Positions 1 through 64,000 of a stretch of DNA of 64,000 nucleotides are shown piece after piece. Within the stretch, counting starts at the first letter, position 1, and every line of letters starts with the position of its first letter. The position numbers and the translations under genes were made by a program. This stretch comes from a bacterium. GTDB lineage: Bacteria > Verrucomicrobiota > Verrucomicrobiia > Limisphaerales > UBA11358. Under the pieces are notes generated by a model. It was not told the origin of the DNA. It saw only the letters and a list, made by a program, of their open reading frames with translations, and ran no database searches. The stretch covers positions 1 through 64,000 of the forward strand of contig JAJXXW010000085.1 in the NCBI GenBank assembly GCA_021780905.1, given 5' to 3'.

Positions 1-1
1 T

Positions 2-697
2 GTTTTGCCTTCCCCCCGGAAGTGCGTCGGGTAAAATCGTGCCTTCGGTGTCGCTCAACCGGGCGTCGTTTTGCCTTCCCCCCGGAAGTGCGTCGGGTAA
101 AATGAAAGGTGCGGCGACCACCGGCGCGGCCCTGTTTTGCCTTCCCCCCGGAAGTGCGTCGGGTAAAATAGCGCCATGCGGCTGCACAACACTTATCCCG
201 TTTTGCCTTCCCCCCGGAAGTGCGTCGGGTAAAATACGCCAGCATCACGGAAGCGCAGCGGCTCTGTTTTGCCTTCCCCCCGGAAGTGCGTCGGGTAAAA
301 TGCACAATCTGGTCGCCAAACAGGTTGTTTCGTTTTGCCTTCCCCCCGGAAGTGCGTCGGGTAAAATGAACCGTGGTTCGGCAATGCCTGCGTCTGCGTT
401 TTGCCTTCCCCCCGGAAGTGCGTCGGGTAAAATACCACCTTCACGCTCAAGCCGACACCTTACGTTTTGCCTTCCCCCCGGAAGTGCGTCGGGTAAAATC
501 CGCCGAAGTGGTTTCCGGCGGCTGTGAGCGTTTTGCCTTCCCCCCGGAAGTGCGTCGGGTAAAATCCCGGCTCTATGAACACTCCGATTGCAACCGTTTT
601 GCCTTCCCCCCGGAAGTGCGTCGGGTAAAATAGGTGCCGCCGCGCCCGGCTGGAGGGAATTGTTTTGCCTTCCCCCCGGAAGTGCGTCGGGTAAAAT
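2..697 (+). CRISPR. CRISPR array, 11 repeats and 10 spacers
   Basis: Eleven copies of a 36-bp repeat (begins GTTTTGCCTTCC, ends GTCGGGTAAAAT) start at 2, 68, 134, 200, 266, 332, 398, 464, 530, 596 and 662. The period is exactly 66 bp, so every spacer is 30 bp. The repeats look identical, including the last one beside the tracrRNA gene, and the spacers are unrelated to each other. The array is cut by the left edge: base 1 is probably the end of another spacer. The GTTTT start, and a downstream anti-repeat on the same strand, set the crRNA direction as plus. The repeat carries an internal CTTCC-CCCC-GGAAG hairpin. Because 66 is divisible by 3, open frames run through the array on both strands; they are artefacts. 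Confidence 0.98.
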
Positions 698-701
698 CGG
701 C

Positions 702-730
702 TTGTCAGAAGCACTTGATTTTGGTTTAGT
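702..730 (+). promoter_or_regulatory. Candidate tracrRNA promoter
   Basis: TTGTCA at 702-707 matches the -35 consensus at five of six positions. TTTAGT at 725-730 matches the -10 consensus at four of six, and the spacing is exactly 17 bp. A start about seven bases later (near 737) would begin the RNA just before the anti-repeat at 742. Promoter function is inferred from sequence alone. An alternative -10, TAAAAT, sits at the end of the last repeat (692-697). Confidence 0.6.
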
Positions 731-736
731 TAGTCA

Positions 737-822
737 CAGTTGACGCACTTTCGGGGGGAAGGCTTAACTGAATTTAGAGCGTTCGGACCACTGCTTTGTC
801 ACGTCCGAACGCTCTTATTTTA
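737..822 (+). ncRNA. tracrRNA
   Basis: Bases 742-763 are the reverse complement of repeat positions 6-27: 21 Watson-Crick pairs and one G-U wobble at 751, with no bulge. Past this, TT at 764-765 faces the repeat's own TT as a 2x2 loop, and AAC at 766-768 pairs with the repeat's first three bases. This gives a lower stem, internal loop and long upper stem, as expected for a crRNA:tracrRNA duplex cut by RNase III. A single strong hairpin (777-788 with 803-814) and a T-rich run end the RNA. The gene sits 45 bp after the last repeat on the same strand, convergent with cas2. The ends are estimated. One 3' hairpin is few compared with known Cas9 tracrRNAs. Confidence 0.9.
777..822 (+). terminator. 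Intrinsic terminator of tracrRNA
   Basis: GAGCGTTCGGAC (777-788) and GTCCGAACGCTC (803-814) form a perfect 12-bp stem with a 14-base loop, followed by TTATTTTATT. The cas2 stop codon (820-822) lies in the T-rich tail, so the hairpin may also stop transcription arriving from cas2, although the minus side has a weaker T run. Confidence 0.88.
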
Positions 823-1167
823 TTCCCAGAACTCCACCTGATTGGGAATCTTGGCATTGTTGGCACGCTTGCCTTGCTCATAGTTCGGCCCGATCACCGT
901 CACGCTTTTGGCCCACTGCTCGTCCGTGATGTAAATCAGCCGCACGTTGCCCGCCTCCGGCACCATTTTTTGGATGATGCCGAGATGCTTACTCAACTGT
1001 TCAAAGTTGACGCAGGGGCGGGCATAGACAGAGAACTGAATCATCAAAAAACCGTCGTCAAGGAGATCGTTGCGGAAGCGCGTGGCGGTCTTCCGCTCCT
1101 TGTCGGTCATCACCGGCAGATCAAACATGGCCATCAACCAGCCCATACTAAAAGGCGAATTGTTCAT
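820..1167 (-). CDS. cas2: CRISPR-associated endonuclease Cas2
   Basis: A 115-residue protein with the Cas2 ferredoxin-like pattern: the first beta strand ends in MAMFDLPV (Asp16 is the conserved acidic residue), followed by a basic helix, FSVYARPC, and a second half with VRLIYITDEQW. Cas2 bridges two Cas1 dimers in the spacer-integration complex. The start at 1167 is chosen because the family begins shortly before the FDLPV strand; the open frame runs on to 1284, but that extension is translated AT-rich palindrome. It is separated from cas1 by the four-helix-bundle gene, where most type II loci have cas1 and cas2 adjacent. Confidence 0.95.
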   Translation of the reverse strand: MNNSPFSMGWLMAMFDLPVMTDKERKTATRFRNDLLDDGFLMIQFSVYARPCVNFEQLSKHLGIIQKMVPEAGNVRLIYITDEQWAKSVTVIGPNYEQGKRANNAKIPNQVEFWE

Positions 1168-1183
1168 GGCGCGCGAAGCGCGC

Positions 1184-1214
1184 ATTTCAAATTTGAGATT
1201 TGAGATTTGAAATT
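1184..1214. repeat. AT-rich palindromic word repeat
   Basis: The run TTTCAAATTTGAGATTT continues as GAGATTTGAAATT, lying between cas2 and the four-helix-bundle gene. It belongs to the same word family as the copies at 1411-1440 and 1724-1808. Reading frames through it give ISNLKFE-like peptides, which explains the false N-terminal extension of cas2. Confidence 0.75.
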
Positions 1215-1717
1215 CACGCGGCCTTGGGCGGATTGGGAAACGGCTTGATGGGGTATTTGGTTTTAAGCAACCGCGTGAACGCATCCGCCCGCTGCTTTTG
1301 CTCCGACTGGTTGCGCGCCGCCTGCGTCAGCCGCCGCTGCCCCTCGATGGGTGATTCCTGCAAACCAGCCGCCCATGCCCGCAACTGTCGCGAACACGAC
1401 TCCGCCGTGGATTTCAAGTTTGAAATTTCAGATTTGAGATGCGCAAAGCGCCCGATCCGCTCCAGCAGACACAGCATTGAGCGCACCTCGCCCGCCGATC
1501 CGCGCGCGATGTAAAGAAACATCAGCAACTCCTGCGTGGTGCCGCGCTCGAAACCTTCCGCGATGTTATTGCTTACGGATACCGCCGCCCGCTCCAATTG
1601 ATCCCGCAAACTGTATTGCTTTTGGAATGCCGCGTCTTCAGTCAGCGCATAGACTGTTTCCGCCAGCCGGATGGCCTCTTTCCACACCGGCAAATCCTCA
1701 AATCGCTGATACGTCAT
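1214..1717 (-). CDS. Four-helix-bundle (S23/IVP family) protein inside cas operon
   Basis: A 167-residue protein of the S23 ribosomal intervening-sequence/four-helix-bundle family (avd-like fold). The family pattern is clear: MTYQRFEDLPVWKEAIRL, then SLRDQLERAAVSVSNNIAEG, then FLYIARGSAGEVRSML, and a final helix with SCSRQLRAWAAGLQ. Members lack a known enzyme activity; they form small helical bundles and are often found as free-standing genes or inside 23S rRNA insertions. Between helices 3 and 4, HLKSEISNLKST is encoded by the AT-rich palindrome at 1411-1440, so the repeat has been taken up in frame. The gene lies between cas1 and cas2 in the same direction, with palindromes on both sides, and looks like an inserted cassette. 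Any role in CRISPR adaptation is unproven. Confidence 0.88.
   Translation of the reverse strand: MTYQRFEDLPVWKEAIRLAETVYALTEDAAFQKQYSLRDQLERAAVSVSNNIAEGFERGTTQELLMFLYIARGSAGEVRSMLCLLERIGRFAHLKSEISNLKSTAESCSRQLRAWAAGLQESPIEGQRRLTQAARNQSEQKQRADAFTRLLKTKYPIKPFPNPPKAA
1411..1440. repeat. AT-rich palindrome within the four-helix-bundle gene
   Basis: ATTTCAAGTTTGAAATTT followed by CAGATTTGAGAT, in frame inside the four-helix-bundle coding sequence, where it encodes LKSEISNLKS on the minus strand. It is the same word family as the flanking copies. Confidence 0.7.
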
Positions 1718-1723
1718 AAAGTC

Positions 1724-1808
1724 ATTTCAAATCTCAAATTTGAGATTTCAAATATTGTTCCCGAATCACCCATTTTAAATTTCAAATCTGAAATTTGAAA
1801 TCTTAAAT
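1724..1808. repeat. Two AT-rich palindromes upstream of the four-helix-bundle gene
   Basis: Bases 1729-1748 are a perfect 20-bp palindrome (AAATCTCAAATTTGAGATTT). A second, imperfect copy occupies 1775-1808. They fill the gap between the cas1 stop codon (1814) and the start of the four-helix-bundle gene (1717). They may mark the insertion boundary of that gene, or act as hairpins in the cas transcript. Confidence 0.75.
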
Positions 1809-1813
1809 TGCGG

Positions 1814-2707
1814 CTACGCCGCCAACGGCAGTTCCGGCACCCAAAACGGCAACACGGAATTTTCCTCATACGCCCGCGCCAACGAATTGGCCGAGGCCTC
1901 TATCGCATCCATCAATTTCAGCGTGTAAGCCTGATGCCGCACCCGCCGCTCGCGCAGTTCCGTGCCGATTTTCTTGCTCCACGCTTTCATGGAGACATCC
2001 GGCTCCAGCATGAATTCCGCGAGCATCAATTCCACCGCCGGGCGAAACGCCTCCATCAAATCATACACCAGCGGTTCGGAACGGAAACGCGGTTTGTGAA
2101 ACACACCCAGTTGCGGCAGCAGCCCATGAACCAGCAGGCCGCGATGGCACAACGCCGACAGCACCGCGTAACCGTAATTGAGCATCTGGTTCGGCGCGGT
2201 GTCCTCCTTGCGGTCGCGTCGGGTGACGCTCCAGCCGATGGCGGGAAAATATAACTGCCAGTAACGCCGCGCGCAATTGCCCTCGTCAAACACTTCCTGC
2301 TTGAGCGCCAATTCCAGGTGCGGCGAACGCAGTTGCTTGTGCTGCAGCACGCGCGACTGGTTGAGCGTCTTGCCGCGCAACATCTCGTGCCAGAGTTTTT
2401 CATTCAGGCGCTTGGGCTTGGCCGTCTGGTTTTGAAACGTCTTCAAATCCACCGTCCGTGCCAGCGGCGCCGTCCAGCCGCAAGGCTGATACCGCTCGTC
2501 GCAATGCAGCACAATGGCATCCGTCTCCAGCAGGCCGGAGAGAAAATTGGACGAGATTGTCACCCCGCGCGCCGCGATGATCACTGCCCGGACATCCTCC
2601 AACGGCAACCGCCGTTCCGCCTGATCATTCGCCTTGCAGGTGATGAAACCGCGCTCCCGGCCTAAAATCGCGCCGTGCTGAAAGACGTGCAGGATGTGGT
2701 GGCTCAT
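1814..2707 (-). CDS. cas1: CRISPR-associated integrase Cas1 (type II)
   Basis: A 297-residue Cas1, the metal-dependent integrase that inserts new spacers. From the chosen start the metal ligands are Glu142 (DEGNCARRYW), His204 (LGVFHKPRF) and Asp216 (LVYDLMEAFRP), all present. MLNYGYAVLSALC precedes the His as usual for type II Cas1. The start at 2707 (MSHHILHVFQ) is preferred over the upstream in-frame Met at 2740, which would overlap cas9. It begins four bases after the cas9 stop, implying one transcript and translational coupling. Downstream, the four-helix-bundle gene intervenes before cas2. Confidence 0.96.
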   Translation of the reverse strand: MSHHILHVFQHGAILGRERGFITCKANDQAERRLPLEDVRAVIIAARGVTISSNFLSGLLETDAIVLHCDERYQPCGWTAPLARTVDLKTFQNQTAKPKRLNEKLWHEMLRGKTLNQSRVLQHKQLRSPHLELALKQEVFDEGNCARRYWQLYFPAIGWSVTRRDRKEDTAPNQMLNYGYAVLSALCHRGLLVHGLLPQLGVFHKPRFRSEPLVYDLMEAFRPAVELMLAEFMLEPDVSMKAWSKKIGTELRERRVRHQAYTLKLMDAIEASANSLARAYEENSVLPFWVPELPLAA

Positions 2708-2711
2708 AATT

Positions 2712-5700
2712 TTAGTCAGATCGCTTAAAACCAGCAGCAATCATGTTGCCAAGATTGTAGCGGGGAATGTCTGGATAGGTTCTTCCATCAGCCGTAGTCA
2801 CTTTGACATTTTTGGAATCGGTTAAAATTGTATTCAGCCGATACTTGCCCGGCGGTAATGGCTGCTTGGCGTGTGTCACAAGTTTGTCCACCTCAACCAA
2901 ACATCCGCTCTGAAAAAATCCGATAACACGGCATTTGTCACCGAGCCTTTCGGTGAGTTCCTTCGCAACCTGTGCCTGTGATTCAAAAGCATAGACCGGG
3001 CGCACTTGAGCCGTCTCTTTGGTCTGGCCTTTTTTGTCCGTGTTGGTTTCCACATAGACAATTTGCCCTTTGTGGCCTTTGAGCGCCTTGCGATAGGCTC
3101 CGGTTCCATCTTTGGAAAGGTCTTTGTATTCCTTTGGCTGCCCCACATTCATCAGCACGCTCAAAACACGCGAACCAGCCGAGCCGTCTTTGTGCGGTAA
3201 ATTAAAATTCTCGCAGAATTTTTTCCACGCACCTTCGTCCGGCATTGTGGCGTGAAATGCCGCCAGCAATTTTTGAATGTGTCCATCACGGACGGCTTTG
3301 ATCTGGTCGCCAAGATAATCGAGGCTGAAAACCTGCTTCTGTTTTACCGTGGTGTAGGCGAGTTTCAAAAGTTCAACGCGTTGGACAATCACCTTGTCGT
3401 CGCCCTCACCCCGCGCCCCATAAATGCTTTCGGCCAAGGCCGACTTTTCAAAGCAGAGACTTTGCGGAACGACCGATGAAATTTCCTTTTCAAAAAATCC
3501 TTTGGCGTTTTTGTGGATGGGTTCCGGGAAGCGGAAGAAATCTTCTTTTTTCTCATTACGCGCCCAAGTGGGAATAAAGCTAATCACCATTGCATCCAGC
3601 GCGTGATGTCGGTCGTCATCCCGATTTTTCATTTCTGCCTCCTCGCGTGTTTTCGCATCGGGATTAAGCACCATATTCAAATCATACTTCCGCCGAACGC
3701 GGCCTGTGAGACCGCCCGATATGACGGTAATTTTCCGGCGGCGTTCTTCATCCAGTGCAAATGGCCAGCCGAAGTGAATGCAGAGAATCGCCTGTGCGAG
3801 TTTTGAAATCCAAGCGGTTTCTGCCAATGCCGTGTATTTCTGGACAAGTTCGGAAGCATCCGCCTGCGTCAACAGCCGGACTTTCTTTTTGCCCAGTGTG
3901 CCTTGTAGCGAACTGACACGGCGGACGTATGCCGCCCATTTTTCCGGCATATCCTGCTGAAACCATTCAAACGGAGTCCGGCATTTTTTCATCTGCTCGT
4001 TGACATGGCGTGTCGTGACAACCTTGTTCACGACTGCGTCCGGCCCGTTGTATCCGCCTTGCTGTGGCACAATGTGGTCAATGACCAAATCATCTAAATT
4101 CGCCAGACCAATCTTTTGCTCCGTATAAATACACGGTTCATCTGACAACTGCCGCTGGGTGGCGTCAATGTTGAGTGTGCCATTCGGAAAATAAACACAC
4201 TGAAATCCCTGCGACCGCAATAGCAAATACTTTTGCACGGCATCGCGCGATTTACAGCCAAGCTCTTTGATGATTTCCAGCGCATCTTTGGCTTCTTTTT
4301 TTCGCTCCCGCGCCCAACTGCCATAATCAAATTGCGCTTGCTGGCCTAGAAAACTTTCCGGCAAGTTGTCGCGGACAAATTCTAACGCAACATAGGTAGG
4401 CACGCCAAAGCCGGGCAGTTTTTCTTTTTTATCTCCATATTGCAATTTGTTCAAACGCGTGGCGAATTCGCTTAAACGATGCCTGACGATTGGATCGTTC
4501 TGTTCGCCAATTAAATCACGGATGGCCTTTACCCGCTCATCGGGAGTGGAGCCAGCACGCATAACTTGCATGGCGAGTCTTTCGTTGGGGATGTATGTCT
4601 TTTGCCATGAAATTCCCATGCGTTCAGCGCAGAAACTTTTAATGTCATCCCGCACAAGTCCTTTTTTAGGGTCAGCATCAACAGGGATTTTTGTTTCTAA
4701 CTCGTGGCGGAATTCATCCGGGGACAAACCGCCCAAAACAAATTCGCGCAAAAGCCGCAAAGCTGGCCGGGAAAACCGGCTACGACCTTTTGGTTTTGGC
4801 GATTCGACTTCTTTGTGGGCTGGAAGCGGAGTTCCATGCAGTTCCTCTTTTATCAAAGCGCCCAGTTTTGACTCGGTCAACTCGTAACTGCGAAGCAGAA
4901 CGTCACTGAAAATAGAAGCCTTTTCCGGCTGGTTCAATTTTTCAACCGAACCGTTTTTCCGCAAGACTTGTATGTTGTCAAGCTGCCCGGCAAACCATGC
5001 CATTAACTGCTCGCGGTTTTGCGGTTTCCCTTTGGACGGTTTGATTGGTTTTGGCAAACAAGAATCATCCCACTTAAATTCTTTGGCAAACTTCCCCCAA
5101 GTTTTCGATTCAACGCGATAACAGGCCGGGTCAGGGAAATCGAAAATCTGCTTGAGTTCATCCGGCGTCAGGCTGTCTTCCTTTTTGGCTCGCGTGAAAC
5201 GCAGATTTTTTAATTTCCAAAGAAATGCGACTTCGGCTGGCAAAAGACTTTCAGGCTTGGGAAGCCCATTGCTATCAAACCGAAAATGAACTGCACAGAC
5301 TTGGAACCGGGGCAGTAGCGAGCAGTTGTTGACAATGCGATTGTCAAAGCGGGGGATTTTTTGACCTAGCACGCCCTGCCAGTCATTTTTACCACCTTCT
5401 TTCAAATCATATTTTTTACGCAAGTCGGGATAGTATGAGGCATACGCTTTTCCTGCCGGACCATAAAGCAAATAATCCGCTTTGCCAGCCAGTGCCGCGT
5501 AATGTTTTGCCGCACCATCCACAAGCGCACGAATTTCCTTTTCTACATCCGCACGGTCAAAGCGCACATTCCGTGTGCTTTGCGCCAGACAGTTGATTCG
5601 TTCCTGCAAAGGGGCGTCTGGTGCTTCCGGATTCCAAAGTCCCATTTTGGCGGCATCAAAATATGCCGGGTAATGATAGCGTGTATCGGAAATTTCTTGT

Positions 5701-6347
5701 TTGAATATCTTTGACCACGCTTCGACTGCTGTTTTATATGCCGGGTCTTTTTTAGCCAGTGCTTTATCAATTTCTTCTTCTGACCTGCCTTGACGTTTTT
5801 GTTCGCGTGCCGCCCAAGCCACTTTGCCATAACCCCGTTTCTGCATGGCCGAATGGAACGCCTTGAAAACCTGCCACGGTTCCAGCATTTCACCGCGCAA
5901 TAATTTGATGCGAAGCAGGCAGGAGGTATAACAGGTGCCGTCACCCGGTGCGGGAAATTCCCGTTCCAAGCGCGGATCGCCTTTGGCGGTTTCAGTCCAT
6001 TTGCCTTTAGTTTTGTGCCAAAGCTCTTTTGGAATAATCTTCCCATTTGCATCCACCTTGCCGACCTGCCGGCCTTTGAGAATTTCAATGCCGGCGTCGC
6101 GCATGACTTTTTCCAGCCATTGCTCGCGCGCTTTGTGAGCCTGCCGCGTGCGCCACATCCGGCGGCGACCGGCGGCGGTTTTGGTTTCGGCAAATTCCGC
6201 CGGAATGAGCAGGGAGGTCTTGTGCAGAAATTCGTTGCCGCGCCGCACGGCCTCGCCGATGGAGCCTTTGCCCAAATCAAACGCCCAGACGATTTGAGTT
6301 GAAGCCGATTCCAGTTTTTTATTCAGAACGTAATCTTTCATAGCCAA
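2712..6347 (-). CDS. cas9: CRISPR-associated endonuclease Cas9, 1211 aa, subtype II-C-like
   Basis: RNA-guided double-strand DNA nuclease. RuvC-I is at residues 20-34 (VWAFDLGKGSIGEAV, Asp24). The Arg-rich bridge helix follows at about 60-80 (GRRRMWRTRQAHKAREQW). RuvC-II is around 650-662 (YVALEFVRDN, Glu656). The HNH domain is around 750-790 (LVIDHIVPQQGG, Asp757 and His758; Asn783 in HVNEQMKKC). RuvC-III is around 909-922 (DDDRHHALDAMV, His914/His915 and Asp918). All nuclease residues are present, so it is predicted active. The C-terminal third (about 930-1211) should hold the PAM-interacting region. Length is between NmeCas9 and SpCas9. With no csn2 or cas4 in the window, II-C is the likely subtype. 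A start at the second Met (residue 3) is possible. The gene is visibly less GC-rich than its neighbours. Confidence 0.97.
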   Translation of the reverse strand: MAMKDYVLNKKLESASTQIVWAFDLGKGSIGEAVRRGNEFLHKTSLLIPAEFAETKTAAGRRRMWRTRQAHKAREQWLEKVMRDAGIEILKGRQVGKVDANGKIIPKELWHKTKGKWTETAKGDPRLEREFPAPGDGTCYTSCLLRIKLLRGEMLEPWQVFKAFHSAMQKRGYGKVAWAAREQKRQGRSEEEIDKALAKKDPAYKTAVEAWSKIFKQEISDTRYHYPAYFDAAKMGLWNPEAPDAPLQERINCLAQSTRNVRFDRADVEKEIRALVDGAAKHYAALAGKADYLLYGPAGKAYASYYPDLRKKYDLKEGGKNDWQGVLGQKIPRFDNRIVNNCSLLPRFQVCAVHFRFDSNGLPKPESLLPAEVAFLWKLKNLRFTRAKKEDSLTPDELKQIFDFPDPACYRVESKTWGKFAKEFKWDDSCLPKPIKPSKGKPQNREQLMAWFAGQLDNIQVLRKNGSVEKLNQPEKASIFSDVLLRSYELTESKLGALIKEELHGTPLPAHKEVESPKPKGRSRFSRPALRLLREFVLGGLSPDEFRHELETKIPVDADPKKGLVRDDIKSFCAERMGISWQKTYIPNERLAMQVMRAGSTPDERVKAIRDLIGEQNDPIVRHRLSEFATRLNKLQYGDKKEKLPGFGVPTYVALEFVRDNLPESFLGQQAQFDYGSWARERKKEAKDALEIIKELGCKSRDAVQKYLLLRSQGFQCVYFPNGTLNIDATQRQLSDEPCIYTEQKIGLANLDDLVIDHIVPQQGGYNGPDAVVNKVVTTRHVNEQMKKCRTPFEWFQQDMPEKWAAYVRRVSSLQGTLGKKKVRLLTQADASELVQKYTALAETAWISKLAQAILCIHFGWPFALDEERRRKITVISGGLTGRVRRKYDLNMVLNPDAKTREEAEMKNRDDDRHHALDAMVISFIPTWARNEKKEDFFRFPEPIHKNAKGFFEKEISSVVPQSLCFEKSALAESIYGARGEGDDKVIVQRVELLKLAYTTVKQKQVFSLDYLGDQIKAVRDGHIQKLLAAFHATMPDEGAWKKFCENFNLPHKDGSAGSRVLSVLMNVGQPKEYKDLSKDGTGAYRKALKGHKGQIVYVETNTDKKGQTKETAQVRPVYAFESQAQVAKELTERLGDKCRVIGFFQSGCLVEVDKLVTHAKQPLPPGKYRLNTILTDSKNVKVTTADGRTYPDIPRYNLGNMIAAGFKRSD

Positions 6348-6403
6348 TCCACGTTGCCAGTTTCCTGTTTGAAGTGTTGGCCGATGCTACGCCCGGCACG
6401 GGG

Positions 6404-6436
6404 AAATTAAAGCTAAAATTCTAAAATTAAAATTAG
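6404..6436. promoter_or_regulatory. AT-rich tract upstream of cas9
   Basis: A nearly pure A/T stretch lies 57-89 bp upstream of the cas9 start. Read on the minus strand it contains TAGAAT and TAATTTT words that could serve as a -10 element, but no convincing -35 partner at 16-18 bp was found. It is the only plausible promoter-like segment in this gap and is offered as low confidence. Bases 6437-6467 show nothing further. Confidence 0.3.
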
Positions 6437-6467
6437 AAAAAACCACACCACTCTGTCCTTAAATTAG

Positions 6468-6871
6468 TCAGGCTGTCTGGTTTTTGGGCTGGCTGGGACA
6501 GTTTCGGCCGGAAAAGGCGTTTCATCTCGGTGTTTGGTTTCAAAGTCGCAGCGTTTTATCCTTTCATCGCGGCGTTTTGTCTTAAAGCTGCTTTGTTTTG
6601 CCATTTCGTCGCGGCGTTTTATGGCCAAGTCCCGCTGGTTTGTCCTTTCATCCCTCGGTTTTGTCTCAAAGTCGCGGCGTTATGAGTCTCCATCCAGCTG
6701 TATTGTCATTCCCGCCCTTTGATTGGTGTTTTGGTCGCGGCGTTTGGTCGCAAAATCGCTCGGTTTTATCCTTTCATCCCGGCGAGTTGCCTTAAAACCG
6801 GAGCGTTTTATGGCTTCACCTCCCAGTCTTATGCCGTCGAAACGGTTGAGGTCAAATTGGCCGGGGCACAT
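6468..6871 (-). pseudogene. Broken heptad-repeat reading frame (KRRD repeats)
   Basis: Read on the minus strand, this stretch gives about 130 codons interrupted by one stop (TAA near 6680). The translation is dominated by a seven-residue unit of the form I/T-K-R-R-D-E/F-R/E, for example FKTKRRDERIKRCDFE and FETKPRDERTNQRD. It starts at MCPGQFDLNRFDG (6871) and ends ETVPASPKNQTA before TGA at 6468-6470. The product would be highly charged and could form a helix. No family was recognised. It may be a decayed repeat-protein gene transcribed toward cas9, or a minisatellite whose unit happens to be three-base divisible. Confidence 0.4.
6518..6811. repeat. Degenerate 21-bp tandem repeat, 14 units
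   Basis: Fourteen contiguous 21-bp units run from 6518 without any insertion or deletion. Typical units are CCTTTCATCGCGGCGTTTTG+T (6560) and CTCAAAGTCGCGGCGTTATG+A (6665). Two unit flavours (CCTTTCATC and CTCAAAGTC starts) tend to alternate, suggesting a 42-bp higher-order unit. The core GTCGCGGCGTTTT is the most conserved part. A weak fifteenth unit extends to 6832. The rest of the gap (6833-7041) shows only an AT-rich stretch at 6885-6945. Confidence 0.85.
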
Positions 6872-7041
6872 CGCCTAAAAATCAGTGTGATTTATATTAA
6901 TAAGTATAAACTATTAAAAATTAATCAATGAATTAGATTATATTAACTCTGGCACGGCGGCTGCTATTTCGTCCCGCGTGCCTGATTGTCCGGGCAAACA
7001 CGTCCGGCCGGTCAGTTTCGGGTGGGGATAATGGAACAGAA

Positions 7042-7659
7042 ATGAAAAAAATAATCCGGGTCGCTCTCTCTTTTGCGACCTACTCAGATAATGACTTGAA
7101 CAGCTTCGCCATTCTGGTGATTGTCTGCTTCAAAAATAACGCGCTGTTTCCCAATCTGCCAGTGACCCTTGCGGCTCTGACGGCGTTGCAGACGGCGTTT
7201 CAAGATGCGGTCACGGCGGCGGCTTCGGGCGGGGTGCCACTCACGGCGGCCAAAAACGAGGCGCGCGATAAGCTCATCGCCGCTCTGCGCCAACTGGCGG
7301 GCTACGTCCAAAGTCTAGTGCCGACGCTGACGGTTTCGCAAATCCTCTCCTCAGGCTTTGACATCGCGAACTCCGGCGGCGTGCCCAGCCCGCTGGATCA
7401 ACCGGTCTTCACATTGGATAATTCCACGACCACGCAACTGACCGTCAATCTCACAGCAGTGCCAAATGCCAAAGCGTATCAGGTGCAAAGTGCCATCGGT
7501 GCGGGTGCGTGGCAGGAGTCGGGCATTTATCCCAACACCAAAAATATCGTCCTGAAAAATCTCACGCCGGGGACGATCTACAATGTGCGCATCCGCGCCG
7601 TGGGCGGTTCCACGCAATACAGCGATTGGAGCATCACCGTCTCGCTCATGGCGACCTAG
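7042..7659 (+). CDS. Fibronectin type III domain protein
   Basis: A 205-residue protein in two parts. The N-terminal 110 residues are Ala-rich and helical (LAALTALQTAFQDAV, KLIAALRQLAGYVQSL). The C-terminal about 90 residues have an FN3 pattern: LTVNLTAVPNAKAYQVQ, then NIVLKNLTPGTIYNVRIRAV and SDWSITVSLMAT. This architecture recurs in small proteins of Verrucomicrobia and Bacteroidetes with no assigned role. No clear signal peptide is visible, although residues 21-30 are hydrophobic. The start follows a GGGTGGGGATAA stretch that may serve as a ribosome site. It converges on lysR. Confidence 0.75.
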   Translation: MKKIIRVALSFATYSDNDLNSFAILVIVCFKNNALFPNLPVTLAALTALQTAFQDAVTAAASGGVPLTAAKNEARDKLIAALRQLAGYVQSLVPTLTVSQILSSGFDIANSGGVPSPLDQPVFTLDNSTTTQLTVNLTAVPNAKAYQVQSAIGAGAWQESGIYPNTKNIVLKNLTPGTIYNVRIRAVGGSTQYSDWSITVSLMAT

Positions 7660-7702
7660 CCATCTGGCGTCGGCTTTGCGGCCGGTTGGCACCGGCACGC
7701 AA

Positions 7703-7766
7703 CCGGGCAATGGTTATCCGGCGGGAGCACACCGTCCATCGCGAAGGCCCGCCGGCCATTGCCCGG
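7703..7766. repeat. Large nested inverted repeat between convergent genes
   Basis: CCGGGCAATGG (7703-7713) pairs with CCATTGCCCGG (7756-7766), and inside it CCGGCGGG (7718-7725) pairs with CCCGCCGG (7748-7755). The result is a 19-bp stem with a four-base bulge (TTAT) and a 22-base loop. It lies between the stop codons of the FN3 gene and lysR. With no T run on either side it fits a REP-like palindrome better than a classical terminator, but it may still block read-through. Confidence 0.8.
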
Positions 7767-7773
7767 AATCAAT

Positions 7774-8712
7774 TCACAATCCGGACGCCCGCCGCGCCAG
7801 CACCTTGAGCCGGGCGCGGAAGTTTTCCACGATTTCGGCCAGCCAGGCGTTGGCGAACCGCTTGCGCACCGTTAGCGCGTAGAACTTTTCCGTCAAACCG
7901 GGCACGCGTTGCATGAATTTGATATTGCTCGATTGCAATTCACGCTCGACGACGATTTTGGAAACCAGCGCCAAACCTTCGCCGCTCAATGCGAGCAGGC
8001 GTAGCAAGGCCATGTCGTCCACTTCTGCATGCACAAACGGCTCGATGCCGGCGTTTGCGAGAATCAAATCGAAGTCTGCGCGCACATCGCTCTGGCGGCT
8101 GGGCAGGAAGAGCGGAACGTCCTTAATAAATTTGGGGAACTTGCCGGGCGAGAGTTTGAGTTTTTTGCCGCCGACGAGAAATACCGGCACTTCGCCAAGT
8201 TGATGATTAAAGATGTTTTGTTCCTGGTCGGCGCGCAACGGAATGTTTGACAGCAAAAGGTCAACCTTGTGCTCCTGCAACTGCCGCGTCAATTCGTCCA
8301 GCGCGCCCGCGACGACGACAACTTTGGTGCGCGTGTCGGCGAGAATCGGCTGGATGAAATCGAACTGCAAATTTTTCGAGAGCGGGCCGACGGCGCCGAT
8401 GCGAAGCACGCGCTGGCGCTGCCCGCTGGATTGACGGAAGCGCGTGATGAGTTCGTGTCCCGACGTAAAAATGGTATCCGCGTGCTCCAGCGCCACCCGC
8501 CCGGCATCAGTGAGGTGCAACTCGCGCCCCCGCCGGTCAAAGAGCGGCTGCCCCAGCCAGTCTTCCAGTTCCGCGAGCTGCTCGCTCAATGTGGATTGCG
8601 AAATCTTTAGCTTCTCCGCCGCCCGCGTGACGTTGCGATGTCGCGCGATCATCCAGAAATGACGCAGATGGTGATAGTTCAGCCACTCCGGGTTTTCAAA
8701 CGCCGAATTCAT
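7774..8712 (-). CDS. LysR-family regulator (NhaR-like)
   Basis: A 312-residue LysR-type regulator. The N-terminal winged helix-turn-helix is clear: LNYHHLRHFWMIARHRNVTR, AAEKLKISQSTLSEQLAELE and LFDRRGRELHLTDAGR. The substrate-binding half follows (LRIGAVGPLSKN, then LFLPSRQSDVRADFD and LSGEGLALVSKIVV). The N-terminus resembles NhaR. The start at 8712 is chosen from the NhaR-type NH2 end; an upstream in-frame Met at 8739 would run into the dyad. It is divergent from dabB with a 90-bp gap holding a T-N11-A site, so it most likely controls the dab-pur-pyc cluster and itself. The effector is unknown. Confidence 0.9.
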   Translation of the reverse strand: MNSAFENPEWLNYHHLRHFWMIARHRNVTRAAEKLKISQSTLSEQLAELEDWLGQPLFDRRGRELHLTDAGRVALEHADTIFTSGHELITRFRQSSGQRQRVLRIGAVGPLSKNLQFDFIQPILADTRTKVVVVAGALDELTRQLQEHKVDLLLSNIPLRADQEQNIFNHQLGEVPVFLVGGKKLKLSPGKFPKFIKDVPLFLPSRQSDVRADFDLILANAGIEPFVHAEVDDMALLRLLALSGEGLALVSKIVVERELQSSNIKFMQRVPGLTEKFYALTVRKRFANAWLAEIVENFRARLKVLARRASGL

Positions 8713-8737
8713 CCAATCGGAATAACCGATGGATATC

Positions 8738-8752
8738 ATAGATACAATCTAT
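8738..8752. promoter_or_regulatory. LysR-type T-N11-A dyad operator
   Basis: ATAGAT-ACA-ATCTAT is a 15-bp perfect inverted repeat, and T8739 to A8751 fits the LysR T-N11-A rule. It lies in the divergent lysR-dabB gap, 26 bp upstream of the lysR start and 51 bp upstream of dabB. This is the expected place for an operator serving both genes. Binding is inferred. Confidence 0.7.
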
Positions 8753-8802
8753 TTTTACGAATCAGCCGCCTCAACTATGCTGTCGCCATTATTGGAAACC
8801 CC

Positions 8803-10413
8803 ATGACCAACGAATACCATCAAATCATCACCGCCATGTTGGCGTCCGCCGGGCCGCTGGCGCTGATGACCTTTGGTCTGCTGCCCGAATCGGCCCACCA
8901 GCGCCGCGGAATCCACGCCGCCCGGATGGGGGCGGTCATTGCTCTCGCCGCCTTCACGCTCGCGTTGCTGGCCGCTGCGAACTTGTTGTTTGGCGGGGTG
9001 GCCAATGTTGAGTGGCCGGTCGTTGGTGATTTTTATCTGGGCATTTATTTCGACAACTTGTCCGCAGTTGTTCTGGGGCTGGTTTCCTTTTTGCTGGCGG
9101 TCGTCGCCCGCTATTCCGTCAACTATCTCGCCGGGGATCCGGCGCAGGGACGCTTCACCAAATGGCTGTGCCTGACCGGCGGCTCGGTGCTGTTCATTGT
9201 CATCTCCGGCAACCTCATCCAATTCACGCTCGCTTGGTGCGCGACGAGCCTCTGCTTGCATCAATTACTGGTGTTCTTTCCTGAACGTCCCGGCGCGGTG
9301 CTGGCGGCGCGGAAAAAATTCATTATTAGCCGACTCGGTGATGCGTGTCTTTTAACTGTGATCTTTCTGGTTCACGCGAATTTTCACTCCTGTGATTTTT
9401 CCGTGCTGTTCACTGCTGCAAACCAATGGCGCGCAACCGGCACGCTGAACAATCCTTTTGCTGTCAACGCCATCTGCTTCCTGCTGGTCGCCGGTGCCAT
9501 GCTAAAGTCCGCACAGTTCCCGTTTCATAGTTGGCTGCCGGATACGATGGAAACGCCGACGCCGGTTTCCGCGCTGATGCACGCGGGCATCATCAATGCC
9601 GGAGGCTTTCTCATCATCCGGCTGAATCCACTGGTCACGCTCTCGCCGGCGGCCATGTCCACGCTCGCGCTGTTCGGCGCGTTCACCGCCCTGTTCGCCT
9701 CGCTCGTCATGCTCACGCACGCGAGTGTGAAACGGTCGCTCGCATTTTCCACCGTCGCGCAGATGGGTTTTATGATGTTGGAATGTGGTCTCGGTGCGTT
9801 CGGTCTCGCGGTGCTGCACCTCGTGGCGCACTCGCTTTACAAAGCGCACGCATTTCTTTCATCCGGCAGCATCGTCAGCTTGGCCATATCTGCGTGGACG
9901 CCGACCGAAAAACCGAACACGCATCCGGTCACGCTGGTCGCCGCGTTCGTCACGGCTATCGCGCTCGCGCTCGGCTGCGCGTGGATTTTCGGCGTGGATT
10001 ACCGGCACGAACCCGCACTTTTCACCCTCGGCTGCACGTTTGCAATGGCGCTGGCCTACGCGCTGTGGAATTTGTGGAGTCAATCGTTCGACCTCAAGCT
10101 CGCGGCGGTCGGTGTAATTTTCAGCGGCGGAATCGTGGCCGTCTATTTCTCGCTGCACAAAGTATTTGCCCAGCTCGTCGGCAAGAACGAGTGGGTCAAT
10201 TCGCAGCTCAACTCCTGGCCGGGAATGATCTTAATGGCGACTCTGCTCGGGCTGTTCTTGCTGGTGTTGGTCGTGCAAACGGAATTGCCCGCCTGGACGA
10301 ACCGCCCGTTTTTTCGGGCGATTTACGTTCACGCGCGAAATGGATTTTACTTCAACACGCTCGCCAACCGGCTCATCGCCGCCGTCTGGCCGGTGAAAAA
10401 GTCATCGCAATAA
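8803..10413 (+). CDS. dabB: Inorganic carbon transporter subunit DabB
   Basis: A 536-residue polytopic membrane protein of the NADH dehydrogenase subunit L (NuoL)/Mrp antiporter superfamily. Many hydrophobic helices are visible. The motif KSAQFPFHSWLPDTMETPTP and the following VSALMHAGIINAGGFL match the proton-channel core, and HASVKRSLAFSTVAQMGFMM is the typical second half. With DabA it forms the DAB complex, thought to couple cation influx to one-way CO2 hydration and bicarbonate accumulation. The start at 8803 is preferred because the longer frame (to 8638) would run through the operator and into lysR. dabA begins three bases after its stop codon. Confidence 0.92.
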   Translation: MTNEYHQIITAMLASAGPLALMTFGLLPESAHQRRGIHAARMGAVIALAAFTLALLAAANLLFGGVANVEWPVVGDFYLGIYFDNLSAVVLGLVSFLLAVVARYSVNYLAGDPAQGRFTKWLCLTGGSVLFIVISGNLIQFTLAWCATSLCLHQLLVFFPERPGAVLAARKKFIISRLGDACLLTVIFLVHANFHSCDFSVLFTAANQWRATGTLNNPFAVNAICFLLVAGAMLKSAQFPFHSWLPDTMETPTPVSALMHAGIINAGGFLIIRLNPLVTLSPAAMSTLALFGAFTALFASLVMLTHASVKRSLAFSTVAQMGFMMLECGLGAFGLAVLHLVAHSLYKAHAFLSSGSIVSLAISAWTPTEKPNTHPVTLVAAFVTAIALALGCAWIFGVDYRHEPALFTLGCTFAMALAYALWNLWSQSFDLKLAAVGVIFSGGIVAVYFSLHKVFAQLVGKNEWVNSQLNSWPGMILMATLLGLFLLVLVVQTELPAWTNRPFFRAIYVHARNGFYFNTLANRLIAAVWPVKKSSQ

Positions 10414-10416
10414 AAA

Positions 10417-12930
10417 GTGAACACAATCCTCGAAACAGAAGCTGTCGCGAAGAACGAACTACTTCAACACGACGTTCAGTCCGCGTGCAAACGGATTCCG
10501 CCATTGTGGCCGCTGAAGAATTTTGTCGCGGTCAATCCGTTTGTCGGCTTGAGCAAACAGCATTTTATTGAAGCGACGAAACTGATTCAGCAGGTCGGCC
10601 ACGGCGAAATGCTCATGCCGGCGGCATTTTATCGCGACCAAATAGACAGTGGACGAATTCAGGAGGAAAATTTTCAAGTGGCAATGCAGCTTGCGCTAAA
10701 AAATCTGCCGCCGGATGGGGCGAAGGGAATTGATTTTGTCAGCCTCAATGCCTTGCAACAGGCGCTCACGGAAGCTCCCGAGCCAAAGGCGGCGGGGCGC
10801 TTTTTGACCTTCGCTGATTTTCTGGATGCCCAAACCGGAAGTGTCTGGGCGGCGTTTGTGGTCGAGGAAACTTCCAAATGGTGCTCGGCGTATTTTGACC
10901 AGGGCCAGTCTTCGTGGCGAATGCCGTGGCGGCATCTCGGTTTGTTCGCCGCGTGGAAAGCCGCGGCGCAGCTCGACGCCAACCCCGAAATGGCAGGACT
11001 GAAAAACTTCCGCGAATTTGTCGGCACACTGCCGGACGATAATTTTGAATTAATTGAGCAAGCGCTGGGCAGGCTTCAGGTGACTGGGAAATTGGCGACG
11101 GATTTTCTGCACCGGCAACTGATGAGTGTTTCCGGCTGGAGCAGTCACGTCCAGTTTCTTGTGCGCGAGAAAAGCCTGGGCGGACTGGCTGACAATTCGC
11201 TCACACAACTGCTCGCCATCCGTCTGGCTTATGACTTGGCGCTCCTGAAGCAGTTTGGCGATGAGAAGCATTTGTCCGTGTGGAAAAAATCTTTTGCCCA
11301 ACTCGAATATGAAGCGGAAAACACTTCGTCAGGCGTGCTTGCCCGTTACGTCGCGCAACTTGCTTTGGAACATAGCTACCAAAACGGTTTGATCGCGAAG
11401 CTTAAAAAACATTCGCCGCAACCCGTCGCGACGGGACAAAAATCCTTGCAGGCAGTTTTTTGCATTGATGTGCGCTCGGAAGTTTTTCGTCGCGCCTTGG
11501 AAGCGCAGTCGGAAGACATCGCGACCATCGGTTTCGCCGGATTTTTCGGCATGGCGATTGAATATTTGAAATTTGGCCAACAAACCGGCGGCGCGCAATG
11601 TCCCGTGTTGCTCACGCCGAAGTTCAAGGTGCGTGAATCATTGCGCGGCCCGGCGGCGGACCGCGAGGGCGGGCTGCTGCGCCGGATAAATTTCTGGCAG
11701 ACGGTTAACGGCGCGTGGAACGCGTTCAAGACTTCGGCCATCTCGTGCTTTTCGTTTGTTGAGACCGCTGGTCTGTGGTTTGGGGTAAAGCTGGCGCAGG
11801 ATTCGCTTGCGCTCGCCGCGCCGGAAACCGGATTTGCGTGCGCCCGGCAAAATTATTTTCCAAAAATCGAACGCGAAGTCTGCTGCCAGGAAAAGCACGG
11901 TCACGCCGCAGAAACCGGTATCGCGCCCGCCGACCAAATCGCAATGGCTGCCTTCGCGTTGAAAAATATGGGGTTGGTCGCCAATTTTGCGAAGGTGGTT
12001 TTAATCTGCGGTCACGGCAGCGCGACGGCAAACAATCCTTACGGCTCGGCGCTGGATTGTGGCGCGTGCGGCGGTCACGCGGGCGACGCCAATGCGCGCG
12101 TCGCGGCGGATATTCTTAATCAGCCCGCCGTGCGTGCTGGTTTGCAGCAGCAAGGAATTAAAATTCCGGACGAAACAGTTTTTATCGCCGGTTTGCACAA
12201 CACGACCACGGATGAAATTTTGATTTACGAAGACGAGGCGCTTTCGCCGAGTCAAGCGGCTGAACTGGAAAAGATCAAAAACTGGTTGTCCGCCGCCTCC
12301 AAACAAGCGCGGCGCGAACGGGCGTCGTCGCTTGGTCTGGCGGGAATCGCGGACGGAAAACTGGATAAAAAAGTTTTCGCACGCAGCCGCGACTGGTCGC
12401 AGGTGCGGCCGGAGTGGGGCTTGGCCGGCAACGCCGCGTTCATCGCCGCGCCGCGCGAGCGGACGCAAGGCTTGAACCTTGGTGGCCGGACATTTCTGCA
12501 CGATTACCACGCGCACCTCGACGCGGACAAAGCCACGTTGGAGCTGATTCTTATCGCACCGATGGTTGTCGCCAGCTGGATCAATCTGCAATACTACGGC
12601 TCGACGGTGGACAACCGGCTGTTCGGCAGCGGCAACAAGGTGTTACACAATGTCGTTGGCACGTTCGGCGTGTGGCAGGGCAACGGCGGCGATTTGCAGG
12701 CGGGCCTACCGCTGCAATCCATCCGCGACGGCGCACGGTTGATGCACGAACCGCTGAGGTTGAGCGTGTTTATCGAGGCGGCGCGGGCGGACATCGAAGA
12801 AATTCTTGCGAATCACGCCGGTGTGCGCGAGTTGGTGGAGAATGGCTGGTTGCATCTGTTCGCGATGGAAAGCGGCTGTAAAAAATTTTACCGTTTCGTT
12901 GGCCACGGTTTCGATGGAAAATCACTTTAA
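10417..12930 (+). CDS. dabA: Inorganic carbon transporter subunit DabA (DUF2309)
   Basis: An 837-residue protein of the DUF2309/DabA family, a beta-carbonic-anhydrase-like zinc subunit of the DAB complex. The predicted zinc and active-site residues are all present: Cys349 and Asp351 (VFCIDVRSE), His533 (CGHGSATANNP) and Cys548 (LDCGACGGHAG). The His-to-Cys spacing of 15 equals that recalled for the Halothiobacillus protein. The N-terminus has PLWPLKNFVAVNPFVGL as in the family. The start is GTG at 10417, three bases after the dabB stop. purK starts six bases after the dabA stop, so uptake and purine carboxylation genes share a transcript. Predicted to be cytoplasmic, membrane-attached through DabB. 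Confidence 0.95.
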   Translation: MNTILETEAVAKNELLQHDVQSACKRIPPLWPLKNFVAVNPFVGLSKQHFIEATKLIQQVGHGEMLMPAAFYRDQIDSGRIQEENFQVAMQLALKNLPPDGAKGIDFVSLNALQQALTEAPEPKAAGRFLTFADFLDAQTGSVWAAFVVEETSKWCSAYFDQGQSSWRMPWRHLGLFAAWKAAAQLDANPEMAGLKNFREFVGTLPDDNFELIEQALGRLQVTGKLATDFLHRQLMSVSGWSSHVQFLVREKSLGGLADNSLTQLLAIRLAYDLALLKQFGDEKHLSVWKKSFAQLEYEAENTSSGVLARYVAQLALEHSYQNGLIAKLKKHSPQPVATGQKSLQAVFCIDVRSEVFRRALEAQSEDIATIGFAGFFGMAIEYLKFGQQTGGAQCPVLLTPKFKVRESLRGPAADREGGLLRRINFWQTVNGAWNAFKTSAISCFSFVETAGLWFGVKLAQDSLALAAPETGFACARQNYFPKIEREVCCQEKHGHAAETGIAPADQIAMAAFALKNMGLVANFAKVVLICGHGSATANNPYGSALDCGACGGHAGDANARVAADILNQPAVRAGLQQQGIKIPDETVFIAGLHNTTTDEILIYEDEALSPSQAAELEKIKNWLSAASKQARRERASSLGLAGIADGKLDKKVFARSRDWSQVRPEWGLAGNAAFIAAPRERTQGLNLGGRTFLHDYHAHLDADKATLELILIAPMVVASWINLQYYGSTVDNRLFGSGNKVLHNVVGTFGVWQGNGGDLQAGLPLQSIRDGARLMHEPLRLSVFIEAARADIEEILANHAGVRELVENGWLHLFAMESGCKKFYRFVGHGFDGKSL

Positions 12931-12936
12931 TAGCTC

Positions 12937-14133
12937 ATGCACGAGACTTACGATTCTGAATTCAACCGACAGACCGGCCCAAAAAAATATCCGGTGCGGC
13001 TGGGCATCATCGGCGGCGGGCAGCTCGCGCGCATGACGGCCATCGCCGCCCTGCCGTTGGGCGTGGAAGTCATCGTGCTGGAGAAAAACCCGCACAGCCC
13101 GGCGGCGCGGCTCTCGCCCGATTGCATCGTCGGCGATTGGGCGGACCGTGAGACGCTGCTGCGGTTTGCCGCGCAATGCGAAGTCATCACGCTGGAAAAT
13201 GAATTCGTGGATGCCGGCGCGTTGGCAGTTTTGGAAAAAGCGGGGCACCAAGTTTTTCCGAGTGCCAAATGCATCGCGGTGACGCAGGACAAGTTCGCGC
13301 AAAAATCCGCGCTACAGACTGCCGGCATCACCGTGCCAGAATTCTGCGCGGTGAAATCGCCGGAGGAAATTATTGCCACCGGAACTAATTTCGGCTGGCC
13401 GGTGGTTTTGAAATCGCGGCGCAACGGCTACGACGGCAAGGGTAATTTCACATTAAAATCCGAAGCCGATATTGCCGATGGTTGGCGAACTTTGGGCGGC
13501 GGCAAAAATGAATTAATGGTCGAGGCGTGGTTTCCGTTCGTCAAAGAACTGGCGGTCATCGTCACGCGCGGGCGGAACGGCGCGACGGCGGTTTATCCGG
13601 TTGTTGAGACGATTCAGCGCAATCATGTTTGCCATGTCGTCAAAGCGCCGGCGCAGATTTCCGACGAACTTGCCCAGCGCGCCGCCTCGCTGGCAAAGCG
13701 CGCCGTGGAGGCCGTCGGCGGCATCGGCAGTTTTGGCGTGGAAATGTTTTTATCTGCGACCGGCGAGCTGGCCATCAACGAACTCGCGCCGCGTGTGCAC
13801 AACTCCGGGCATTACACGATTGAGGCGTGCGATTGCTCGCAGTTTGAGAATCATGTCCGCGCCGTGCTCGGCTGGCCGCTGGGCAATCCGCTGATGGTCG
13901 CGCCGGCGGCGGTGATGGTGAACCTGCTCGGCACAGAGAAAACCTCCGGCCAGCCGCGCGGATTGGATGCGGCGCTGCTTATGACTGGTGTGCGGCTGCA
14001 TCTCTACGGCAAATTGATGAGCGGGCGGGGCCGCAAAATGGGGCACGTCACCGTATTGGAAAATTCCGTGGAAAAGGCACAAGCCATTGCTGAACGCGCG
14101 GCAAAAAAAATCTATTTTGGAGAAAAATTATGA
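12937..14133 (+). CDS. purK: N5-carboxyaminoimidazole ribonucleotide synthase
   Basis: A 398-residue ATP-grasp enzyme that uses ATP and bicarbonate to carboxylate AIR to N5-CAIR in purine synthesis. It shows the PurK N-terminus ([20 protein letters not shown]), ATP-grasp elements ([32 protein letters not shown]) and the C-terminal signature [18 protein letters not shown]. Its stop overlaps the purE start by four bases (ATGA), so translation is coupled. Its position just after dabA suggests local bicarbonate supply. Confidence 0.96.
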
Positions 14134-14642
14134 AAGAGAAAAATCCGCCGCTCGTCGGCATCATCATGGGCAGCGATTCGGACTGGCCGACGATGGAAGC
14201 GGCTTATCAGGTTTGCCGCGAGTTCAATATTCCTTGTGAAGTGCGGGTCGTCTCCGCGCACCGCACGCCGGATGACATGGCGCGTTACGCGAAAACAGCA
14301 CACAAACGCGGCTTGCGCGTGATCATCGCCGGCGCGGGCGGCGCGGCGCATCTGCCGGGCATGGTGGCGAGCCACACGCCGTTGCCGGTGATTGGCGTGC
14401 CGGTCGAGAGCAAAAGTTTGAAGGGACTCGACTCGCTGCTCTCCATTGTGCAGATGCCGGGGGGAATTCCCGTGGCGACGGTGGCCATTGGCGGCGCGAA
14501 GAATGCCGGCCTGCTGGCGGTTTCCATTTTGGGAGCAAGCGACAAGCGCATACGCGATCAGATCCTGACATTTAAGAAGAAATTAGCCGATGAATCCCGG
14601 CGGCGCGGACGGAAGCTAAATTTGAATCCAAAAATAAATTGA
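14130..14642 (+). CDS. purE: N5-CAIR mutase
   Basis: A 170-residue class I PurE, which converts N5-CAIR to CAIR, the next step after PurK. Diagnostic motifs are [24 protein letters not shown] and [19 protein letters not shown], with the active-site His in AHRTP. Length is normal apart from a basic C-terminal tail ([12 protein letters not shown]). Co-translated with purK; pyc follows after 68 bp. Confidence 0.97.
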
Positions 14643-14710
14643 ACACATCTGAAAAAGCGATTCTCGGATTGATTGAATGAGACTTTTCCGCTTTCATCTG
14701 CCCTGAATTT

Positions 14711-17700
14711 ATGAGTTTGACTGCCACGCCAAATCGCCAGAGAAAATTACTCGTCGCCAACCGCAGCGAAATCGCCATCCGCGTCTTTCGTGCCGCCACG
14801 GAACTTGGCCTGCGCACCGTCGCCATTTATGCGCAAGAAGATCGGCTGGCCATCCATCGCTTCAAGGCGGACGAGGCGTATGTGGTCGGCGAAGGCAAAG
14901 GGCCGGTCGGCGCGTATCTGGATATTCCCAGCATCATTGCGTTGGCAAAGGAAAAGGGCGTGGACTTCATCCATCCCGGCTACGGATTTCTTTCCGAGAA
15001 CGCCGAGTTCGCCAAAGCGTGTGAAGAGGCGGGAATTATTTTTGTCGGCCCGCGCGTGGATTTGCTGCGCAGCATGGGCGACAAAACCGCCGCCCGGGCG
15101 CTGGCGCAAAAAGTCAAAGTGCCGGTGTTGCCGGGCACGGAAGACCCGATTGAAGACCGTGCCGAAGCGTTGAAGGTGGCAAAGCAGATCGGCTTTCCAC
15201 TCATCATCAAGGCGGCGTTCGGTGGCGGCGGGCGCGGGATGCGTGTCGTCCACAAGCCGGGAGATTTGGCGGATTTGCTTGACGAAGCACAAGGCGAGGC
15301 CGGTCGGGCATTCGGCAATCCGGCGGTTTTTTTGGAGCGCTATATTCCGCGCGCCAAGCACATCGAGGTGCAGATTCTTGGCGACAAGCACGGCAAGGTG
15401 GTTCATCTGCACGAACGCGATTGTTCCGTGCAACGCCGTCATCAGAAAGTCATCGAAATCGCGCCGAGTGTGGAATTAGACAAGAATGTGCGCGCCGAGT
15501 TGTGCGCCGCCGCCGTGAAACTATGCCGCGAAATCAAATACGACAACGCCGGCACGGTGGAGTTTCTCTACGATCAGGATACGAAGGAATGGTTCTTCAT
15601 CGAGATGAACCCGCGCATCCAGGTTGAGCACACGGTCACGGAAGTCATCACCGGCCTGGACCTCGTGCGCTCGCAGATATTGATCGCCGACGGCAAGCCG
15701 ATGCACGGCAAAGAAGTCGGCATTCCGGAGCAGGAAGATATTCCGCGCAACGGTTATGCCGTGCAATGCCGCATTACGACGGAAGACCCGGAGAACAAAT
15801 TTCAGCCTGATTACGGCCGCATCCTGACGTATCGCAGCGCCGGCGGTTTTGGTGTGCGCCTGGACGGCGGCATGGGGTATGGCGGCGCGGTGGTCACGCC
15901 GTTTTACGATTCGCTGCTGGTGAAGCTGACGGTTTCGGCGCAGACGTTTGAGGCGGCGCTGCAACGCATGGATCGCGCGCTACGCGAGTTTCGGATTCGC
16001 GGCGTGAAGACGAACATTCCGTTCCTGGAAAACGTCATTCATAATGAAACCTTCAAGTCCGGTCAGGCTTCGACGACGCTGATTGACACCACGCCGGAAC
16101 TTTTCAAGCTCAAGGTTAAAAAGGATCGCGCGACGAAGCTGCTAAACTTCATCGGCGATGTGACGGTGAATGGCAATCCTCAGGTGAAAGGTTTTGTGCC
16201 GAAGGAAATTTTTGCAGCCGCGCGCGTTCCCGCGCATGACCGCAAGCAAGTTGCGCCAAACGGGACGCGCCAGTTGCTGTTGTCGCTCGGCGCGAAAAAA
16301 TTCGCCGAGTGGACGCTCAAGCAAAAGCCGCTGCTCATCACCGACACGACGTTCCGTGACGCGCACCAGTCACTTTTCGCCACGCGGTTGCGCGGCTACG
16401 ATATGCTGGCGGTGGCGGAAGCGGTGGCGCAGCGCACGCCGAATTTGTTTTCGATGGAGATGTGGGGCGGGGCGACGTTTGACACCTCCATGCGTTTTCT
16501 GCACGAAGATCCATGGCAGCGCCTGCGCGATTTACGCCAGCGCATTCCGAACATTTGTTTTCAAATGCTTTTTCGCGGCTCGAACGCGGTGGGCTATTCC
16601 AATTATCCCGACAACGCCGTGGCGGGTTTCGTCAAACACGCGGCGGCGAGCGGTATGGATATTTTCCGCATCTTCGATTCGCTGAATTATTTGCCCAACC
16701 TCACCGTCGCGATGGACGCGGTGCAAGAAACGCACGCGATTTGCGAGGCGGCGATTTGTTATACCGGCAACATTCTCGACCCGCAGCGCGACAAATACTC
16801 GCTGAAGTATTACGTCAAGCTGGCAAGGGAATTGGAAAAGATGGGCGCGCACATCCTCGCCATCAAGGACATGGCGGGACTTTGCAAGCCGGCGGCGGCC
16901 AGCGCGCTGGTGAAAGCCTTGAAGGAAGAGATTAGCATTCCGATCCATTTCCACACGCACGACACGAGCGGCATCGCGGCGGCAAGCGTATTGAGCGCGG
17001 CGGAAGCGGGCGTCGACATTGCGGACTTGGCGATTTCTTCGATGAGCGGTTCCACGAGCCAGCCCAATCTGAATTCCATCGTCGCCGCGCTGCGACTCAC
17101 CAAGCGCGATACCGGCCTTGACCTTGACGCCCTGAATGAGTTTGCGGATTACTGGGAGCAGGTGCGCGGCTACTACGCACCGTTTGATACTGCGCCAAAA
17201 TCCGGCAGTGCGGAAGTGTATCTGCACGAGATGCCCGGCGGACAGTTTACCAACCTCAAAGAGCAGGCCGCCTCGATGGGCCTCGCGCACCGCTGGCCGG
17301 AGATTGCGCGGACTTACGCGGAGGTCAACCAGCTTTTTGGCGATATCGTGAAGGTGACGCCGAGCAGTAAGGTGGTTGGCGACATGACGATGTTTCTCGT
17401 CACCCGCGGCATCAAGCCGGCGGATGTTTTGAATCTCGAACCTGGGGCGACGCCGTTCCCGGAATCCGTGATTGATATGATTGGCGGCGGTCTGGGGCAA
17501 CCGCTGGGGGGGTGGCCGAAGAAATTGCAGCACGTCATTCTTGGCGACCGTAAGCCGCTGAAAGGTCGTCCGGGTGAATCCTTGAAGCCGCTCAATTTCA
17601 AAAAAATCGCCGAGGAACTTTCTGTGAAACTCAAGCGTCCGGCGACGGACGACGATGTGTTCAGCCACATCATGTATCCCGAAGTGTTCGCGGCGTTCGT

Positions 17701-18181
17701 GAAGAACGAAAATAATTTCGGCGATTTGTCCGCGCTGCCGACGCCGGCGTTTTTCTATGGGATGAAGCCGGGACAGGAAATTTCCGTGGAAATCGAGTCT
17801 GGCAAAACACTGTTTATCCGACTGGTCAACATCGGTGCCGTGGACGCAGAGGGCAAGCGGCAGGTGAATTTTGAATTGAACGGCATGACGCGCCAGCTCG
17901 CCATCGTGGACCGGTCCGCCAAGCCGACCATCAAGGCGCGCGTGAAAGCGGATGCCGCCAAGCAAAACGAAGTCGGCGCGCCAATTCCCGGCCTCGTTAC
18001 CGCGCTCGCGGTGAGCGTGGGCGCGAAGGTCGTGAAGGGCGACAAGTTGCTGACGCTCGAAGCCATGAAAATGCAGACGACCATCTATGCGCCGGCCGAC
18101 GGCGTGGTGGGCGAAATCTTTGTGGCGAACGGTGATGCGTTGGAGAGTAAAGATTTGATTTTAAAACTGCGCGCCGCCTGA
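14711..18181 (+). CDS. pyc: Pyruvate carboxylase (single chain)
   Basis: An 1156-residue biotin enzyme making oxaloacetate from pyruvate, ATP and bicarbonate. The biotin carboxylase domain occupies about residues 12-460 (KLLVANRSEIAIRVFRAA, then FGGGGRGMRVV and FIEMNPRIQVEHTVTE). The carboxyltransferase domain starts near 540 (ITDTTFRDAHQSLFATR; MWGGATFDTSMRFL; HFHTHDTSGIAAAS). The PYC C-terminal region and a biotinyl domain follow, with biotinyl Lys1120 in LEAMKMQTT. All three domains are intact. It is the second bicarbonate-consuming enzyme directly downstream of dabBA. The 68-bp gap after purE shows no strong terminator, so co-transcription is possible. Confidence 0.97.
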   Translation: MSLTATPNRQRKLLVANRSEIAIRVFRAATELGLRTVAIYAQEDRLAIHRFKADEAYVVGEGKGPVGAYLDIPSIIALAKEKGVDFIHPGYGFLSENAEFAKACEEAGIIFVGPRVDLLRSMGDKTAARALAQKVKVPVLPGTEDPIEDRAEALKVAKQIGFPLIIKAAFGGGGRGMRVVHKPGDLADLLDEAQGEAGRAFGNPAVFLERYIPRAKHIEVQILGDKHGKVVHLHERDCSVQRRHQKVIEIAPSVELDKNVRAELCAAAVKLCREIKYDNAGTVEFLYDQDTKEWFFIEMNPRIQVEHTVTEVITGLDLVRSQILIADGKPMHGKEVGIPEQEDIPRNGYAVQCRITTEDPENKFQPDYGRILTYRSAGGFGVRLDGGMGYGGAVVTPFYDSLLVKLTVSAQTFEAALQRMDRALREFRIRGVKTNIPFLENVIHNETFKSGQASTTLIDTTPELFKLKVKKDRATKLLNFIGDVTVNGNPQVKGFVPKEIFAAARVPAHDRKQVAPNGTRQLLLSLGAKKFAEWTLKQKPLLITDTTFRDAHQSLFATRLRGYDMLAVAEAVAQRTPNLFSMEMWGGATFDTSMRFLHEDPWQRLRDLRQRIPNICFQMLFRGSNAVGYSNYPDNAVAGFVKHAAASGMDIFRIFDSLNYLPNLTVAMDAVQETHAICEAAICYTGNILDPQRDKYSLKYYVKLARELEKMGAHILAIKDMAGLCKPAAASALVKALKEEISIPIHFHTHDTSGIAAASVLSAAEAGVDIADLAISSMSGSTSQPNLNSIVAALRLTKRDTGLDLDALNEFADYWEQVRGYYAPFDTAPKSGSAEVYLHEMPGGQFTNLKEQAASMGLAHRWPEIARTYAEVNQLFGDIVKVTPSSKVVGDMTMFLVTRGIKPADVLNLEPGATPFPESVIDMIGGGLGQPLGGWPKKLQHVILGDRKPLKGRPGESLKPLNFKKIAEELSVKLKRPATDDDVFSHIMYPEVFAAFVKNENNFGDLSALPTPAFFYGMKPGQEISVEIESGKTLFIRLVNIGAVDAEGKRQVNFELNGMTRQLAIVDRSAKPTIKARVKADAAKQNEVGAPIPGLVTALAVSVGAKVVKGDKLLTLEAMKMQTTIYAPADGVVGEIFVANGDALESKDLILKLRAA

Positions 18182-18254
18182 CCTTTGGTAAATTAAAACA
18201 AATATTTAAGCGGATTTGTCTGGTTAAGTCACAGGTTATATTCCAGATTTAAGC

Positions 18255-18527
18255 GTGATTAAAAGCAAGCCCACGGCGCGCGCGCCGCTGGAACCGTTGG
18301 CAGACGGCCAGGTGTGGCACATGGCGGAATCGAAGCTGCAAGTGACCCAGCTCGGCAAGCTTCTCGTGCATTACAAACTCGGCAAGCACAACGCCGTGCG
18401 GGTTTCAAATTCCATCGGCAGCATCCGCAGCATCGAAAAGTATCTCAAAACAAACAAGGCCGTGCTTCTGCCGGCCAGCCCGCTGGCCGCTAAAAAGCCG
18501 GCCGCCGCCAAAGCCGGAGGTCGCTGA
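18255..18527 (+). CDS. Small conserved-looking hypothetical protein
   Basis: A 90-residue protein with a GTG start. It has a compact middle (GQVWHMAESKLQVTQLGKLL, then VHYKLGKHNAVRVSNSIGS) and a Lys/Ala-rich tail (AAKKPAAAKAGGR) like those of nucleic-acid-associated proteins. No family was recognised. It lies between pyc and lepA on the same strand. The coding call rests on base composition and the structured middle. Confidence 0.5.
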   Translation: MIKSKPTARAPLEPLADGQVWHMAESKLQVTQLGKLLVHYKLGKHNAVRVSNSIGSIRSIEKYLKTNKAVLLPASPLAAKKPAAAKAGGR

Positions 18528-18702
18528 CTCGGTCACTGTGCCGTCGTCGTTGGCCGTATATGTCGGGCCGCTGCCGGTCAAATTTTCTTTTCTTCAAGCG
18601 GCTTCCCGTTATCCTGTCGCGCTCGGATTCGTTGAATCGTTGAGCGGTCAAGCGATTGACTGGATTCCGATTTAACGATTTGATAATTGAACGATTTAAC
18701 TA

Positions 18703-20493
18703 ATGGACGCCGCTCACATACGCAATTTCAGCATCATCGCCCACATTGACCACGGCAAGACGACGCTGTCCGACCGCCTGCTGCACCTGACCGGCACGAT
18801 CGCCACGCGCGACATGTCCGAGCAATTGCTCGACGCGATGGATCTGGAAAAGGAACGCGGCATCACGATCAAGGCGCATCCGGTCACGATGACTTACCAG
18901 GCGCGCAACGGCGAAACCTACGAACTGAACCTCATTGACACGCCCGGCCATGTGGATTTTGCGTATGAAGTCTCGCGCAGTTTGAGCGCGTGCGAAGGCG
19001 CGTTGCTGGTGATTGACGCCGCGCAGGGCGTTGAGGCGCAGACCGTTGCGAATTACCATCTCGCGGCGAAGTTGAACCTCACGATCATTCCCGTCATCAA
19101 CAAGATTGACCTCGGCCACGCCAATGTGCCGCAGGCCAAGCAGCAGCTCGAAGACGTGCTGGCGATTCCGGGCGAATGGGCGATTCCGTGCAGCGCCAAG
19201 CAGGGCATCGGCATCCAGGACATTCTGGAGGCGATCATTGAGCGCGTGCCGCCGCCAAGGCCGACGGGCGAACCGACCTTGCAGGCGCTGGCGTTTGATT
19301 CCTACTTCGACACCTACAAGGGCGTCGTCACCCACGTCCGCGTGTTCAACGGCGAATTGAAAGCCGGCCAGCAAGTGAAGCTCCTGCACTCCGGCAAAAA
19401 TGTCGAGGTGAAGGAAGTTGGCAGCTTCAATCCGAAACCTTACATCCGCGAAAAGCTGGAAGTCGGCGAGACCGGCTATTTCACCGCGAACATCAAAAGT
19501 GCGGCGGAAGTCAAGATGGGCGACACCATTACCGATGCGCGCAATCCATCTGGCGTGCTGCCCGGTTTCAAGGAGATACATCCGATGGTATTCAGCGGGA
19601 TTTATCCCATCAACACCGCCGACTACGAGCAGTTGAAATCTTCCATGTCGAAATTGAAGCTCAACGACTCCGCCTTCGTCTATTCCTCGGAAACGTCCGT
19701 CGCGCTGGGCTTCGGTTTCCGGTGCGGTTTTCTTGGCTTGTTGCACCTGGAAATTGTGCAGGAGCGGTTGCGCCGCGAATACGACATGGACATCATCGCC
19801 ACCTATCCGAGCGTGGTGTATAAAGTTTATCTGTCCGACGGCACGATGAAGGAAATTGACAACCCCGCCTTCCTGCCGGACGTGACTTACATCCAGAAAA
19901 TCGAGGAGCCGATGGTGAAGGCCTTCGTCATTTGCCCCAACGAGAACATTGGCGACATGATGGCGCTCATTTCCGAGAAGCGCGGCAACGTGGACCATAC
20001 CGAGACGCTCGACTCGCGCCGCGTGATGCTGACCAGCCTGATCCCGCTGAACGAAATCCTGATTGATTTCCATGACCGTATCAAATCCATCACGCGCGGT
20101 TTCGGCTCGATGGATTACGAGCCGGATGAATACATGGAGAGCGATATGGTGAAGCTGGACATGCTGGTGAACACCGAGCCGATGGATGCCTTTTCGTGCA
20201 TCGTCCATCGCACCAAGGCGGAGGGCAGGGGACGGGCGCTCGCCGAGAAGCTCAAGGAGGTCATTCCGCGCCAGCAGTTCCAGGTGAAGATCCAGGCGGC
20301 CATTGGCGGCAAGATTGTCGCCTCGGAAGTCATCAGCGCGTTCCGCAAGGACGTGACGGCGAAATGCTACGGCGGCGACGTCTCGCGCAAACGCAAGCTG
20401 CTGGAGAAACAAAAAGAAGGCAAGAAGCGCATGAAATCCATCGGCAACGTGAACATCCCGCAGGAAGCCTTCATCGAGGTGCTCAAGGCGTGA
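18703..20493 (+). CDS. lepA: Elongation factor 4 (LepA), ribosomal back-translocase GTPase
   Basis: A 596-residue translational GTPase. The P-loop is in IAHIDHGKTTLSDRLL, the G2 region in ERGITIKAHPVTM, G3 in DTPGHVDFAYEVSRS and G4 in INKIDL. The LepA-specific C-terminal domain is present (KCYGGDVSRKRKLLEKQKEG). Length matches the family. EF-4 acts on stalled or mis-translocated ribosomes. A long open frame on the opposite strand is a codon-composition shadow. A 65-residue membrane protein and lepB follow, as in many bacteria where lepA and lepB are adjacent. Confidence 0.98.
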   Translation: MDAAHIRNFSIIAHIDHGKTTLSDRLLHLTGTIATRDMSEQLLDAMDLEKERGITIKAHPVTMTYQARNGETYELNLIDTPGHVDFAYEVSRSLSACEGALLVIDAAQGVEAQTVANYHLAAKLNLTIIPVINKIDLGHANVPQAKQQLEDVLAIPGEWAIPCSAKQGIGIQDILEAIIERVPPPRPTGEPTLQALAFDSYFDTYKGVVTHVRVFNGELKAGQQVKLLHSGKNVEVKEVGSFNPKPYIREKLEVGETGYFTANIKSAAEVKMGDTITDARNPSGVLPGFKEIHPMVFSGIYPINTADYEQLKSSMSKLKLNDSAFVYSSETSVALGFGFRCGFLGLLHLEIVQERLRREYDMDIIATYPSVVYKVYLSDGTMKEIDNPAFLPDVTYIQKIEEPMVKAFVICPNENIGDMMALISEKRGNVDHTETLDSRRVMLTSLIPLNEILIDFHDRIKSITRGFGSMDYEPDEYMESDMVKLDMLVNTEPMDAFSCIVHRTKAEGRGRALAEKLKEVIPRQQFQVKIQAAIGGKIVASEVISAFRKDVTAKCYGGDVSRKRKLLEKQKEGKKRMKSIGNVNIPQEAFIEVLKA

Positions 20494-20512
20494 TGCGTAA
20501 TTTGAAATCAAC

Positions 20513-20710
20513 ATGACCAAGAACAAATGGTATCGCGCGCTCGGTTTCGTGATGATTCCGCTGGGGTTGTTTCTGACCATCGCGGCGTTGAGGTCGCAAG
20601 GCCGGCCGGTGAACGACATTCCGTGGGTCAAACTCGGCCCGGTCGGACTGATGCTCATCATCGGCGGCATCGGTCTCCTGTTCCTGCCGGCCAAGATCAA
20701 ATTCAAGTAA
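20513..20710 (+). CDS. Small two-helix membrane protein
   Basis: A 65-residue protein with two hydrophobic segments (LGFVMIPLGLFLTIAAL and LGPVGLMLIIGGIGLLFL) joined by a short polar loop and ending in basic residues. No family was recognised. It sits 19 bp after lepA and 65 bp before lepB on the same strand, so it is probably co-transcribed and located in the inner membrane. Confidence 0.65.
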   Translation: MTKNKWYRALGFVMIPLGLFLTIAALRSQGRPVNDIPWVKLGPVGLMLIIGGIGLLFLPAKIKFK

Positions 20711-20775
20711 GACTTATTTTTTAAACCGGAATCTTGTCTTTAATTCCGCCGTCGAAATTCGTAATTTGATATTTC

Positions 20776-22032
20776 ATGACTATTTTACGCTGGTTCATGT
20801 CCAAGGCCGTGCGCGAAGCGACAGCGGTGGCCAAACATTATCGCCGGCTGCTATCAGCGCAGCGCGATGTGCTGGCGCCGGTGGCTATTGGCGCGGTGCA
20901 GGCGAAGCTGGACGGGTTGGCGGCAGCCATCGGGGAAGGACACACCGGCAAAATCCGTCTTGCGGCGGAGGAATTGCAGTTTGCCGGCGAGAAGAACCTG
21001 AAGCCCTATCCGCACGCGGCGTGGCGGGAGAACGTGGAGGTGTTGCTGGTGGCGCTGGCGGTGGCGATGGGCATTCGCACGTTTTTCCTCCAACCGTTCA
21101 AGATCCCGACCGGCTCGATGCAACCGACACTGTTCGGGGTGCAGTCGGTGCCGGACTACACGAAGATTGACCTTTGGACGGGCGACCAGAGCCGGATTGA
21201 TTCCGAAATCCGGGAACAGGCCCGGGCCAGCGCCGCGCTGGAAATTCCGAACGGCTGGGCGCGTGTCCAAGCGTGGCTGCACGGCGACTCTTACATCCAT
21301 TTCGTCGCGCCGAATGACGGCGTGATCGAGGCGGTCAGCGGGCCGATGAAGTTTTTGATTTTTAACATCAAGCAGACGATCACGATTGGCGGCACGACGC
21401 AAACCATTTGGTTTCCGCCGGACCTGGGTGAGCAGACGCTGATGCGGCGGGCGGGCCTGGTGCCGGGACATTTTTATCACAAGGGCGAGGACGTGGTGAA
21501 GTTGAAGGTGAGCGCCGGCGACCATTTGTTTGTGGACCGGTTGACGTATAATTTCCGCAAGCCGGTGCGGGGCGAGATCATTGTGTTTGCGACCAAGGGC
21601 ATTGATCATCCGCAGATGCCGCAGGACCAATTTTACATCAAACGGCTGGTGGCGCTGCCCGACGAGCAGGTGCAGATCGGCGATGACCGGCACTTGATCA
21701 TCAATGGCGTGCGGCTGGATGCCGGCACGCCGCACTTCGCGCGAGTCTATGGCTTCAATCCGGACCAGCCCCCGAAGGAAAGCCAGTTTTCCGGCCACGT
21801 CAATGGCACGGTCGCCCACACTTACGGGCTGTATCCGAACCTGGCCCCGAATTTTCCGGATGCCGCAACGATTTACCACAATGACGGCAACCGTTACATG
21901 GTGATGGGCGACAACACCTGCAACAGCTTCGATTCACGGGCGTGGGGCGGGTTCCCGGCGGAAAATGTCATCGGGAAATCGTTCTTCGTCTATTGGCCCA
22001 TCACCGAGCGGTTCGGCTGGGGCAACGAATGA
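20776..22032 (+). CDS. lepB: Signal peptidase I
   Basis: A 418-residue S26 leader peptidase that removes signal peptides at the membrane. One transmembrane helix lies around residues 86-104. The catalytic Ser114 is in PTGSMQPTLFG and the general base Lys289 in DQFYIKRLVALPDE. The C-terminal MGDNTCNSFDSRAWGGFP is the conserved S26 box. It is longer than the E. coli enzyme (324 aa) because of an 80-residue N-terminal extension and an insert between the Ser and Lys boxes. A ribosome site is not obvious. Confidence 0.95.
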   Translation: MTILRWFMSKAVREATAVAKHYRRLLSAQRDVLAPVAIGAVQAKLDGLAAAIGEGHTGKIRLAAEELQFAGEKNLKPYPHAAWRENVEVLLVALAVAMGIRTFFLQPFKIPTGSMQPTLFGVQSVPDYTKIDLWTGDQSRIDSEIREQARASAALEIPNGWARVQAWLHGDSYIHFVAPNDGVIEAVSGPMKFLIFNIKQTITIGGTTQTIWFPPDLGEQTLMRRAGLVPGHFYHKGEDVVKLKVSAGDHLFVDRLTYNFRKPVRGEIIVFATKGIDHPQMPQDQFYIKRLVALPDEQVQIGDDRHLIINGVRLDAGTPHFARVYGFNPDQPPKESQFSGHVNGTVAHTYGLYPNLAPNFPDAATIYHNDGNRYMVMGDNTCNSFDSRAWGGFPAENVIGKSFFVYWPITERFGWGNE

Positions 22033-22101
22033 TTTATGTTAGCAATTCGGCGTTCCGGGTTCAGGTGAAGTGGCCCAATGCCGGACCGGGAACACAAAGC
22101 C

Positions 22102-22884
22102 ATGAACGCGGAACAGGTCTTAATCACCGGCGCCTCATCGGGCATCGGACACGAGCTGGCGAAATGCTTTGCGGCAGAGAAGTCAAATCTGATTCTCGTC
22201 GCGCGCAACACGGCGGCGCTGGAAAAGCTCGCCGCCGAACTCCGGCGCGACCAGGCGATTGAAGTCCAAGTGTTGCCAGCGGATTTGGCCCGGCCTGAAT
22301 CGGCGCAAAAGATTTTTGACGGACTGAAGGGCAGGGGAACCGCCGTGGATGTGCTGGTCAACAACGCCGGCTTCGGCCTGCACGGAGCGTTCGCGGAACT
22401 GCCGCTGGCCCGGCAACTGGAAATTGTCCAGGTAAACATCGCGACGCTGGTGGCGCTCACGGGTTGGTTGCTGCCCGGCATGGTGGAAGGCCGGCGCGGC
22501 GGCATCCTGAACGTCGGTTCCGTGGCCGGCTTTTTTCCCGGGCCAAACATGGCCGTCTATTATGCGAGCAAGGCGTTCGTGCTGTCGTTCAGCGAGGCAC
22601 TGCGGGTGGAATTGCGCGGGACGGGCGTGACCGTCACGAACTTGTGCCCGGGGCCGACGGAATCCAATTTTTCCCAGGTCGCCCGCAGTCACCGCACGCG
22701 GAAAGTTCACGCCCGTAAAATGGCGGCGGCCGAGGTGGCCCGGATTGGATACGAGGACTTTCGGCGCGGCAAGACTTTATCCGTGCCGGGATGCGCGAAT
22801 AAAATTCTGGCTGGAGTCGTCGCCCGACTTTTGCCCCGCTGGATGGCGGCGGAGCTATCGGGGAATTACAACCGACTGGACTAA
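22102..22884 (+). CDS. Short-chain dehydrogenase/reductase
   Basis: A 260-residue classical SDR oxidoreductase. The Rossmann motif is LITGASSGIGHELAK, then NNAGFGLHGAF, the catalytic Ser in GSVAGFFPGPN and Tyr-x-x-x-Lys in YYASKAFVLSFSEAL. The LCPGPTESNF segment and overall pattern are like the YqjQ/DltE-type group; the substrate is unknown. The start at 22102 (MNAEQVLITG) is preferred to the Met at 22078 because the family begins just before the Rossmann strand. Its last four bases overlap the end of the convergent response-regulator gene. Confidence 0.88.
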   Translation: MNAEQVLITGASSGIGHELAKCFAAEKSNLILVARNTAALEKLAAELRRDQAIEVQVLPADLARPESAQKIFDGLKGRGTAVDVLVNNAGFGLHGAFAELPLARQLEIVQVNIATLVALTGWLLPGMVEGRRGGILNVGSVAGFFPGPNMAVYYASKAFVLSFSEALRVELRGTGVTVTNLCPGPTESNFSQVARSHRTRKVHARKMAAAEVARIGYEDFRRGKTLSVPGCANKILAGVVARLLPRWMAAELSGNYNRLD

Positions 22885-23528
22885 CCCGCCGGCGGCGGCT
22901 CGGGATCATCGCCTTTAAGCATCCGCTCCATGGCATAGGGCGAGATGCCGTGGGAGACGGGCATATTCAAATGCTTGGACAAAAACTCCGTAATGGTGAT
23001 CCATTCATTGTTGACCTTGATGCGGCTGGTCCAGGCGCAGACGACCTGGGGCTGGTTTTGCAGTTCTTGAATGAAAGCCGATTCGGGAACGGCGGCCTGG
23101 TTTTTTTTCGCCGGTTCAGCCGGCTCGGAATGGGGCGCATTCACCAAGTTCGCCCGTAGCAGGACGATATTCACCGTATTAACAAATTCATCAATGGTGC
23201 AGGCGTGTTTTAAGAGTTTGCCCTGAACATTCTCAACCAGAGCCTGCTCGCTGTCCTTCAAATTAATATGGCCGGAGAACACCACCACCGGCACATCTCG
23301 CAGCTTGGGATGGGGATGCATGAACTTCAAAACCTCGACACCGTTCAAGCGCGGCATTGCCAGATCCAATATCATCAAATCATACGAAGCCTTGTGAAGG
23401 CATTTCAACGCTTCCACACCATCGGTCGCGAGGGTGACAACATAGCCTTCCCGTTCCAATACATTTTTATACGCGGTCAGCGACACCGCGTCGTCGTCGA
23501 CATATAAAATTGATTTGCCGTTTGCCAT
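22881..23528 (-). CDS. Response regulator with uncharacterised C-terminal region
   Basis: A 215-residue protein. Residues 1-120 form a receiver domain: acidic pocket YVDDDA, phosphoacceptor Asp55 (LMILDLAMPRLNG), the switch Ser in VVVFSGH and Lys in GKLLKHA. Residues 121-215 contain a Pro/Ala-rich linker and a segment WTSRIKVNNEWITITEFLSK that matches no output domain I recognise. The start at 23528 is set by a strong GGAGGTGG ribosome site; the longer frame lacks support. No histidine kinase lies nearby, so its partner is elsewhere. Confidence 0.88.
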   Translation of the reverse strand: MANGKSILYVDDDAVSLTAYKNVLEREGYVVTLATDGVEALKCLHKASYDLMILDLAMPRLNGVEVLKFMHPHPKLRDVPVVVFSGHINLKDSEQALVENVQGKLLKHACTIDEFVNTVNIVLLRANLVNAPHSEPAEPAKKNQAAVPESAFIQELQNQPQVVCAWTSRIKVNNEWITITEFLSKHLNMPVSHGISPYAMERMLKGDDPEPPPAG

Positions 23529-23693
23529 TTCCACCTCCAGTTTCGCCGTCCAACCGAGCCGACACAAATAAAAACATTTTTCCCGGCAGATTACCAGCAT
23601 CAGACATACCACCAAACTAATAGCGGCGAGGGAGATCGGTTGAGGTATTTTTCAGGAATTTAATAAACGATTAACAATGTTTGTTATATTTAA

Positions 23694-25169
23694 TTAAACC
23701 GTAAGCTTTTGCGGTTTTTTTGGATTGGCGCATTGCTGATAGGCATCCAGATAATTGTGAACAGTCTTTTCCCAGGAAAAATCTGCCCGCATGGCGTTGC
23801 GTCGGCAATTGTCAAACAGCTTGGTCTGGCTGAACAAAACCAGCGCCTTGCGGATGGCCTTGGCCAGTGAACGTGCCGTGTATTCAGAAAATTTGATGCC
23901 GGTGGCCAGCCGCGGGTTTTGTGTCCAATCAATGACGCTGTCGTCAAGGCCGCCGGTGGCGCGCACGATCGGAATGGTTCCGTAACGCAAACTATACATC
24001 TGGTTCAAGCCGCACGGTTCAAACCGGGACGGCATTAGGAAGAAATCGCAGCCGGCCTCGATCCGGTGCGCCAGCGTCTCGTCGTAACCGAATCGCACGG
24101 CGACCTTGCCGGGAAAATGGCGGGCCAGTTCCAGATAGCCGCGTTCGTATTCCGGCGAGCCGCTGCCAAGCAACACAAACTGCAACCGGCTGTTGAGCAT
24201 TTCAGCCAGCGCGCCGAGCTGGATATCCATGCCTTTCTGCTCCGCCAGCCGCGAAATCGTGCCAAAGAGCGGGGTGGCCGGATCCGCCGGCAAGTTAAAA
24301 TACTTTTGCAGCTCCGCCTTGTTGACTTTTTTCCCTGCAAGGCGTCCGACCGAATAGGCTTGGACGAGATGGGGATTTTTCGTCGTGTTCCATTCGCCGT
24401 AGTCCACGCCGTTCAGGATACCGACGAGCTGTTTCTGGCGCCGGCGCAGCAGCCCGTCCAGCCCGCAGCCGAATTCTTCCGTGGTGATTTCGCGGGCGTA
24501 ACGCGGGCTGACCGTGGTGATGAAATCGGCATAGGCGATGCCCGCCTTGAGGCAGTTCAGCAGACCGAAAAACTCCGCGCCCACGCCGTCCGGCGCAAAA
24601 TAATCCGCCGGCAGGTTGGTCAGCGCAAAGGCTTCGGCCGGAAAGACGCCCTGATACGCAAGATTATGTATGGTCAGGCAGGTCGGCGGGGGGCTACCCC
24701 ACCCTTCATTTTTCTGCTGTAAGATCAGGGCCGGCACCAAGGCCGTCTGCCAGTCGTGGACGTGAACCACATCCGGCCGCCACGGCAAATAGCGCGCCAG
24801 ATGGATAACGCACTTGGAAAAAAAGACGAACCGCTCGGCGTTGTCGGCGTAGTTGAAATGATTTTCCAAATAGATTCCGGCTCGGTTGAAATACCCCGGA
24901 TGATCCACGAAATAAATCTTCAGCCCGCGCGCAGCATCCAGCTCCCACAATTCCGCTTGAACCGATTTCAAACCTAGCGGCAAATCAAAATACCAGTCCA
25001 CCTTGCGCAACGCCGGGAACTTTTCGCGGATGCCCCGATACAGCGGCGTGACCACGCGCGCCTCGTGTCCCGCGTGGGCCAGCGCCCGTGCCAGTGCCGC
25101 CACCATGTCCGCCAAGCCGCCCGTTTTCGAGAATGGAAACAGTTCGCTGCTGGCGAGCAAGATGTTCAT
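23694..25169 (-). CDS. glgA: Glycogen synthase
   Basis: A 491-residue GT5 glycosyltransferase that extends alpha-1,4-glucan from ADP-glucose. The N-terminal ADP-glucose motif is FSKTGGLADMVAALARAL, and the C-terminal GT-B signature is FEPCGLNQMYSLRYGTIPIV followed by RATGGLDDSV. Length is typical. The start at 25169 (MNILLASSELFPFS) agrees with the family; the upstream extension to 25229 does not. It is downstream of serS with a 70-bp gap, on the same strand. No other glycogen gene is in the window. Confidence 0.96.
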   Translation of the reverse strand: MNILLASSELFPFSKTGGLADMVAALARALAHAGHEARVVTPLYRGIREKFPALRKVDWYFDLPLGLKSVQAELWELDAARGLKIYFVDHPGYFNRAGIYLENHFNYADNAERFVFFSKCVIHLARYLPWRPDVVHVHDWQTALVPALILQQKNEGWGSPPPTCLTIHNLAYQGVFPAEAFALTNLPADYFAPDGVGAEFFGLLNCLKAGIAYADFITTVSPRYAREITTEEFGCGLDGLLRRRQKQLVGILNGVDYGEWNTTKNPHLVQAYSVGRLAGKKVNKAELQKYFNLPADPATPLFGTISRLAEQKGMDIQLGALAEMLNSRLQFVLLGSGSPEYERGYLELARHFPGKVAVRFGYDETLAHRIEAGCDFFLMPSRFEPCGLNQMYSLRYGTIPIVRATGGLDDSVIDWTQNPRLATGIKFSEYTARSLAKAIRKALVLFSQTKLFDNCRRNAMRADFSWEKTVHNYLDAYQQCANPKKPQKLTV

Positions 25170-25239
25170 GAATTTACGGTCCAGGCTTACGCGCCGCAAA
25201 CCGATAACCGCGTCAATTTTATGCCGCAAATAAATGTGC

Positions 25240-26541
25240 TCATGACGAAATGCGGTCGGTTTTTAAATACGGTTGTAGCGCCTGTGGAATCAGCACGCTG
25301 CCATCCGCCTGCTGATGCGTCTCGATCAGCGCCACAAAAAGCCGCGCCAGCGCCGTGCCGCTCCCGTTCAGGATGTGCGGAAATTTATTCTCGCCGGTCT
25401 CCGTCTTGAAGCGCAGGTTCATCCGGCGCGCCTGGAAATCTTCGCAGTTCGAGCAGCTCGAAACTTCGAGATAGCTCCCCTGCCCCGGCGCCCAGACTTC
25501 AATGTCATAGGTCTTCGCGCTGCCGAAACCCATGTCGCCGGTGCAGAGCATGATAACGCGATAATGCAGGCCGAGCAGTTGCAAAACTTTCTCCGCGTTC
25601 GCCACCATCTTTTCTAATTCGTCGTAGCCATGTTCCGGCTTCACGATTTTGATCAGCTCCACCTTGTCGAACTGATGCACGCGGATCATCCCGCGCGTGC
25701 CGACGCCCGCCGCGCCCGCCTCGCCGCGGAAACACGGCGTGTAGGCGCAGTATTTGATCGGCAACTGTTTCTCAGTCAGGATTTCCTCGCGATGAATGTT
25801 CGCCACCGGCGTTTCGGCGGTGGGAATCAAATATAATTTCCCCAGCTCCTCAGCGCGGCCGCCTTCCGCCACGCCGTAGTATTGGTCTTTGAACTTTGGA
25901 AACTGACCCACGCCCACCATGCACTGTTCGCCCACCATGAACGGCGGTGACACCTCGGTGTAGTCATGTTCTGTGATGTGCAAATCCAGCAGAAACTGGA
26001 TCAACGCCCGTTCCAGCCGCGCGCCCCAGTTCGTGTAGAGCAGAAAGCCGCTGCCGGAGAGTTTCGCCGCGCGGGCAAAATCCACCAGCTTGAGCGCCTC
26101 GCAAAGTTCGACGTGCGTTTTCGGCTTGAAGGCGAAATCAACATTCGCGCCGTGCATCCGGATCTCCGGATTATCCTCCGCCGTCCGGCCTGACGGCACC
26201 GTTTCGTGCGGGAGATTGGGCAACTGCAGCATCATCGTATTGAGCGCCAATTCAGCTTCAGAAGCCTCTTTATCAAGCTTTTCAATCGCGGCATTGATGT
26301 CGCGAACATGCTGCTTTTTGATTTCAGCATCTGCGACATTCTTTTGAGCCATCAAGGCGCCGATTTCTTTTGAAGCACGATTGCGCTCGCTTTTGAGCTT
26401 TTCAACATTCGCTAAACGGCTTCTGCGAAGCTCGTCGAGCTTCATTAATTCATCAATTTTCGTCTCGTCCCCTGCCCCGCGCGTGGCCAGGCGGGTGCGG
26501 ACAAACTCGGTCTTTTCGCGGATCAATTTGATGTCGAGCAC
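25240..26541 (-). CDS. serS: Seryl-tRNA synthetase
   Basis: A 433-residue class II aminoacyl-tRNA synthetase. The N-terminal coiled-coil arm that reads the tRNA long variable arm spans about residues 30-100. Class II motif 2 is seen in CFRGEAGAAGVGTRGMIRVH and motif 3 in ILNGSGTALARLFVALIE; LEVSSCSNCEDFQARRMNLR is diagnostic for SerRS. Length and start (MLDIKLIREKTEFV) are standard. Confidence 0.98.
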   Translation of the reverse strand: MLDIKLIREKTEFVRTRLATRGAGDETKIDELMKLDELRRSRLANVEKLKSERNRASKEIGALMAQKNVADAEIKKQHVRDINAAIEKLDKEASEAELALNTMMLQLPNLPHETVPSGRTAEDNPEIRMHGANVDFAFKPKTHVELCEALKLVDFARAAKLSGSGFLLYTNWGARLERALIQFLLDLHITEHDYTEVSPPFMVGEQCMVGVGQFPKFKDQYYGVAEGGRAEELGKLYLIPTAETPVANIHREEILTEKQLPIKYCAYTPCFRGEAGAAGVGTRGMIRVHQFDKVELIKIVKPEHGYDELEKMVANAEKVLQLLGLHYRVIMLCTGDMGFGSAKTYDIEVWAPGQGSYLEVSSCSNCEDFQARRMNLRFKTETGENKFPHILNGSGTALARLFVALIETHQQADGSVLIPQALQPYLKTDRISS

Positions 26542-26598
26542 GCGACACTTTAAGAAACAAGCTTGGACGCGGCAAGCGGATTGGTTTTAATCTGGCGG

Positions 26599-26940
26599 GT
26601 GAAATTTCCGGGCAAACTCAAATTTCTGTTGCGCGTCCCGCCGGTCACCCGGCCCCGGATATTCGCCGCGTTCGCCGTGGCGCTGGCGGCGGACGGCGGC
26701 CAACTCCTGCTCGGCCCGCTCGGCTGGGTGTTTCTGGATCAGGCGATTGATTGCATGACCATGATTGTGCTTAGTCGCCTCCTCGGCTTTCACGTTTTAT
26801 TTCTGCCCACCTTTGTCGTGGAACTGGTGCCGCTGCTGGAAGACCTGCCCACGTGGACCGCCTGCACGGCGGCGGTTATCGTGCTGCGCCAACGCGGGCA
26901 GAAACCCCCGCCGCCGGACCGGTCAGCCATTGAAATTTAA
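26599..26940 (+). CDS. Small hydrophobic hypothetical protein
   Basis: A 113-residue protein from a GTG at 26599; an in-frame TTG at 26563 is an alternative start. Two or three hydrophobic stretches are visible (AAFAVALAADGGQLLLGPLG and FHVLFLPTFVVELVPLL), then a polar, Pro-rich C-terminus (QKPPPPDRS). Probably a membrane protein. No family was recognised. It is divergent from serS and ends 35 bp before leuD. Confidence 0.55.
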   Translation: MKFPGKLKFLLRVPPVTRPRIFAAFAVALAADGGQLLLGPLGWVFLDQAIDCMTMIVLSRLLGFHVLFLPTFVVELVPLLEDLPTWTACTAAVIVLRQRGQKPPPPDRSAIEI

Positions 26941-26975
26941 TTGAAAACTGCGCCGGCAAGCGGCAGATTTAGGGC

Positions 26976-27530
26976 ATGACGAAATCTGTTTTCACCGGCC
27001 CCGTTTATGTGGTGCGCGACAATATTGACACCGACCAGATTATTTCGGCGCAGTTTTTGAATCTCGTGCCGACCATCGCCGAGGAATACGAGAAGCTCGG
27101 CAGCCATGCGCTCGACGGCCTGCCGGCTTCGCTTTACCCGAACCGCTACGTCAAGGAAGGCCAGATGGACAGCGACTATCCCATTGTGGTCGCCGGCAAA
27201 AATTTCGGCTGCGGCAGCTCGCGCGAACACGCGCCCATCGCGCTGGGATCGGCGAACTGCCAAGTCGTGCTGGCGGAGAGCTTTGCCCGCATCTTCTTCC
27301 GCAACTGCGTGGCTACCGGCGAGCTTTATCCCTGCGAATGCGCCGACCGCCTCTGCGACATCCTCAAGACCGGCGACGTGGTGACGGTGGACCTCGACGC
27401 AGCGACGGTGACGGCCAAGGCCACTGGCAAAGTTTACCCGTTCAAACCGCTGGGCGATGTGCGGCCGGTGGTGGACGCCGGCGGGCTGTTCAATTACGCG
27501 CGCAATAGCGGCATGATTGCGGCGAAGTAA
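26976..27530 (+). CDS. leuD: 3-isopropylmalate dehydratase small subunit
   Basis: A 184-residue aconitase-swivel protein that joins LeuC to isomerise isopropylmalate in leucine synthesis. The motifs are [19 protein letters not shown] near the start and [17 protein letters not shown] in the middle, followed by [16 protein letters not shown]. The close homologue family includes homoaconitase small subunits, so substrate is inferred. leuC is not in the window. The GH20-family gene begins eight bases later. Confidence 0.9.
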
Positions 27531-27538
27531 ATTCGCCG

Positions 27539-29371
27539 ATGAATCTGCTCCCGCATCCCCGCTCGCTCATCCGGCGACCGGGGATTTTTCTTTTGCCGGA
27601 AGGCGATTGGCTCTCCGCCGTCAAAATCGTCCAAATTAAAAGTAGGAGCCGACGTAAGGAGGCTCAAGCTGAATCAAAGACCAGACAGAGACTCCTCACG
27701 TCGTCTCCTACAAATCATCCCGAATATTACACGTTGACGATCTCCAAAAGCGGAATTGAAATTCATTTCCAGAAAACCGCCGGAGTTCACGCCGCGCTGG
27801 CGACGCTGCGGCAACTGTTCCGCGAATACGGCCGCAAGCTGCCGTGCGTCGAAATCCGCGACTGGCCGGATTTTGCGCGGCGCGGCCTGATGCTGGACAT
27901 CTCGCGCGGCCGCGTGCCGAAGCTGGCGACGTTGCTCGACCTTGCGGAAAAGCTGGCGGATCTCAAAATCAACGAGCTGCAACTCTACACCGAACACACG
28001 TTTGCCTATCGCAAATACAAAGCCGTCTGGCAAAGCTGGGGCGCGCTCACGGCAAAGGAAATCAAAATCCTCGACGCGCGCTGCCGCGAACTCGGCATTG
28101 ATCTGGTTCCAAACCAGAATTCCTTCGGCCACTTGCGCCAGTTCCTGGAACATCCCCAACTCAGGAAACTCGCCGAGATTTCCGGGCCTTACGAGGACGC
28201 CGGCGGCGAATTTGTCCGCCGGCCGACCACACTCGCGCCGAATCATCCCGGCACCCTGCCCTTCCTGCGCGGTTTATATGACGAATTGCTACCCAGTTTT
28301 TCCAGCGGGTTTTTCAATGTCGGCGGCGACGAGCCTTGGGATTTGGGCCGGGGCCAAAGCCAACGGCTTTGCGAACGGAAAGGCCAGGGCCGCGTCTATC
28401 TCGACTTCATCAAACAACTGCATCGGGAGGTTTTGGGGCGCGGGAAAACCATGATGTTCTGGGGCGACATCATTTTGAAATATCCGGCGCTCATCCGCGA
28501 ACTGCCAAAAAACATGATCGCGCTGAACTGGGGTTACGAGGCCGATCATCCGTTCGAAAAGGAAGCCGCGCAGTTTGCCAAGGCGCAGAGGCCGTTTTAC
28601 GTTTGTCCCGGCACTTCGACCTGGCAAACGCTCATTGGCAGGCATGACAACGCCCTCGCCAATCTCCGCGCGGCGGCAAAGGCCGGCAAGAAGTTTGGCG
28701 CCATCGGTTTGCTCAACACCGACTGGGGCGACGGCGGGCATCCGCAGCCGCCGGCGGTGAGCTGGCCGCTGTTTGCCGCCGGCGCGGCGCTGGCGTGGAA
28801 CGCCAGCGCTCTGGATGAAAAAATTCTCGCCCGGGTTTTGAGCCGCGAGGTGTTTGCCGACGCCACCGGCAAAATTGCGGCGGCGGCGCTGGGGCTTGGC
28901 TTCGTCCACCAAAAACTCGGCGTGAAAGCTGTGAACGAAACGCCACTCGGCACCGTTATCGCCGCGCCCAAACCGGCGGCGCGCGAATTATTTTGCCGGA
29001 ACGGTTTGAAATGGTTCGCCAGGATTCCGGCGGAAAAAGTCCGCGCAACGATGGCGGAAATCCAAAAGCAGCGCCGGATTCTGGCGCAGGCAAAACCAAA
29101 ATCTGCCGCCGGCAATCGGCTTGCGTGGGAGTTGGATTTGGCGGCGCGGATGGCGGCGCAGTCCTGCCACTTTATGCGCTGGCAGCAGGCGGTTGCGGCC
29201 GGAAAATCGCGGGAAGCAAAAAGGCTGGCGCAGCAAGGCATCCACGAACTGCAAAAGCTGGAAAAGGATTTCAACGCCCATTGGCGGCTACGGAATAAAG
29301 CCACCCCGAAACATTCCACGCCGTTTCTCCGCTGGCGGATGGCCGATTACCGGCGCGGCGAATGGCGTTGA
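27539..29371 (+). CDS. Glycoside hydrolase family 20-like (beta-N-acetylhexosaminidase)
   Basis: A 610-residue protein with a GH20-like N-terminal domain (about 1-105) and TIM barrel. The catalytic pair Asp264-Glu265 is in FFNVGGDEPWDLG, which matches the substrate-assisted mechanism of hexosaminidases. FARRGLMLDISRGRVPKL (113-130) opens the barrel and MMFWGDIILKYP is the next strand. No signal peptide is evident, so it may be intracellular. Residues 35-58 (SRSRRKEAQAESKTRQ and following) are encoded by an inserted inverted-repeat element; they interrupt a beta strand region between VKIVQI and YYTLTIS. The C-terminal 120 residues are helical. Probably co-transcribed with leuD. Confidence 0.85.
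   Translation: MNLLPHPRSLIRRPGIFLLPEGDWLSAVKIVQIKSRSRRKEAQAESKTRQRLLTSSPTNHPEYYTLTISKSGIEIHFQKTAGVHAALATLRQLFREYGRKLPCVEIRDWPDFARRGLMLDISRGRVPKLATLLDLAEKLADLKINELQLYTEHTFAYRKYKAVWQSWGALTAKEIKILDARCRELGIDLVPNQNSFGHLRQFLEHPQLRKLAEISGPYEDAGGEFVRRPTTLAPNHPGTLPFLRGLYDELLPSFSSGFFNVGGDEPWDLGRGQSQRLCERKGQGRVYLDFIKQLHREVLGRGKTMMFWGDIILKYPALIRELPKNMIALNWGYEADHPFEKEAAQFAKAQRPFYVCPGTSTWQTLIGRHDNALANLRAAAKAGKKFGAIGLLNTDWGDGGHPQPPAVSWPLFAAGAALAWNASALDEKILARVLSREVFADATGKIAAAALGLGFVHQKLGVKAVNETPLGTVIAAPKPAARELFCRNGLKWFARIPAEKVRATMAEIQKQRRILAQAKPKSAAGNRLAWELDLAARMAAQSCHFMRWQQAVAAGKSREAKRLAQQGIHELQKLEKDFNAHWRLRNKATPKHSTPFLRWRMADYRRGEWR
27642..27711. repeat. Inverted-repeat element inserted in frame in the GH20-family gene
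   Basis: The left arm GTAGGAGCCGACGTAAGGAG (27642-27661) and the reverse complement of the right arm (27692-27711) match at 18 of 20 positions, with 30 bases between. The element is about 70 bp and keeps the reading frame open. The arm structure is that of a REP-like or MITE-like palindromic repeat. No second copy was noticed in this window. Confidence 0.85.
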
Positions 29372-29839
29372 TCACCGACCAGGAAACTGCCGGCGCGGCT
29401 AGAGCAACGGCGGTGGCGAACACTTTTTCAGAAGCGGCAAGGAGACCGCCGGCGGTTTTGGCCAGTTTTCTCTGCAAATCGTCCGCTTTTGGCACCACTG
29501 TTTCCGCCGCTTCCACTGTGGCCGGAGCGACGGCCGGCGATTGTGCTGACTACGTTGAAAGCATCACTGAAATCATCTGTGAATGGACTTGGACTTTACA
29601 TTCTCATTTTTTAAACCGCGTTCGAGAAATGGCAAAATCGGTAACGCGGCGTTTTCAATCACTCCAATAATTCCGGCTTGCTGCAGGTGGCTGCTGTTGC
29701 CATTCTTTGCGCTGAAATGATCAGCTGGAATCTTCAGTGGGCCGGGCAGTTTTTCTCCCGAATCCATTGTTCCATAGGGTTTTTGCTGGTCCGGGCGCGG
29801 GGCCATTGTCGGGCCACTTTCCATCATTGGCCGCCTTTT
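29372..29839. other. Gene-poor stretch with no recognisable gene
   Basis: About 470 bp between the GH20-family gene and the cyd remnant. Short open frames exist on both strands (for example plus 29362-29670 and minus 29573-29827), but neither shows a domain, convincing start or family pattern. It may be the decayed end of the cyd remnant or other degraded genes. Confidence 0.5.
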
Positions 29840-30225
29840 CAGGTCATTTTCATCACGTCATAGATTGCACCGTGCATCAAGAACAGAGCCATCAGCCGCA
29901 AATGGTGTGAAAATGAGTTGCCAGAAATCGATGCTCTCCGCCGGCTCGCGAAAGCGCGTGCCGACGATGTGATAGCCGGCAGGAGTTTGCATCCAGAAAT
30001 TTACGCGATAATCCACACCGCGCTGAGATGCGCGCCAAGCCAAATCATGCACGTCAAAAAAAATGTGTTTTCCGCACGGCCTGGTTCCAGCTGAACAGCA
30101 ACACCGTGAGAAAAATCGGATTCGAGGAAGAACACAAAATTGCCTGCCGTCGCCAGCGCGGTGCCGAACACATCGCCTGCGAAGGGTGAATACCTCGCCC
30201 AGTTCGTGCCAAATTCAAATTCCAG
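29840..30225 (-). pseudogene. Decayed cydA/cydB remnant (cytochrome bd oxidase)
   Basis: Reading the minus strand and changing frame gives successive pieces of CydA: LEFEFGTNWARYSPFAGDVF and TAGNFVFFLES, then in another frame VLLFSWNQAVRKTHFF, then TCMIWLGAHLSAVWIIA, then NFWMQTPAGYHIVG and DFWQLIFTPF. These are helix and quinol-loop motifs of cytochrome bd subunit I in the correct order. Directly after them, MALFLMHGAIYDVMKM resembles a subunit II (CydB) segment, implying an internal deletion that fused the two genes. The N-terminal 60-70 residues of CydA are missing; an SDR gene ends just upstream at 30236. At least three frameshifts make it non-functional. Confidence 0.85.
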
Positions 30226-30235
30226 CGCGTTCGGC

Positions 30236-31003
30236 TTAAAGTCCCGGGCTGCAGTGCATGATGCCGCCGTCGGCAAAAATGGTTGTCGCCGTCATGTAGC
30301 TGGCGCCGTCGCCAGCCAGAAACGCTACGAGGCTCGCGATTTCTTCCGGTCGCGCCATGCGTCCGAGCGGAATAGCGGCATTCAGTTTTTTCAACAGTTC
30401 CGGGTTTTGCATGGTCGAGAGATTGATCGGCGTGGCGACGGCGCCAGGGCCGACGCCGACGACGAGGATGTTGTGCGGCGCAAGTTCCACACCCGCCGTG
30501 CGCGTCAACATGCGCATGCCGCCTTTCGAAAGACAATAGGCAGCATTTCCAGGCATCGGCCAATCTTCATGCACGGACGTAATGTTGATGATGCGTCCGC
30601 CGCCGCCCTGCTTGATCATCTGCTGGGCGGCCAGTTGCGTGCCGAAAAACGCGCTCTTGAGATTGATACTCATCACCTTCTCATACTGCGCCTCGGTGGT
30701 GTCGAGAATGGACGTGCGCGTCTCGACGCCGGCGTTGTTGACCATGATGTCCACCCGCCCGAATTCCTTCACGGCGGCGGCAAACAGATTTTGCAGGTCG
30801 CCGACCTGGCTGACGTCGGCCTTCACGCCGATGACGCAATCGCCCAGCGCGTGAACCTGCTTTTCCAGTTCCAACTCGGCTTCAGGATGCGCGACGTAAT
30901 CAATGACGAGGTTCGCGCCCTGCCGGGCGAGTTCCAGCACGATGGCCATACCGATGCCGCTGTTGCCGCCGCTGACGATGGCGACTTTGCCTTTCAGACT
31001 CAT
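30236..31003 (-). CDS. SDR oxidoreductase (glucose 1-dehydrogenase-like)
   Basis: A 255-residue classical SDR. The cofactor motif is VSGGNSGIGMAIVLELARQG, then MVNNAGVETRTSILD, catalytic Ser in NITSVHEDWPMPG and Tyr-x-x-x-Lys in YCLSKGGMRMLTR. The pattern around VHEDWPMPGNAAYCLSKGG resembles bacterial glucose 1-dehydrogenases; substrate unproven. It appears intact but sits between two pseudogenes, and its 3' end abuts the cyd remnant, so its arrival may have disrupted that locus. Confidence 0.87.
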   Translation of the reverse strand: MSLKGKVAIVSGGNSGIGMAIVLELARQGANLVIDYVAHPEAELELEKQVHALGDCVIGVKADVSQVGDLQNLFAAAVKEFGRVDIMVNNAGVETRTSILDTTEAQYEKVMSINLKSAFFGTQLAAQQMIKQGGGGRIINITSVHEDWPMPGNAAYCLSKGGMRMLTRTAGVELAPHNILVVGVGPGAVATPINLSTMQNPELLKKLNAAIPLGRMARPEEIASLVAFLAGDGASYMTATTIFADGGIMHCSPGL

Positions 31004-31045
31004 AATTTTTTTCCTTGGTTGATGGGGTTAATGATTGAGCTAATT

Positions 31046-31554
31046 TTATTTCGTCATGCCCGCCTTGCGCGTGACCGCGAAAGATAACACAGCCATCGCC
31101 GCGGCGACAACTGCGGTTCCGCCGTAGATATTTTTCAAATCCCATCCCGCCGTTTGCAACGGGCCGACGCCAAACGCCGCGATACCGTAGCCGATCTGGT
31201 AAAACGCGATCAATCCGCCCGCCAGGGAGGCGGCAATGGTGGTCAGTTCCTTCTGGCCAAAACTAGTCGTCAACGGCAGCAGCGCGGAACAGCCCAGTCC
31301 CGCGAGCGCGAAAGTCAAAACGCCGAGAATCGGATTTGTTTTTGGCGCGCCCGCGCTGGCGATCAATGCAGCCGTGACGACGAGCGGCAGAATTTGGCAG
31401 ACGAGTTTTTCCGGCAGCCATTTTTCAATGGTGGCAAAAGAATGCGTTCTGCCGTAACCGTGCTCCAAAAGATTGTCAGCGCCAGCGACGATAGGGAGTT
31501 GCTCTCATAAAGATTACGCGAAAGGTAGGGTGGCCAGTCCTCTGTCGGGCACAA
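31046..31554 (-). pseudogene. Frameshifted C-terminal fragment of an MFS transporter
   Basis: Two adjacent minus frames together give one protein: YLSRNLYESNSLSSLALTIF and WSTVTAERIL in the first frame, then FATIEKWLPEKLVCQILPL and three hydrophobic helices (ILGVLTFALAGLGCSALLPL; IAASLAGGLIAFYQIGYGIA; NIYGGTAVVAAAMAVLSF) in the second. The junction falls in a short T run near 31441, where adding one T restores the frame. Only about 165 residues remain of a usual 400, so the 5' half is also lost. The helices and spacing are those of the C-terminal half of a major facilitator transporter. Confidence 0.78.
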
Positions 31555-31727
31555 AAAGATTTCCGCCGCTTATTGCGCGTTGCCGAAGTTCACTGATGTT
31601 AGTGAATCGCCCATGTCGTTGAGAAATTGATTTGGAGAAAAGCTGTCGCAAGTCAAGTTTCATTTTAAATAAATTGATGTAGAAAAAGCATTTGCTTTGA
31701 AAATGAGACTGGCGAACATTGGCGGCT

Positions 31728-31946
31728 GTGAAAGTTGATTTCCTGCCAGACGAACAGGCCAGCTCCGAACAGATTGCCGTATCGCGGCGACTGGCTCCGG
31801 CGCAGCGCTGGCACGCGGCACGCCAACTTTACTGGACGGCCCGAAAGCACAAGGCCGCCTTCATTCAAAGTCTCCATCCCGATTGGTCTCCGGAGCGGGT
31901 TTCGGTGGAAGTGCGGGAAATTTTTTCTAAAAAACGCGACGAATGA
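31728..31946 (+). CDS. Small conserved hypothetical protein (HPDW motif)
   Basis: A 72-residue basic protein from a GTG at 31728, with [20 protein letters not shown] and [18 protein letters not shown]. The pattern of a Trp/Tyr-rich helix followed by HPDW and a final amphipathic helix is one I associate with a small family of unknown function in Verrucomicrobia and Planctomycetes. Its stop overlaps the start of the next gene by four bases (ATGA), so translation is coupled to the ferredoxin fusion. Confidence 0.65.
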
Positions 31947-33523
31947 TTTCGATGAAAGATATTTTGAATCTCCGCAACGTCCGCCGCGTGGCGCAGGTGT
32001 TTTTCTTCGCGCTGTTTTTGTTTTTCGTCTTCGTCACCGACCTGCGCTATCTCAAGGGCTATCCCGTGTCGCTGTTTCTCGAACTTGATCCGCTCGTCGC
32101 GTTCGCCACGGCCATCACCACGCACACCGTTTATATGGGCTTGCTGTGGAGTCTGCTGCTGATCATTCCGACACTGCTATTCGGGCGCATTTTCTGCAAC
32201 TGGATTTGTCCTTACGGCATTCTGCATCACTTCACCGGCTGGCTGCTCGGCAAACGCCGCGCGGAGGAACGCGAGCGCATCGAGGCCAACCGCTACAAAA
32301 AGTTGTATTCGCTGAAATACGTCATCCTCATCGCGATGATCGTCGCGGCGTTTTGCCACACGCTGCAAATCGGCTGGCTTGATCCCATCTGCTTGTTTCA
32401 CCGCTCGATGAGCGTGGTCATTCTGCCGATGATCAATCTGTTTGTGCCGTCGTCCATTTACGTCCGGCAATATTTTCACGTCGGCGCGTGGGTCGTTGGC
32501 TTTATCCTGCTGTTCCTCGTCGGCATGAATGTGGTCATCCCGCGCTTTTTCTGCCGCGTGCTATGTCCGCTCGGCGCTTTTTTGGGAACGCTTTCAACTG
32601 CGGCGCTTTGGCGCATTGACCGCGACCCGACGAAATGCGTGGACTGCGATCTTTGCCTGAAAAGCTGCGAAGGCGCTTCCGACCCGCACACGCAACTTCG
32701 CAAGAGCGAATGTTTCGTCTGCTTCAACTGCATTGAGGACTGCCCGGAGGACGCGATTTCGTTCAAGTTTTTGCCGAAGCTGGAGCGCGAAATCACCGCG
32801 CCCGTGGTGCCCGCGCGCCGCGCGTTTCTCGGCACGCTGGTCGGCCTCGGCTTTTATGCCTTTGCCCGCACATCCGGCGCGAGCGACCGCAACTACGATA
32901 AAAAAGTCATCCGCCCGCCCGGCTCCGTGGAGGAAAAAGATTTTCTCGACCGCTGCATCAAATGCGACCAGTGCATCCGCACCTGTCCGACAAATGTGTT
33001 GCAACCGGCGTTGATGGAATCCGGCCTCGAAGGCATCTGGACGCCGATTCTCGACATGAAACTCGGCGCGTGCGACGTGAACTGCGTGCTCTGCGGCCAG
33101 GTTTGTCCCACCGGCGCGATCCAGCGGATTTCCATCGAGGAAAAAACCGGCACCGGGCCGTTTGCCAAGGAAGGCCCGATCAAGCTGGGCACCGCGTTCT
33201 TTGACCGTGGCCGCTGTCTGCCGTGGGCGATGGAAACGCCGTGCGTCGTCTGTGAGGAGGTTTGTCCCGTGTCGCCCAAGGCTATTTTCTCGCGCGAAGT
33301 CACCATCATCAAACGCGACGGCAACCCCATCACGCTGCGCCAGCCCTACATGGACCCGGCGCTGTGCATCGGCTGCGGCATTTGCGAGCACGAATGTCCC
33401 GTGACCGACGAAGCGGCCATCCGCGTGACCGCCGTGGGCGAAACCCGCTCCAAAGAACGTCGCCTGCTCATGGACGGCGGCGTGACCAGCGCAGTGACGG
33501 ATTTGGAAAAACGGCAAAGATAA
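31943..33523 (+). CDS. Membrane polyferredoxin (NapH-NapG/MauM-like fusion)
   Basis: A 526-residue protein. The N-terminal half has about five membrane helices and two FCNWICPYG / FCRVLCPLG motifs (near residues 84 and 203), as in NapH/NosR-type quinol oxidising proteins, then two 4Fe-4S clusters ([11 protein letters not shown] near 231; [12 protein letters not shown] near 256). A twin-Arg-like [13 protein letters not shown] (about 292) separates it from a NapG/MauM-type half with [12 protein letters not shown] (337), CVLCGQVCP (381), CVVCEEVCP (433) and [12 protein letters not shown] (474). It should move electrons between quinol and a periplasmic partner, but no nitrate, nitrous oxide or methylamine gene is nearby. 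Confidence 0.85.
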
Positions 33524-33708
33524 TTTTATGGCCTCCGGAGAACGCCCGCGCACCGGCCGCGCCTGCGGCAGGAAATTCGAGCATCCCGTCAAGGGCAGCG
33601 CCGTCACGCGCCATTTCTAAAGGAAGCGCAGAGAATAGGGAAGGATGAGACGCCGAAAGTCTGCAGACGACATTTCCCGCAGTGCCGGCGGCGCGCGAAA
33701 ATTCCGTT

Positions 33709-35232
33709 TCAATAAACCCGGCGCAGATTGGACGGCAGGATGCCCAGTTCGTCGCGGTATTTCGCCACGGTGCGGCGGGCGATGTTGATGCCCTTCGCGG
33801 TTAGCATCTTCACCACCTCCTGATCAGACAGCGGCTTGGCGGTGTTCTCGTTCTTAAAAATCTCGGCGATCATGTCCTTGACGCTGGTGTTGGAAACGTC
33901 CGCGCCGTGGGCGTTTTGCAGGCCGGCGGTGAAGAAGTATTTCATCTCGAACACGCCCTGCGGGGTCTCGATGTATTTGCCGGAGACCGCCCGGCTCACG
34001 GTGGTTTCATGGACGCCCACCGCGTCGGCCACCTGCGACATGGTCATGGGCTTGAGGTGCGCGACGCCCTTCTCCATGAACTCGCGCTGGCGCTTGACGA
34101 TTTCCTTGCCAATGTTGCAGATGGTCGTTTGCCGCTGGTGCAGGCTCTTGATGAGAAATTTCCCGGCGCGGATTTTTTCACGGATGTAATTTCTCACCTC
34201 GGCGTTGTTCTCGCCGGCGGACATCAAATCCTTATAGACATTGCTGATGCGCAGGTGCGGAATCTGCTCGTCGTTGGTGGTGACGGTGAAATCTTCGCCG
34301 TTCTTCGCCACGAACACCTCCGGCGCGACATATTGCTCGACCACCGGCAAAAAGGCGCGGCCGGGGCGCGGTTCCAGCCGGGCGATACGGGCCAGCGCGT
34401 TCTGAATCTCGTCCACCGGCTGTCCGGTGCCGCGGGCGATGTCGGGAATTTTACGCTTGCCCAGCGCGTCCATGTGGTCGCGGATGATGCGATACTCGAT
34501 GGTTTCCGTCTTGCCGGCGCGTTCGAGCTGGATCAGCAGGCACTCGCGCAGGTCGCGCGCGCCGACGCCCGCCGGCTCGAATCCCTGGACGACTTTGAGC
34601 ACCGAGAGAATTTTTTCAACCGGCAGGTTGGCGGTCGCCGCCAGTTCCTCGACGGTGGCCATGAGGTAGCCGTAGTCGTCAATGTTGCCAATAAGCAGCT
34701 CGGCGATGGCGCGGTCTTCGTCATTCAAGTCCGTGTCGCGCACCTGCTCCAGCAAATGCTGCGCGAGCGACGCCTCGACGGTGATGGAGTTGAACATGAA
34801 CTCGCGCCGTTCCTCGTCCTCGGCGGACGAGCGTGTCACCACGTTGGTCTGCGAAAAATGGTCGCGCCAGTCCTGGTCCATCTGGACGAGCTTCTCAAAT
34901 TCCGCCTGAAAATCGTCCACGGGATCGTTGGCCAGGCGTTCGGCGGCGGCGTCAAATTTCACGTCCTCCGGCGGCTCGGCGAAATCCGGCGTGATCGGCG
35001 TCTCGCCGTCGTCGCTGCCCGGCGATTTGTCACGGGCGTCCAGTTCCTGCTCGGAAATTTCCTCGAGGACGGGGTTTTGCTGGAGTTCCTGTTGGACGAG
35101 CGCCTTGAGTTCCAGCGACGGCGCCTGGAGTAAAGCCAGCGACTGCTGGAGCTGTGGCGCCAGCACCAGCGACTGCGTCAGCCGTTGCGAAAGTTGTAAG
35201 CCTGGTCCCATCTGCGCGCGAGTATGCCCCAA
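33709..35232 (-). CDS. rpoN: RNA polymerase sigma-54 factor
   Basis: A 507-residue sigma-54. The Gln/Leu-rich region I is at the start (LQLSQRLTQSLVLAPQLQQS), followed by an acidic region II, the core-binding domain, a helix-turn-helix (MTMSQVADAVGVHETTVSRA) and the RpoN box near the end (ARRTVAKYRDELGI), which reads the -24 element. It is complete. It is divergent from hpf, an arrangement seen often, where rpoN and hpf are neighbours. Bases 33524-33708 between its end and the previous gene show nothing recognisable. Confidence 0.97.
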   Translation of the reverse strand: MGHTRAQMGPGLQLSQRLTQSLVLAPQLQQSLALLQAPSLELKALVQQELQQNPVLEEISEQELDARDKSPGSDDGETPITPDFAEPPEDVKFDAAAERLANDPVDDFQAEFEKLVQMDQDWRDHFSQTNVVTRSSAEDEERREFMFNSITVEASLAQHLLEQVRDTDLNDEDRAIAELLIGNIDDYGYLMATVEELAATANLPVEKILSVLKVVQGFEPAGVGARDLRECLLIQLERAGKTETIEYRIIRDHMDALGKRKIPDIARGTGQPVDEIQNALARIARLEPRPGRAFLPVVEQYVAPEVFVAKNGEDFTVTTNDEQIPHLRISNVYKDLMSAGENNAEVRNYIREKIRAGKFLIKSLHQRQTTICNIGKEIVKRQREFMEKGVAHLKPMTMSQVADAVGVHETTVSRAVSGKYIETPQGVFEMKYFFTAGLQNAHGADVSNTSVKDMIAEIFKNENTAKPLSDQEVVKMLTAKGINIARRTVAKYRDELGILPSNLRRVY

Positions 35233-35332
35233 ATCGGCGAAATCTCAAGTGATTTTGGCATGAATCCGGCTGTCGAACTTTTCATCAAAGGAAAAACTGG
35301 ATTTTTGCGCCCCGGCGACGCATTCTTTTTGC

Positions 35333-35683
35333 ATGAAACTTATTCTTTCCACGCACAACGTCACGCTGACCAAGGCCATTGAAGATCATGTCATCGCCAA
35401 GCTGGACAAGCTGGACCAGATGGACCAGCGCATTGTGGACGCGCGCGTCATCCTGGAACACGACCACACGCGGGTGGCCGAAAAGCAATTCAGCTGCTCC
35501 ATTCGGCTGGGCGTCCGCGGCCCCGACTTGTTTGCCAAGGATGTTGAAAACGATCTCTACGCGGCGATTGACGCCGTGGTCAAAAAAATCGAACAGCAGA
35601 TCCGCAAGCGTCACAGTAAATTCAAGGCGAAGAAACACAAGGTGGGCGCCAAAACCAAACGGATCCGCCAGGAAGCCGATTAA
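35333..35683 (+). CDS. hpf: Ribosome hibernation promoting factor, short form
   Basis: A 116-residue HPF/RaiA protein that silences ribosomes in stationary phase. The pattern MKLILSTHNVTLTKAIEDHV, then ARVILEHDHT and DLYAAIDAVVKKIEQQIRKR is typical of the beta-alpha-beta-beta-beta-alpha fold. The tail is strongly basic (KFKAKKHKVGAKTKRIR) and there is no long-form dimerisation domain. The next gene begins immediately after its stop codon. Confidence 0.93.
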   Translation: MKLILSTHNVTLTKAIEDHVIAKLDKLDQMDQRIVDARVILEHDHTRVAEKQFSCSIRLGVRGPDLFAKDVENDLYAAIDAVVKKIEQQIRKRHSKFKAKKHKVGAKTKRIRQEAD

Positions 35684-36931
35684 ATGATTTTACGGGCCAG
35701 AATCGTCCTGCCCGTCACCGCGCCGCCCATCGAGGACGGCGCGGTTTTCATTGCGGGCAATAAAATCCAGTCGGTGACGGCCTGGAAGGATTTGCGGCCG
35801 CACCAATGCAAACAAGTGAGGGACTTGGGCGAGGTGACCCTGCTGCCGGGCCTCGTCAACGCGCATGGCCACCTCGACTACACCGACATGGCGGGAGAAC
35901 TCAGCCCGCCCAAAAACTTCGTGGACTGGATCGGCGCCATCACCGCCGCCAAAACCGCGTGGACCTATTCCGACTACGCCCGCTCCTGGCTGCGGGGCGC
36001 GCACCAGCTTCTGAAAAGCGGCACCACGACCGTCGCCGACATCGAGGTCATGCCGGATTTGCTGCCGGAAGTCTGGGACGCCACGCCGCTGCGGGTCTTT
36101 TCATTTTTGGAAATGACCGGCATCAAGGCACGCCGCGCGCCACAGGAGATCTTGCGCGAGGCCATCGAAAAAATCGCCACGCTGGGGCAGGGCCGCAACC
36201 GGGCGATGCTGTCGCCGCACGCCCCTTACTCCACCCTACCCGAGCTGCTCCGCCTCGCCGCCCGCGCCGCGCAAAAAAATAAATGGCGCGTCAGCATCCA
36301 CGTCGCCGAGTCCGTGCCGGAATTTGAGATGTTCCAGCACGCGCGCGGCGCGATGCACGACTGGCTCAAGCGCAACGGTCGTGATCCCTCCGACTGCGGC
36401 CTCGGCTCGCCCGTCGCTCACCTGGCCCGGCACGGTCTGCTTGGTGAAAACGTGCTCGCCGTTCACGTCAACTGCCTCGCGCGTGGCGACGCCACCCTGC
36501 TCGCCAAAAATCAAACGCACGTTGTCCACTGTCCGCGCAGCCATGACTATTTTCGCCACCCGCAATTCGAGCGCGAACGCCTCCTCAACGCCGGCGTCAA
36601 CCTGTGTCTCGGCACCGACAGCCTGGCGACCGTTCGCAAAGCCGGAAAGCAAACGCCAGAACTGGATATGTTCGCCGAGATGCGCGCGCTGGCTGTCGCC
36701 GACAAAGCAGTTTCTCCCGCGACCATTTTGGAAATGGCCACCCTCAACGGTGCCCGCGCCCTTGGTCTGGGCGGCCAGATCGGCGAACTGGCCCGGAATA
36801 GTTATGCCGACCTGATCGCTCTGCCCTGCTCGGAAAAAATCGCCGACGCGGTTCAGGCCGTCATCGCTCACACCGGGAATGTCGCGGCCAGCATGATCAA
36901 TGGCCGCTGGACCATTCCGCCGCCAACGTGA
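35684..36931 (+). CDS. Amidohydrolase (deaminase/chlorohydrolase group)
   Basis: A 415-residue metal-dependent amidohydrolase of the ATZ/TRZ and SAH/MTA deaminase group. Metal ligands are His61 and His63 (VNAHGHLDYTD), His206 (SIHVAES) and His261 (AVHVNCL), with Asp312 in GTDSLAT; the beta-sandwich strands flank the barrel at both ends. The group includes aminofutalosine, methylthioadenosine and guanine deaminases, and the exact substrate cannot be read from motifs. It begins at the base after the hpf stop, so it shares that transcript. Confidence 0.85.
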   Translation: MILRARIVLPVTAPPIEDGAVFIAGNKIQSVTAWKDLRPHQCKQVRDLGEVTLLPGLVNAHGHLDYTDMAGELSPPKNFVDWIGAITAAKTAWTYSDYARSWLRGAHQLLKSGTTTVADIEVMPDLLPEVWDATPLRVFSFLEMTGIKARRAPQEILREAIEKIATLGQGRNRAMLSPHAPYSTLPELLRLAARAAQKNKWRVSIHVAESVPEFEMFQHARGAMHDWLKRNGRDPSDCGLGSPVAHLARHGLLGENVLAVHVNCLARGDATLLAKNQTHVVHCPRSHDYFRHPQFERERLLNAGVNLCLGTDSLATVRKAGKQTPELDMFAEMRALAVADKAVSPATILEMATLNGARALGLGGQIGELARNSYADLIALPCSEKIADAVQAVIAHTGNVAASMINGRWTIPPPT

Positions 36932-36977
36932 CACGCCTGCTTTCCATTGGTGGGCATCTGTGTTTATCTGTGACCAA

Positions 36978-38162
36978 ATGCATTCGTTTGCTGACGAATC
37001 AAACCGCCGGTTAAGCGCGCTGCGCGAACAAAATTTGTTTCGCGAACTGCGGCGCGTGGATTCGGCGCAGGGTCCGCGTATTCAAATCGGCGGCCACCCG
37101 TATTTAAATTTTTCCTCAAACGACTATCTCGGTCTTGCCAGCCATCCGATGCTGAAAGCCGCCGCCATCGCAGCCGTGGAAAAATTCGGCGCCGGGGCCG
37201 GTGCGTCGCGGCTCATCTGCGGCTCGCTCGCGCCCTTTCACGAACTGGAAGAATCGCTGGCCGCCTTCAAGCGGACCGAAGCCGCGCTGACCTTTGCCAC
37301 CGGCTACGCCGCCGCCGGCGGCACCATCACCGCACTGTGCGGCAAGGACGACATCCTCATCCTCGACAAGCTCGTCCACGCCTGCATCGTGGACGGCGCG
37401 AAGCTCTCGGGCGCGAAGCTGCGCGTCTTTGCCCACAACGACCTGGAGGATTTGGAGGACAAGTTGAGGTGGGCAACTTCAACTGCGCGTAACTCATCCA
37501 TGGTCACCCGTCACATTCTGGTCATCACCGAGTCTATTTTCTCGATGGACGGCGATTGTGCACCGCTCATGGGAATGGTTGCGCTGAAGGAAAAATACGG
37601 CGCCTGGCTGATGGTGGACGAAGCCCACGCCACCGGTATCCTCGGCCAACACGGACGCGGGCTGGCGGACGCGCTTGGGGTCAGCCAGCAAATCGAAATT
37701 CAAATGGGCACGCTCGGCAAGGCGCTCGGCGCGAGCGGCGGTTACATCTGCGGCAGCCGCGCGCTGATTGATTATCTTGTCAACCGCGCCCGCAGTTTCA
37801 TTTTCTCAACCGCCCCGGTTCCCGCCGCCGCCGCCGCCGCGACCGCCGGGATCAAACTGGTGCAATCGGCAGCGGGCGAATCGCTCCGCGCGCAACTCCG
37901 GCAACGGCTTGCGGAATTCAGATCGGCGACCGTCAACCGGCAACCGGAAATGGCCTGCCCCATCATCCCGGTGATTCTTGGCGACGAGGCAAAGACGCTC
38001 GCCGCCGCAGCCCAATTGCGCGCACAAAACATTTTCGTCCCAGCCATCCGCTATCCCACCGTCGCGCGCGGCGCGGCGCGGCTGCGGATCACGTTGACCG
38101 CCGCACATTCCGGAGCGGACATTTCCGAATTGGCCGCCGCGCTGGCCGGACTCAAAACTTAA
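36978..38162 (+). CDS. bioF: 8-amino-7-oxononanoate synthase
   Basis: A 394-residue PLP enzyme condensing pimeloyl-ACP or -CoA with alanine in biotin synthesis. Family motifs are YLNFSSNDYLGLASHP, GAGASRLICGSLAPFHELE and VDEAHATGILGQHGRGL, with the PLP Lys in GTLGKALGASGGYICGS. A short extra stretch (ATSTARNSSMVTRH) lies before the ITESIFSMDGD strand. The start at 36978 (MHSFADESNRRLSAL) is chosen over 36900, which lies inside the amidohydrolase gene. bioA follows after 20 bp. Confidence 0.93.
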   Translation: MHSFADESNRRLSALREQNLFRELRRVDSAQGPRIQIGGHPYLNFSSNDYLGLASHPMLKAAAIAAVEKFGAGAGASRLICGSLAPFHELEESLAAFKRTEAALTFATGYAAAGGTITALCGKDDILILDKLVHACIVDGAKLSGAKLRVFAHNDLEDLEDKLRWATSTARNSSMVTRHILVITESIFSMDGDCAPLMGMVALKEKYGAWLMVDEAHATGILGQHGRGLADALGVSQQIEIQMGTLGKALGASGGYICGSRALIDYLVNRARSFIFSTAPVPAAAAAATAGIKLVQSAAGESLRAQLRQRLAEFRSATVNRQPEMACPIIPVILGDEAKTLAAAAQLRAQNIFVPAIRYPTVARGAARLRITLTAAHSGADISELAAALAGLKT

Positions 38163-38182
38163 AATCTAGCATTAAAAAATTC

Positions 38183-39658
38183 ATGCAGCCGCTGGCCCAG
38201 CTTGACCAACGCTTTGTCTGGCATCCGTTCACGCAGATGCGCGACTGGCTGCGGCGCGAGCCGATTGTCATCACCGCCGGCAAAGGCGCGTTGCTGCGCG
38301 ATACGACTGGCAGAGCATATCTTGATGCGAATTCCTCCATCTGGACCAACTTGCACGGGCATAATCACCGCACCATCAATTCCGCCATTTCGCGACAGTT
38401 GAACAAGATTTCGCACAGCTCCGCGCTGGGACTGGCGAACGAGCCGGCCAGCCTGCTGGCGGAAAAGCTGATCGCAGCGGCGAGTTCCCCAAGCCCCCAT
38501 TCAAAGTCAACGACTCATGGCGCCCGTCCCTCCGAAAAACTGGCCAAGGTGTTTTTCTCCGACAACGGCTCCACCGCGCTCGAAGTCGCGCTGAAGCTGG
38601 CTTACCAATACATCTGGCGCACGCGGAGTGGAGCCTGCCCGCCCGCCTTGATGAAGAAATTTCCGCCGCGTTTTCTGTCTCTCGGCGGCGCGTATCACGG
38701 CGACACGATCGGCGCGGCATCCTTGGGGCACATTGATCTGTTTCATCAGGCTTGCAGCGGAATGCTGTTTAAGACGGACAAGGTGATGTCGCCGTATTGC
38801 TACCGCTGCCCGTTCAATCAGGCAAAGCCGGAACGCAATGACGCCAGGAACTATCGCAAGTGTGATTGGGAATGCGTCGGCCTGGTGGCGAAAAAGTTTT
38901 CTGCGCAGAAGAAAAAGGGCAATTCCTACGCCGCGTTTGTCTTCGAGCCGTTGATGCAGGGTGCCGCCGGCATGATCCCGCAGCCGGCCGGCTGGTTGAA
39001 ACAGGTGACGGACCTCGCCCGCAGCCACGGCGCATTGCTGATCGCCGATGAAGTCATGACCGGCTTTGGCCGCACGGGCGCCGCCACATCTGAAAATTTC
39101 TTCGCCTGCCAGCGCGAAAAGGTTCACCCCGACTTTCTTTGTCTTGCAAAAGGATTGACCGGTGGCTACCTGCCGATGGCCGCGACGCTCACGACGCAAC
39201 GCGTGTTCGATGCGTTCCTGGGCGAATACGCGGAGTTCAAAACTTTTTTTCACGGCCACAGTTTTACCGGCAACCAGTTGGGCGCGGCGGCGGCGCTCGC
39301 GAGCCTGGGTATTTTGCAGACGGAGCAATCCGTGTTGCAACGCACACGGCTGCAAAAATGGCTGGCGGAGGAATTGCAAACTCTCTGGGTATTGCCGCAA
39401 GTCGGCGACATCCGGCAGGTGGGGCTGGTGGCGGGCATCGAACTGGTCAGGGACTGGCGGACGCGCGCGCCGTTTGACCTACGCGCGCGCGCGGGCATCC
39501 GCGTGTGCGAGGCGATGGCACGGCGTGGCGTGCTGACCCGGCCGGTGGGCAACGTCATCGTGCTGATGCCGCCGTATTGCACCACGCGGGCGCAGTTACA
39601 ACAGATGGTGGCCGCGCTGGCGGAGGGAGTGGCGGAATTGAAAAACGAGAACTCATAA
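38183..39658 (+). CDS. bioA: Adenosylmethionine-8-amino-7-oxononanoate aminotransferase
   Basis: A 491-residue class III aminotransferase that makes 7,8-diaminopelargonate, the step after BioF. The BioA N-terminus is clear (RFVWHPFTQMRDWL), with VFFSDNGSTALEVALKLAYQ, IADEVMTGFGRTG and the PLP Lys in CLAKGLTGGYLPMAATL. Residues near 98-117 (AASSPSPHSKSTTHGARPSE) look like an extra low-complexity insert compared with the usual protein. Together with the upstream gene it forms a two-gene biotin operon. Biotin is needed by the pyruvate carboxylase in this window. Confidence 0.95.
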   Translation: MQPLAQLDQRFVWHPFTQMRDWLRREPIVITAGKGALLRDTTGRAYLDANSSIWTNLHGHNHRTINSAISRQLNKISHSSALGLANEPASLLAEKLIAAASSPSPHSKSTTHGARPSEKLAKVFFSDNGSTALEVALKLAYQYIWRTRSGACPPALMKKFPPRFLSLGGAYHGDTIGAASLGHIDLFHQACSGMLFKTDKVMSPYCYRCPFNQAKPERNDARNYRKCDWECVGLVAKKFSAQKKKGNSYAAFVFEPLMQGAAGMIPQPAGWLKQVTDLARSHGALLIADEVMTGFGRTGAATSENFFACQREKVHPDFLCLAKGLTGGYLPMAATLTTQRVFDAFLGEYAEFKTFFHGHSFTGNQLGAAAALASLGILQTEQSVLQRTRLQKWLAEELQTLWVLPQVGDIRQVGLVAGIELVRDWRTRAPFDLRARAGIRVCEAMARRGVLTRPVGNVIVLMPPYCTTRAQLQQMVAALAEGVAELKNENS

Positions 39659-39833
39659 ACCAATGCCAGCACCGCCGCGTCCTGCGCGGACTTGACCACT
39701 GGTGGCGGACTCCGGTCGGCCTCCACCACCGACAGCCGAGAAAACCACAACCCAAGGGGATATCTCCTCCTGATTTCTTAATGGGCCTCTTCAAAAGAGT
39801 TTTGACAGACTATTTTGCAAATAAAACACAGGA

Positions 39834-41216
39834 TTACTTCCCGATGCAGAACGTGCTGAAGATGGAGTCGAGCAGATCTTCCGTGCTGGTCTTGCCCACA
39901 ATTTCGCCGACGGCGTTGGCGGCAGTCCGCAAATCAAACGCCACCAGTTCCAGCGTGGCGTCGGCGCGCAAGGTGTCAGCCGCCCGGCGGGCGCTGGTCT
40001 GGGCACGGTTGAGCGCGTCCTGATGCCGGGCGTTGATGGCCACCTGCAACATTTCGGCCCGGATTTCGCCGGCCCAAACAAGGGATTTGATGGCGTCCTT
40101 CAAGGCTTCAATCCCCTGCCCGTTCAAGCTCGAAACGGTGCCGAGGGATGCGGGATGCGCGACGAGTTGCGCCGGCAGTTCCAATTTTCTCGGCAAATCA
40201 ATTTTGTTGAGGACTAATATTCTTTTCTTGCCGGCGAACTCGGCCAGGTAATTTTCATCAGCGAGAGTCAGCGGCTCGCTGGCGTCGAGCACGTGCAGGA
40301 TAAATTCCGCCCGCGCGAGCGATTCAAGGCTGCGCCGGATGCCCTCCAGCTCGATTTCATCGCGCGCCTCGCGCAGACCGGCGGTGTCAATGAAGATGAC
40401 CGGCAGCCCGCGGATGTTGGCGGTCTCCTCAATGGTGTCGCGCGTGGTGCCGGCGATGGGCGAGACGATGGCGCGGTCGCGGCCCAGCAATTGGTTGAGC
40501 AGGCTGGATTTGCCGGCATTGGGCCGGCCGATAATCGCCGCCCGAATGCCGCGCCGCAGAATTTGTCCTTCGTTCGCCGTCCGCAACAGTTCGTCCATGA
40601 AGGCAATGCCGTCGTCCAAGCGTTGCAACAATTTCTCCTTGGTGTCCGGGGAAATATCTTCGTCGGGAAAGTCGAGATGGGCCTCGACATGGGCGAGCGT
40701 GTGCATCAGGTTGTCACGCAAGTGGTTGATGCGGCGGGAAAGTTTTCCCGCAAGTTGCTCGTTGGCGGCTTCCAGCGCGAGTTCTGTGCGCGAATGTATC
40801 AAGTCCGCCACCGCCTCGGCCTGCGCGAGGTCAATGCGGCCGTTCAGGAAGGCGCGCTTGGTGAATTCGCCCGGCTCCGCCAGCCGGGCGCCGTGGACGA
40901 GCAACGCATCCAGGACCAGCTTCGCTGGCAGCAGTCCGCCGTGGCAGGAAATCTCGACGGTGTCCTCGCGCGTGAACGTGCGCGGCGCGCGCAGGACGGC
41001 GAGCAGCACCTCATCAATTATTTTTTCATCGTGAACAATTTTGCCGAATTGAATGGTGTGACTTGGAGCGGCGGAAGGCTTCAACGAATTTTTGCCGGCG
41101 GGCAAAAAACATTGGTCGGCGATGGCGAGGGCTTGTCCACCGGAAAGCCGGAGCACGGACAAGCCGCCTTCACCGAGCGGCGTGGCGATGGCGGCAATGG
41201 TGTCTTCCAAAATCAT
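39834..41216 (-). CDS. mnmE: tRNA modification GTPase MnmE
   Basis: A 460-residue GTPase that acts with MnmG to modify wobble uridine-34 of tRNAs. The N-terminal folate-binding domain is followed by the G domain, whose P-loop is GRPNAGKSS (residues 230-238), G3 is DTAGL and G4 is NKID. The C-terminal signature CIGK (457-460) is intact. The gap to bioA (39659-39833) shows no gene. Confidence 0.97.
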   Translation of the reverse strand: MILEDTIAAIATPLGEGGLSVLRLSGGQALAIADQCFLPAGKNSLKPSAAPSHTIQFGKIVHDEKIIDEVLLAVLRAPRTFTREDTVEISCHGGLLPAKLVLDALLVHGARLAEPGEFTKRAFLNGRIDLAQAEAVADLIHSRTELALEAANEQLAGKLSRRINHLRDNLMHTLAHVEAHLDFPDEDISPDTKEKLLQRLDDGIAFMDELLRTANEGQILRRGIRAAIIGRPNAGKSSLLNQLLGRDRAIVSPIAGTTRDTIEETANIRGLPVIFIDTAGLREARDEIELEGIRRSLESLARAEFILHVLDASEPLTLADENYLAEFAGKKRILVLNKIDLPRKLELPAQLVAHPASLGTVSSLNGQGIEALKDAIKSLVWAGEIRAEMLQVAINARHQDALNRAQTSARRAADTLRADATLELVAFDLRTAANAVGEIVGKTSTEDLLDSIFSTFCIGK

Positions 41217-41261
41217 CGGGAAAGAGTCTCGCGCAAAGGTGCAAAGACGCGAAGAAAAAAT

Positions 41262-41519
41262 TCAAACGGGCCGGCGGTTGCCAGCCTGGCTTTCGGCCGC
41301 GCGTCCCTGCAAGAAGTGCTGCGCTTTCAGGTAGGATTTTTTTTGCAAATAATGGAGCAAGGTCGGGTCCGTTCCAGCCGGCAACTGACGCGAAAGTTCG
41401 TCAATGGCGGCGAAGAGCGGCAGCAGGCTGGGCTTGGGCTTTGCGGTCGCCAGCGATTTCACGGTGGCCTCCAACTGGGCCAGCGCGACCAGCAACCGGT
41501 GTTCGACGGAAGTGTTCAT
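41262..41519 (-). CDS. Small hypothetical protein
   Basis: An 85-residue helical protein (EHRLLVALAQLEATVKSLA, then LFAAIDELSRQLPAGTDP and LHYLQKKSYLKAQHFLQG). No family was recognised. Its start codon overlaps the stop of the upstream membrane-protein gene by four bases, and mnmE begins 45 bp later, so all three form one minus-strand operon. Confidence 0.6.
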   Translation of the reverse strand: MNTSVEHRLLVALAQLEATVKSLATAKPKPSLLPLFAAIDELSRQLPAGTDPTLLHYLQKKSYLKAQHFLQGRAAESQAGNRRPV

Positions 41520-42142
41520 TGAAACAGATTGGGGAATTTATGGGTCAGCCAAGAATGGTGGAAGTCCACTTCGCCGAGCAGATACAAGCCGGTCAGCAGC
41601 CGGACCAGGCCCGAAGTCAGCACGACCACCACCATCGTCGAAAGATAAAGGCCAAACGCATGGGTCGGGTTCGGCTGCATCACGCGCGGGATGCCCTGAT
41701 AGAGAATCCAGACGGTGAGCGCGATGCCGATGAGCCACGACGTCCAGGGATTGATGAGGGGGCCGGCGTCCATCAGCCGGGTAAAAAATAAAGGGCCGAA
41801 ACCGTAGGCCATGACCGTGAAGGCATCGAGATACGAACGCTGTTCACGGAAGGTCTGGCTAATTTTGAGCAGCAACAAAGCGCTGAGGCAAACCATGGCA
41901 AGCAGCAAAAGTGCCTGAATAGTTTCAAATGCGATGATTTCATGCAGTGGAAAATCCCGGAATTTTTGAAACCGGGGCTGCCACTTCCCCCAACTGGCCA
42001 GGCCCCAACCCTCGGCGGCGGTGGCCATGACAATCATCGGCATCAAATACAGCCCGAGAACGCGCCCCAAACCGGGACGGGCCTGGATTATTTTGTCCCA
42101 AGCCACGCTCGGCTCAAAAATCAAGAAAAACACCCTGATCAT
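41516..42142 (-). CDS. Yip1-like integral membrane protein
   Basis: A 208-residue protein with about five hydrophobic helices (VLGLYLMPMIVMATAAEG, IQALLLLAMVCLSALLLL, LIGIALTVWILYQGIP, STMVVVVLTSGLVRLLTG). The order and the FLIFEPSVAWDKI opening resemble Yip1-domain membrane proteins of bacteria, whose role is not known. First gene of the operon leading to mnmE; divergent from the ftsB-like gene. Confidence 0.7.
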   Translation of the reverse strand: MIRVFFLIFEPSVAWDKIIQARPGLGRVLGLYLMPMIVMATAAEGWGLASWGKWQPRFQKFRDFPLHEIIAFETIQALLLLAMVCLSALLLLKISQTFREQRSYLDAFTVMAYGFGPLFFTRLMDAGPLINPWTSWLIGIALTVWILYQGIPRVMQPNPTHAFGLYLSTMVVVVLTSGLVRLLTGLYLLGEVDFHHSWLTHKFPNLFQ

Positions 42143-42224
42143 CGAACGAAATCTAAACCGCCGGCCGGCGATTGTCAGTAAAATCCGCTTTCACTTGCCG
42201 CCGGAGCGCCGTTAAACTGGCGGC

Positions 42225-42542
42225 GTGAAAGTTGATCTCGGCATCTGGAGCAAGCTCACTCAAGCGGTGGTCGCGCTGGTGGTGATGGCGGGTGTGATTT
42301 TGATCGGCATGAAATATGTGCCGCTCATCCAGCAAAACGAGCGGATGCGGCGCGAAATCCTCCGGCTCGACGGCGAACTCCAAAAACAGGCAGACACCGC
42401 CCGGCAATTGCGCGCGGATATTGACGCGCTGCGGAACGATCCGGCGACCGTCGCCCGGCTGGCGCGCGAAAAACTTGGCTATGCCTGCGCCGATGAAACA
42501 GTCGTCCACTTTGAAACCAATCCCGTCGCCGCGCCCAAATGA
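42225..42542 (+). CDS. FtsB/DivIC-like septum formation initiator
   Basis: A 105-residue bitopic protein with a GTG start. A short cytoplasmic head is followed by one membrane helix (AVVALVVMAGVILIGM, residues 14-29), a coiled coil (QNERMRREILRLDGELQKQA) and the family tail VARLAREKLGYA. This architecture fits FtsB or DivIC, which bridge FtsL and FtsQ in the divisome. Which of the two cannot be told. A hairpin follows its stop. Confidence 0.82.
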   Translation: MKVDLGIWSKLTQAVVALVVMAGVILIGMKYVPLIQQNERMRREILRLDGELQKQADTARQLRADIDALRNDPATVARLAREKLGYACADETVVHFETNPVAAPK

Positions 42543-42545
42543 AAA

Positions 42546-42571
42546 AACCGCGCCGGTTTTCCGGCGCGGTT
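42546..42571 (-). terminator. Intrinsic terminator of frr
   Basis: AACCGCGCCGG (42546-42556) pairs perfectly with CCGGCGCGGTT (42561-42571) around a TTTT loop. On the minus strand the stem is followed by six Ts, placing it just beyond the frr stop codon. There is no T run on the plus side, so for the ftsB-like gene it is only a hairpin. Confidence 0.88.
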
Positions 42572-42595
42572 CGCAAATCGCAAATTAAAAATCCT

Positions 42596-43156
42596 TCAGA
42601 CGGTCATGATTTCTTTTTCCTTGTGGACAACGTGCGCGTCAATCTTGCCGATGTAATCGTCGGTCAGTTTTTGCAGATCTTTTTCCGCCTGCTTCTTTTC
42701 GTCTTCGGTGATGCCGCTGTCATGCGCGTGTTTTTTAAACAAGTCCATCGCTTCGCGGCGGTGGTGGCGGATCGCCACGCGCCCATCCTCGGCCATTTTT
42801 TTGATGAGCTTTACAAACTCCTGGCGGCGCTCCGTGCTCAACTCGGGGAAGGCGAGCCGCAGCAACTTGCCCTGCACCACCGGCGACAGGCCGAGGTTCG
42901 CCTTTTGAATGGCCTTCTCAATCGGCTGAAGCGCGGTCGCGTCCCACGGCTGGATGACCAGCATCCGCGGTTCGGGGGTGGTGATGTTCGCGAGTTCGCG
43001 GATGCGCATCATTGAGCCGTAAACTTCGGCCTGGATGTTTTCGACCAGACTGGCCGAGGCCTTGCCGGTGCGGACGCCGGCAAACTCATTGGCCACCGCC
43101 TGCTCGGTCTTGAGCATTTTTTCTTCCGCCTCCAAAAGAATGTCGTCGAGTGTCAT
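42596..43156 (-). CDS. frr: Ribosome recycling factor
   Basis: A 186-residue RRF that splits post-termination ribosomes with EF-G. The family pattern is complete: EFAGVRTGKASASLVENIQ, then ANITTPEPRMLVIQPWD, IEKAIQKANLGLSP, and LPELSTERRQEFVKLIK-like LAFPELSTERRQEFVKLIKK. Length is standard. It lies 19 bp downstream of the double-SIS gene on the same strand and ends in a strong terminator; the usual neighbour pyrH is absent. Confidence 0.98.
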   Translation of the reverse strand: MTLDDILLEAEEKMLKTEQAVANEFAGVRTGKASASLVENIQAEVYGSMMRIRELANITTPEPRMLVIQPWDATALQPIEKAIQKANLGLSPVVQGKLLRLAFPELSTERRQEFVKLIKKMAEDGRVAIRHHRREAMDLFKKHAHDSGITEDEKKQAEKDLQKLTDDYIGKIDAHVVHKEKEIMTV

Positions 43157-43175
43157 GGCTTCAAAGTAACAAACC

Positions 43176-44954
43176 CTAAAGCGCCTGTAAAAATCTTTCG
43201 GCTTGTTCGTTGGTGAAACGATTTCTCACCCGCGCCACCGCCAGGCCCACCACCGGTGGATAGGCCAGGTCCGCCTTCATCCGCGGCTCGACGTATTCGA
43301 TGACTTCAAACAGCAACGCGTTCGCCGCTGCATAATTCAGCCCGGTCAGCTTTTCAATGTAACGCGTGGCGCGGTCAATGAGTTTCAAATTGCTCGGCAC
43401 CACCCAGACCATGAAGTTTCCCATCACCCGCCCCAATCGCACCATGGTGCAGGTCGAGAGGGCATTCATCACCAGCTTGACCGCCACGCGCGTCAGGCCG
43501 TCGAGCAGAAAATCCGACGGCGGCAGCGGAACATGGACGATTGCGGATTGCGGATCGCGGACTGTAAATTTTTTGGAGCCAATACAAATCAAGCCCGCTT
43601 GCGCGCCGGCCTTCCGCGCGGCGTCCAGTTGCAAACGCTGAAAGGATTCCGGCGAATGAAAACGTGCGGCCTCGGCCCGGCTCAGAATGGCAATCGCCGA
43701 ATCGCCTTGGCCCGAGGGGCGATGATTCACGCCGTCCGCACCGAGGCGGAACCGCATTAGTTCTGCCGTGCCGATTTTGCGGACGGTTTCCTGCGTGCGC
43801 GAAAGATTTTCCTCGCCAACCAGCGCGCGAATTTCCGCCGCGCTCCATTCCACGCAGCGCGGTGCGCGTTTCAAAATGCTGCGCCACGCGGAAAGCGAAT
43901 CCGGCTCCGGCAAAAAAAGAAACGCCCACGATTCCGCCGCCGTCGCGTCGTCCTGCTTGCGGAACGGCGGCGTGCAATACGTCGGCGAACGCTCGGTGGT
44001 GTCCGTCAAAACGTCCGCGCCAAAATCACCCGCAAAGTAGTTGTTTTTTCCGCCGCCGCGATAAACCGATTCTTCGAGCGCCACAAGCCGGGCCAGCGAA
44101 GGCAGAAATCTGGGCTGGCGCAAACCGGCGAGGAGTTCTTCCAAAGCGACCAGAAATCTGGCGGCGACATTCTTGGTCTCACGTCCCGACAACTCCGCGA
44201 CGACGATTTCCAAAACCGTCAGCAACGCGCAGAGCTGGATGGACGTGGCCTGCATCCGGGTCGAGCCAGTGATGCTCATCGGCCCCGTGGTGAGGTTGAT
44301 CTTCTCGATGCGCACATCCTCAATCACCTCGCGGCTGCGCTGGACGTGTGTGCACAGCAAATCATCAGGATTGTTATAGACAAAAAAGACTTTTGCACCC
44401 GACTTCAGGCCCGCCCACGCCGTGCCGATGACAAAGGAAGTTTCGCCGCCCTCGGTGATGGCAAAGACCACGTCGTTCGCCAAAATACCCAAATCGGCTA
44501 TCTGCTTTTCGCCGAAGGCCGTGTAATCCTCGAAGCCTTCGACGGATTTGATGAGCGCATAGTCGCCACCGGCCATCACACTGAGCGTGCGGTTTTCCCA
44601 GTCGGAGTTTTTTTGCCGCCGCCAGAAATCGCGCCAGATGGAGTCCAGCAGAATGCTCAGCCGCCCGGTGGAGCCGCAGCCGGTGAAAAAGATTTTTCCA
44701 CCGGAACGCAGCGCGGACAATACGGCGGCGGCGATTTTCTCCGCCTGGCCGGAGGTTGCGAACTCGCGATATTTTTTCACCACGTCTTTGTCGGCTTGAA
44801 AAAGCAAGTCGAGCGCGGCGGCAATGTCCGTTTTAGCCACTTCGCTTAAATTGGCCGTGAGCGGATGCGACGCCTCGGTGACCAGGGCGCCGAGCTTAAA
44901 CTGGCCGCTGATCCGCAAAAATTCCGCCGAACGTCGCTGGGAACTGGCACTCAT
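43176..44954 (-). CDS. Double-SIS protein resembling MurQ/glucokinase regulatory protein
   Basis: A 592-residue protein with two SIS (sugar isomerase) domains. SIS1 (about 80-270) has IFFTGCGSTGRLSILLDS, AGGDYALIKSVEGFEDYTAF and TTGPMSITGSTRMQAT. SIS2 runs to about 480, and the tail has VMNALSTCTMVRLGRVMGNF and a helical end. MurQ N-acetylmuramate-6-phosphate etherases are about 300 residues with one SIS domain. The doubled length, the AGGD segment and the C-terminal helices are more like mammalian glucokinase regulatory protein. The position of the MurQ catalytic Glu after the SIS1 loop is occupied by a non-acidic residue, while the second Glu (in EGFEDY) is kept. A short repeat-derived stretch (TVRDPQSAIV) lies near residue 465-475. 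It may bind a sugar phosphate. Confidence 0.78.
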   Translation of the reverse strand: MSASSQRRSAEFLRISGQFKLGALVTEASHPLTANLSEVAKTDIAAALDLLFQADKDVVKKYREFATSGQAEKIAAAVLSALRSGGKIFFTGCGSTGRLSILLDSIWRDFWRRQKNSDWENRTLSVMAGGDYALIKSVEGFEDYTAFGEKQIADLGILANDVVFAITEGGETSFVIGTAWAGLKSGAKVFFVYNNPDDLLCTHVQRSREVIEDVRIEKINLTTGPMSITGSTRMQATSIQLCALLTVLEIVVAELSGRETKNVAARFLVALEELLAGLRQPRFLPSLARLVALEESVYRGGGKNNYFAGDFGADVLTDTTERSPTYCTPPFRKQDDATAAESWAFLFLPEPDSLSAWRSILKRAPRCVEWSAAEIRALVGEENLSRTQETVRKIGTAELMRFRLGADGVNHRPSGQGDSAIAILSRAEAARFHSPESFQRLQLDAARKAGAQAGLICIGSKKFTVRDPQSAIVHVPLPPSDFLLDGLTRVAVKLVMNALSTCTMVRLGRVMGNFMVWVVPSNLKLIDRATRYIEKLTGLNYAAANALLFEVIEYVEPRMKADLAYPPVVGLAVARVRNRFTNEQAERFLQAL

Positions 44955-44966
44955 CCCGGTGAGTTA

Positions 44967-47843
44967 ATGCGATTGTCAACCGGCTGTCACGCCGATAGCT
45001 TGGTGGCCGTGCTTTCCACGCAACAGATGTCGTTGCTGAACGCGGCAAATTGCGAGGTCGCGTTTGACAACCGCACGCGCCAGCTTTTAGCGACAGACGC
45101 TTCGCCCTACCAGATTGTCCCGGCGGCCGCGGCCTTCCCCAAAAACATCGGCGAGGCGGCGCATGTCATTCAAGCGGCTCTGTCCGCCGGTATTTCGGTC
45201 ACGCCGCGCGGCGGCGGCACCGGGCTGGCTGGCGGCGCGCTGGGCGACGGGCTGATTGTGGATTTCGCCCGGCACAACCGGGTCATCTGGGATTTCAACA
45301 AGGACGCCGCCACCGTCCGCGTCGGCGCGGGCGTGGTGCTGGACCAGCTCAACGATTATCTGAGGCCATTCGGCTTTTGCTTTGGGCCGGACGTGGCGAC
45401 GAGTTCGCGCGCCACCCTGGGCGGCATGATTGCCAACGACTCTTCCGGCGCTTACACCCCGGTTTATGGCACCACCGGGCAGCACGTCCGGGAAATTGAA
45501 ATTGTCATGGCGGACGGCAAGGTGACCCGCGTCGGCGCGCACCTGGAATCGCTGCATCGCCAGCGAATGCTCGTGGAGGACCTGGTCGCGCTGAATTCAT
45601 TGCTGATCACCGAGCGGTTTCCCGACGGTCTGTTGAAGCGCTGGCCCGGCTACGGCCTGACCCGGGCGTTGAAAGAGCCGGGCAACCTGAACCACATGCT
45701 CTGCGGCAGCGAAGGCACGCTGGCCGGCATTTTTTCCGCCGAGTTAAGGCTCGTGCCGGTGCCCACGGAGCGCGGCGTCGGTTTGATTTTTTTCGACACC
45801 GTCATGGCGGCGCTGGCGGCCGCCCAGGAAATCATGCCATTGCAACCGGCCGCCATTGAGCACCTGGACCGGCCGTTGTTCGACCAGACGCGCGGGCAGC
45901 GGGAATTTCAAGCCGTGCGGGATCTGCTGGATCTCGACGCGCAACCGTGCGGGGCGATTTTGCTCGTGGAATTTTTTGCCGGGGCCAAAGAAAAGCTGGC
46001 GCAACTGGCGGCCATGCAAATCGGAAGCCGCCGGTTGATTTTGAAATCCAGCCGCGAACGCGAGCTCGTCTGGGCCATGCGCAAGGCCGGACTCTCGCTG
46101 CTCACCAGCCGCAAAGGCGGCGCCAAGCCGGCGTGCTTTATCGAGGATGCGGCGGTGCGGCCGCAGGATTTGGCGGCGTATGTTGGCGCCCTTCAGGAGC
46201 TCCTGCACCGGACCGGCGTCGAGGCGTCCTTTTACGGCCATGCGGCGGCGGGGCTGCTCCATGTCCGGCCCGTGCTCGATTTGCACAGCGGGCAGGACTT
46301 GAAAAAATTCCGGCAGATCGCCGACGAGTCAGCCGCTTTGGTTGCCCGGTTCAAAGGCTCGCTTGCGGGCGAACACGGCGTGGGCATCGCCCGCACAGAG
46401 TTTCTGAAAACGCAGGTGGGACTGGAATTGCACCGCGTGATGCGTGAAATCAAAAATTCATTCGACCCGAACAACCTGTTCAATCCCGGCAAAATCATCG
46501 GCGACGGCCGGTATAAAATTGACCGGCATCTGCGCCAGGGGCCGGATCCCAAGCCGGTTTTGCCATTCGCGCCCAAGCTCGCCTTTGCCGCGCGCGACGA
46601 ATCGTTCGTCGCCAATCTGGAGCAGTGCAACGGCTGCGGCGGTTGCACCAAATGGACGCCGACCATGTGTCCCACCTACATCGCCACCGGCGAGGAAGGC
46701 ATGTCCACGCGCGGGCGCGCGAATCTCATCCGCGCCGCGCTGGAGCTGCGCGATATCGCCGACCCGCTCCGCTCCGAAGAACTGGAATATGCGTTGAGCA
46801 ACTGCCTGGCCTGCCGCGCTTGCACCCGCGAATGTCCGTCCAACGTCAACCTGCCGCTGCTCAAAGCCGAGCTGCTCCACGCGCGCATCCGGCAGACGCA
46901 TCTGACCCAGCTGCAACGGCTGGTCAGTTCGGTGGACTCAATTGGCCGTCTGGGTTGCGCTTTTCCGCGCCTGGCTAATTTTCTGTTCGGCTCGCGCTCC
47001 GTGCGCCGCATTTTCTCCAAAATGTTCGGACTTTCCAACGAAAGGCCCACCCCGGAATTTGCCCGCGAGCGTTTTGACCGCTGGTTTGCCAGGCATCGCA
47101 GTGTCACATTGGCGAATCGCGGCGGCGTGATTTTGTGGGACGACACCTTTGTGCGTTATCACGAGCCGAACATCGGCCGGGCCGCCGTGACCGTGCTGGA
47201 AGCCGCCGGTTTTGCCGTCACCCTGGTCCAGCAAAGGAAATGCTGCGGCCGCCCCGCGTTCAGCGTTGGCAACCTGGACGAGGCGGAAAAGCTGGGGGTC
47301 CACAATCTGGCCCTGCTTGCCGCCACGTCCGGCACCGAACCGATCATATTTCTCGAACCATCCTGCTACTCCATGTTTGCGGAGGATTACCGGGAATTAA
47401 AGCTGGCTGGAGCCGGGGAAATTGCCGCGCGCAGTTTCCTGTTCGAGGATTTCATCGGACAACTGCTGGACCGCGAGCCGGCGGCGCTGCATTTCACGCC
47501 GCAGCACGAGCGGCTCGTGATCCACTCGCATTGCCATGCCCGGACGCTCACGGATGTGACCGCCATGCAACGGCTCGCCGCCCGTCTGCCTGGTCGCACC
47601 GCCACGCTGCTTGACACCGGCTGCTGCGGTATGGCCGGCGCGTTCGGCATGATGGAAACCCAATACGAACTGTCTCTGAAAATTGCCGGGCCGCTCATCC
47701 AGCAAATCACGAGCCAGCCATACGGCACCACCGCCGTCATTTCCGGCACAAGTTGCCGTCATCAGGTGCGCCACCTTGCGCCGGTGCGCATCAAGCACAT
47801 GGCGGAAGTGCTCGCCACCGCGCTCGGCGGAGAAATTGAATAA
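44967..47843 (+). CDS. FAD/Fe-S 2-hydroxyacid dehydrogenase (GlcD-GlcF fusion, YdiJ-like)
   Basis: A 958-residue fusion. An FAD-binding PCMH domain (about 50-250; VTPRGGGTGLAGGALGDGL) is followed by an FAD-oxidase C domain (to about 520; SLAGEHGVGIARTEFL), two 4Fe-4S motifs (CNGCGGCTKWTPTMCPTY near 553 and CLACRACTRECPSN near 613) and two CCG domains (KCCGRPAFSVG near 757 and GCCGMAGAFGMME near 885). This is the plan of YdiJ/D-2-hydroxyglutarate or D-lactate dehydrogenases. The substrate is not set by the motifs. The start at 44967 lies only 12 bp from the divergent double-SIS start; Met at 45027 is a good alternative that leaves room for a promoter. Confidence 0.88.
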   Translation: MRLSTGCHADSLVAVLSTQQMSLLNAANCEVAFDNRTRQLLATDASPYQIVPAAAAFPKNIGEAAHVIQAALSAGISVTPRGGGTGLAGGALGDGLIVDFARHNRVIWDFNKDAATVRVGAGVVLDQLNDYLRPFGFCFGPDVATSSRATLGGMIANDSSGAYTPVYGTTGQHVREIEIVMADGKVTRVGAHLESLHRQRMLVEDLVALNSLLITERFPDGLLKRWPGYGLTRALKEPGNLNHMLCGSEGTLAGIFSAELRLVPVPTERGVGLIFFDTVMAALAAAQEIMPLQPAAIEHLDRPLFDQTRGQREFQAVRDLLDLDAQPCGAILLVEFFAGAKEKLAQLAAMQIGSRRLILKSSRERELVWAMRKAGLSLLTSRKGGAKPACFIEDAAVRPQDLAAYVGALQELLHRTGVEASFYGHAAAGLLHVRPVLDLHSGQDLKKFRQIADESAALVARFKGSLAGEHGVGIARTEFLKTQVGLELHRVMREIKNSFDPNNLFNPGKIIGDGRYKIDRHLRQGPDPKPVLPFAPKLAFAARDESFVANLEQCNGCGGCTKWTPTMCPTYIATGEEGMSTRGRANLIRAALELRDIADPLRSEELEYALSNCLACRACTRECPSNVNLPLLKAELLHARIRQTHLTQLQRLVSSVDSIGRLGCAFPRLANFLFGSRSVRRIFSKMFGLSNERPTPEFARERFDRWFARHRSVTLANRGGVILWDDTFVRYHEPNIGRAAVTVLEAAGFAVTLVQQRKCCGRPAFSVGNLDEAEKLGVHNLALLAATSGTEPIIFLEPSCYSMFAEDYRELKLAGAGEIAARSFLFEDFIGQLLDREPAALHFTPQHERLVIHSHCHARTLTDVTAMQRLAARLPGRTATLLDTGCCGMAGAFGMMETQYELSLKIAGPLIQQITSQPYGTTAVISGTSCRHQVRHLAPVRIKHMAEVLATALGGEIE

Positions 47844-47996
47844 CCTTTGCCGGAAAAGTCAGGCGACAATCATTTCGGGCAGGAACTCTTGAGCGGGCAT
47901 CCCGGTTTGTTTGCCAATCGGCGGAAGAACCGGATCAAGCTGTCCGCCTTGTTTCATCTTCGGGATTTTTGATTGGCTGGAATCGGAAGTTGAAAT

Positions 47997-48596
47997 TTAT
48001 TTCAGTGAAGGCGATTCAATTTTTCGGCGCCACCAAAACATCCGCTCCTTGCCGGTGCGGTTGGAATACGAGCGCGGCGTCCAGTCGGCCAGCAGATCAA
48101 AGTGCGGGGTAAACCGCGCCACCTGCTCCGCGCGCGAGGTCGGGAACGGCGGACCGTCCGGGTCGCAGTCGAAATAATTCACGGCCAGATAATGTCCGTC
48201 CGGTTTCAGCCACCGCAAAACGGCGCGCACATAGTCGTCCCGCTCCGCCGGCGGGATGGCGCAGAACAGCGTGTGTTCAAAAATCCAGTCGAACGGCTGC
48301 GGCGGCTCGTCGCGGAGAAAATCGGCGAGCTGAAATTTTGCGGCCAGGCCGCCGGCCCGTGTTTTTTCTTCGGACAACTGGATTGCGCTCGGTGCGATGT
48401 CAAAACCATGGGCGTCAAATCCGGCTCGCGCAAATTCCCGGACATCGTGCCCCGTGCCGCAGCCGGGAACGCAGACAGCACCGCGCGGCAATTCGGGATG
48501 CGCGGCCAGAAAATCCACCAAGCCGGGCGACGGCGCGCCCTTTTCCCAGGACATATCCTTGGTCTGATAACGATGTTCCCAGTAGTCGCGCGACAT
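47997..48596 (-). CDS. SAM-dependent methyltransferase (thiopurine-methyltransferase-like)
   Basis: A 199-residue class I methyltransferase. The N-terminus YWEHRYQTKDMSWEKGAPSP is typical of the TPMT family, SAM motif I is CVPGCGTGHDVREFARAGF, followed by HGFDIAPSAI, and IFEHTLFCAIPPAERDDY is the family post-motif. Substrates of bacterial members include metalloid and thiol compounds, but no specific one is implied here. The start at 48596 (MSRDYWEHRY) is chosen because it lies four bases after the lolD stop, while the upstream Met at 48614 would overlap lolD. Last gene of a minus-strand operon with the Lol genes. Confidence 0.85.
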   Translation of the reverse strand: MSRDYWEHRYQTKDMSWEKGAPSPGLVDFLAAHPELPRGAVCVPGCGTGHDVREFARAGFDAHGFDIAPSAIQLSEEKTRAGGLAAKFQLADFLRDEPPQPFDWIFEHTLFCAIPPAERDDYVRAVLRWLKPDGHYLAVNYFDCDPDGPPFPTSRAEQVARFTPHFDLLADWTPRSYSNRTGKERMFWWRRKIESPSLK

Positions 48597-48600
48597 AGGA

Positions 48601-49281
48601 TCAGGCGTTGGCAATCATACCGTCCACCAATTCAATGACGCGCGGCGCCAGCGCCGCCACCCGGGCATCGTGCGTGGCGATGACGAGCGTGGTCTGTTTT
48701 TCCGTCCGGAGCGACTGGAGGAGATCCATGATTTCGCCGCCGGTGTGCGAATCCAGATTGCCCGTCGGCTCGTCGGCCAGCAGCAGCACCGGTTCGTTGA
48801 TGAGCGCGCGGGCGATGGCCACGCGCTGCTGTTCGCCGCCGGAAAGTTCGGATGGCTTGTGGTCCAGCCGATCTTTCAGGCCGACCCGCGCCAGCAATTC
48901 CGTCGCGCGCGACCTAGCGACCGCCGGAGGAATCCGCGCGATGCGCGCCGTGAGACAGACATTCTCCAGCGCGCTCAACTCCGGCAACAGATGATACGAT
49001 TGGAAAACAAAACCCACGCTGCGGTTGCGGAAATGCGTGAGCCTGCTCTCGGCGAAACCCGACAGTTTTTGGCCGCAGAAAATGATTTCGCCGTCGTTCG
49101 GCGTGTCGAGGCCGCCGATGAGATGCAGCAACGTGCTCTTGCCGGCGCCAGATGCGCCGCGTAGCGCGAGGAAATCGCCGCGCGCGATCTCCAAGTCCAC
49201 GCCGCGCAGGACCTCCAGCGAACGCCGGCCCATGACGTAGGTTTTGGTGAGTCCGCGGGCGGACAGCAGCAGTTCATTCAT
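48601..49281 (-). CDS. lolD: Lipoprotein-releasing ABC transporter ATPase LolD
   Basis: A 226-residue ABC ATPase. Walker A is [18 protein letters not shown], the Q-loop region is [18 protein letters not shown], the signature is [20 protein letters not shown] and Walker B is [14 protein letters not shown]. The ENV-x-L-P spacing is that of the LolD/MacB group, which works with an LolC/E permease to extract lipoproteins from the inner membrane. Its start overlaps the end of the permease gene by eight bases. Confidence 0.94.
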
Positions 49282-50548
49282 AACGCAACGCCTCCACCGG
49301 TTTCAAGCGGCCCGCGCGGATGGCCGGCAGCACGCCGCCGAGCACGCAGATGACGAATGAGCTGACACAGATGATCGCCACGTCCCGCGGCGCAATGACT
49401 GCGGGCAGTTCGCCAAAGCCATAGACGGATGCGGGAAACAGTTCAAAGCCGGTCAGGCGGTTCATGAAATGCAGAAATTCGTTGCGATACGCCAGCGCCA
49501 GCATTCCCAGGCCGAGACCGGACGCCACGCCGATGACGCCGATGATGCCGCTCTGGCCAAGAAAGATGCCGGAGATTTGCAGGTTTGACGCGCCGAGCGC
49601 CTTGAGCATCCCGATCTCGCGCGTTTTCTGAACCACGAAAGTGATTTGCGCGCTCAAGATGCACAGCGCGGCCACCAGCACGATGAAAAACAGCAGGTAG
49701 AACATGACGTTTTTCTCGACGATGAGCGCGTTGAGGATGCCGGAATTCTGTTCCATCCAGGTTGAAATCACATAGTCGCCGCCCAGCGCCCGGCTCAATT
49801 CGATTTTCACCGCGCCGGCCTGATACGGATCGTTCAGCATGATGAACAAACCGTGGACCGAGTCATTCAGGTCATACAAATCCTGCGCGTTGTCCAGCGA
49901 CGTCACAATGACGCGGGCGTTGTATTCGTAATAGCCGGCGTCGAAGATGCCGCGCACCTCGTAATCATCCGGCAGAATCGCCTCGTCGCTCTGGTGGTCG
50001 TGTGCGGCCTTCATTCTCTTGATTTCACGCGCGGAATAAATCGAAAGATGATCGCCCACCGCAAGATGCAGGTTGCTGGCAAAATCCACGCCCACGATCA
50101 GGCCGCGCCCACTCAAATCAAATTTTCCTTCCACCAAGTCATGCGGCAGATTGCTGATTTTCCCCTCCGTCACCGGATCAATGCCGCGGAGCATCGGCGC
50201 GTCCTGGAGCGTGGCATGGTTCGTGTCGCCGGTTGTCTCCACGAGCACCGGGCCGAACACAAACGGAGAAACGCCGCGGACATGCTGGTTTTGCGAAATG
50301 GTTTTGGCGACCGCCGCATAATTCTTCATCGTCGTGCCGAACTGCGCGACAGTGAGATGCGCGTTGAAGCCGAGAATCTTGTCGCGCAGGTCATGGTCGA
50401 ACCCGCTCATGACGCTGATGACGATGATCAGCACCGCCACGCCCAGCGCCACGCCGAGGATGGAGATGAGCGTGATGACCGAGACAAACGTCCGTTTGGG
50501 CCGCAGATAACGCAGCGCGAGGAAAAGTTCAAACGGCAGTCGAGACAT
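49274..50548 (-). CDS. Lipoprotein-releasing permease LolC/E
   Basis: A 424-residue permease with the LolCDE topology: one helix near the N-terminus (VITLISILGVALGVAVLIIV), a large periplasmic domain (about 50-265) and three C-terminal helices. The opening FELFLALRYLRPKRTFVSVI and VISVMSGFDHDLRDKI are LolC/E signatures, and VQKTREIGMLKALGAS is the coupling helix that contacts LolD. The start at 50548 (MSRLPFELF) is preferred over 50641. Only one permease gene is present, so a homodimer or a LolF-like single permease is likely. Confidence 0.92.
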   Translation of the reverse strand: MSRLPFELFLALRYLRPKRTFVSVITLISILGVALGVAVLIIVISVMSGFDHDLRDKILGFNAHLTVAQFGTTMKNYAAVAKTISQNQHVRGVSPFVFGPVLVETTGDTNHATLQDAPMLRGIDPVTEGKISNLPHDLVEGKFDLSGRGLIVGVDFASNLHLAVGDHLSIYSAREIKRMKAAHDHQSDEAILPDDYEVRGIFDAGYYEYNARVIVTSLDNAQDLYDLNDSVHGLFIMLNDPYQAGAVKIELSRALGGDYVISTWMEQNSGILNALIVEKNVMFYLLFFIVLVAALCILSAQITFVVQKTREIGMLKALGASNLQISGIFLGQSGIIGVIGVASGLGLGMLALAYRNEFLHFMNRLTGFELFPASVYGFGELPAVIAPRDVAIICVSSFVICVLGGVLPAIRAGRLKPVEALRYE

Positions 50549-50841
50549 CGGCAAAGCGTAAAGACGCGGCCTGACGGTGTCAATTTTTGCTGATGAGGAT
50601 TTCAGCAGGGCCGGCCTTTCACCGACTGTTTGCCAGGTCAACGATGCCGCACCAGGAAATTTGCTTTACAATCCGCCGGGGACGTGGAAATTGGAGTGAC
50701 TCGCACAACCGGCACGGAAAATTCAACCACGATTATTTCAACCGCCATGCGCCGATTGCAGAATCGTTCTAATAAGCAGCCGCTTGGCGTGTCTAATCGG
50801 CGGGACGTCATGTTAAAATCGTTCACCGCCCCAAAATACTT

Positions 50842-52290
50842 ATGAAAAAACTGACTCCGATGTTTCTGTTTTCCCTCGTGTCCGCGGCCGTCGGCTTGAC
50901 GGCGAATGCCGAACCCGCGCTGACCATCTACAACCAGAACTTTGCCGTCGTGCGCGACACCGTGCCGCTCGACCTGAAGGCCGGCGCGAACGCCGTCGTC
51001 TATTCCGGCGCCACCGCGCAGGTGGAACCGGATTCAGTGATTCTGCGCGATCCCAGCGGCAAACATTCGCTGCAAATCCTCGAACAGAATTACCGCAACG
51101 ATCCCGTGTCGCAGGAATTGCTGCTCTCGCTGTTCGAGGGCAAGACAATTGATTTTGAAAAAATGCGGCTGAAAGACAACACGCAGGTCACGGACATCAT
51201 TCACGGCAAGGTCATCCGCAGCGGCTTCGTGCCCGGCGGCGGCAACGAACAGCCCATCATCGAAGTGAACGGCAAACTGCAATTTTCCCTGCCGGGCCAG
51301 CCGCTGTTTCCCGACCTCGGCAATGACACGATTCTCAAGCCGGCGTTCAACTGGCTGTTGCAATCGGACAAGTCCGGCGTGTTCGACGCGGAAGTCGGCT
51401 ACGTCACCGGCGGCTTCGACTGGAGCGCGAGCTACAATCTCGTTTCGCCCGAAAAAGGCGATTACTGTGATTTCGTCGGCTGGATCACGATGAACAACAC
51501 CAGCGGCAAGACGTTTGAGAACGCCAAGATCAAGCTGATGGCCGGCGACGTGAACAAAATTCAGCCGCAAAACCGGCCGATGCTGATGATGAGAGCGATG
51601 TCGGCGATGCCAATGGCCGACCAAGCGCCCGCCGTCAGCGAGAAAGCCTTCGACGAATTTCATCTTTACAGCATCGCCCGCGAAACGACCCTGCACGACC
51701 ACGAGACGAAGCAGGTGGAATTTGTCCACGCGGAGAAAATGTATGCGCCGACGATTTACGTCTATGACGGCGCGGAAGGCTACCGCTTTTACGGACTGAA
51801 TTACGACCAGGGTTACGGCCAGTCCGGCAACAAAAAAATCGCCGTCATGCGCGAGTTCAACAACGCCGAAACCAATCAGCTCGGCATCGCGCTGCCCGCC
51901 GGCAAGCTGCGCTTCTATCGCCGGGATGCCGACGCGCAGTTGCAGTTCGTCGGCGAGAACACCATTGACCACACGCCGCGCAAGGAATCGGTGCGCGTCA
52001 CCACTGGAAATGCTTTTGACCTCGTCGGCGAACGCAAGCAGACGAACTTTCGTGTGGACACCGCCGACAAATGGATTGACGAGTCGTTTGAAATCAAGCT
52101 GCGCAACCGCAAGAAAACCGACGTGGTGGAAATCCGCGTCGTCGAGCATCTCTACCGGTGGAGCAACTGGGAGATCACCGCCAAGTCGGATGACTTCATC
52201 AAGAAAGATTCGCAGACCATTGAGTTCCGCGTGCCGGTGAAGCCGGACGAGGAAAAGGCCGTGACCTACACCGTGCATTATTCGTGGTGA
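50842..52290 (+). CDS. DUF4139 domain secreted protein
   Basis: A 482-residue protein with a signal peptide (MKKLTPMFLFSLVSAAVGLT, cleaved near ANA-EPA). The mature part begins ALTIYNQNFAVVRDTVPLDL and continues with FDWSASYNLVSP, the DUF4139 core (WITMNNTSGKTFENAKIKLM), and C-terminal beta strands (YRWSNWEITAKSDDF). The family is beta-rich, exported and of unknown function. It has no obvious partner here; the SGNH gene follows after 149 bp. Confidence 0.85.
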   Translation: MKKLTPMFLFSLVSAAVGLTANAEPALTIYNQNFAVVRDTVPLDLKAGANAVVYSGATAQVEPDSVILRDPSGKHSLQILEQNYRNDPVSQELLLSLFEGKTIDFEKMRLKDNTQVTDIIHGKVIRSGFVPGGGNEQPIIEVNGKLQFSLPGQPLFPDLGNDTILKPAFNWLLQSDKSGVFDAEVGYVTGGFDWSASYNLVSPEKGDYCDFVGWITMNNTSGKTFENAKIKLMAGDVNKIQPQNRPMLMMRAMSAMPMADQAPAVSEKAFDEFHLYSIARETTLHDHETKQVEFVHAEKMYAPTIYVYDGAEGYRFYGLNYDQGYGQSGNKKIAVMREFNNAETNQLGIALPAGKLRFYRRDADAQLQFVGENTIDHTPRKESVRVTTGNAFDLVGERKQTNFRVDTADKWIDESFEIKLRNRKKTDVVEIRVVEHLYRWSNWEITAKSDDFIKKDSQTIEFRVPVKPDEEKAVTYTVHYSW

Positions 52291-52439
52291 CGACTCCCGC
52301 TCTTGGTTGAACTTGCGGCAGGTTGAAATATTTCTCGTGGTTCAAATCAGATGGACAATCGGCGGCTACGAATTATGCTCGGGCCGTGAACCATTTTGCC
52401 CGATAAATACGCGCCCCAATTTTTCAACAATTCAAACTC

Positions 52440-53780
52440 ATGAAAAAACTTCGCCGTCATTCTTTCCTCTCCGTCACCCTTCTCGCCGTGGTCATCGCCC
52501 TGCAGTTGCCAGGCGCGGTGCGGGCAGCCGACTACGAGCCGAAGCCGACGAATTCTTATTTCCTCAAGTTCAATCCGCGCCAGGCTCCGGCTCCCGGCCC
52601 GTTGCTGCTCAAAGCAGGCGACAAGCTCGCCATCATTGGCGATTCAATCACGGAGCAGAAAATGTATTCCCGCCTCATTGAGACTTACCTGACGGCATGT
52701 GTGCCCGAACTCAAGATCACCGCGCGGCAATTCGGCTGGAGTGGCGAAACCGCCGAGGGTTTTCTCAAGCGCATGACCAATGATTGCCTGCGCTTCGAGC
52801 CGACCGTCGCGACGCTCTGCTACGGCATGAACGATCACCGTTACCGCACCTTCGACGTGGTGAACTCCCGGTGGTATGTGAAAAATTATTCCGCCGTGGT
52901 GGCCGGTTTGGAAAGCATCGGAACGCGCGTGGTGCTCGGTTCGCCGGGCTGCGTCGGCAAGGTGCCGGCCTGGACTCATTCCAATGCCTATACGCTCGAT
53001 GAACTGAACATCAATCTCCTGGCCTTTCGGGATCTGGACATTGACATTGCGAACCAATTAGGCGCCCGCTTTGCCGACGTTTTCTGGCCGATGTTCACGG
53101 CCGGTTATGAAGGACAGTCGCGCTACGGCACCGAGGAAAATCGCTACATGATTTCGGGCAAGGACGGGGTGCATCCGGGTTGGGCCGGTCATTTGGTGAT
53201 GGCCTACGCTTTCCTCCGGGCGATGGGACTCGACGGCGACCTGGGCACGCTGACCGTGGATCTCGGCGCGCAAACCGCCACCGCCACCGCCGGGCATACG
53301 GTGGAAAGTTTCAAGGACAACACGCTGACCGTCGTGAGCACCAAATATCCGTTTTGCGCCGGCGGTGAAACCAACAGCGACAATTCCGTCCGCTCCGGTG
53401 CCACGCTGGTTCCGTTTTTTGAAGAACTGAGCCGGTTCCGCCTCGTGGTTCAGAATGCCAGCGCCGCGCGGTATCAAATCATCTGGGGCAACACGACGAA
53501 CAGCTACACGGCGGCACAGCTCGCCAGCGGGGTGAATCTCGCCGCCGACTTCGTGGACAATCCGTTTTGCGACGCGTTCAAGCGGGTGGATGAGGCGGTG
53601 GCGGCCAAACAAGCTTACGAAACCACCCAGATCAAAACGGTTTTCCACGGCAAGGAAGCCAAAGCCGACATGGACAAGGCCGTCGCCGACACCGAAGCCG
53701 TGCGCGCTCCGCTGGCCCAAGGCATTGCCGCCGCAATGGTGCCGGTGCGGCACCGCATCGTCATTCAAGCGCTGCCGTAA
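52440..53780 (+). CDS. Secreted SGNH/GDSL hydrolase
   Basis: A 446-residue exported esterase-like enzyme. The signal peptide is MKKLRRHSFLSVTLLAVVIA, cleaved around VRA-ADY. Block I has the nucleophile Ser in IIGDSITEQKMYS, block III has YGMNDHRYRT, and block V has Asp and His in KDGVHPGWAGHLVM. The set of SGNH residues is complete. The C-terminal 180 residues are less typical and may be a beta-domain plus helix. It likely deacetylates a carbohydrate or acts on an ester outside the cytoplasm. A strong bidirectional terminator follows. Confidence 0.87.
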   Translation: MKKLRRHSFLSVTLLAVVIALQLPGAVRAADYEPKPTNSYFLKFNPRQAPAPGPLLLKAGDKLAIIGDSITEQKMYSRLIETYLTACVPELKITARQFGWSGETAEGFLKRMTNDCLRFEPTVATLCYGMNDHRYRTFDVVNSRWYVKNYSAVVAGLESIGTRVVLGSPGCVGKVPAWTHSNAYTLDELNINLLAFRDLDIDIANQLGARFADVFWPMFTAGYEGQSRYGTEENRYMISGKDGVHPGWAGHLVMAYAFLRAMGLDGDLGTLTVDLGAQTATATAGHTVESFKDNTLTVVSTKYPFCAGGETNSDNSVRSGATLVPFFEELSRFRLVVQNASAARYQIIWGNTTNSYTAAQLASGVNLAADFVDNPFCDAFKRVDEAVAAKQAYETTQIKTVFHGKEAKADMDKAVADTEAVRAPLAQGIAAAMVPVRHRIVIQALP

Positions 53781-53799
53781 TCGCGATTCAAAAAGAAAG

Positions 53800-53826
53800 G
53801 AGCCGCGCAAAAGGTTTGCGCGGCTC
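53800..53826. terminator. Bidirectional intrinsic terminator
   Basis: GAGCCGCGCAAA (53800-53811) and TTTGCGCGGCTC (53815-53826) form a perfect 12-bp stem with a three-base loop between the convergent SGNH hydrolase and smc genes. On the minus strand the stem is followed by CTTTCTTTTTG, and on the plus strand by AACTTTTAG, so it can stop both. Confidence 0.9.
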
Positions 53827-53849
53827 AACTTTTAGAGTCTGGCCGTGAA

Positions 53850-56800
53850 CTACGCAGCCACCGGCGCGGAATTCTCCGGCAACAGCGGGGTTTCCTCCGC
53901 CTTGTGGAATTTCACGCTGACGATCTTGCTCACGCCGTGTTCCTGCATGGTCACGCCGTAAAGCACGTCGGCCATGCCGATGGTGCGCTTGTTGTGCGTG
54001 ATGATGATGAACTGCGAGTGCGCGAGGAACCGCTGCAAAATCTTTACGAAACGGATGACGTTGGATTCGTCGAGCGGCGCGTCCAATTCGTCCAGCACGC
54101 AGAACGGACTGGGCTTGACCTGGTAGATGGAGAACAGCAGCGACACGGCCACCATCGTCTGTTCGCCGCCGGACAGCAGCGAGATACTTTGCAACTGCTT
54201 GCCGGGCGGGCGCGCGACGATTTCAATGCCGCTTTCCAGCACGTCGTTTTCGTCCGACAAAATCAGGTCCGCCTTGCCACCGCCAAAAACATCTACGAAC
54301 ATCAGCCGGAAATTGTCGCGGATCTTCTCGAACGTCTCGACGAACATCTGGCGCGTCTGGGTATTGATGCGGGTGATGATTTCCAAAAGCTGGGTCTTGG
54401 CGTTCACCAGGTCGTCATACTGCTGCGACAGGAATTGATGGCGCTGTTCCGTTTCCTCATATTCCTCGATGGCCACCAGGTTGACCGGTCCCATCTCGTC
54501 AATCTTCTGTTGCAGCGCTTCGACTTGCTGGCTCACGGCCGTCCAATCCGTCGCCGCGCCGGCCGCCGCCATTTGTTCCGGCGTCAGCGTCTCGACCTTG
54601 GCCGGACCTTCGTCGGCATAGGTGATGGTGATGCACTCGCTGCGGATGTCGTCGAGATTCAGGTGGTATTTCTCGCGCACCTTGTCGCGCAGATTTTGCA
54701 CGGACATGTTGCGCTGCGCGAGTTCCACGTCGAGCGCGCCGCGCTGGTTTTGTAATTCCGTCAACCGGCTGCGCTGCGTGCGCAAACGTTCGTCGCGCTG
54801 CGCAATCTCGGCTTCCTGCGAATTTTTCCGGCCAATCGTCTCCGCCGTCTGCGCGCTGACCTGCTCGCGCTCGTGCTGCAAACGCTCAATCTTCGCCTGC
54901 GAATCCTGAATTTCCGATTCCGCCTGTTCCTTGCGCGAAACAAACGAGGAACATTCGTTGCGCCGTGCCTCAACCAACTGCGCGAGTTCGCGCAACCGCT
55001 GTTCCAGCGCCGTGCGCTGCTGGCGGAAGGACGAAGCGAGTTGTTCGTCGGAAGCGAGCGCGACTTTGCTTTCGGTCAACGCGGCATTAGCGGCGTCGCG
55101 CGCCTGACGGAGATTTTCCAATTCCGTCGTCAGAGCGGCGACCTGCTCCTGTGCGGTGCGTTCGCGCGTTTCGAGGTCGTTCAAACGAACCGCGAGCGCC
55201 TCGCGTTTCTGCAAACCTTCGCGTTCCTGCGCGGCGAGGCTTTCAACCTCGAACATGACCGTCTCAATTTTCTGGCCCAGCAGCCGCGAAGAATTTTGCA
55301 GCGCCTTGAATTCACCTTCGCGCGTGGCGATGGCCACTTCCTGCTGGCGCAATTCTGTCTGTGCCTGCTGCAAGCTCGCCGACAATTCTGTTTGCTCGCT
55401 CAACAGCGCGCCGCGCTTCCGGCTGGCTTCTTCAACACGCTGCTGCAATTCGGTGAGTTCCGCCTGCAATTCGGTGATTTGATTTTTGCGACCGAGAATT
55501 GAACTGGGCGCTTTGCCGTTGGCGCTGCCGTTCAAATAGCCGCCGGTGTAAATGCCGTGCCGATTCAGCAGTTCGCCGTGCATCGTCACGAAATCGCAGC
55601 CGGCGTGGCCGTTCTGGATTTGCGCGGTCGCGGTGCCGAGATCGGACGCGATGAACGTGCGGCCCAGCAGCGATTTCAGCAGCGGTTCCACGGTCGGTTC
55701 GGCGTGAATCACGCTCATGGCGTGAACGATCTGGCCGGATTGCAATTCATTCACCGGGCCGGCGGCCGGTGCCATGTCGCCTTCAAAAGCAAGCTGGTTC
55801 GCATCTTTGTATTGCTGGAACGACAGCGCCGCGACGCTCGCGCGGCCGGATTTGTTGGCGTTCAGGTCCGCCAGAATTTCCTGCGCGGACGACGGCTGCT
55901 CGGTGAGCACGAGTTGGAGATTGTGCCCCAGCGCATTTTCCACGGCCGTCACAAATTGGTCAGGCACGCGGATGCGATCCGCGAGCGAGCCAATGACCGA
56001 ACGCGATTGCCGCAGTGCCGCGACCGCGCCGGCGTCGAAACCTTCGTGCGAACCTTCGAGTTGTTCAAGCACATGCAGGCGCGAACGCTTTTCGGCTTGG
56101 TGCTGCAAAAATTTATCCTGTTCCTGCGATGAAACCTGCAATTCGGTCTGTAATTCCTTCAGCCGATTCTGCCGCTGCTCCACGGAACCGCGCGTGGTGG
56201 CGACGTTGAGCTTTTCCAGTTCAACGCTCGCGGTGAATTCCTGCAACCGCGCTTCGAGCCGCACGCGCTCTTCTTCCAGCTGCACTTTTTCGGCGGACAA
56301 TTTTTCCAGCCGGACGACGTTGCCCTGCTTCTGGAGATCGAGCGCGGACAGTTCATTGCGAACTCGCGACAAATCCTGCGCGGCGGCAAACGCGGCGGAC
56401 TGCGCCTGGCGCAACTGCTCCTGCCGTTCGCGCAAATCGTCTTCGATCTTCTGCAACGCCTCGCGCTTGGCCTGCAAATTCTCCTTGTGCTGCGTCAGCG
56501 CGGTTTCGGCAGCGGTGAGCCGCTCGGTGACGGTAAGCAGTTCGGACGACGCGGCGTGGCACCGCTCCTCGGCCTGGGCGATTTCGGCAAGCGCCTTGGC
56601 GTTTTGCGATTCGATTTCGTGCAGCCGTTCCTGATTGAAATGGATGCGGCTTTCGTTGCGGTCGGCCTCTGCCTTCAATTCCAGTCCGCGTTGCTGCTGC
56701 GCGGCGACTTCGTGTTCGAGTTCTGAAAGATGTTCGCGCAGCTTGGCGATTTCATTTTCAAAACGCAGAATGTCGTTTGAGCCGGTCTCGATTTCTTTGC

Positions 56801-57572
56801 GCAGATTTTCGACGGCGGAATTTTTCTCGGCGATTTCCGATTGCAGCACGTCAAACTGATGCCGCGCAAGTTGTGTGTCAAGATGTTGAAGTTCCTGCGA
56901 AATTTGTTTGTAGCGACGCGCCTTGCCGGCCTGGCGCTGGAGCGAACCGATTTGCCGTTTCACTTCCTTGATCGTGTCGGCGATGCGCAGCAGATTTTGC
57001 TCGGTGTATTCCAGTTTGCGCAGCGATTCTTTTTTCTGCGATTTGAATTTCGTGATGCCGGCGGCTTCCTCGAAAATCATCCGGCGGTCTTCCGGTTTGC
57101 TGGAAAGAATCTGCGTGATGTGGCCCTGCGCCAAAATGCTGTAGCTCGTGCGCCCGATGCCAGTGCCCATGAACAGTTGCTGGATGTCCTTGAGCCGGCA
57201 CGGCGTGCGGTTCAGAAAATATTCGCTGCCGCCGTCGCGAAAAATCCGGCGCGTAAGCGTCACTTCGTCGTAGGAAACTTCAACCCCCGCCGCCTTCAAA
57301 CTTTCTTCGCCGACACCGCCAAGCGTGAGCGAAACTTCGCCCATCCCCATCGGCTTGCGGCCGTCGGTGCCGTTGAAAATCACATCGGCCATTTCGCCGC
57401 CGCGCAACGCCTTGGCCGACTGCTCGCCGAGCACCCAGCGGATGGCGTCCGAGACGTTGGACTTGCCGCAGCCGTTCGGCCCGACGATGGCGGTGACGCC
57501 GGGCTGAAAATTCAGCGCCGTCTTGTCGGCGAAAGACTTAAAGCCAAAAACTGTAAGATTTTTGAGATACAT
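53850..57572 (-). CDS. smc: Chromosome segregation protein SMC
   Basis: A 1240-residue condensin ATPase. Walker A is GPNGCGKSN (31-39), long coiled coils flank a hinge around residues 500-680 ([30 protein letters not shown]), and the C-terminal head has the signature [16 protein letters not shown] and Walker [17 protein letters not shown]. The start at 57572 ([14 protein letters not shown]) fits all family members. Gln, Glu and Ala-rich coils explain several open shadows on the other strand. Bases 57573-57819 upstream hold no gene. Confidence 0.98.
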
Positions 57573-57819
57573 AGCTCGTAAAACTTGCTTGCGGCAATCC
57601 AAACAAAGCGGTCGTTACATGTAAAGAGAAAACCACAATATGTTGTGCACAACCCCGATTGTAGCGCAACTAATTGGTGAGGAACCGAGGCTTTTATTGC
57701 GCTAAAACCGTGCTTATACCGTTAATACACTTTCTCTTTAAGTCCAATCACCTTGTTCGTCAAATGAAATTTTGGCACGATTTTAAGCGAGAAATTGTGC
57801 GTGGGGGGGCGGGGTGCGC

Positions 57820-58575
57820 CTACTTGACCAAATTCATGAGCGGCGCAAGCCCTTGAATCCGCACTTCCAATTTGTCGCCGGATTTGATCGGGCCGACACC
57901 GCTGGGCGTGCCGGTGAGAATCACGTCGCCGGGCAGCAGCGTCATGTTCGTGGAGACGAAGCTGACGATTTGCGCCGGCTTGAAAATGAGTTCGCGCGTG
58001 TTTGAGTTCTGCCGGAGCTGGCCGTTCTGAAACTGCTGGATTTTAAGTTGCCCCGGATCAATCTGGGTTTCGACGAACGGCCCAAGCGGTGTGAACGTGT
58101 CAAACGACTTGCACCGCGCCCATTGCGACTCGGCCTTCTGGATCGTGCGGTCACTGATGTCCTGCGCGGCCGTGTAGCCAAAGATGTGGCGCGCGGCGGT
58201 GGCCGGCGAGACGTTGCAAGTTTTGCGGCCGATGACGATGGCGAGTTCCGCCTCGAAGTCCGTGCGATGTTCGGGAAATGGGATTTCAATCTTGCCGCCA
58301 TCCGGCAACAGCGACGTGGTGGCCTTGAACCAGATCAACGGTTCCTTTGGCAACTCGCGGTTCATCTCGCGTGCGTGGTCGAGATAATTGATGCCGACGG
58401 CGATGACCTTGCTCGGCACGACCGGCACCAGCGTCTTGACGCCCCGGCGCGGCGTCGGCTGACGGTCAAAGGTCGGCGCGCCGAAGATGTCTCCGTGCGC
58501 GCGGAAAATCTCCCCCTCCACGACCTTCGCGTAAAACACGCTGGCGTCTTTGAAAAACCGGCCGATGGCAGCCAT
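57820..58575 (-). CDS. Fumarylacetoacetate hydrolase family protein
   Basis: A 251-residue FAH-family enzyme. Features are KVIAVGINYLDHAREMNREL, the metal-binding HRTDFEAELAIVIG (Glu-x-Glu), TAAQDISDRTIQ and the final PGDVILTGTPSGVGPIKSGD. The group includes hydroxyhepta-diene-dioate isomerases, acylpyruvases and oxaloacetate decarboxylases; the substrate is not deducible here. It is single, upstream of smc, and divergent from the Minf_1886 pair. Confidence 0.88.
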   Translation of the reverse strand: MAAIGRFFKDASVFYAKVVEGEIFRAHGDIFGAPTFDRQPTPRRGVKTLVPVVPSKVIAVGINYLDHAREMNRELPKEPLIWFKATTSLLPDGGKIEIPFPEHRTDFEAELAIVIGRKTCNVSPATAARHIFGYTAAQDISDRTIQKAESQWARCKSFDTFTPLGPFVETQIDPGQLKIQQFQNGQLRQNSNTRELIFKPAQIVSFVSTNMTLLPGDVILTGTPSGVGPIKSGDKLEVRIQGLAPLMNLVK

Positions 58576-58702
58576 ATAACTTTGCGATTTTTGATTTGCG
58601 ATTTACAATTGCCTGACCGGGGCAAGTTTGCCGCTTAAACCACGAATCGTAAATCGCAAATGCGACGGTTGCCGTTGGCAGGATTTACGCTACATTATCC
58701 CC

Positions 58703-58834
58703 ATGAACTGGCTGACGAAGCAGGAACAATTGATCATCTGCATTGTCATCGGGCTTTTGGTAACGGGACTGGCGGTGAAATTTTACCACGCCGCGCATCC
58801 CGCCACGCTGAGCCGCCAGCCAGCCAAACACTGA
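58703..58834 (+). CDS. Tiny single-helix membrane protein
   Basis: A 43-residue protein with MNWLTKQEQLIICIVIGLLV at the start and one membrane helix followed by a short polar tail. It ends two bases before the Minf_1886-type gene, so the two are co-translated. No family assigned; its N-terminal helix resembles the anchor of ComEA-like proteins, but no helix-hairpin-helix follows. It is too short to be certain. Confidence 0.55.
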   Translation: MNWLTKQEQLIICIVIGLLVTGLAVKFYHAAHPATLSRQPAKH

Positions 58835-58836
58835 TT

Positions 58837-59256
58837 ATGCAAGAAGTTAATTTTGACGAAGCCGTGGATCATATCCTTGCACAGGACGAGCGGTTTCACC
58901 GCGATGCCTATGTTTTCATGCGCGAGGCGCTGGATTTCACCCAGAAGCTGGTCGGCCGGGAAAATCAGGGCAAGGTGCGCCACGTCACCGGCCAGGAACT
59001 GCTGGACGGCCTGCGCCAACACGCCCTGCTCCAGTTCGGCCCGATGGCCATCACCGTGTTTGAGGAATGGGGCATCCGCACCTGCCAGAACTTCGGTGAA
59101 ATTGTGTTCAACATGGTAGAAATCGGGCTGCTGGCCAAAACCGAGAAAGACTCCCGGGACGACTTTCAAAACGGCTATGACTTCACCGAAGCTTTCTGCA
59201 AACCTTACTGGCCGAAAGCCCGCCGCCAAACGGAGGTCAAGTCCTCCGTGGCCTGA
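58837..59256 (+). CDS. Minf_1886-type Verrucomicrobia/Planctomycetes-restricted protein
   Basis: A 139-residue protein with FDEAVDHILAQDERFHRDAY, FMREALDFTQK, HVTGQELLDGLRQHALLQFG and ITVFEEWGIRTCQNFGEIVF, the pattern of the Verruc_Plancto-restricted (Minf_1886) family. The family is small, cytoplasmic in appearance and of unknown function, and its presence supports the phylum call. The start at 58837 is set by the family N-terminus. It is preceded by a two-base gap to the tiny membrane protein. Confidence 0.88.
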   Translation: MQEVNFDEAVDHILAQDERFHRDAYVFMREALDFTQKLVGRENQGKVRHVTGQELLDGLRQHALLQFGPMAITVFEEWGIRTCQNFGEIVFNMVEIGLLAKTEKDSRDDFQNGYDFTEAFCKPYWPKARRQTEVKSSVA

Positions 59257-59323
59257 ATCCGCTTCCCGCCGATGAGAATTGCATTGCCCCGGCGCGATTC
59301 CCGTCTATTTTTCCCGCCCGAAC

Positions 59324-61864
59324 ATGGCTGACCAAACCCATCGCGAAATCCCCTCCATCCCGCCCGGTGTCACGCTGACCACGCTCGACAACGGCCTGAC
59401 CCTCATCGTGCGCGAGGATCACCATGCGCCCGTCGTGTCTGCGCAGGCGTGGGCCATGGCCGGCAGCATCCACGAAGACCGCTGGCTCGGCGCGGGACTT
59501 TCGCACGTCCTCGAACACATGCTGTTCAAGGGCACGACGACGCGCCCCGGCAGCCGCATTGACCAGGAAGTGCAGGAAGCCGGCGGTTACATGAACGCCT
59601 ACACAACCTTCGATCGCACGGTGTATCACATTGACGTGCCGAACACGGGCGCGGTGAAGGCGATTGATATTTTGTGCGACATCATGCAGCACGCGACTTT
59701 GCCGCCCGACGAACTGGCGAAGGAGATGGACGTCATCCGCCGTGAAATGGACATGTGCCACGATGATCCGGGCCGCCGCGCGGGCCGCCGCCTGTTTGAA
59801 ACGGCTTACACCAAAAGTCCGTATCGCTACACGGTCATCGGATATCCGGACATTTTCAACGAGGTCAAGCCCGACGACATCCGCAATTATTACACCGAAA
59901 AATACGCGCCGAACAACGTCTTCTTCGTCGTTGCCGGCGATGTGAATACCGCAGACGTCATCGCCCAGATCAAAACCGCCTACGCTAACGCCAAGGCAAA
60001 AGCCCTGCCGCCAGTCGTCCTGCCACTGGAACCCCGGCAGACTGCGGCGCGCGAAATCATCGAGACCGCCGCCATCGAACTTGGCCATGTTCATTTCGCC
60101 TGGCACATACCCGAACTGCGCCACGCCGATGTTCCCGTGCTGGATGTGCTCGCCGTCCTGCTCGGCAGCGGACGCAGTTCGCGACTCTTCCAGCAGGTGC
60201 GCGAGAGGCAGGGCGTCGTGCATCACGTGGACGCGTGGACTTACAGCCCCGGTTTGCCGGGATTGTTCGGCATCAGCGCGGTCGTGGACGGCGACCAGTT
60301 TCAAGCCGCGAACTTGGCCATTCTTGCCGAGATCGAAAAAATTAAATCGCTTTCTGTTTCAGCCGATGAATTACACAAGGCCATCAAACAGTTCATTTCC
60401 GCGACGCTTTCGGCGCGCAAAACCATGGAAGGCCAGGCGCAGAATCTCGGCGGCAACTGGCTCGCCGCGAATGACCTGAATTTCTCCGAACGTTATCTTG
60501 CCGCCGTGAAACGCGTGACCACCGCCGACGTGCAGCGCGTCGCGCGCCATTATCTCACGCCGGAGAACCGCACGCTTTACGCGCTGCTGCCCGATGGCAG
60601 CGCGCCCAAAGCCGAGGCCGACACCGAAAAAAATGCCGACCACGCGATTCAGAAAATCACTTTGCCGAACGGCCTCACGCTGCTGGTGAAGGAGAATCAT
60701 CGCCTGCCGTTTGTGGAATTTCGCGCCGTGTTCAAGGGCGGCGTGCTCGCGGAAACCGCCGCGAACAACGGCACCACGATGCTGCTCGCCAAGATGCTCA
60801 TCAAAGGCACGCAAAAGCGCAGCGCGGAGGAAATCGCCACGGAAATCGAGTCTGTTGGCGGCAGCATTAACAGCTACGGCGGCAACAACAGCTTTGGCGT
60901 GAACGCCGAAGTGTTGAGCGAGGATTTTGCGACCGGCCTCGATTTGCTGGCCGATGTCATCTTGCATCCCACTTTCCCCGCCAAGGAATTGGAACGCGAA
61001 GTCGAGGTGCAGGTCGCCAGCATCCAGGCGCGCAAAGATAAACTGCTCAAGAGCGCCAGCCTCGCGATGCGCCAGGCCCTTTTCGGCAACACCGGCTACG
61101 GGCTGGATGCGCTCGGCACGGAGGCAACCATCACCCGGCTCAAGCCGGCGGACTTGCAGGCGTGCCACCGGCAATTCACCGTCCCGAACAACTGTGTCCT
61201 GGCGGTGTTCGGGGATGTGGAAACGGCGAAAGTGCGGGCCGCCGTGGAAAAAGCCTTTGCCGGTTGGAAGACAAATCCGGCTTCCACCATCCACCATCCA
61301 CCTTCCACCTTCAACGCCGCCAAGCGGGTCGAAGAAACGCGCGACAAGAAGCAGGCCGTGCTCGTCATCGGTTTTCCCGGCACGACGATGGCTGCGGAAG
61401 ATCGTTACGCGCTCGATCTGCTGCAGGAATGTTGCAGCGACCTCGGCTCGCGACTGTTCCTGCGCATCCGCGAACAACTCGGCCTGGCGTATTATGTCGG
61501 CGCGCAGAATTTCGCCGGCCTCGTGCCCGGCTACTTTGCCTTCTACACCGGCACCGAGCCGGACAAGTTGGCGCAGATGGAAAAGGAATTGCTGGCCGAA
61601 GCCGAATTGCTCCGCACCGAAGGTCTGACCACCGAGGAATTATCCCGGGCCAAGGCCAAGATCATCGGCCAAAAGAAGATTGCCCGCGCCGATCTGGGCC
61701 ACTTGGCCGCGACCGCCGCGCTCGACGAACTCTACGGCCTCGGCTGGCAGCAGGCCGAGGTGGACGACGACAAATACGCGTCCGTAACACTAGAACAAAT
61801 TAAGGCCGCCGCGCAGAAGTATCTAAGACCCGAGGCGTTGGTGGTTTCCGTCGTCAAGCCTTGA
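59324..61864 (+). CDS. M16 insulinase-family zinc peptidase, tandem halves
   Basis: An 846-residue M16 peptidase containing two homologous halves in one chain. The first half has the inverted zinc motif HVLEH (His61, Glu64, His65), and a downstream acidic helix (DELAKEMDVIRREMDMCHDD) provides the third ligand. The second half (from about 445) lacks this motif (NNGTTMLLAKMLIKGT in its place) but has the C-terminal Arg-Tyr region (REQLGLAYYVGAQNFAGL). This is the active-plus-inactive layout of single-chain M16 peptidases. A short repeated stretch (STIHHPPSTFN) lies between strands near residue 655. No signal peptide is evident from Met59324. It probably degrades peptides. Confidence 0.9.
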   Translation: MADQTHREIPSIPPGVTLTTLDNGLTLIVREDHHAPVVSAQAWAMAGSIHEDRWLGAGLSHVLEHMLFKGTTTRPGSRIDQEVQEAGGYMNAYTTFDRTVYHIDVPNTGAVKAIDILCDIMQHATLPPDELAKEMDVIRREMDMCHDDPGRRAGRRLFETAYTKSPYRYTVIGYPDIFNEVKPDDIRNYYTEKYAPNNVFFVVAGDVNTADVIAQIKTAYANAKAKALPPVVLPLEPRQTAAREIIETAAIELGHVHFAWHIPELRHADVPVLDVLAVLLGSGRSSRLFQQVRERQGVVHHVDAWTYSPGLPGLFGISAVVDGDQFQAANLAILAEIEKIKSLSVSADELHKAIKQFISATLSARKTMEGQAQNLGGNWLAANDLNFSERYLAAVKRVTTADVQRVARHYLTPENRTLYALLPDGSAPKAEADTEKNADHAIQKITLPNGLTLLVKENHRLPFVEFRAVFKGGVLAETAANNGTTMLLAKMLIKGTQKRSAEEIATEIESVGGSINSYGGNNSFGVNAEVLSEDFATGLDLLADVILHPTFPAKELEREVEVQVASIQARKDKLLKSASLAMRQALFGNTGYGLDALGTEATITRLKPADLQACHRQFTVPNNCVLAVFGDVETAKVRAAVEKAFAGWKTNPASTIHHPPSTFNAAKRVEETRDKKQAVLVIGFPGTTMAAEDRYALDLLQECCSDLGSRLFLRIREQLGLAYYVGAQNFAGLVPGYFAFYTGTEPDKLAQMEKELLAEAELLRTEGLTTEELSRAKAKIIGQKKIARADLGHLAATAALDELYGLGWQQAEVDDDKYASVTLEQIKAAAQKYLRPEALVVSVVKP

Positions 61865-62163
61865 TGCCTCCGGCAGACTGGATTCGCCCCCCAACGTCCT
61901 CCGCCCGCCGCCGGCCAGGGTTGGTGGGCGGATGCTGACTGGGTGTGACGAGCAGCGTGGCACCGTTGGACATCGTCAGTGTCCCGGTGTATGTCCAGAC
62001 CGTGAAAGTGCCTTTGGTGATGGCATTGCTGATGTTGATCGTGTAGGTGCCGCTGTTACCGATGATCGTGTCAGCCATGGCGTTACCCGCGAACATCCAC
62101 AGCATCACGGCGGCGGCGGCAATTGCTTGCTTTTACTGATGCACCCATGCGTTTTATATTCAT
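61865..62163 (-). pseudogene. Broken secreted-protein gene (signal peptide remnant)
   Basis: On the minus strand, ATG at 62163 gives MNIKRMGASVKA. In the neighbouring frame a signal-peptide core follows (IAAAAVMLWMFAGNAMADTI), then beta-strand-like GNSGTYTINISNAI and WTYTGTLTMSNGATLL. A small duplication near 62125-62135 (AGCA repeated) shifts the frame between the two. After about 50 mature residues the sequence turns into low-complexity PPTNPGRRRAEDVGG and stops. The mature part resembles the start of autotransporter-repeat or PEP-CTERM-type exported proteins of Verrucomicrobia. It is truncated and frameshifted. Confidence 0.55.
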
Positions 62164-62469
62164 GTCATGCTCAAATATCTAATCTGGCATTCCAAATTGT
62201 TGTTGGCCACCGCACAATTTGCCCCAGCATCGGGACAAGTCTAAAAAATTCCTCGTGGCCGACCTCGGTCCAGATGCCATCGCCCGGTTGAACCCATTGC
62301 TATCGCCGGCCGGAACGCCGACGGGCCTTTAAAATCGGACACTCTGGCGTTCGCTTTGATAATTATCAAGCCATGGAAAAGGTTTGAAAACGACGCAAGC
62401 CAGGTCGGGGCCGGAAAACTCTGCAAGTTTTTCATCGCCGCTGTCCGGTCGTTGTAATCGCGATTCCGG
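62164..62469. other. Intergenic stretch, nothing recognised
   Basis: About 300 bp between the broken secreted-protein gene and the symporter stop codon. A short minus-strand frame (62241-62435) has no family pattern. No hairpin followed by a T run was found. Confidence 0.4.
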
Positions 62470-64000
62470 TCACCAGAAAATCCAGTTCAAAATCACGCAG
62501 CAAATGAGCAGCGCGATGCCAATCACACCGGGCTGTTGGTAGAATGGCAAATGGTCAGCCTTGATTTTCGGGGTCAGCGAATAGACGAGGCCTTTCAAAT
62601 CCGCGTCGGATTTCGTCGGCTCCGTTACCAGCGAAATCACCAGCGTGAGCGTAAAGCAGGCGATAAACGCAAACGCCGCAAGCCAGAAATTCTGCGCCAT
62701 GTCACTGGGAAAAGTCTGCACGACGCTCAAGTAACCGCCTTTCACGCCCGGCAGATTCCCTTTTGAAATCGTCAGCGCATGAAACAAGGCCGAGCAACCG
62801 ATGCCGCCGAATAGACCAAGGAACGCGCCGGTGGCCGTCGTGCGTTTCCAAAACATACCGAGTAGGAACGTCGCAAACAGCGGCGCGTTCACGAAGCCGA
62901 ACACGAGCTGGATGATGTCCATCGCGTTGTTGTATTGCGCGGCAAAATACGCCGCGCCAATGCTCAAGACAATGCCGACGACCGTGATGGCTTTGCCCAT
63001 CCAGAAATAATGCGCGTCGCTTTTGTTCCGCGCAAAATAGGCCTGATACAAGTCGTAGGTGAACACGGTGTTGAAGGCGGTGACGTTGCCCGCCATACCG
63101 GACATGAACGAGGCGAGCAACGCCGTCAGCGCGAGACCGAGCAAACCGGCCGGACAATATTTTTTCACAAGCGAAAGAATCACACCGTCGTAGTCGTATT
63201 CGGAAATGCTGTTGTAAAGGCCGGCTTCAATTTCCTTGTCCGTCAGTTTGCCCGCCGCGCTGGCCTGGATAAGTGAGCCGATTTTTTCGCCGTCCACTTT
63301 TTTGCCAAGCGCGACGCTGACCGCCACCACTCCGGCAGTCGGATTCGCCGCATCCGCCGCTTTCACAGCGGCCATGGCCTTGGCATAATTTGCCGGCGCG
63401 ACCATCGGCGGCGGCACACGATAACCTTTGTCCGGCATCGAGGTCAGCGCGATGGCGATCATGCCCGGCACGATGACCAGGAACGGAAAAAACATTTTCG
63501 GCACGGCGGCCACCAGCGGCGTGTTGCGCGCGGCGGTCATGTTGCGCGCAGCCATCGCACGCTGGACGACGAGAAAATTCGTGCACCAGTAACCGAAGCC
63601 CAGCACGAAGCAAAGGCCGAACCCCATCGCAAAAATATCCACACCCATCGGATTGGCGGTTGGCCCGGCTAGCAACGGCTGCCAGGCGCTTGACCAAGCA
63701 TTTTCGCCGTAGCCGTTGGCTTTGGAGACACCATGGAGCGCGGCGGTCATCTTGCCCCAGCCGCCGACATCTTTCAGGCCGAGATAAACCACCGGCGCGA
63801 AGCCTAGGACGATCATGAAAAACTGCAGCACCTCCGTGTAAATCGCCGAGGTCAAACCGCCTTTCAAAACATAGAGCAGCACCACGCCGGAGCAAATCCA
63901 CAGATACACGTCATAACTGCCTAGGTGAAGAAGCCCCAAATGGATGTTGAATTGCCACGGCAGCAAATTGGCCAGCAGTTTTGCCAGCGCGTTCATGGAA
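62470..64000 (-). CDS. Sodium:solute symporter, 5' end beyond window
   Basis: At least 509 codons of an SSS-family transporter. Many hydrophobic helices are visible, with YVLKGGLTSAIYTEVLQFF near the N-terminal end of the visible part. This motif normally lies after the fourth or fifth helix, so the first helices and real start are beyond base 64000; the in-frame Met at 63996 is internal. ALTALLASFMSGMAGNVTAF is the sodium-binding helix region and FATFLLGMFWKRTTATGAF is typical of SGLT-like members. A soluble insert (about 190-270) lies between helices. Probably imports a sugar or related solute with sodium. Confidence 0.9.
   Translation of the reverse strand, partial: SMNALAKLLANLLPWQFNIHLGLLHLGSYDVYLWICSGVVLLYVLKGGLTSAIYTEVLQFFMIVLGFAPVVYLGLKDVGGWGKMTAALHGVSKANGYGENAWSSAWQPLLAGPTANPMGVDIFAMGFGLCFVLGFGYWCTNFLVVQRAMAARNMTAARNTPLVAAVPKMFFPFLVIVPGMIAIALTSMPDKGYRVPPPMVAPANYAKAMAAVKAADAANPTAGVVAVSVALGKKVDGEKIGSLIQASAAGKLTDKEIEAGLYNSISEYDYDGVILSLVKKYCPAGLLGLALTALLASFMSGMAGNVTAFNTVFTYDLYQAYFARNKSDAHYFWMGKAITVVGIVLSIGAAYFAAQYNNAMDIIQLVFGFVNAPLFATFLLGMFWKRTTATGAFLGLFGGIGCSALFHALTISKGNLPGVKGGYLSVVQTFPSDMAQNFWLAAFAFIACFTLTLVISLVTEPTKSDADLKGLVYSLTPKIKADHLPFYQQPGVIGIALLICCVILNWIFW

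Follow-up and report, generated by a model that had tools for sequence, protein, structure and literature searches.

A LysR-Type Regulator and Its Double Operator Beside Exchangeable Bicarbonate Pumps and Bicarbonate-Using Enzymes: A Candidate Modular Locus

Introduction

A LysR-type regulator and the genes divergent from it are proposed to form a modular locus for the supply and use of bicarbonate, in which both the pump and the carboxylase are exchangeable; on the sequence comparisons presented here, a probability of roughly 0.7 is assigned to this reading. A preliminary description of the same DNA had suggested that the pump feeds anabolic carboxylations in a heterotroph under one LysR, and comparative evidence now speaks for this core idea. 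The same LysR and operator stand before an unrelated module of carbonic anhydrase (CA), SbtA, and SbtB that makes the same product; the downstream users alternate between PurK-PurE and PEP carboxylase (PEPC), and PurK and PEPC use HCO3− (PMC10880623, in its available part); purK-purE has joined a second, different LysR-dab locus; and purK occurs in each of the 12 genomes of the genus that carry this LysR. The arrangement suggests that the pump may exist to feed purine and C4-acid synthesis.

DAC pumps and SbtA are known outside autotrophs, where their customers have been deduced largely from mutant physiology, e.g., for MpsAB. Two unrelated pumps trading places behind one regulator, in one run with PurK-PurE and PEPC, provide genetic evidence for the customer and allow a test of whether bicarbonate-concentrating systems serve purine and C4-acid synthesis in ordinary bacteria. 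For heterotrophs, such a physiological role has already been put forward: in the accessible portion of their paper, the authors working on MpsAB of S. aureus proposed that the pump supplies pyruvate carboxylase, acetyl-CoA carboxylase, and purine carboxylase (PMC6689103). MpsAB resembles the present system in being a DAC pump of a heterotroph with carboxylases as proposed recipients. Unlike the present run, which includes the users, the mpsABC operon has no carboxylase named in that portion, and mpsC is dispensable (PMC6689103). A literature search covering titles and the beginnings of abstracts, with most subscription journals outside its scope, returned nothing on an operon that joins such a pump to purK or PEPC.

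Gene Organization

The window, i.e., the whole 64,000-nucleotide stretch of DNA analyzed, lies on contig C45 of a 96-contig, 3.89 Mb assembly (completeness 90.6%, contamination 6.65%) whose closest named relatives are MAGs labelled Verrucomicrobia subdivision 3 and Pedosphaera. According to the ORF coordinates, lysR on the minus strand is followed by the divergent genes dabB-dabA-purK-purE-pyc on the plus strand. The regulator (7774–8712; PF00126 and PF03466) belongs to an ORF that extends at its longest to 8739. Its start is most likely codon 10 of this long ORF, at 8712 on the minus strand, because relatives carry in-frame stops just 5′ of this codon (TGA at codon −1 in G034, TAA at codon −7 in G035). 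A double LysR box at 8716–8753, to which no strand is assigned, occupies the divergent lysR/dabB promoter and represents the putative operator.

On the plus strand, dabB (8803–10413; PF00361/PF00662) encodes the NuoL/MrpA-like membrane subunit of the DAB inorganic-carbon pump and is the neighbor of dabA in relatives; its start was placed at 8803 (MTNEYHQII..), and the longest-ORF start at 8638 was set aside. It is followed by dabA for the zinc subunit of the pump (10417–12930; PF10070, 886.5 bits), purK for the HCO3−-using N5-CAIR synthetase (12937–14133; TIGR01161, 412 bits, above the cut-off), purE for an N5-CAIR mutase of the class I type (14130–14642; TIGR01162, 223.9 bits, above the cut-off), and pyc for pyruvate carboxylase (14711–18181; NF009554, 1755.5 bits). 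The gaps amount to 3 bp (dabB-dabA), 6 bp (dabA-purK), −4 bp (purK-purE), and 68 bp (purE-pyc). The six genes with their positions and this spacing had been given in the preliminary description; the former are borne out by Pfam, TIGR, and NCBIfam matches together with the ORF coordinates, from which the latter was reproduced.

The same description had counted pyc among the members of a bicarbonate island. It is indeed adjacent here, but pyc adjoins purE in only five of the 16 purK genomes of the genus, and in G042 it lies near lepA in a genome where no purK was found. Given this low frequency of adjacency, pyc was downgraded to the weakest member of the run, and its membership in the operon is uncertain. 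No terminator-like site was predicted on the plus strand at 14643–14710, i.e., in the purE-pyc gap, nor in any other gap of the run on that strand, while the window as a whole contains 31 such sites against 19.0 in shuffled sequences (sd 5.4). Sigma-70-like promoters were no more frequent than by chance (three against 4.2 expected), no Rfam family reached its cut-off in the window, and a tRNA search of the window was negative.

Operator and Regulator

T-N11-A is the box rule for LysR-type (LTTR) regulators. Between lysR and dabB, the sequence ATCGGAATAACCGAT (T-N11-A) is followed after 7 bp by ATAGATACAATCTAT; in the aligned upstream regions, ATCGGAATAACCGAT and seven bases precede a second box with the end ACAATCTAT. 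The box starts are 22 bp apart, and the arrangement is kept across 24 aligned loci, being degenerate in G278. A pair of T-N11-A boxes spaced by about two helical turns within a divergent promoter matches the divergent-operon layout of LTTRs. Across the 24 loci, the average conservation reaches 1.64 bits per column in box 1 and 1.52 in box 2, the latter value being favored because box 2 served as the alignment anchor, compared with 0.74 in the spacer and 0.34 in the downstream flank. In G034 the first box is non-coding, since a stop codon directly precedes LysR codon 10.

A degenerate operator pattern, with up to two mismatches allowed, was searched in 49 genomes of the genus, with the reversed pattern as a control. 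It yielded 14 sites in 12 genomes, exactly the carriers of the LysR, and the control yielded none. Thirteen of these sites are located at lysR, and the fourteenth belongs to G046, where it precedes dabB by about 50 bp. In this genome, a gene for a 1400-aa pectate-lyase-like/PKD protein (L048:11298–15500) stands between two operator copies and splits lysR from dabB. The same operator precedes DAB modules and SbtA modules alike, and it was recovered at 22 of the 23 loci of the order with a LysR of at least 62% identity; the degenerate site of G278 was missed by the pattern.

Regulators of the CbbR/CcmR/CmpR type are divergently encoded and have T-N11-A boxes before inorganic-carbon uptake genes. 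The present LysR shares this layout but differs by its low similarity to CbbR (46.7 bits against a profile cut-off of 450). LysR relatives of about 52–56% identity (seven loci) were left out of the family, no pump gene having been found at any of them. Three of these (L188, L190, L192) adjoin an isocitrate dehydrogenase gene; at the remaining four, the ORFs submitted to Pfam, where there were any, received no name.

Distribution in the Genus

The genus set comprised 49 genomes including the present one, all labelled as the same genus and 66–97% complete; absences are provisional, since they rest on single-sequence searches in assemblies of this completeness. The LysR (E up to 1e-60) was found in 12 genomes, dabA in nine (in G039 as a C-terminal remnant only), and SbtA in four, never together with dabA. 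The 16 genomes with purK include every dabA, SbtA, and LysR genome (12 of 12 for the latter); a seventeenth match, in G018, was dropped (59 aa, E 9.8e-4). PEPC was present in 11 of the 49, the present genome not being among them, and PurE in 47. The locus may explain the coming and going of purK, which is present in 16 of 49 genomes, including all those with a DAB or SbtA pump.

Several arrangements recur. G046 has the same run dabB-dabA-purK-purE, with lysR separated by the inserted gene. In G035 and G041, lysR is followed by dabB-dabA-PEPC-purK-purE, and in G035 by pyc too. In G034, G015, and G029, as well as in G077 from another family, lysR is followed by CA-SbtA-SbtB-purK-purE; in G044, SbtA precedes purK on two contigs, both partial and one without CA. 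PEPC lies near purK-purE without this LysR or a pump alongside in G039, G004, and G028 (in pieces); the dabA remnant of G039 is on a contig other than that of PEPC-purK-purE, and the PEPC of G004 consists of two pieces with stops. G036 was considered as a single locus and rejected, as dabBA-PEPC and PEPC-purK-purE end different contigs and the PEPC overlap differs.

Survey of the Order

Among 320 genomes of the order, the LysR was detected in 51 at E up to 1e-55 and in 24 at 62% identity or more, a number reduced to 23 after removal of a LysR fragment at a contig end (G277). All 23 loci adjoin a carbon-uptake module, namely DabB-DabA in 13 and CA/SbtA/SbtB in 10; the latter count includes G074, where CA alone is visible before the contig ends, and G071, which is without CA. 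In 16 of the 23 loci, purK-purE or PEPC is part of the same stretch (10 of 13 DAB and 6 of 10 SbtA loci). The remaining DAB loci have no carboxylase in their stretches (G013, G159) or end at a contig edge (G043), and the same applies to the SbtA type (G189, G190, and G278; contig edge in G071).

Seen from the pump, dabA occurs in 46 of the 320 genomes, and 32 of these loci were examined; the other 14 are truncated by a contig edge, fragmented, or only 33–38% identical. The 16 loci with a DabA of at least 58% identity, the present one included, comprise 12 with purK or PEPC, one with purE alone (G265), two with neither (G013, G159), and one at a contig edge (G043). All 15 full-length dab loci examined at 47–56% DabA identity are without purK, purE, PEPC, and pyc in their stretches, several of their contigs ending within 1–3 kb of dabA; the 32nd locus is the G039 remnant. 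The conservation of the dabBA-purK linkage, left to be checked by the preliminary description, therefore holds for 12 of the 16 close DabA loci, with purK or PEPC as partner, and not for G013, G159, and the 15 distant loci. Relatives with dabBA unlinked to the carboxylases, which that description had named as grounds for refutation, thus do exist in part.

Further loci extend the range of layouts. Separate events of joining are seen in two genomes (G142, G081) with purK-purE, then another LysR (41–42% identical), then dabB-dabA, and in G074, where purK-purE-PEPC flanks lysR on its opposite side. Outside the family, G168 repeats the present layout up to purE, and G281 and G238 have lysR followed by dabB-dabA-PEPC, with PEPC in place of purK; the operator is present in all three. 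In G083, a purK stub is followed by PEPC at the contig end.

It could be argued that the neighbors are incidental, a mobile lysR-pump cassette having come to lie beside purK-purE (and pyc) and each part having been retained on separate grounds, with no shared function. Cassette transfer is suggested by the patchy occurrence of dabA (9 of 49) and by a LysR of 78–88% identity in other families, and the loci without carboxylases as well as the pyc-lepA neighborhood of G042 fit such an explanation. Against it, purK-purE or PEPC recur in at least four arrangements, with two unrelated pumps and two LysR types. In addition, a chance estimate made by hand (four target genes, 10 kb on each side, a genome of about 4.3 Mb) gives about 2% per locus. 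Compared with this figure, the linkage of pump and carboxylase at 16 of 23 orthologous loci is above chance, the 23 loci not being independent since they are related. Merely incidental neighborhood is considered unlikely.

Phylogeny and Correction for Relatedness

In the LysR tree (37 rows), one clade of 19 with support 100/100 mixes 13 DAB and six SbtA rows, from which it follows that the pump was exchanged in evolution. Five further pump-bearing rows on the same side, all of the SbtA type, fall just outside the mixed clade, and a far clade of seven rows combines DAB with another LysR; support is weak at many inner forks. For the order of the exchange, these placements give mixed signals, with SbtA rows bordering the mixed clade and DAB in a farther one.

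Relatedness was taken into account with a biotin-carboxylase tree of 46 rows from 45 genomes, from which G002, G011, G025, and G039 were left out for want of a usable marker. The present genome appears twice in it owing to its two distinct biotin carboxylases (G000:C68:8757–10085 and G000:C16:3658–4986), which lie apart on the tree and one of which may be foreign given the assembly contamination of 6.65%. On this tree, purK changes at least eight times and LysR at least seven times. The association of purK and LysR yielded only four independent pairs on supported branches, too small a number, with 3.6 changing the same way and none the opposite way (median p 0.125); the joint presence is partly automatic, as the two genes mostly belong to a single cassette.

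Two Unrelated Pumps

The DabA of the window aligns with chain A of PDB 9rd0, the DabA2 of Halothiobacillus neapolitanus, at E 5e-165. Its residues C349, D351, R353, H533, and C548 correspond to C351, D353, R355, H524, and C539 of DabA2, so that all five are kept. According to the accessible part of PMC13144422, Cys351, His524, and Cys539 of DabA2 are the zinc ligands and Asp353-Arg355 form a dyad, and mutation of any of the five gives a growth yield significantly different from that of the wild type. The window thus encodes the zinc ligands and the dyad of a DAB/DAC pump together with a DabB-type PF00361 protein that ends 3 bp before dabA. The full active site and the accompanying DabB are shared with the DAB2 of H. 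neapolitanus; unlike that system, no Rubisco was detected in the present genome, and dabBA stands in a tight run with purK-purE here and with PEPC in relatives.

The alternative module is found in relatives only. Its Pfam names come from the G034 proteins, with PDB comparisons added: an SbtA with Sbt_1 (PF05982, 398.7 bits) and a P-II-like protein (PF00543, 71 bits), which also matches SbtB structures but finds a better-scoring match in TTHA0516 (2cz4). The CA of G034 has a lipobox-like VAGC start. A periplasmic location of the CA is only a suggestion, since the starts of two others inspected (AAGC and MAGC) are outside the lipobox pattern. The module resembles cyanobacterial SbtA-SbtB in its Sbt_1 protein and its SbtB-matching P-II-like protein, but differs in the closeness of the latter to TTHA0516, in the preceding CA with its lipoprotein-like start, and in the purK that follows.

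A role in pH or sodium homeostasis, the locus answering alkaline or salt stress and not carbon shortage, would be in keeping with an antiporter-like DabB, a sodium-driven SbtA, and NhaR as the top-scoring NCBIfam family for the LysR (124.7 bits, below the cut-off of 219); sodium use has also been argued for MpsAB of S. aureus (PMC13144422, in its available part). The modules behind the operator nevertheless share inorganic-carbon chemistry and not ion exchange, with a CO2-hydration site in DabA and a CA with SbtA/SbtB-like proteins in the other case. Moreover, carboxylases do not serve ion balance, and DAB2 did not rescue an nhaAB mutant (PMC13144422, same part). This role is therefore regarded as quite improbable.

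Autotrophy and Proposed Mechanism

The preliminary description had reported the window to be free of Rubisco. This absence extends to the whole assembly: the large subunit (PF00016) was not found in the present assembly (90.6% complete), and the same search was positive in five of 14 control genomes. The enzyme that a Rubisco-serving CO2-concentrating mechanism would require was accordingly not detected in this assembly. That the pump feeds some non-Calvin carbon fixation, as a remnant or hidden autotrophy with purK and PEPC as incidental users, is hardly credible, given that the enzymes encoded directly next to the pump have biosynthetic or anaplerotic roles, even if an assembly of 90.6% completeness may be missing genes and the search for autotrophy covered Rubisco in the present assembly only.

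In the modular supply-and-use locus proposed here, the LysR would occupy the double box in the divergent promoter and turn on the pump, probably under inorganic-carbon scarcity. The pump would load the cytosol with HCO3−, through DabB-DabA in the present genome and through carbonic anhydrase, SbtA, and SbtB in relatives. The same transcript would encode the spenders of this HCO3−, namely PurK-PurE here for purines, PEPC in relatives, and possibly PYC here. The supply and use modules have been exchanged over evolution, with LysR and operator remaining constant. We infer low-carbon sensing, binding of the LysR to its boxes, co-transcription, and the direction of the pump from this arrangement, and the flux into PurK, PEPC, and PYC would be the selected benefit.

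The Purine Branch and a Second PurE

Both PurK and the PurE of the window exceed the curated cut-offs of TIGR01161 and TIGR01162, and the best PDB matches of this PurE are of the bacterial N5-CAIR mutase type, with 3rg8 and 2h31 far weaker; the pair thus consists of PurK and a class I PurE. A second PurE is encoded elsewhere in the genome (G000:C44), and copies of 53–67% identity exist in most genus-mates; it is common in genomes missing purK, and two PurE copies occur in 10 of the 16 purK genomes. The SAHK motif marks class II PurE. An assignment of the second PurE to the CO2-using class II was ruled out, as the copy of the present genome and the 30 aligned PurE have SAHR, and this copy matches class I structures far better than 3rg8.

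As stated in the available part of PMC10880623, PurE can work with CO2 and without PurK at very high inorganic carbon, and cyanobacterial purK mutants require high CO2. These facts fit a locus bringing in PurK where there is an active supply of bicarbonate. Since the second PurE is class I-like, a PurK-free CO2-dependent reaction rests on this source and not on the enzyme class. A bicarbonate-economy regulon without Rubisco can be put forward as a tentative extension, somewhat short of even odds: at low inorganic carbon, one LysR would switch purine synthesis from the PurK-free, CO2-dependent second PurE to PurK-PurE, add a bicarbonate-using enzyme of C4-acid synthesis, and power both by an exchangeable pump; this would amount to a CO2-concentrating mechanism, the customers being purines and oxaloacetate and not Rubisco.

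Other Features of the Window

The window begins within a CRISPR array (1–703) of 11 repeats of about 36 nt with a 66-nt period, which runs off the window start. It is followed by an ORF for a type II-like Cas1 (1814–2740) and, nearby, by a Cas9d-type Cas9 of 1211 aa on the minus strand (2712–6347; NF049971, 992 bits). Between cas9 and a fibronectin-III-like ORF, degenerate repeats occur at 42-nt spacing (6520–6809; mostly TTTCATC..GGCGTTTTG).
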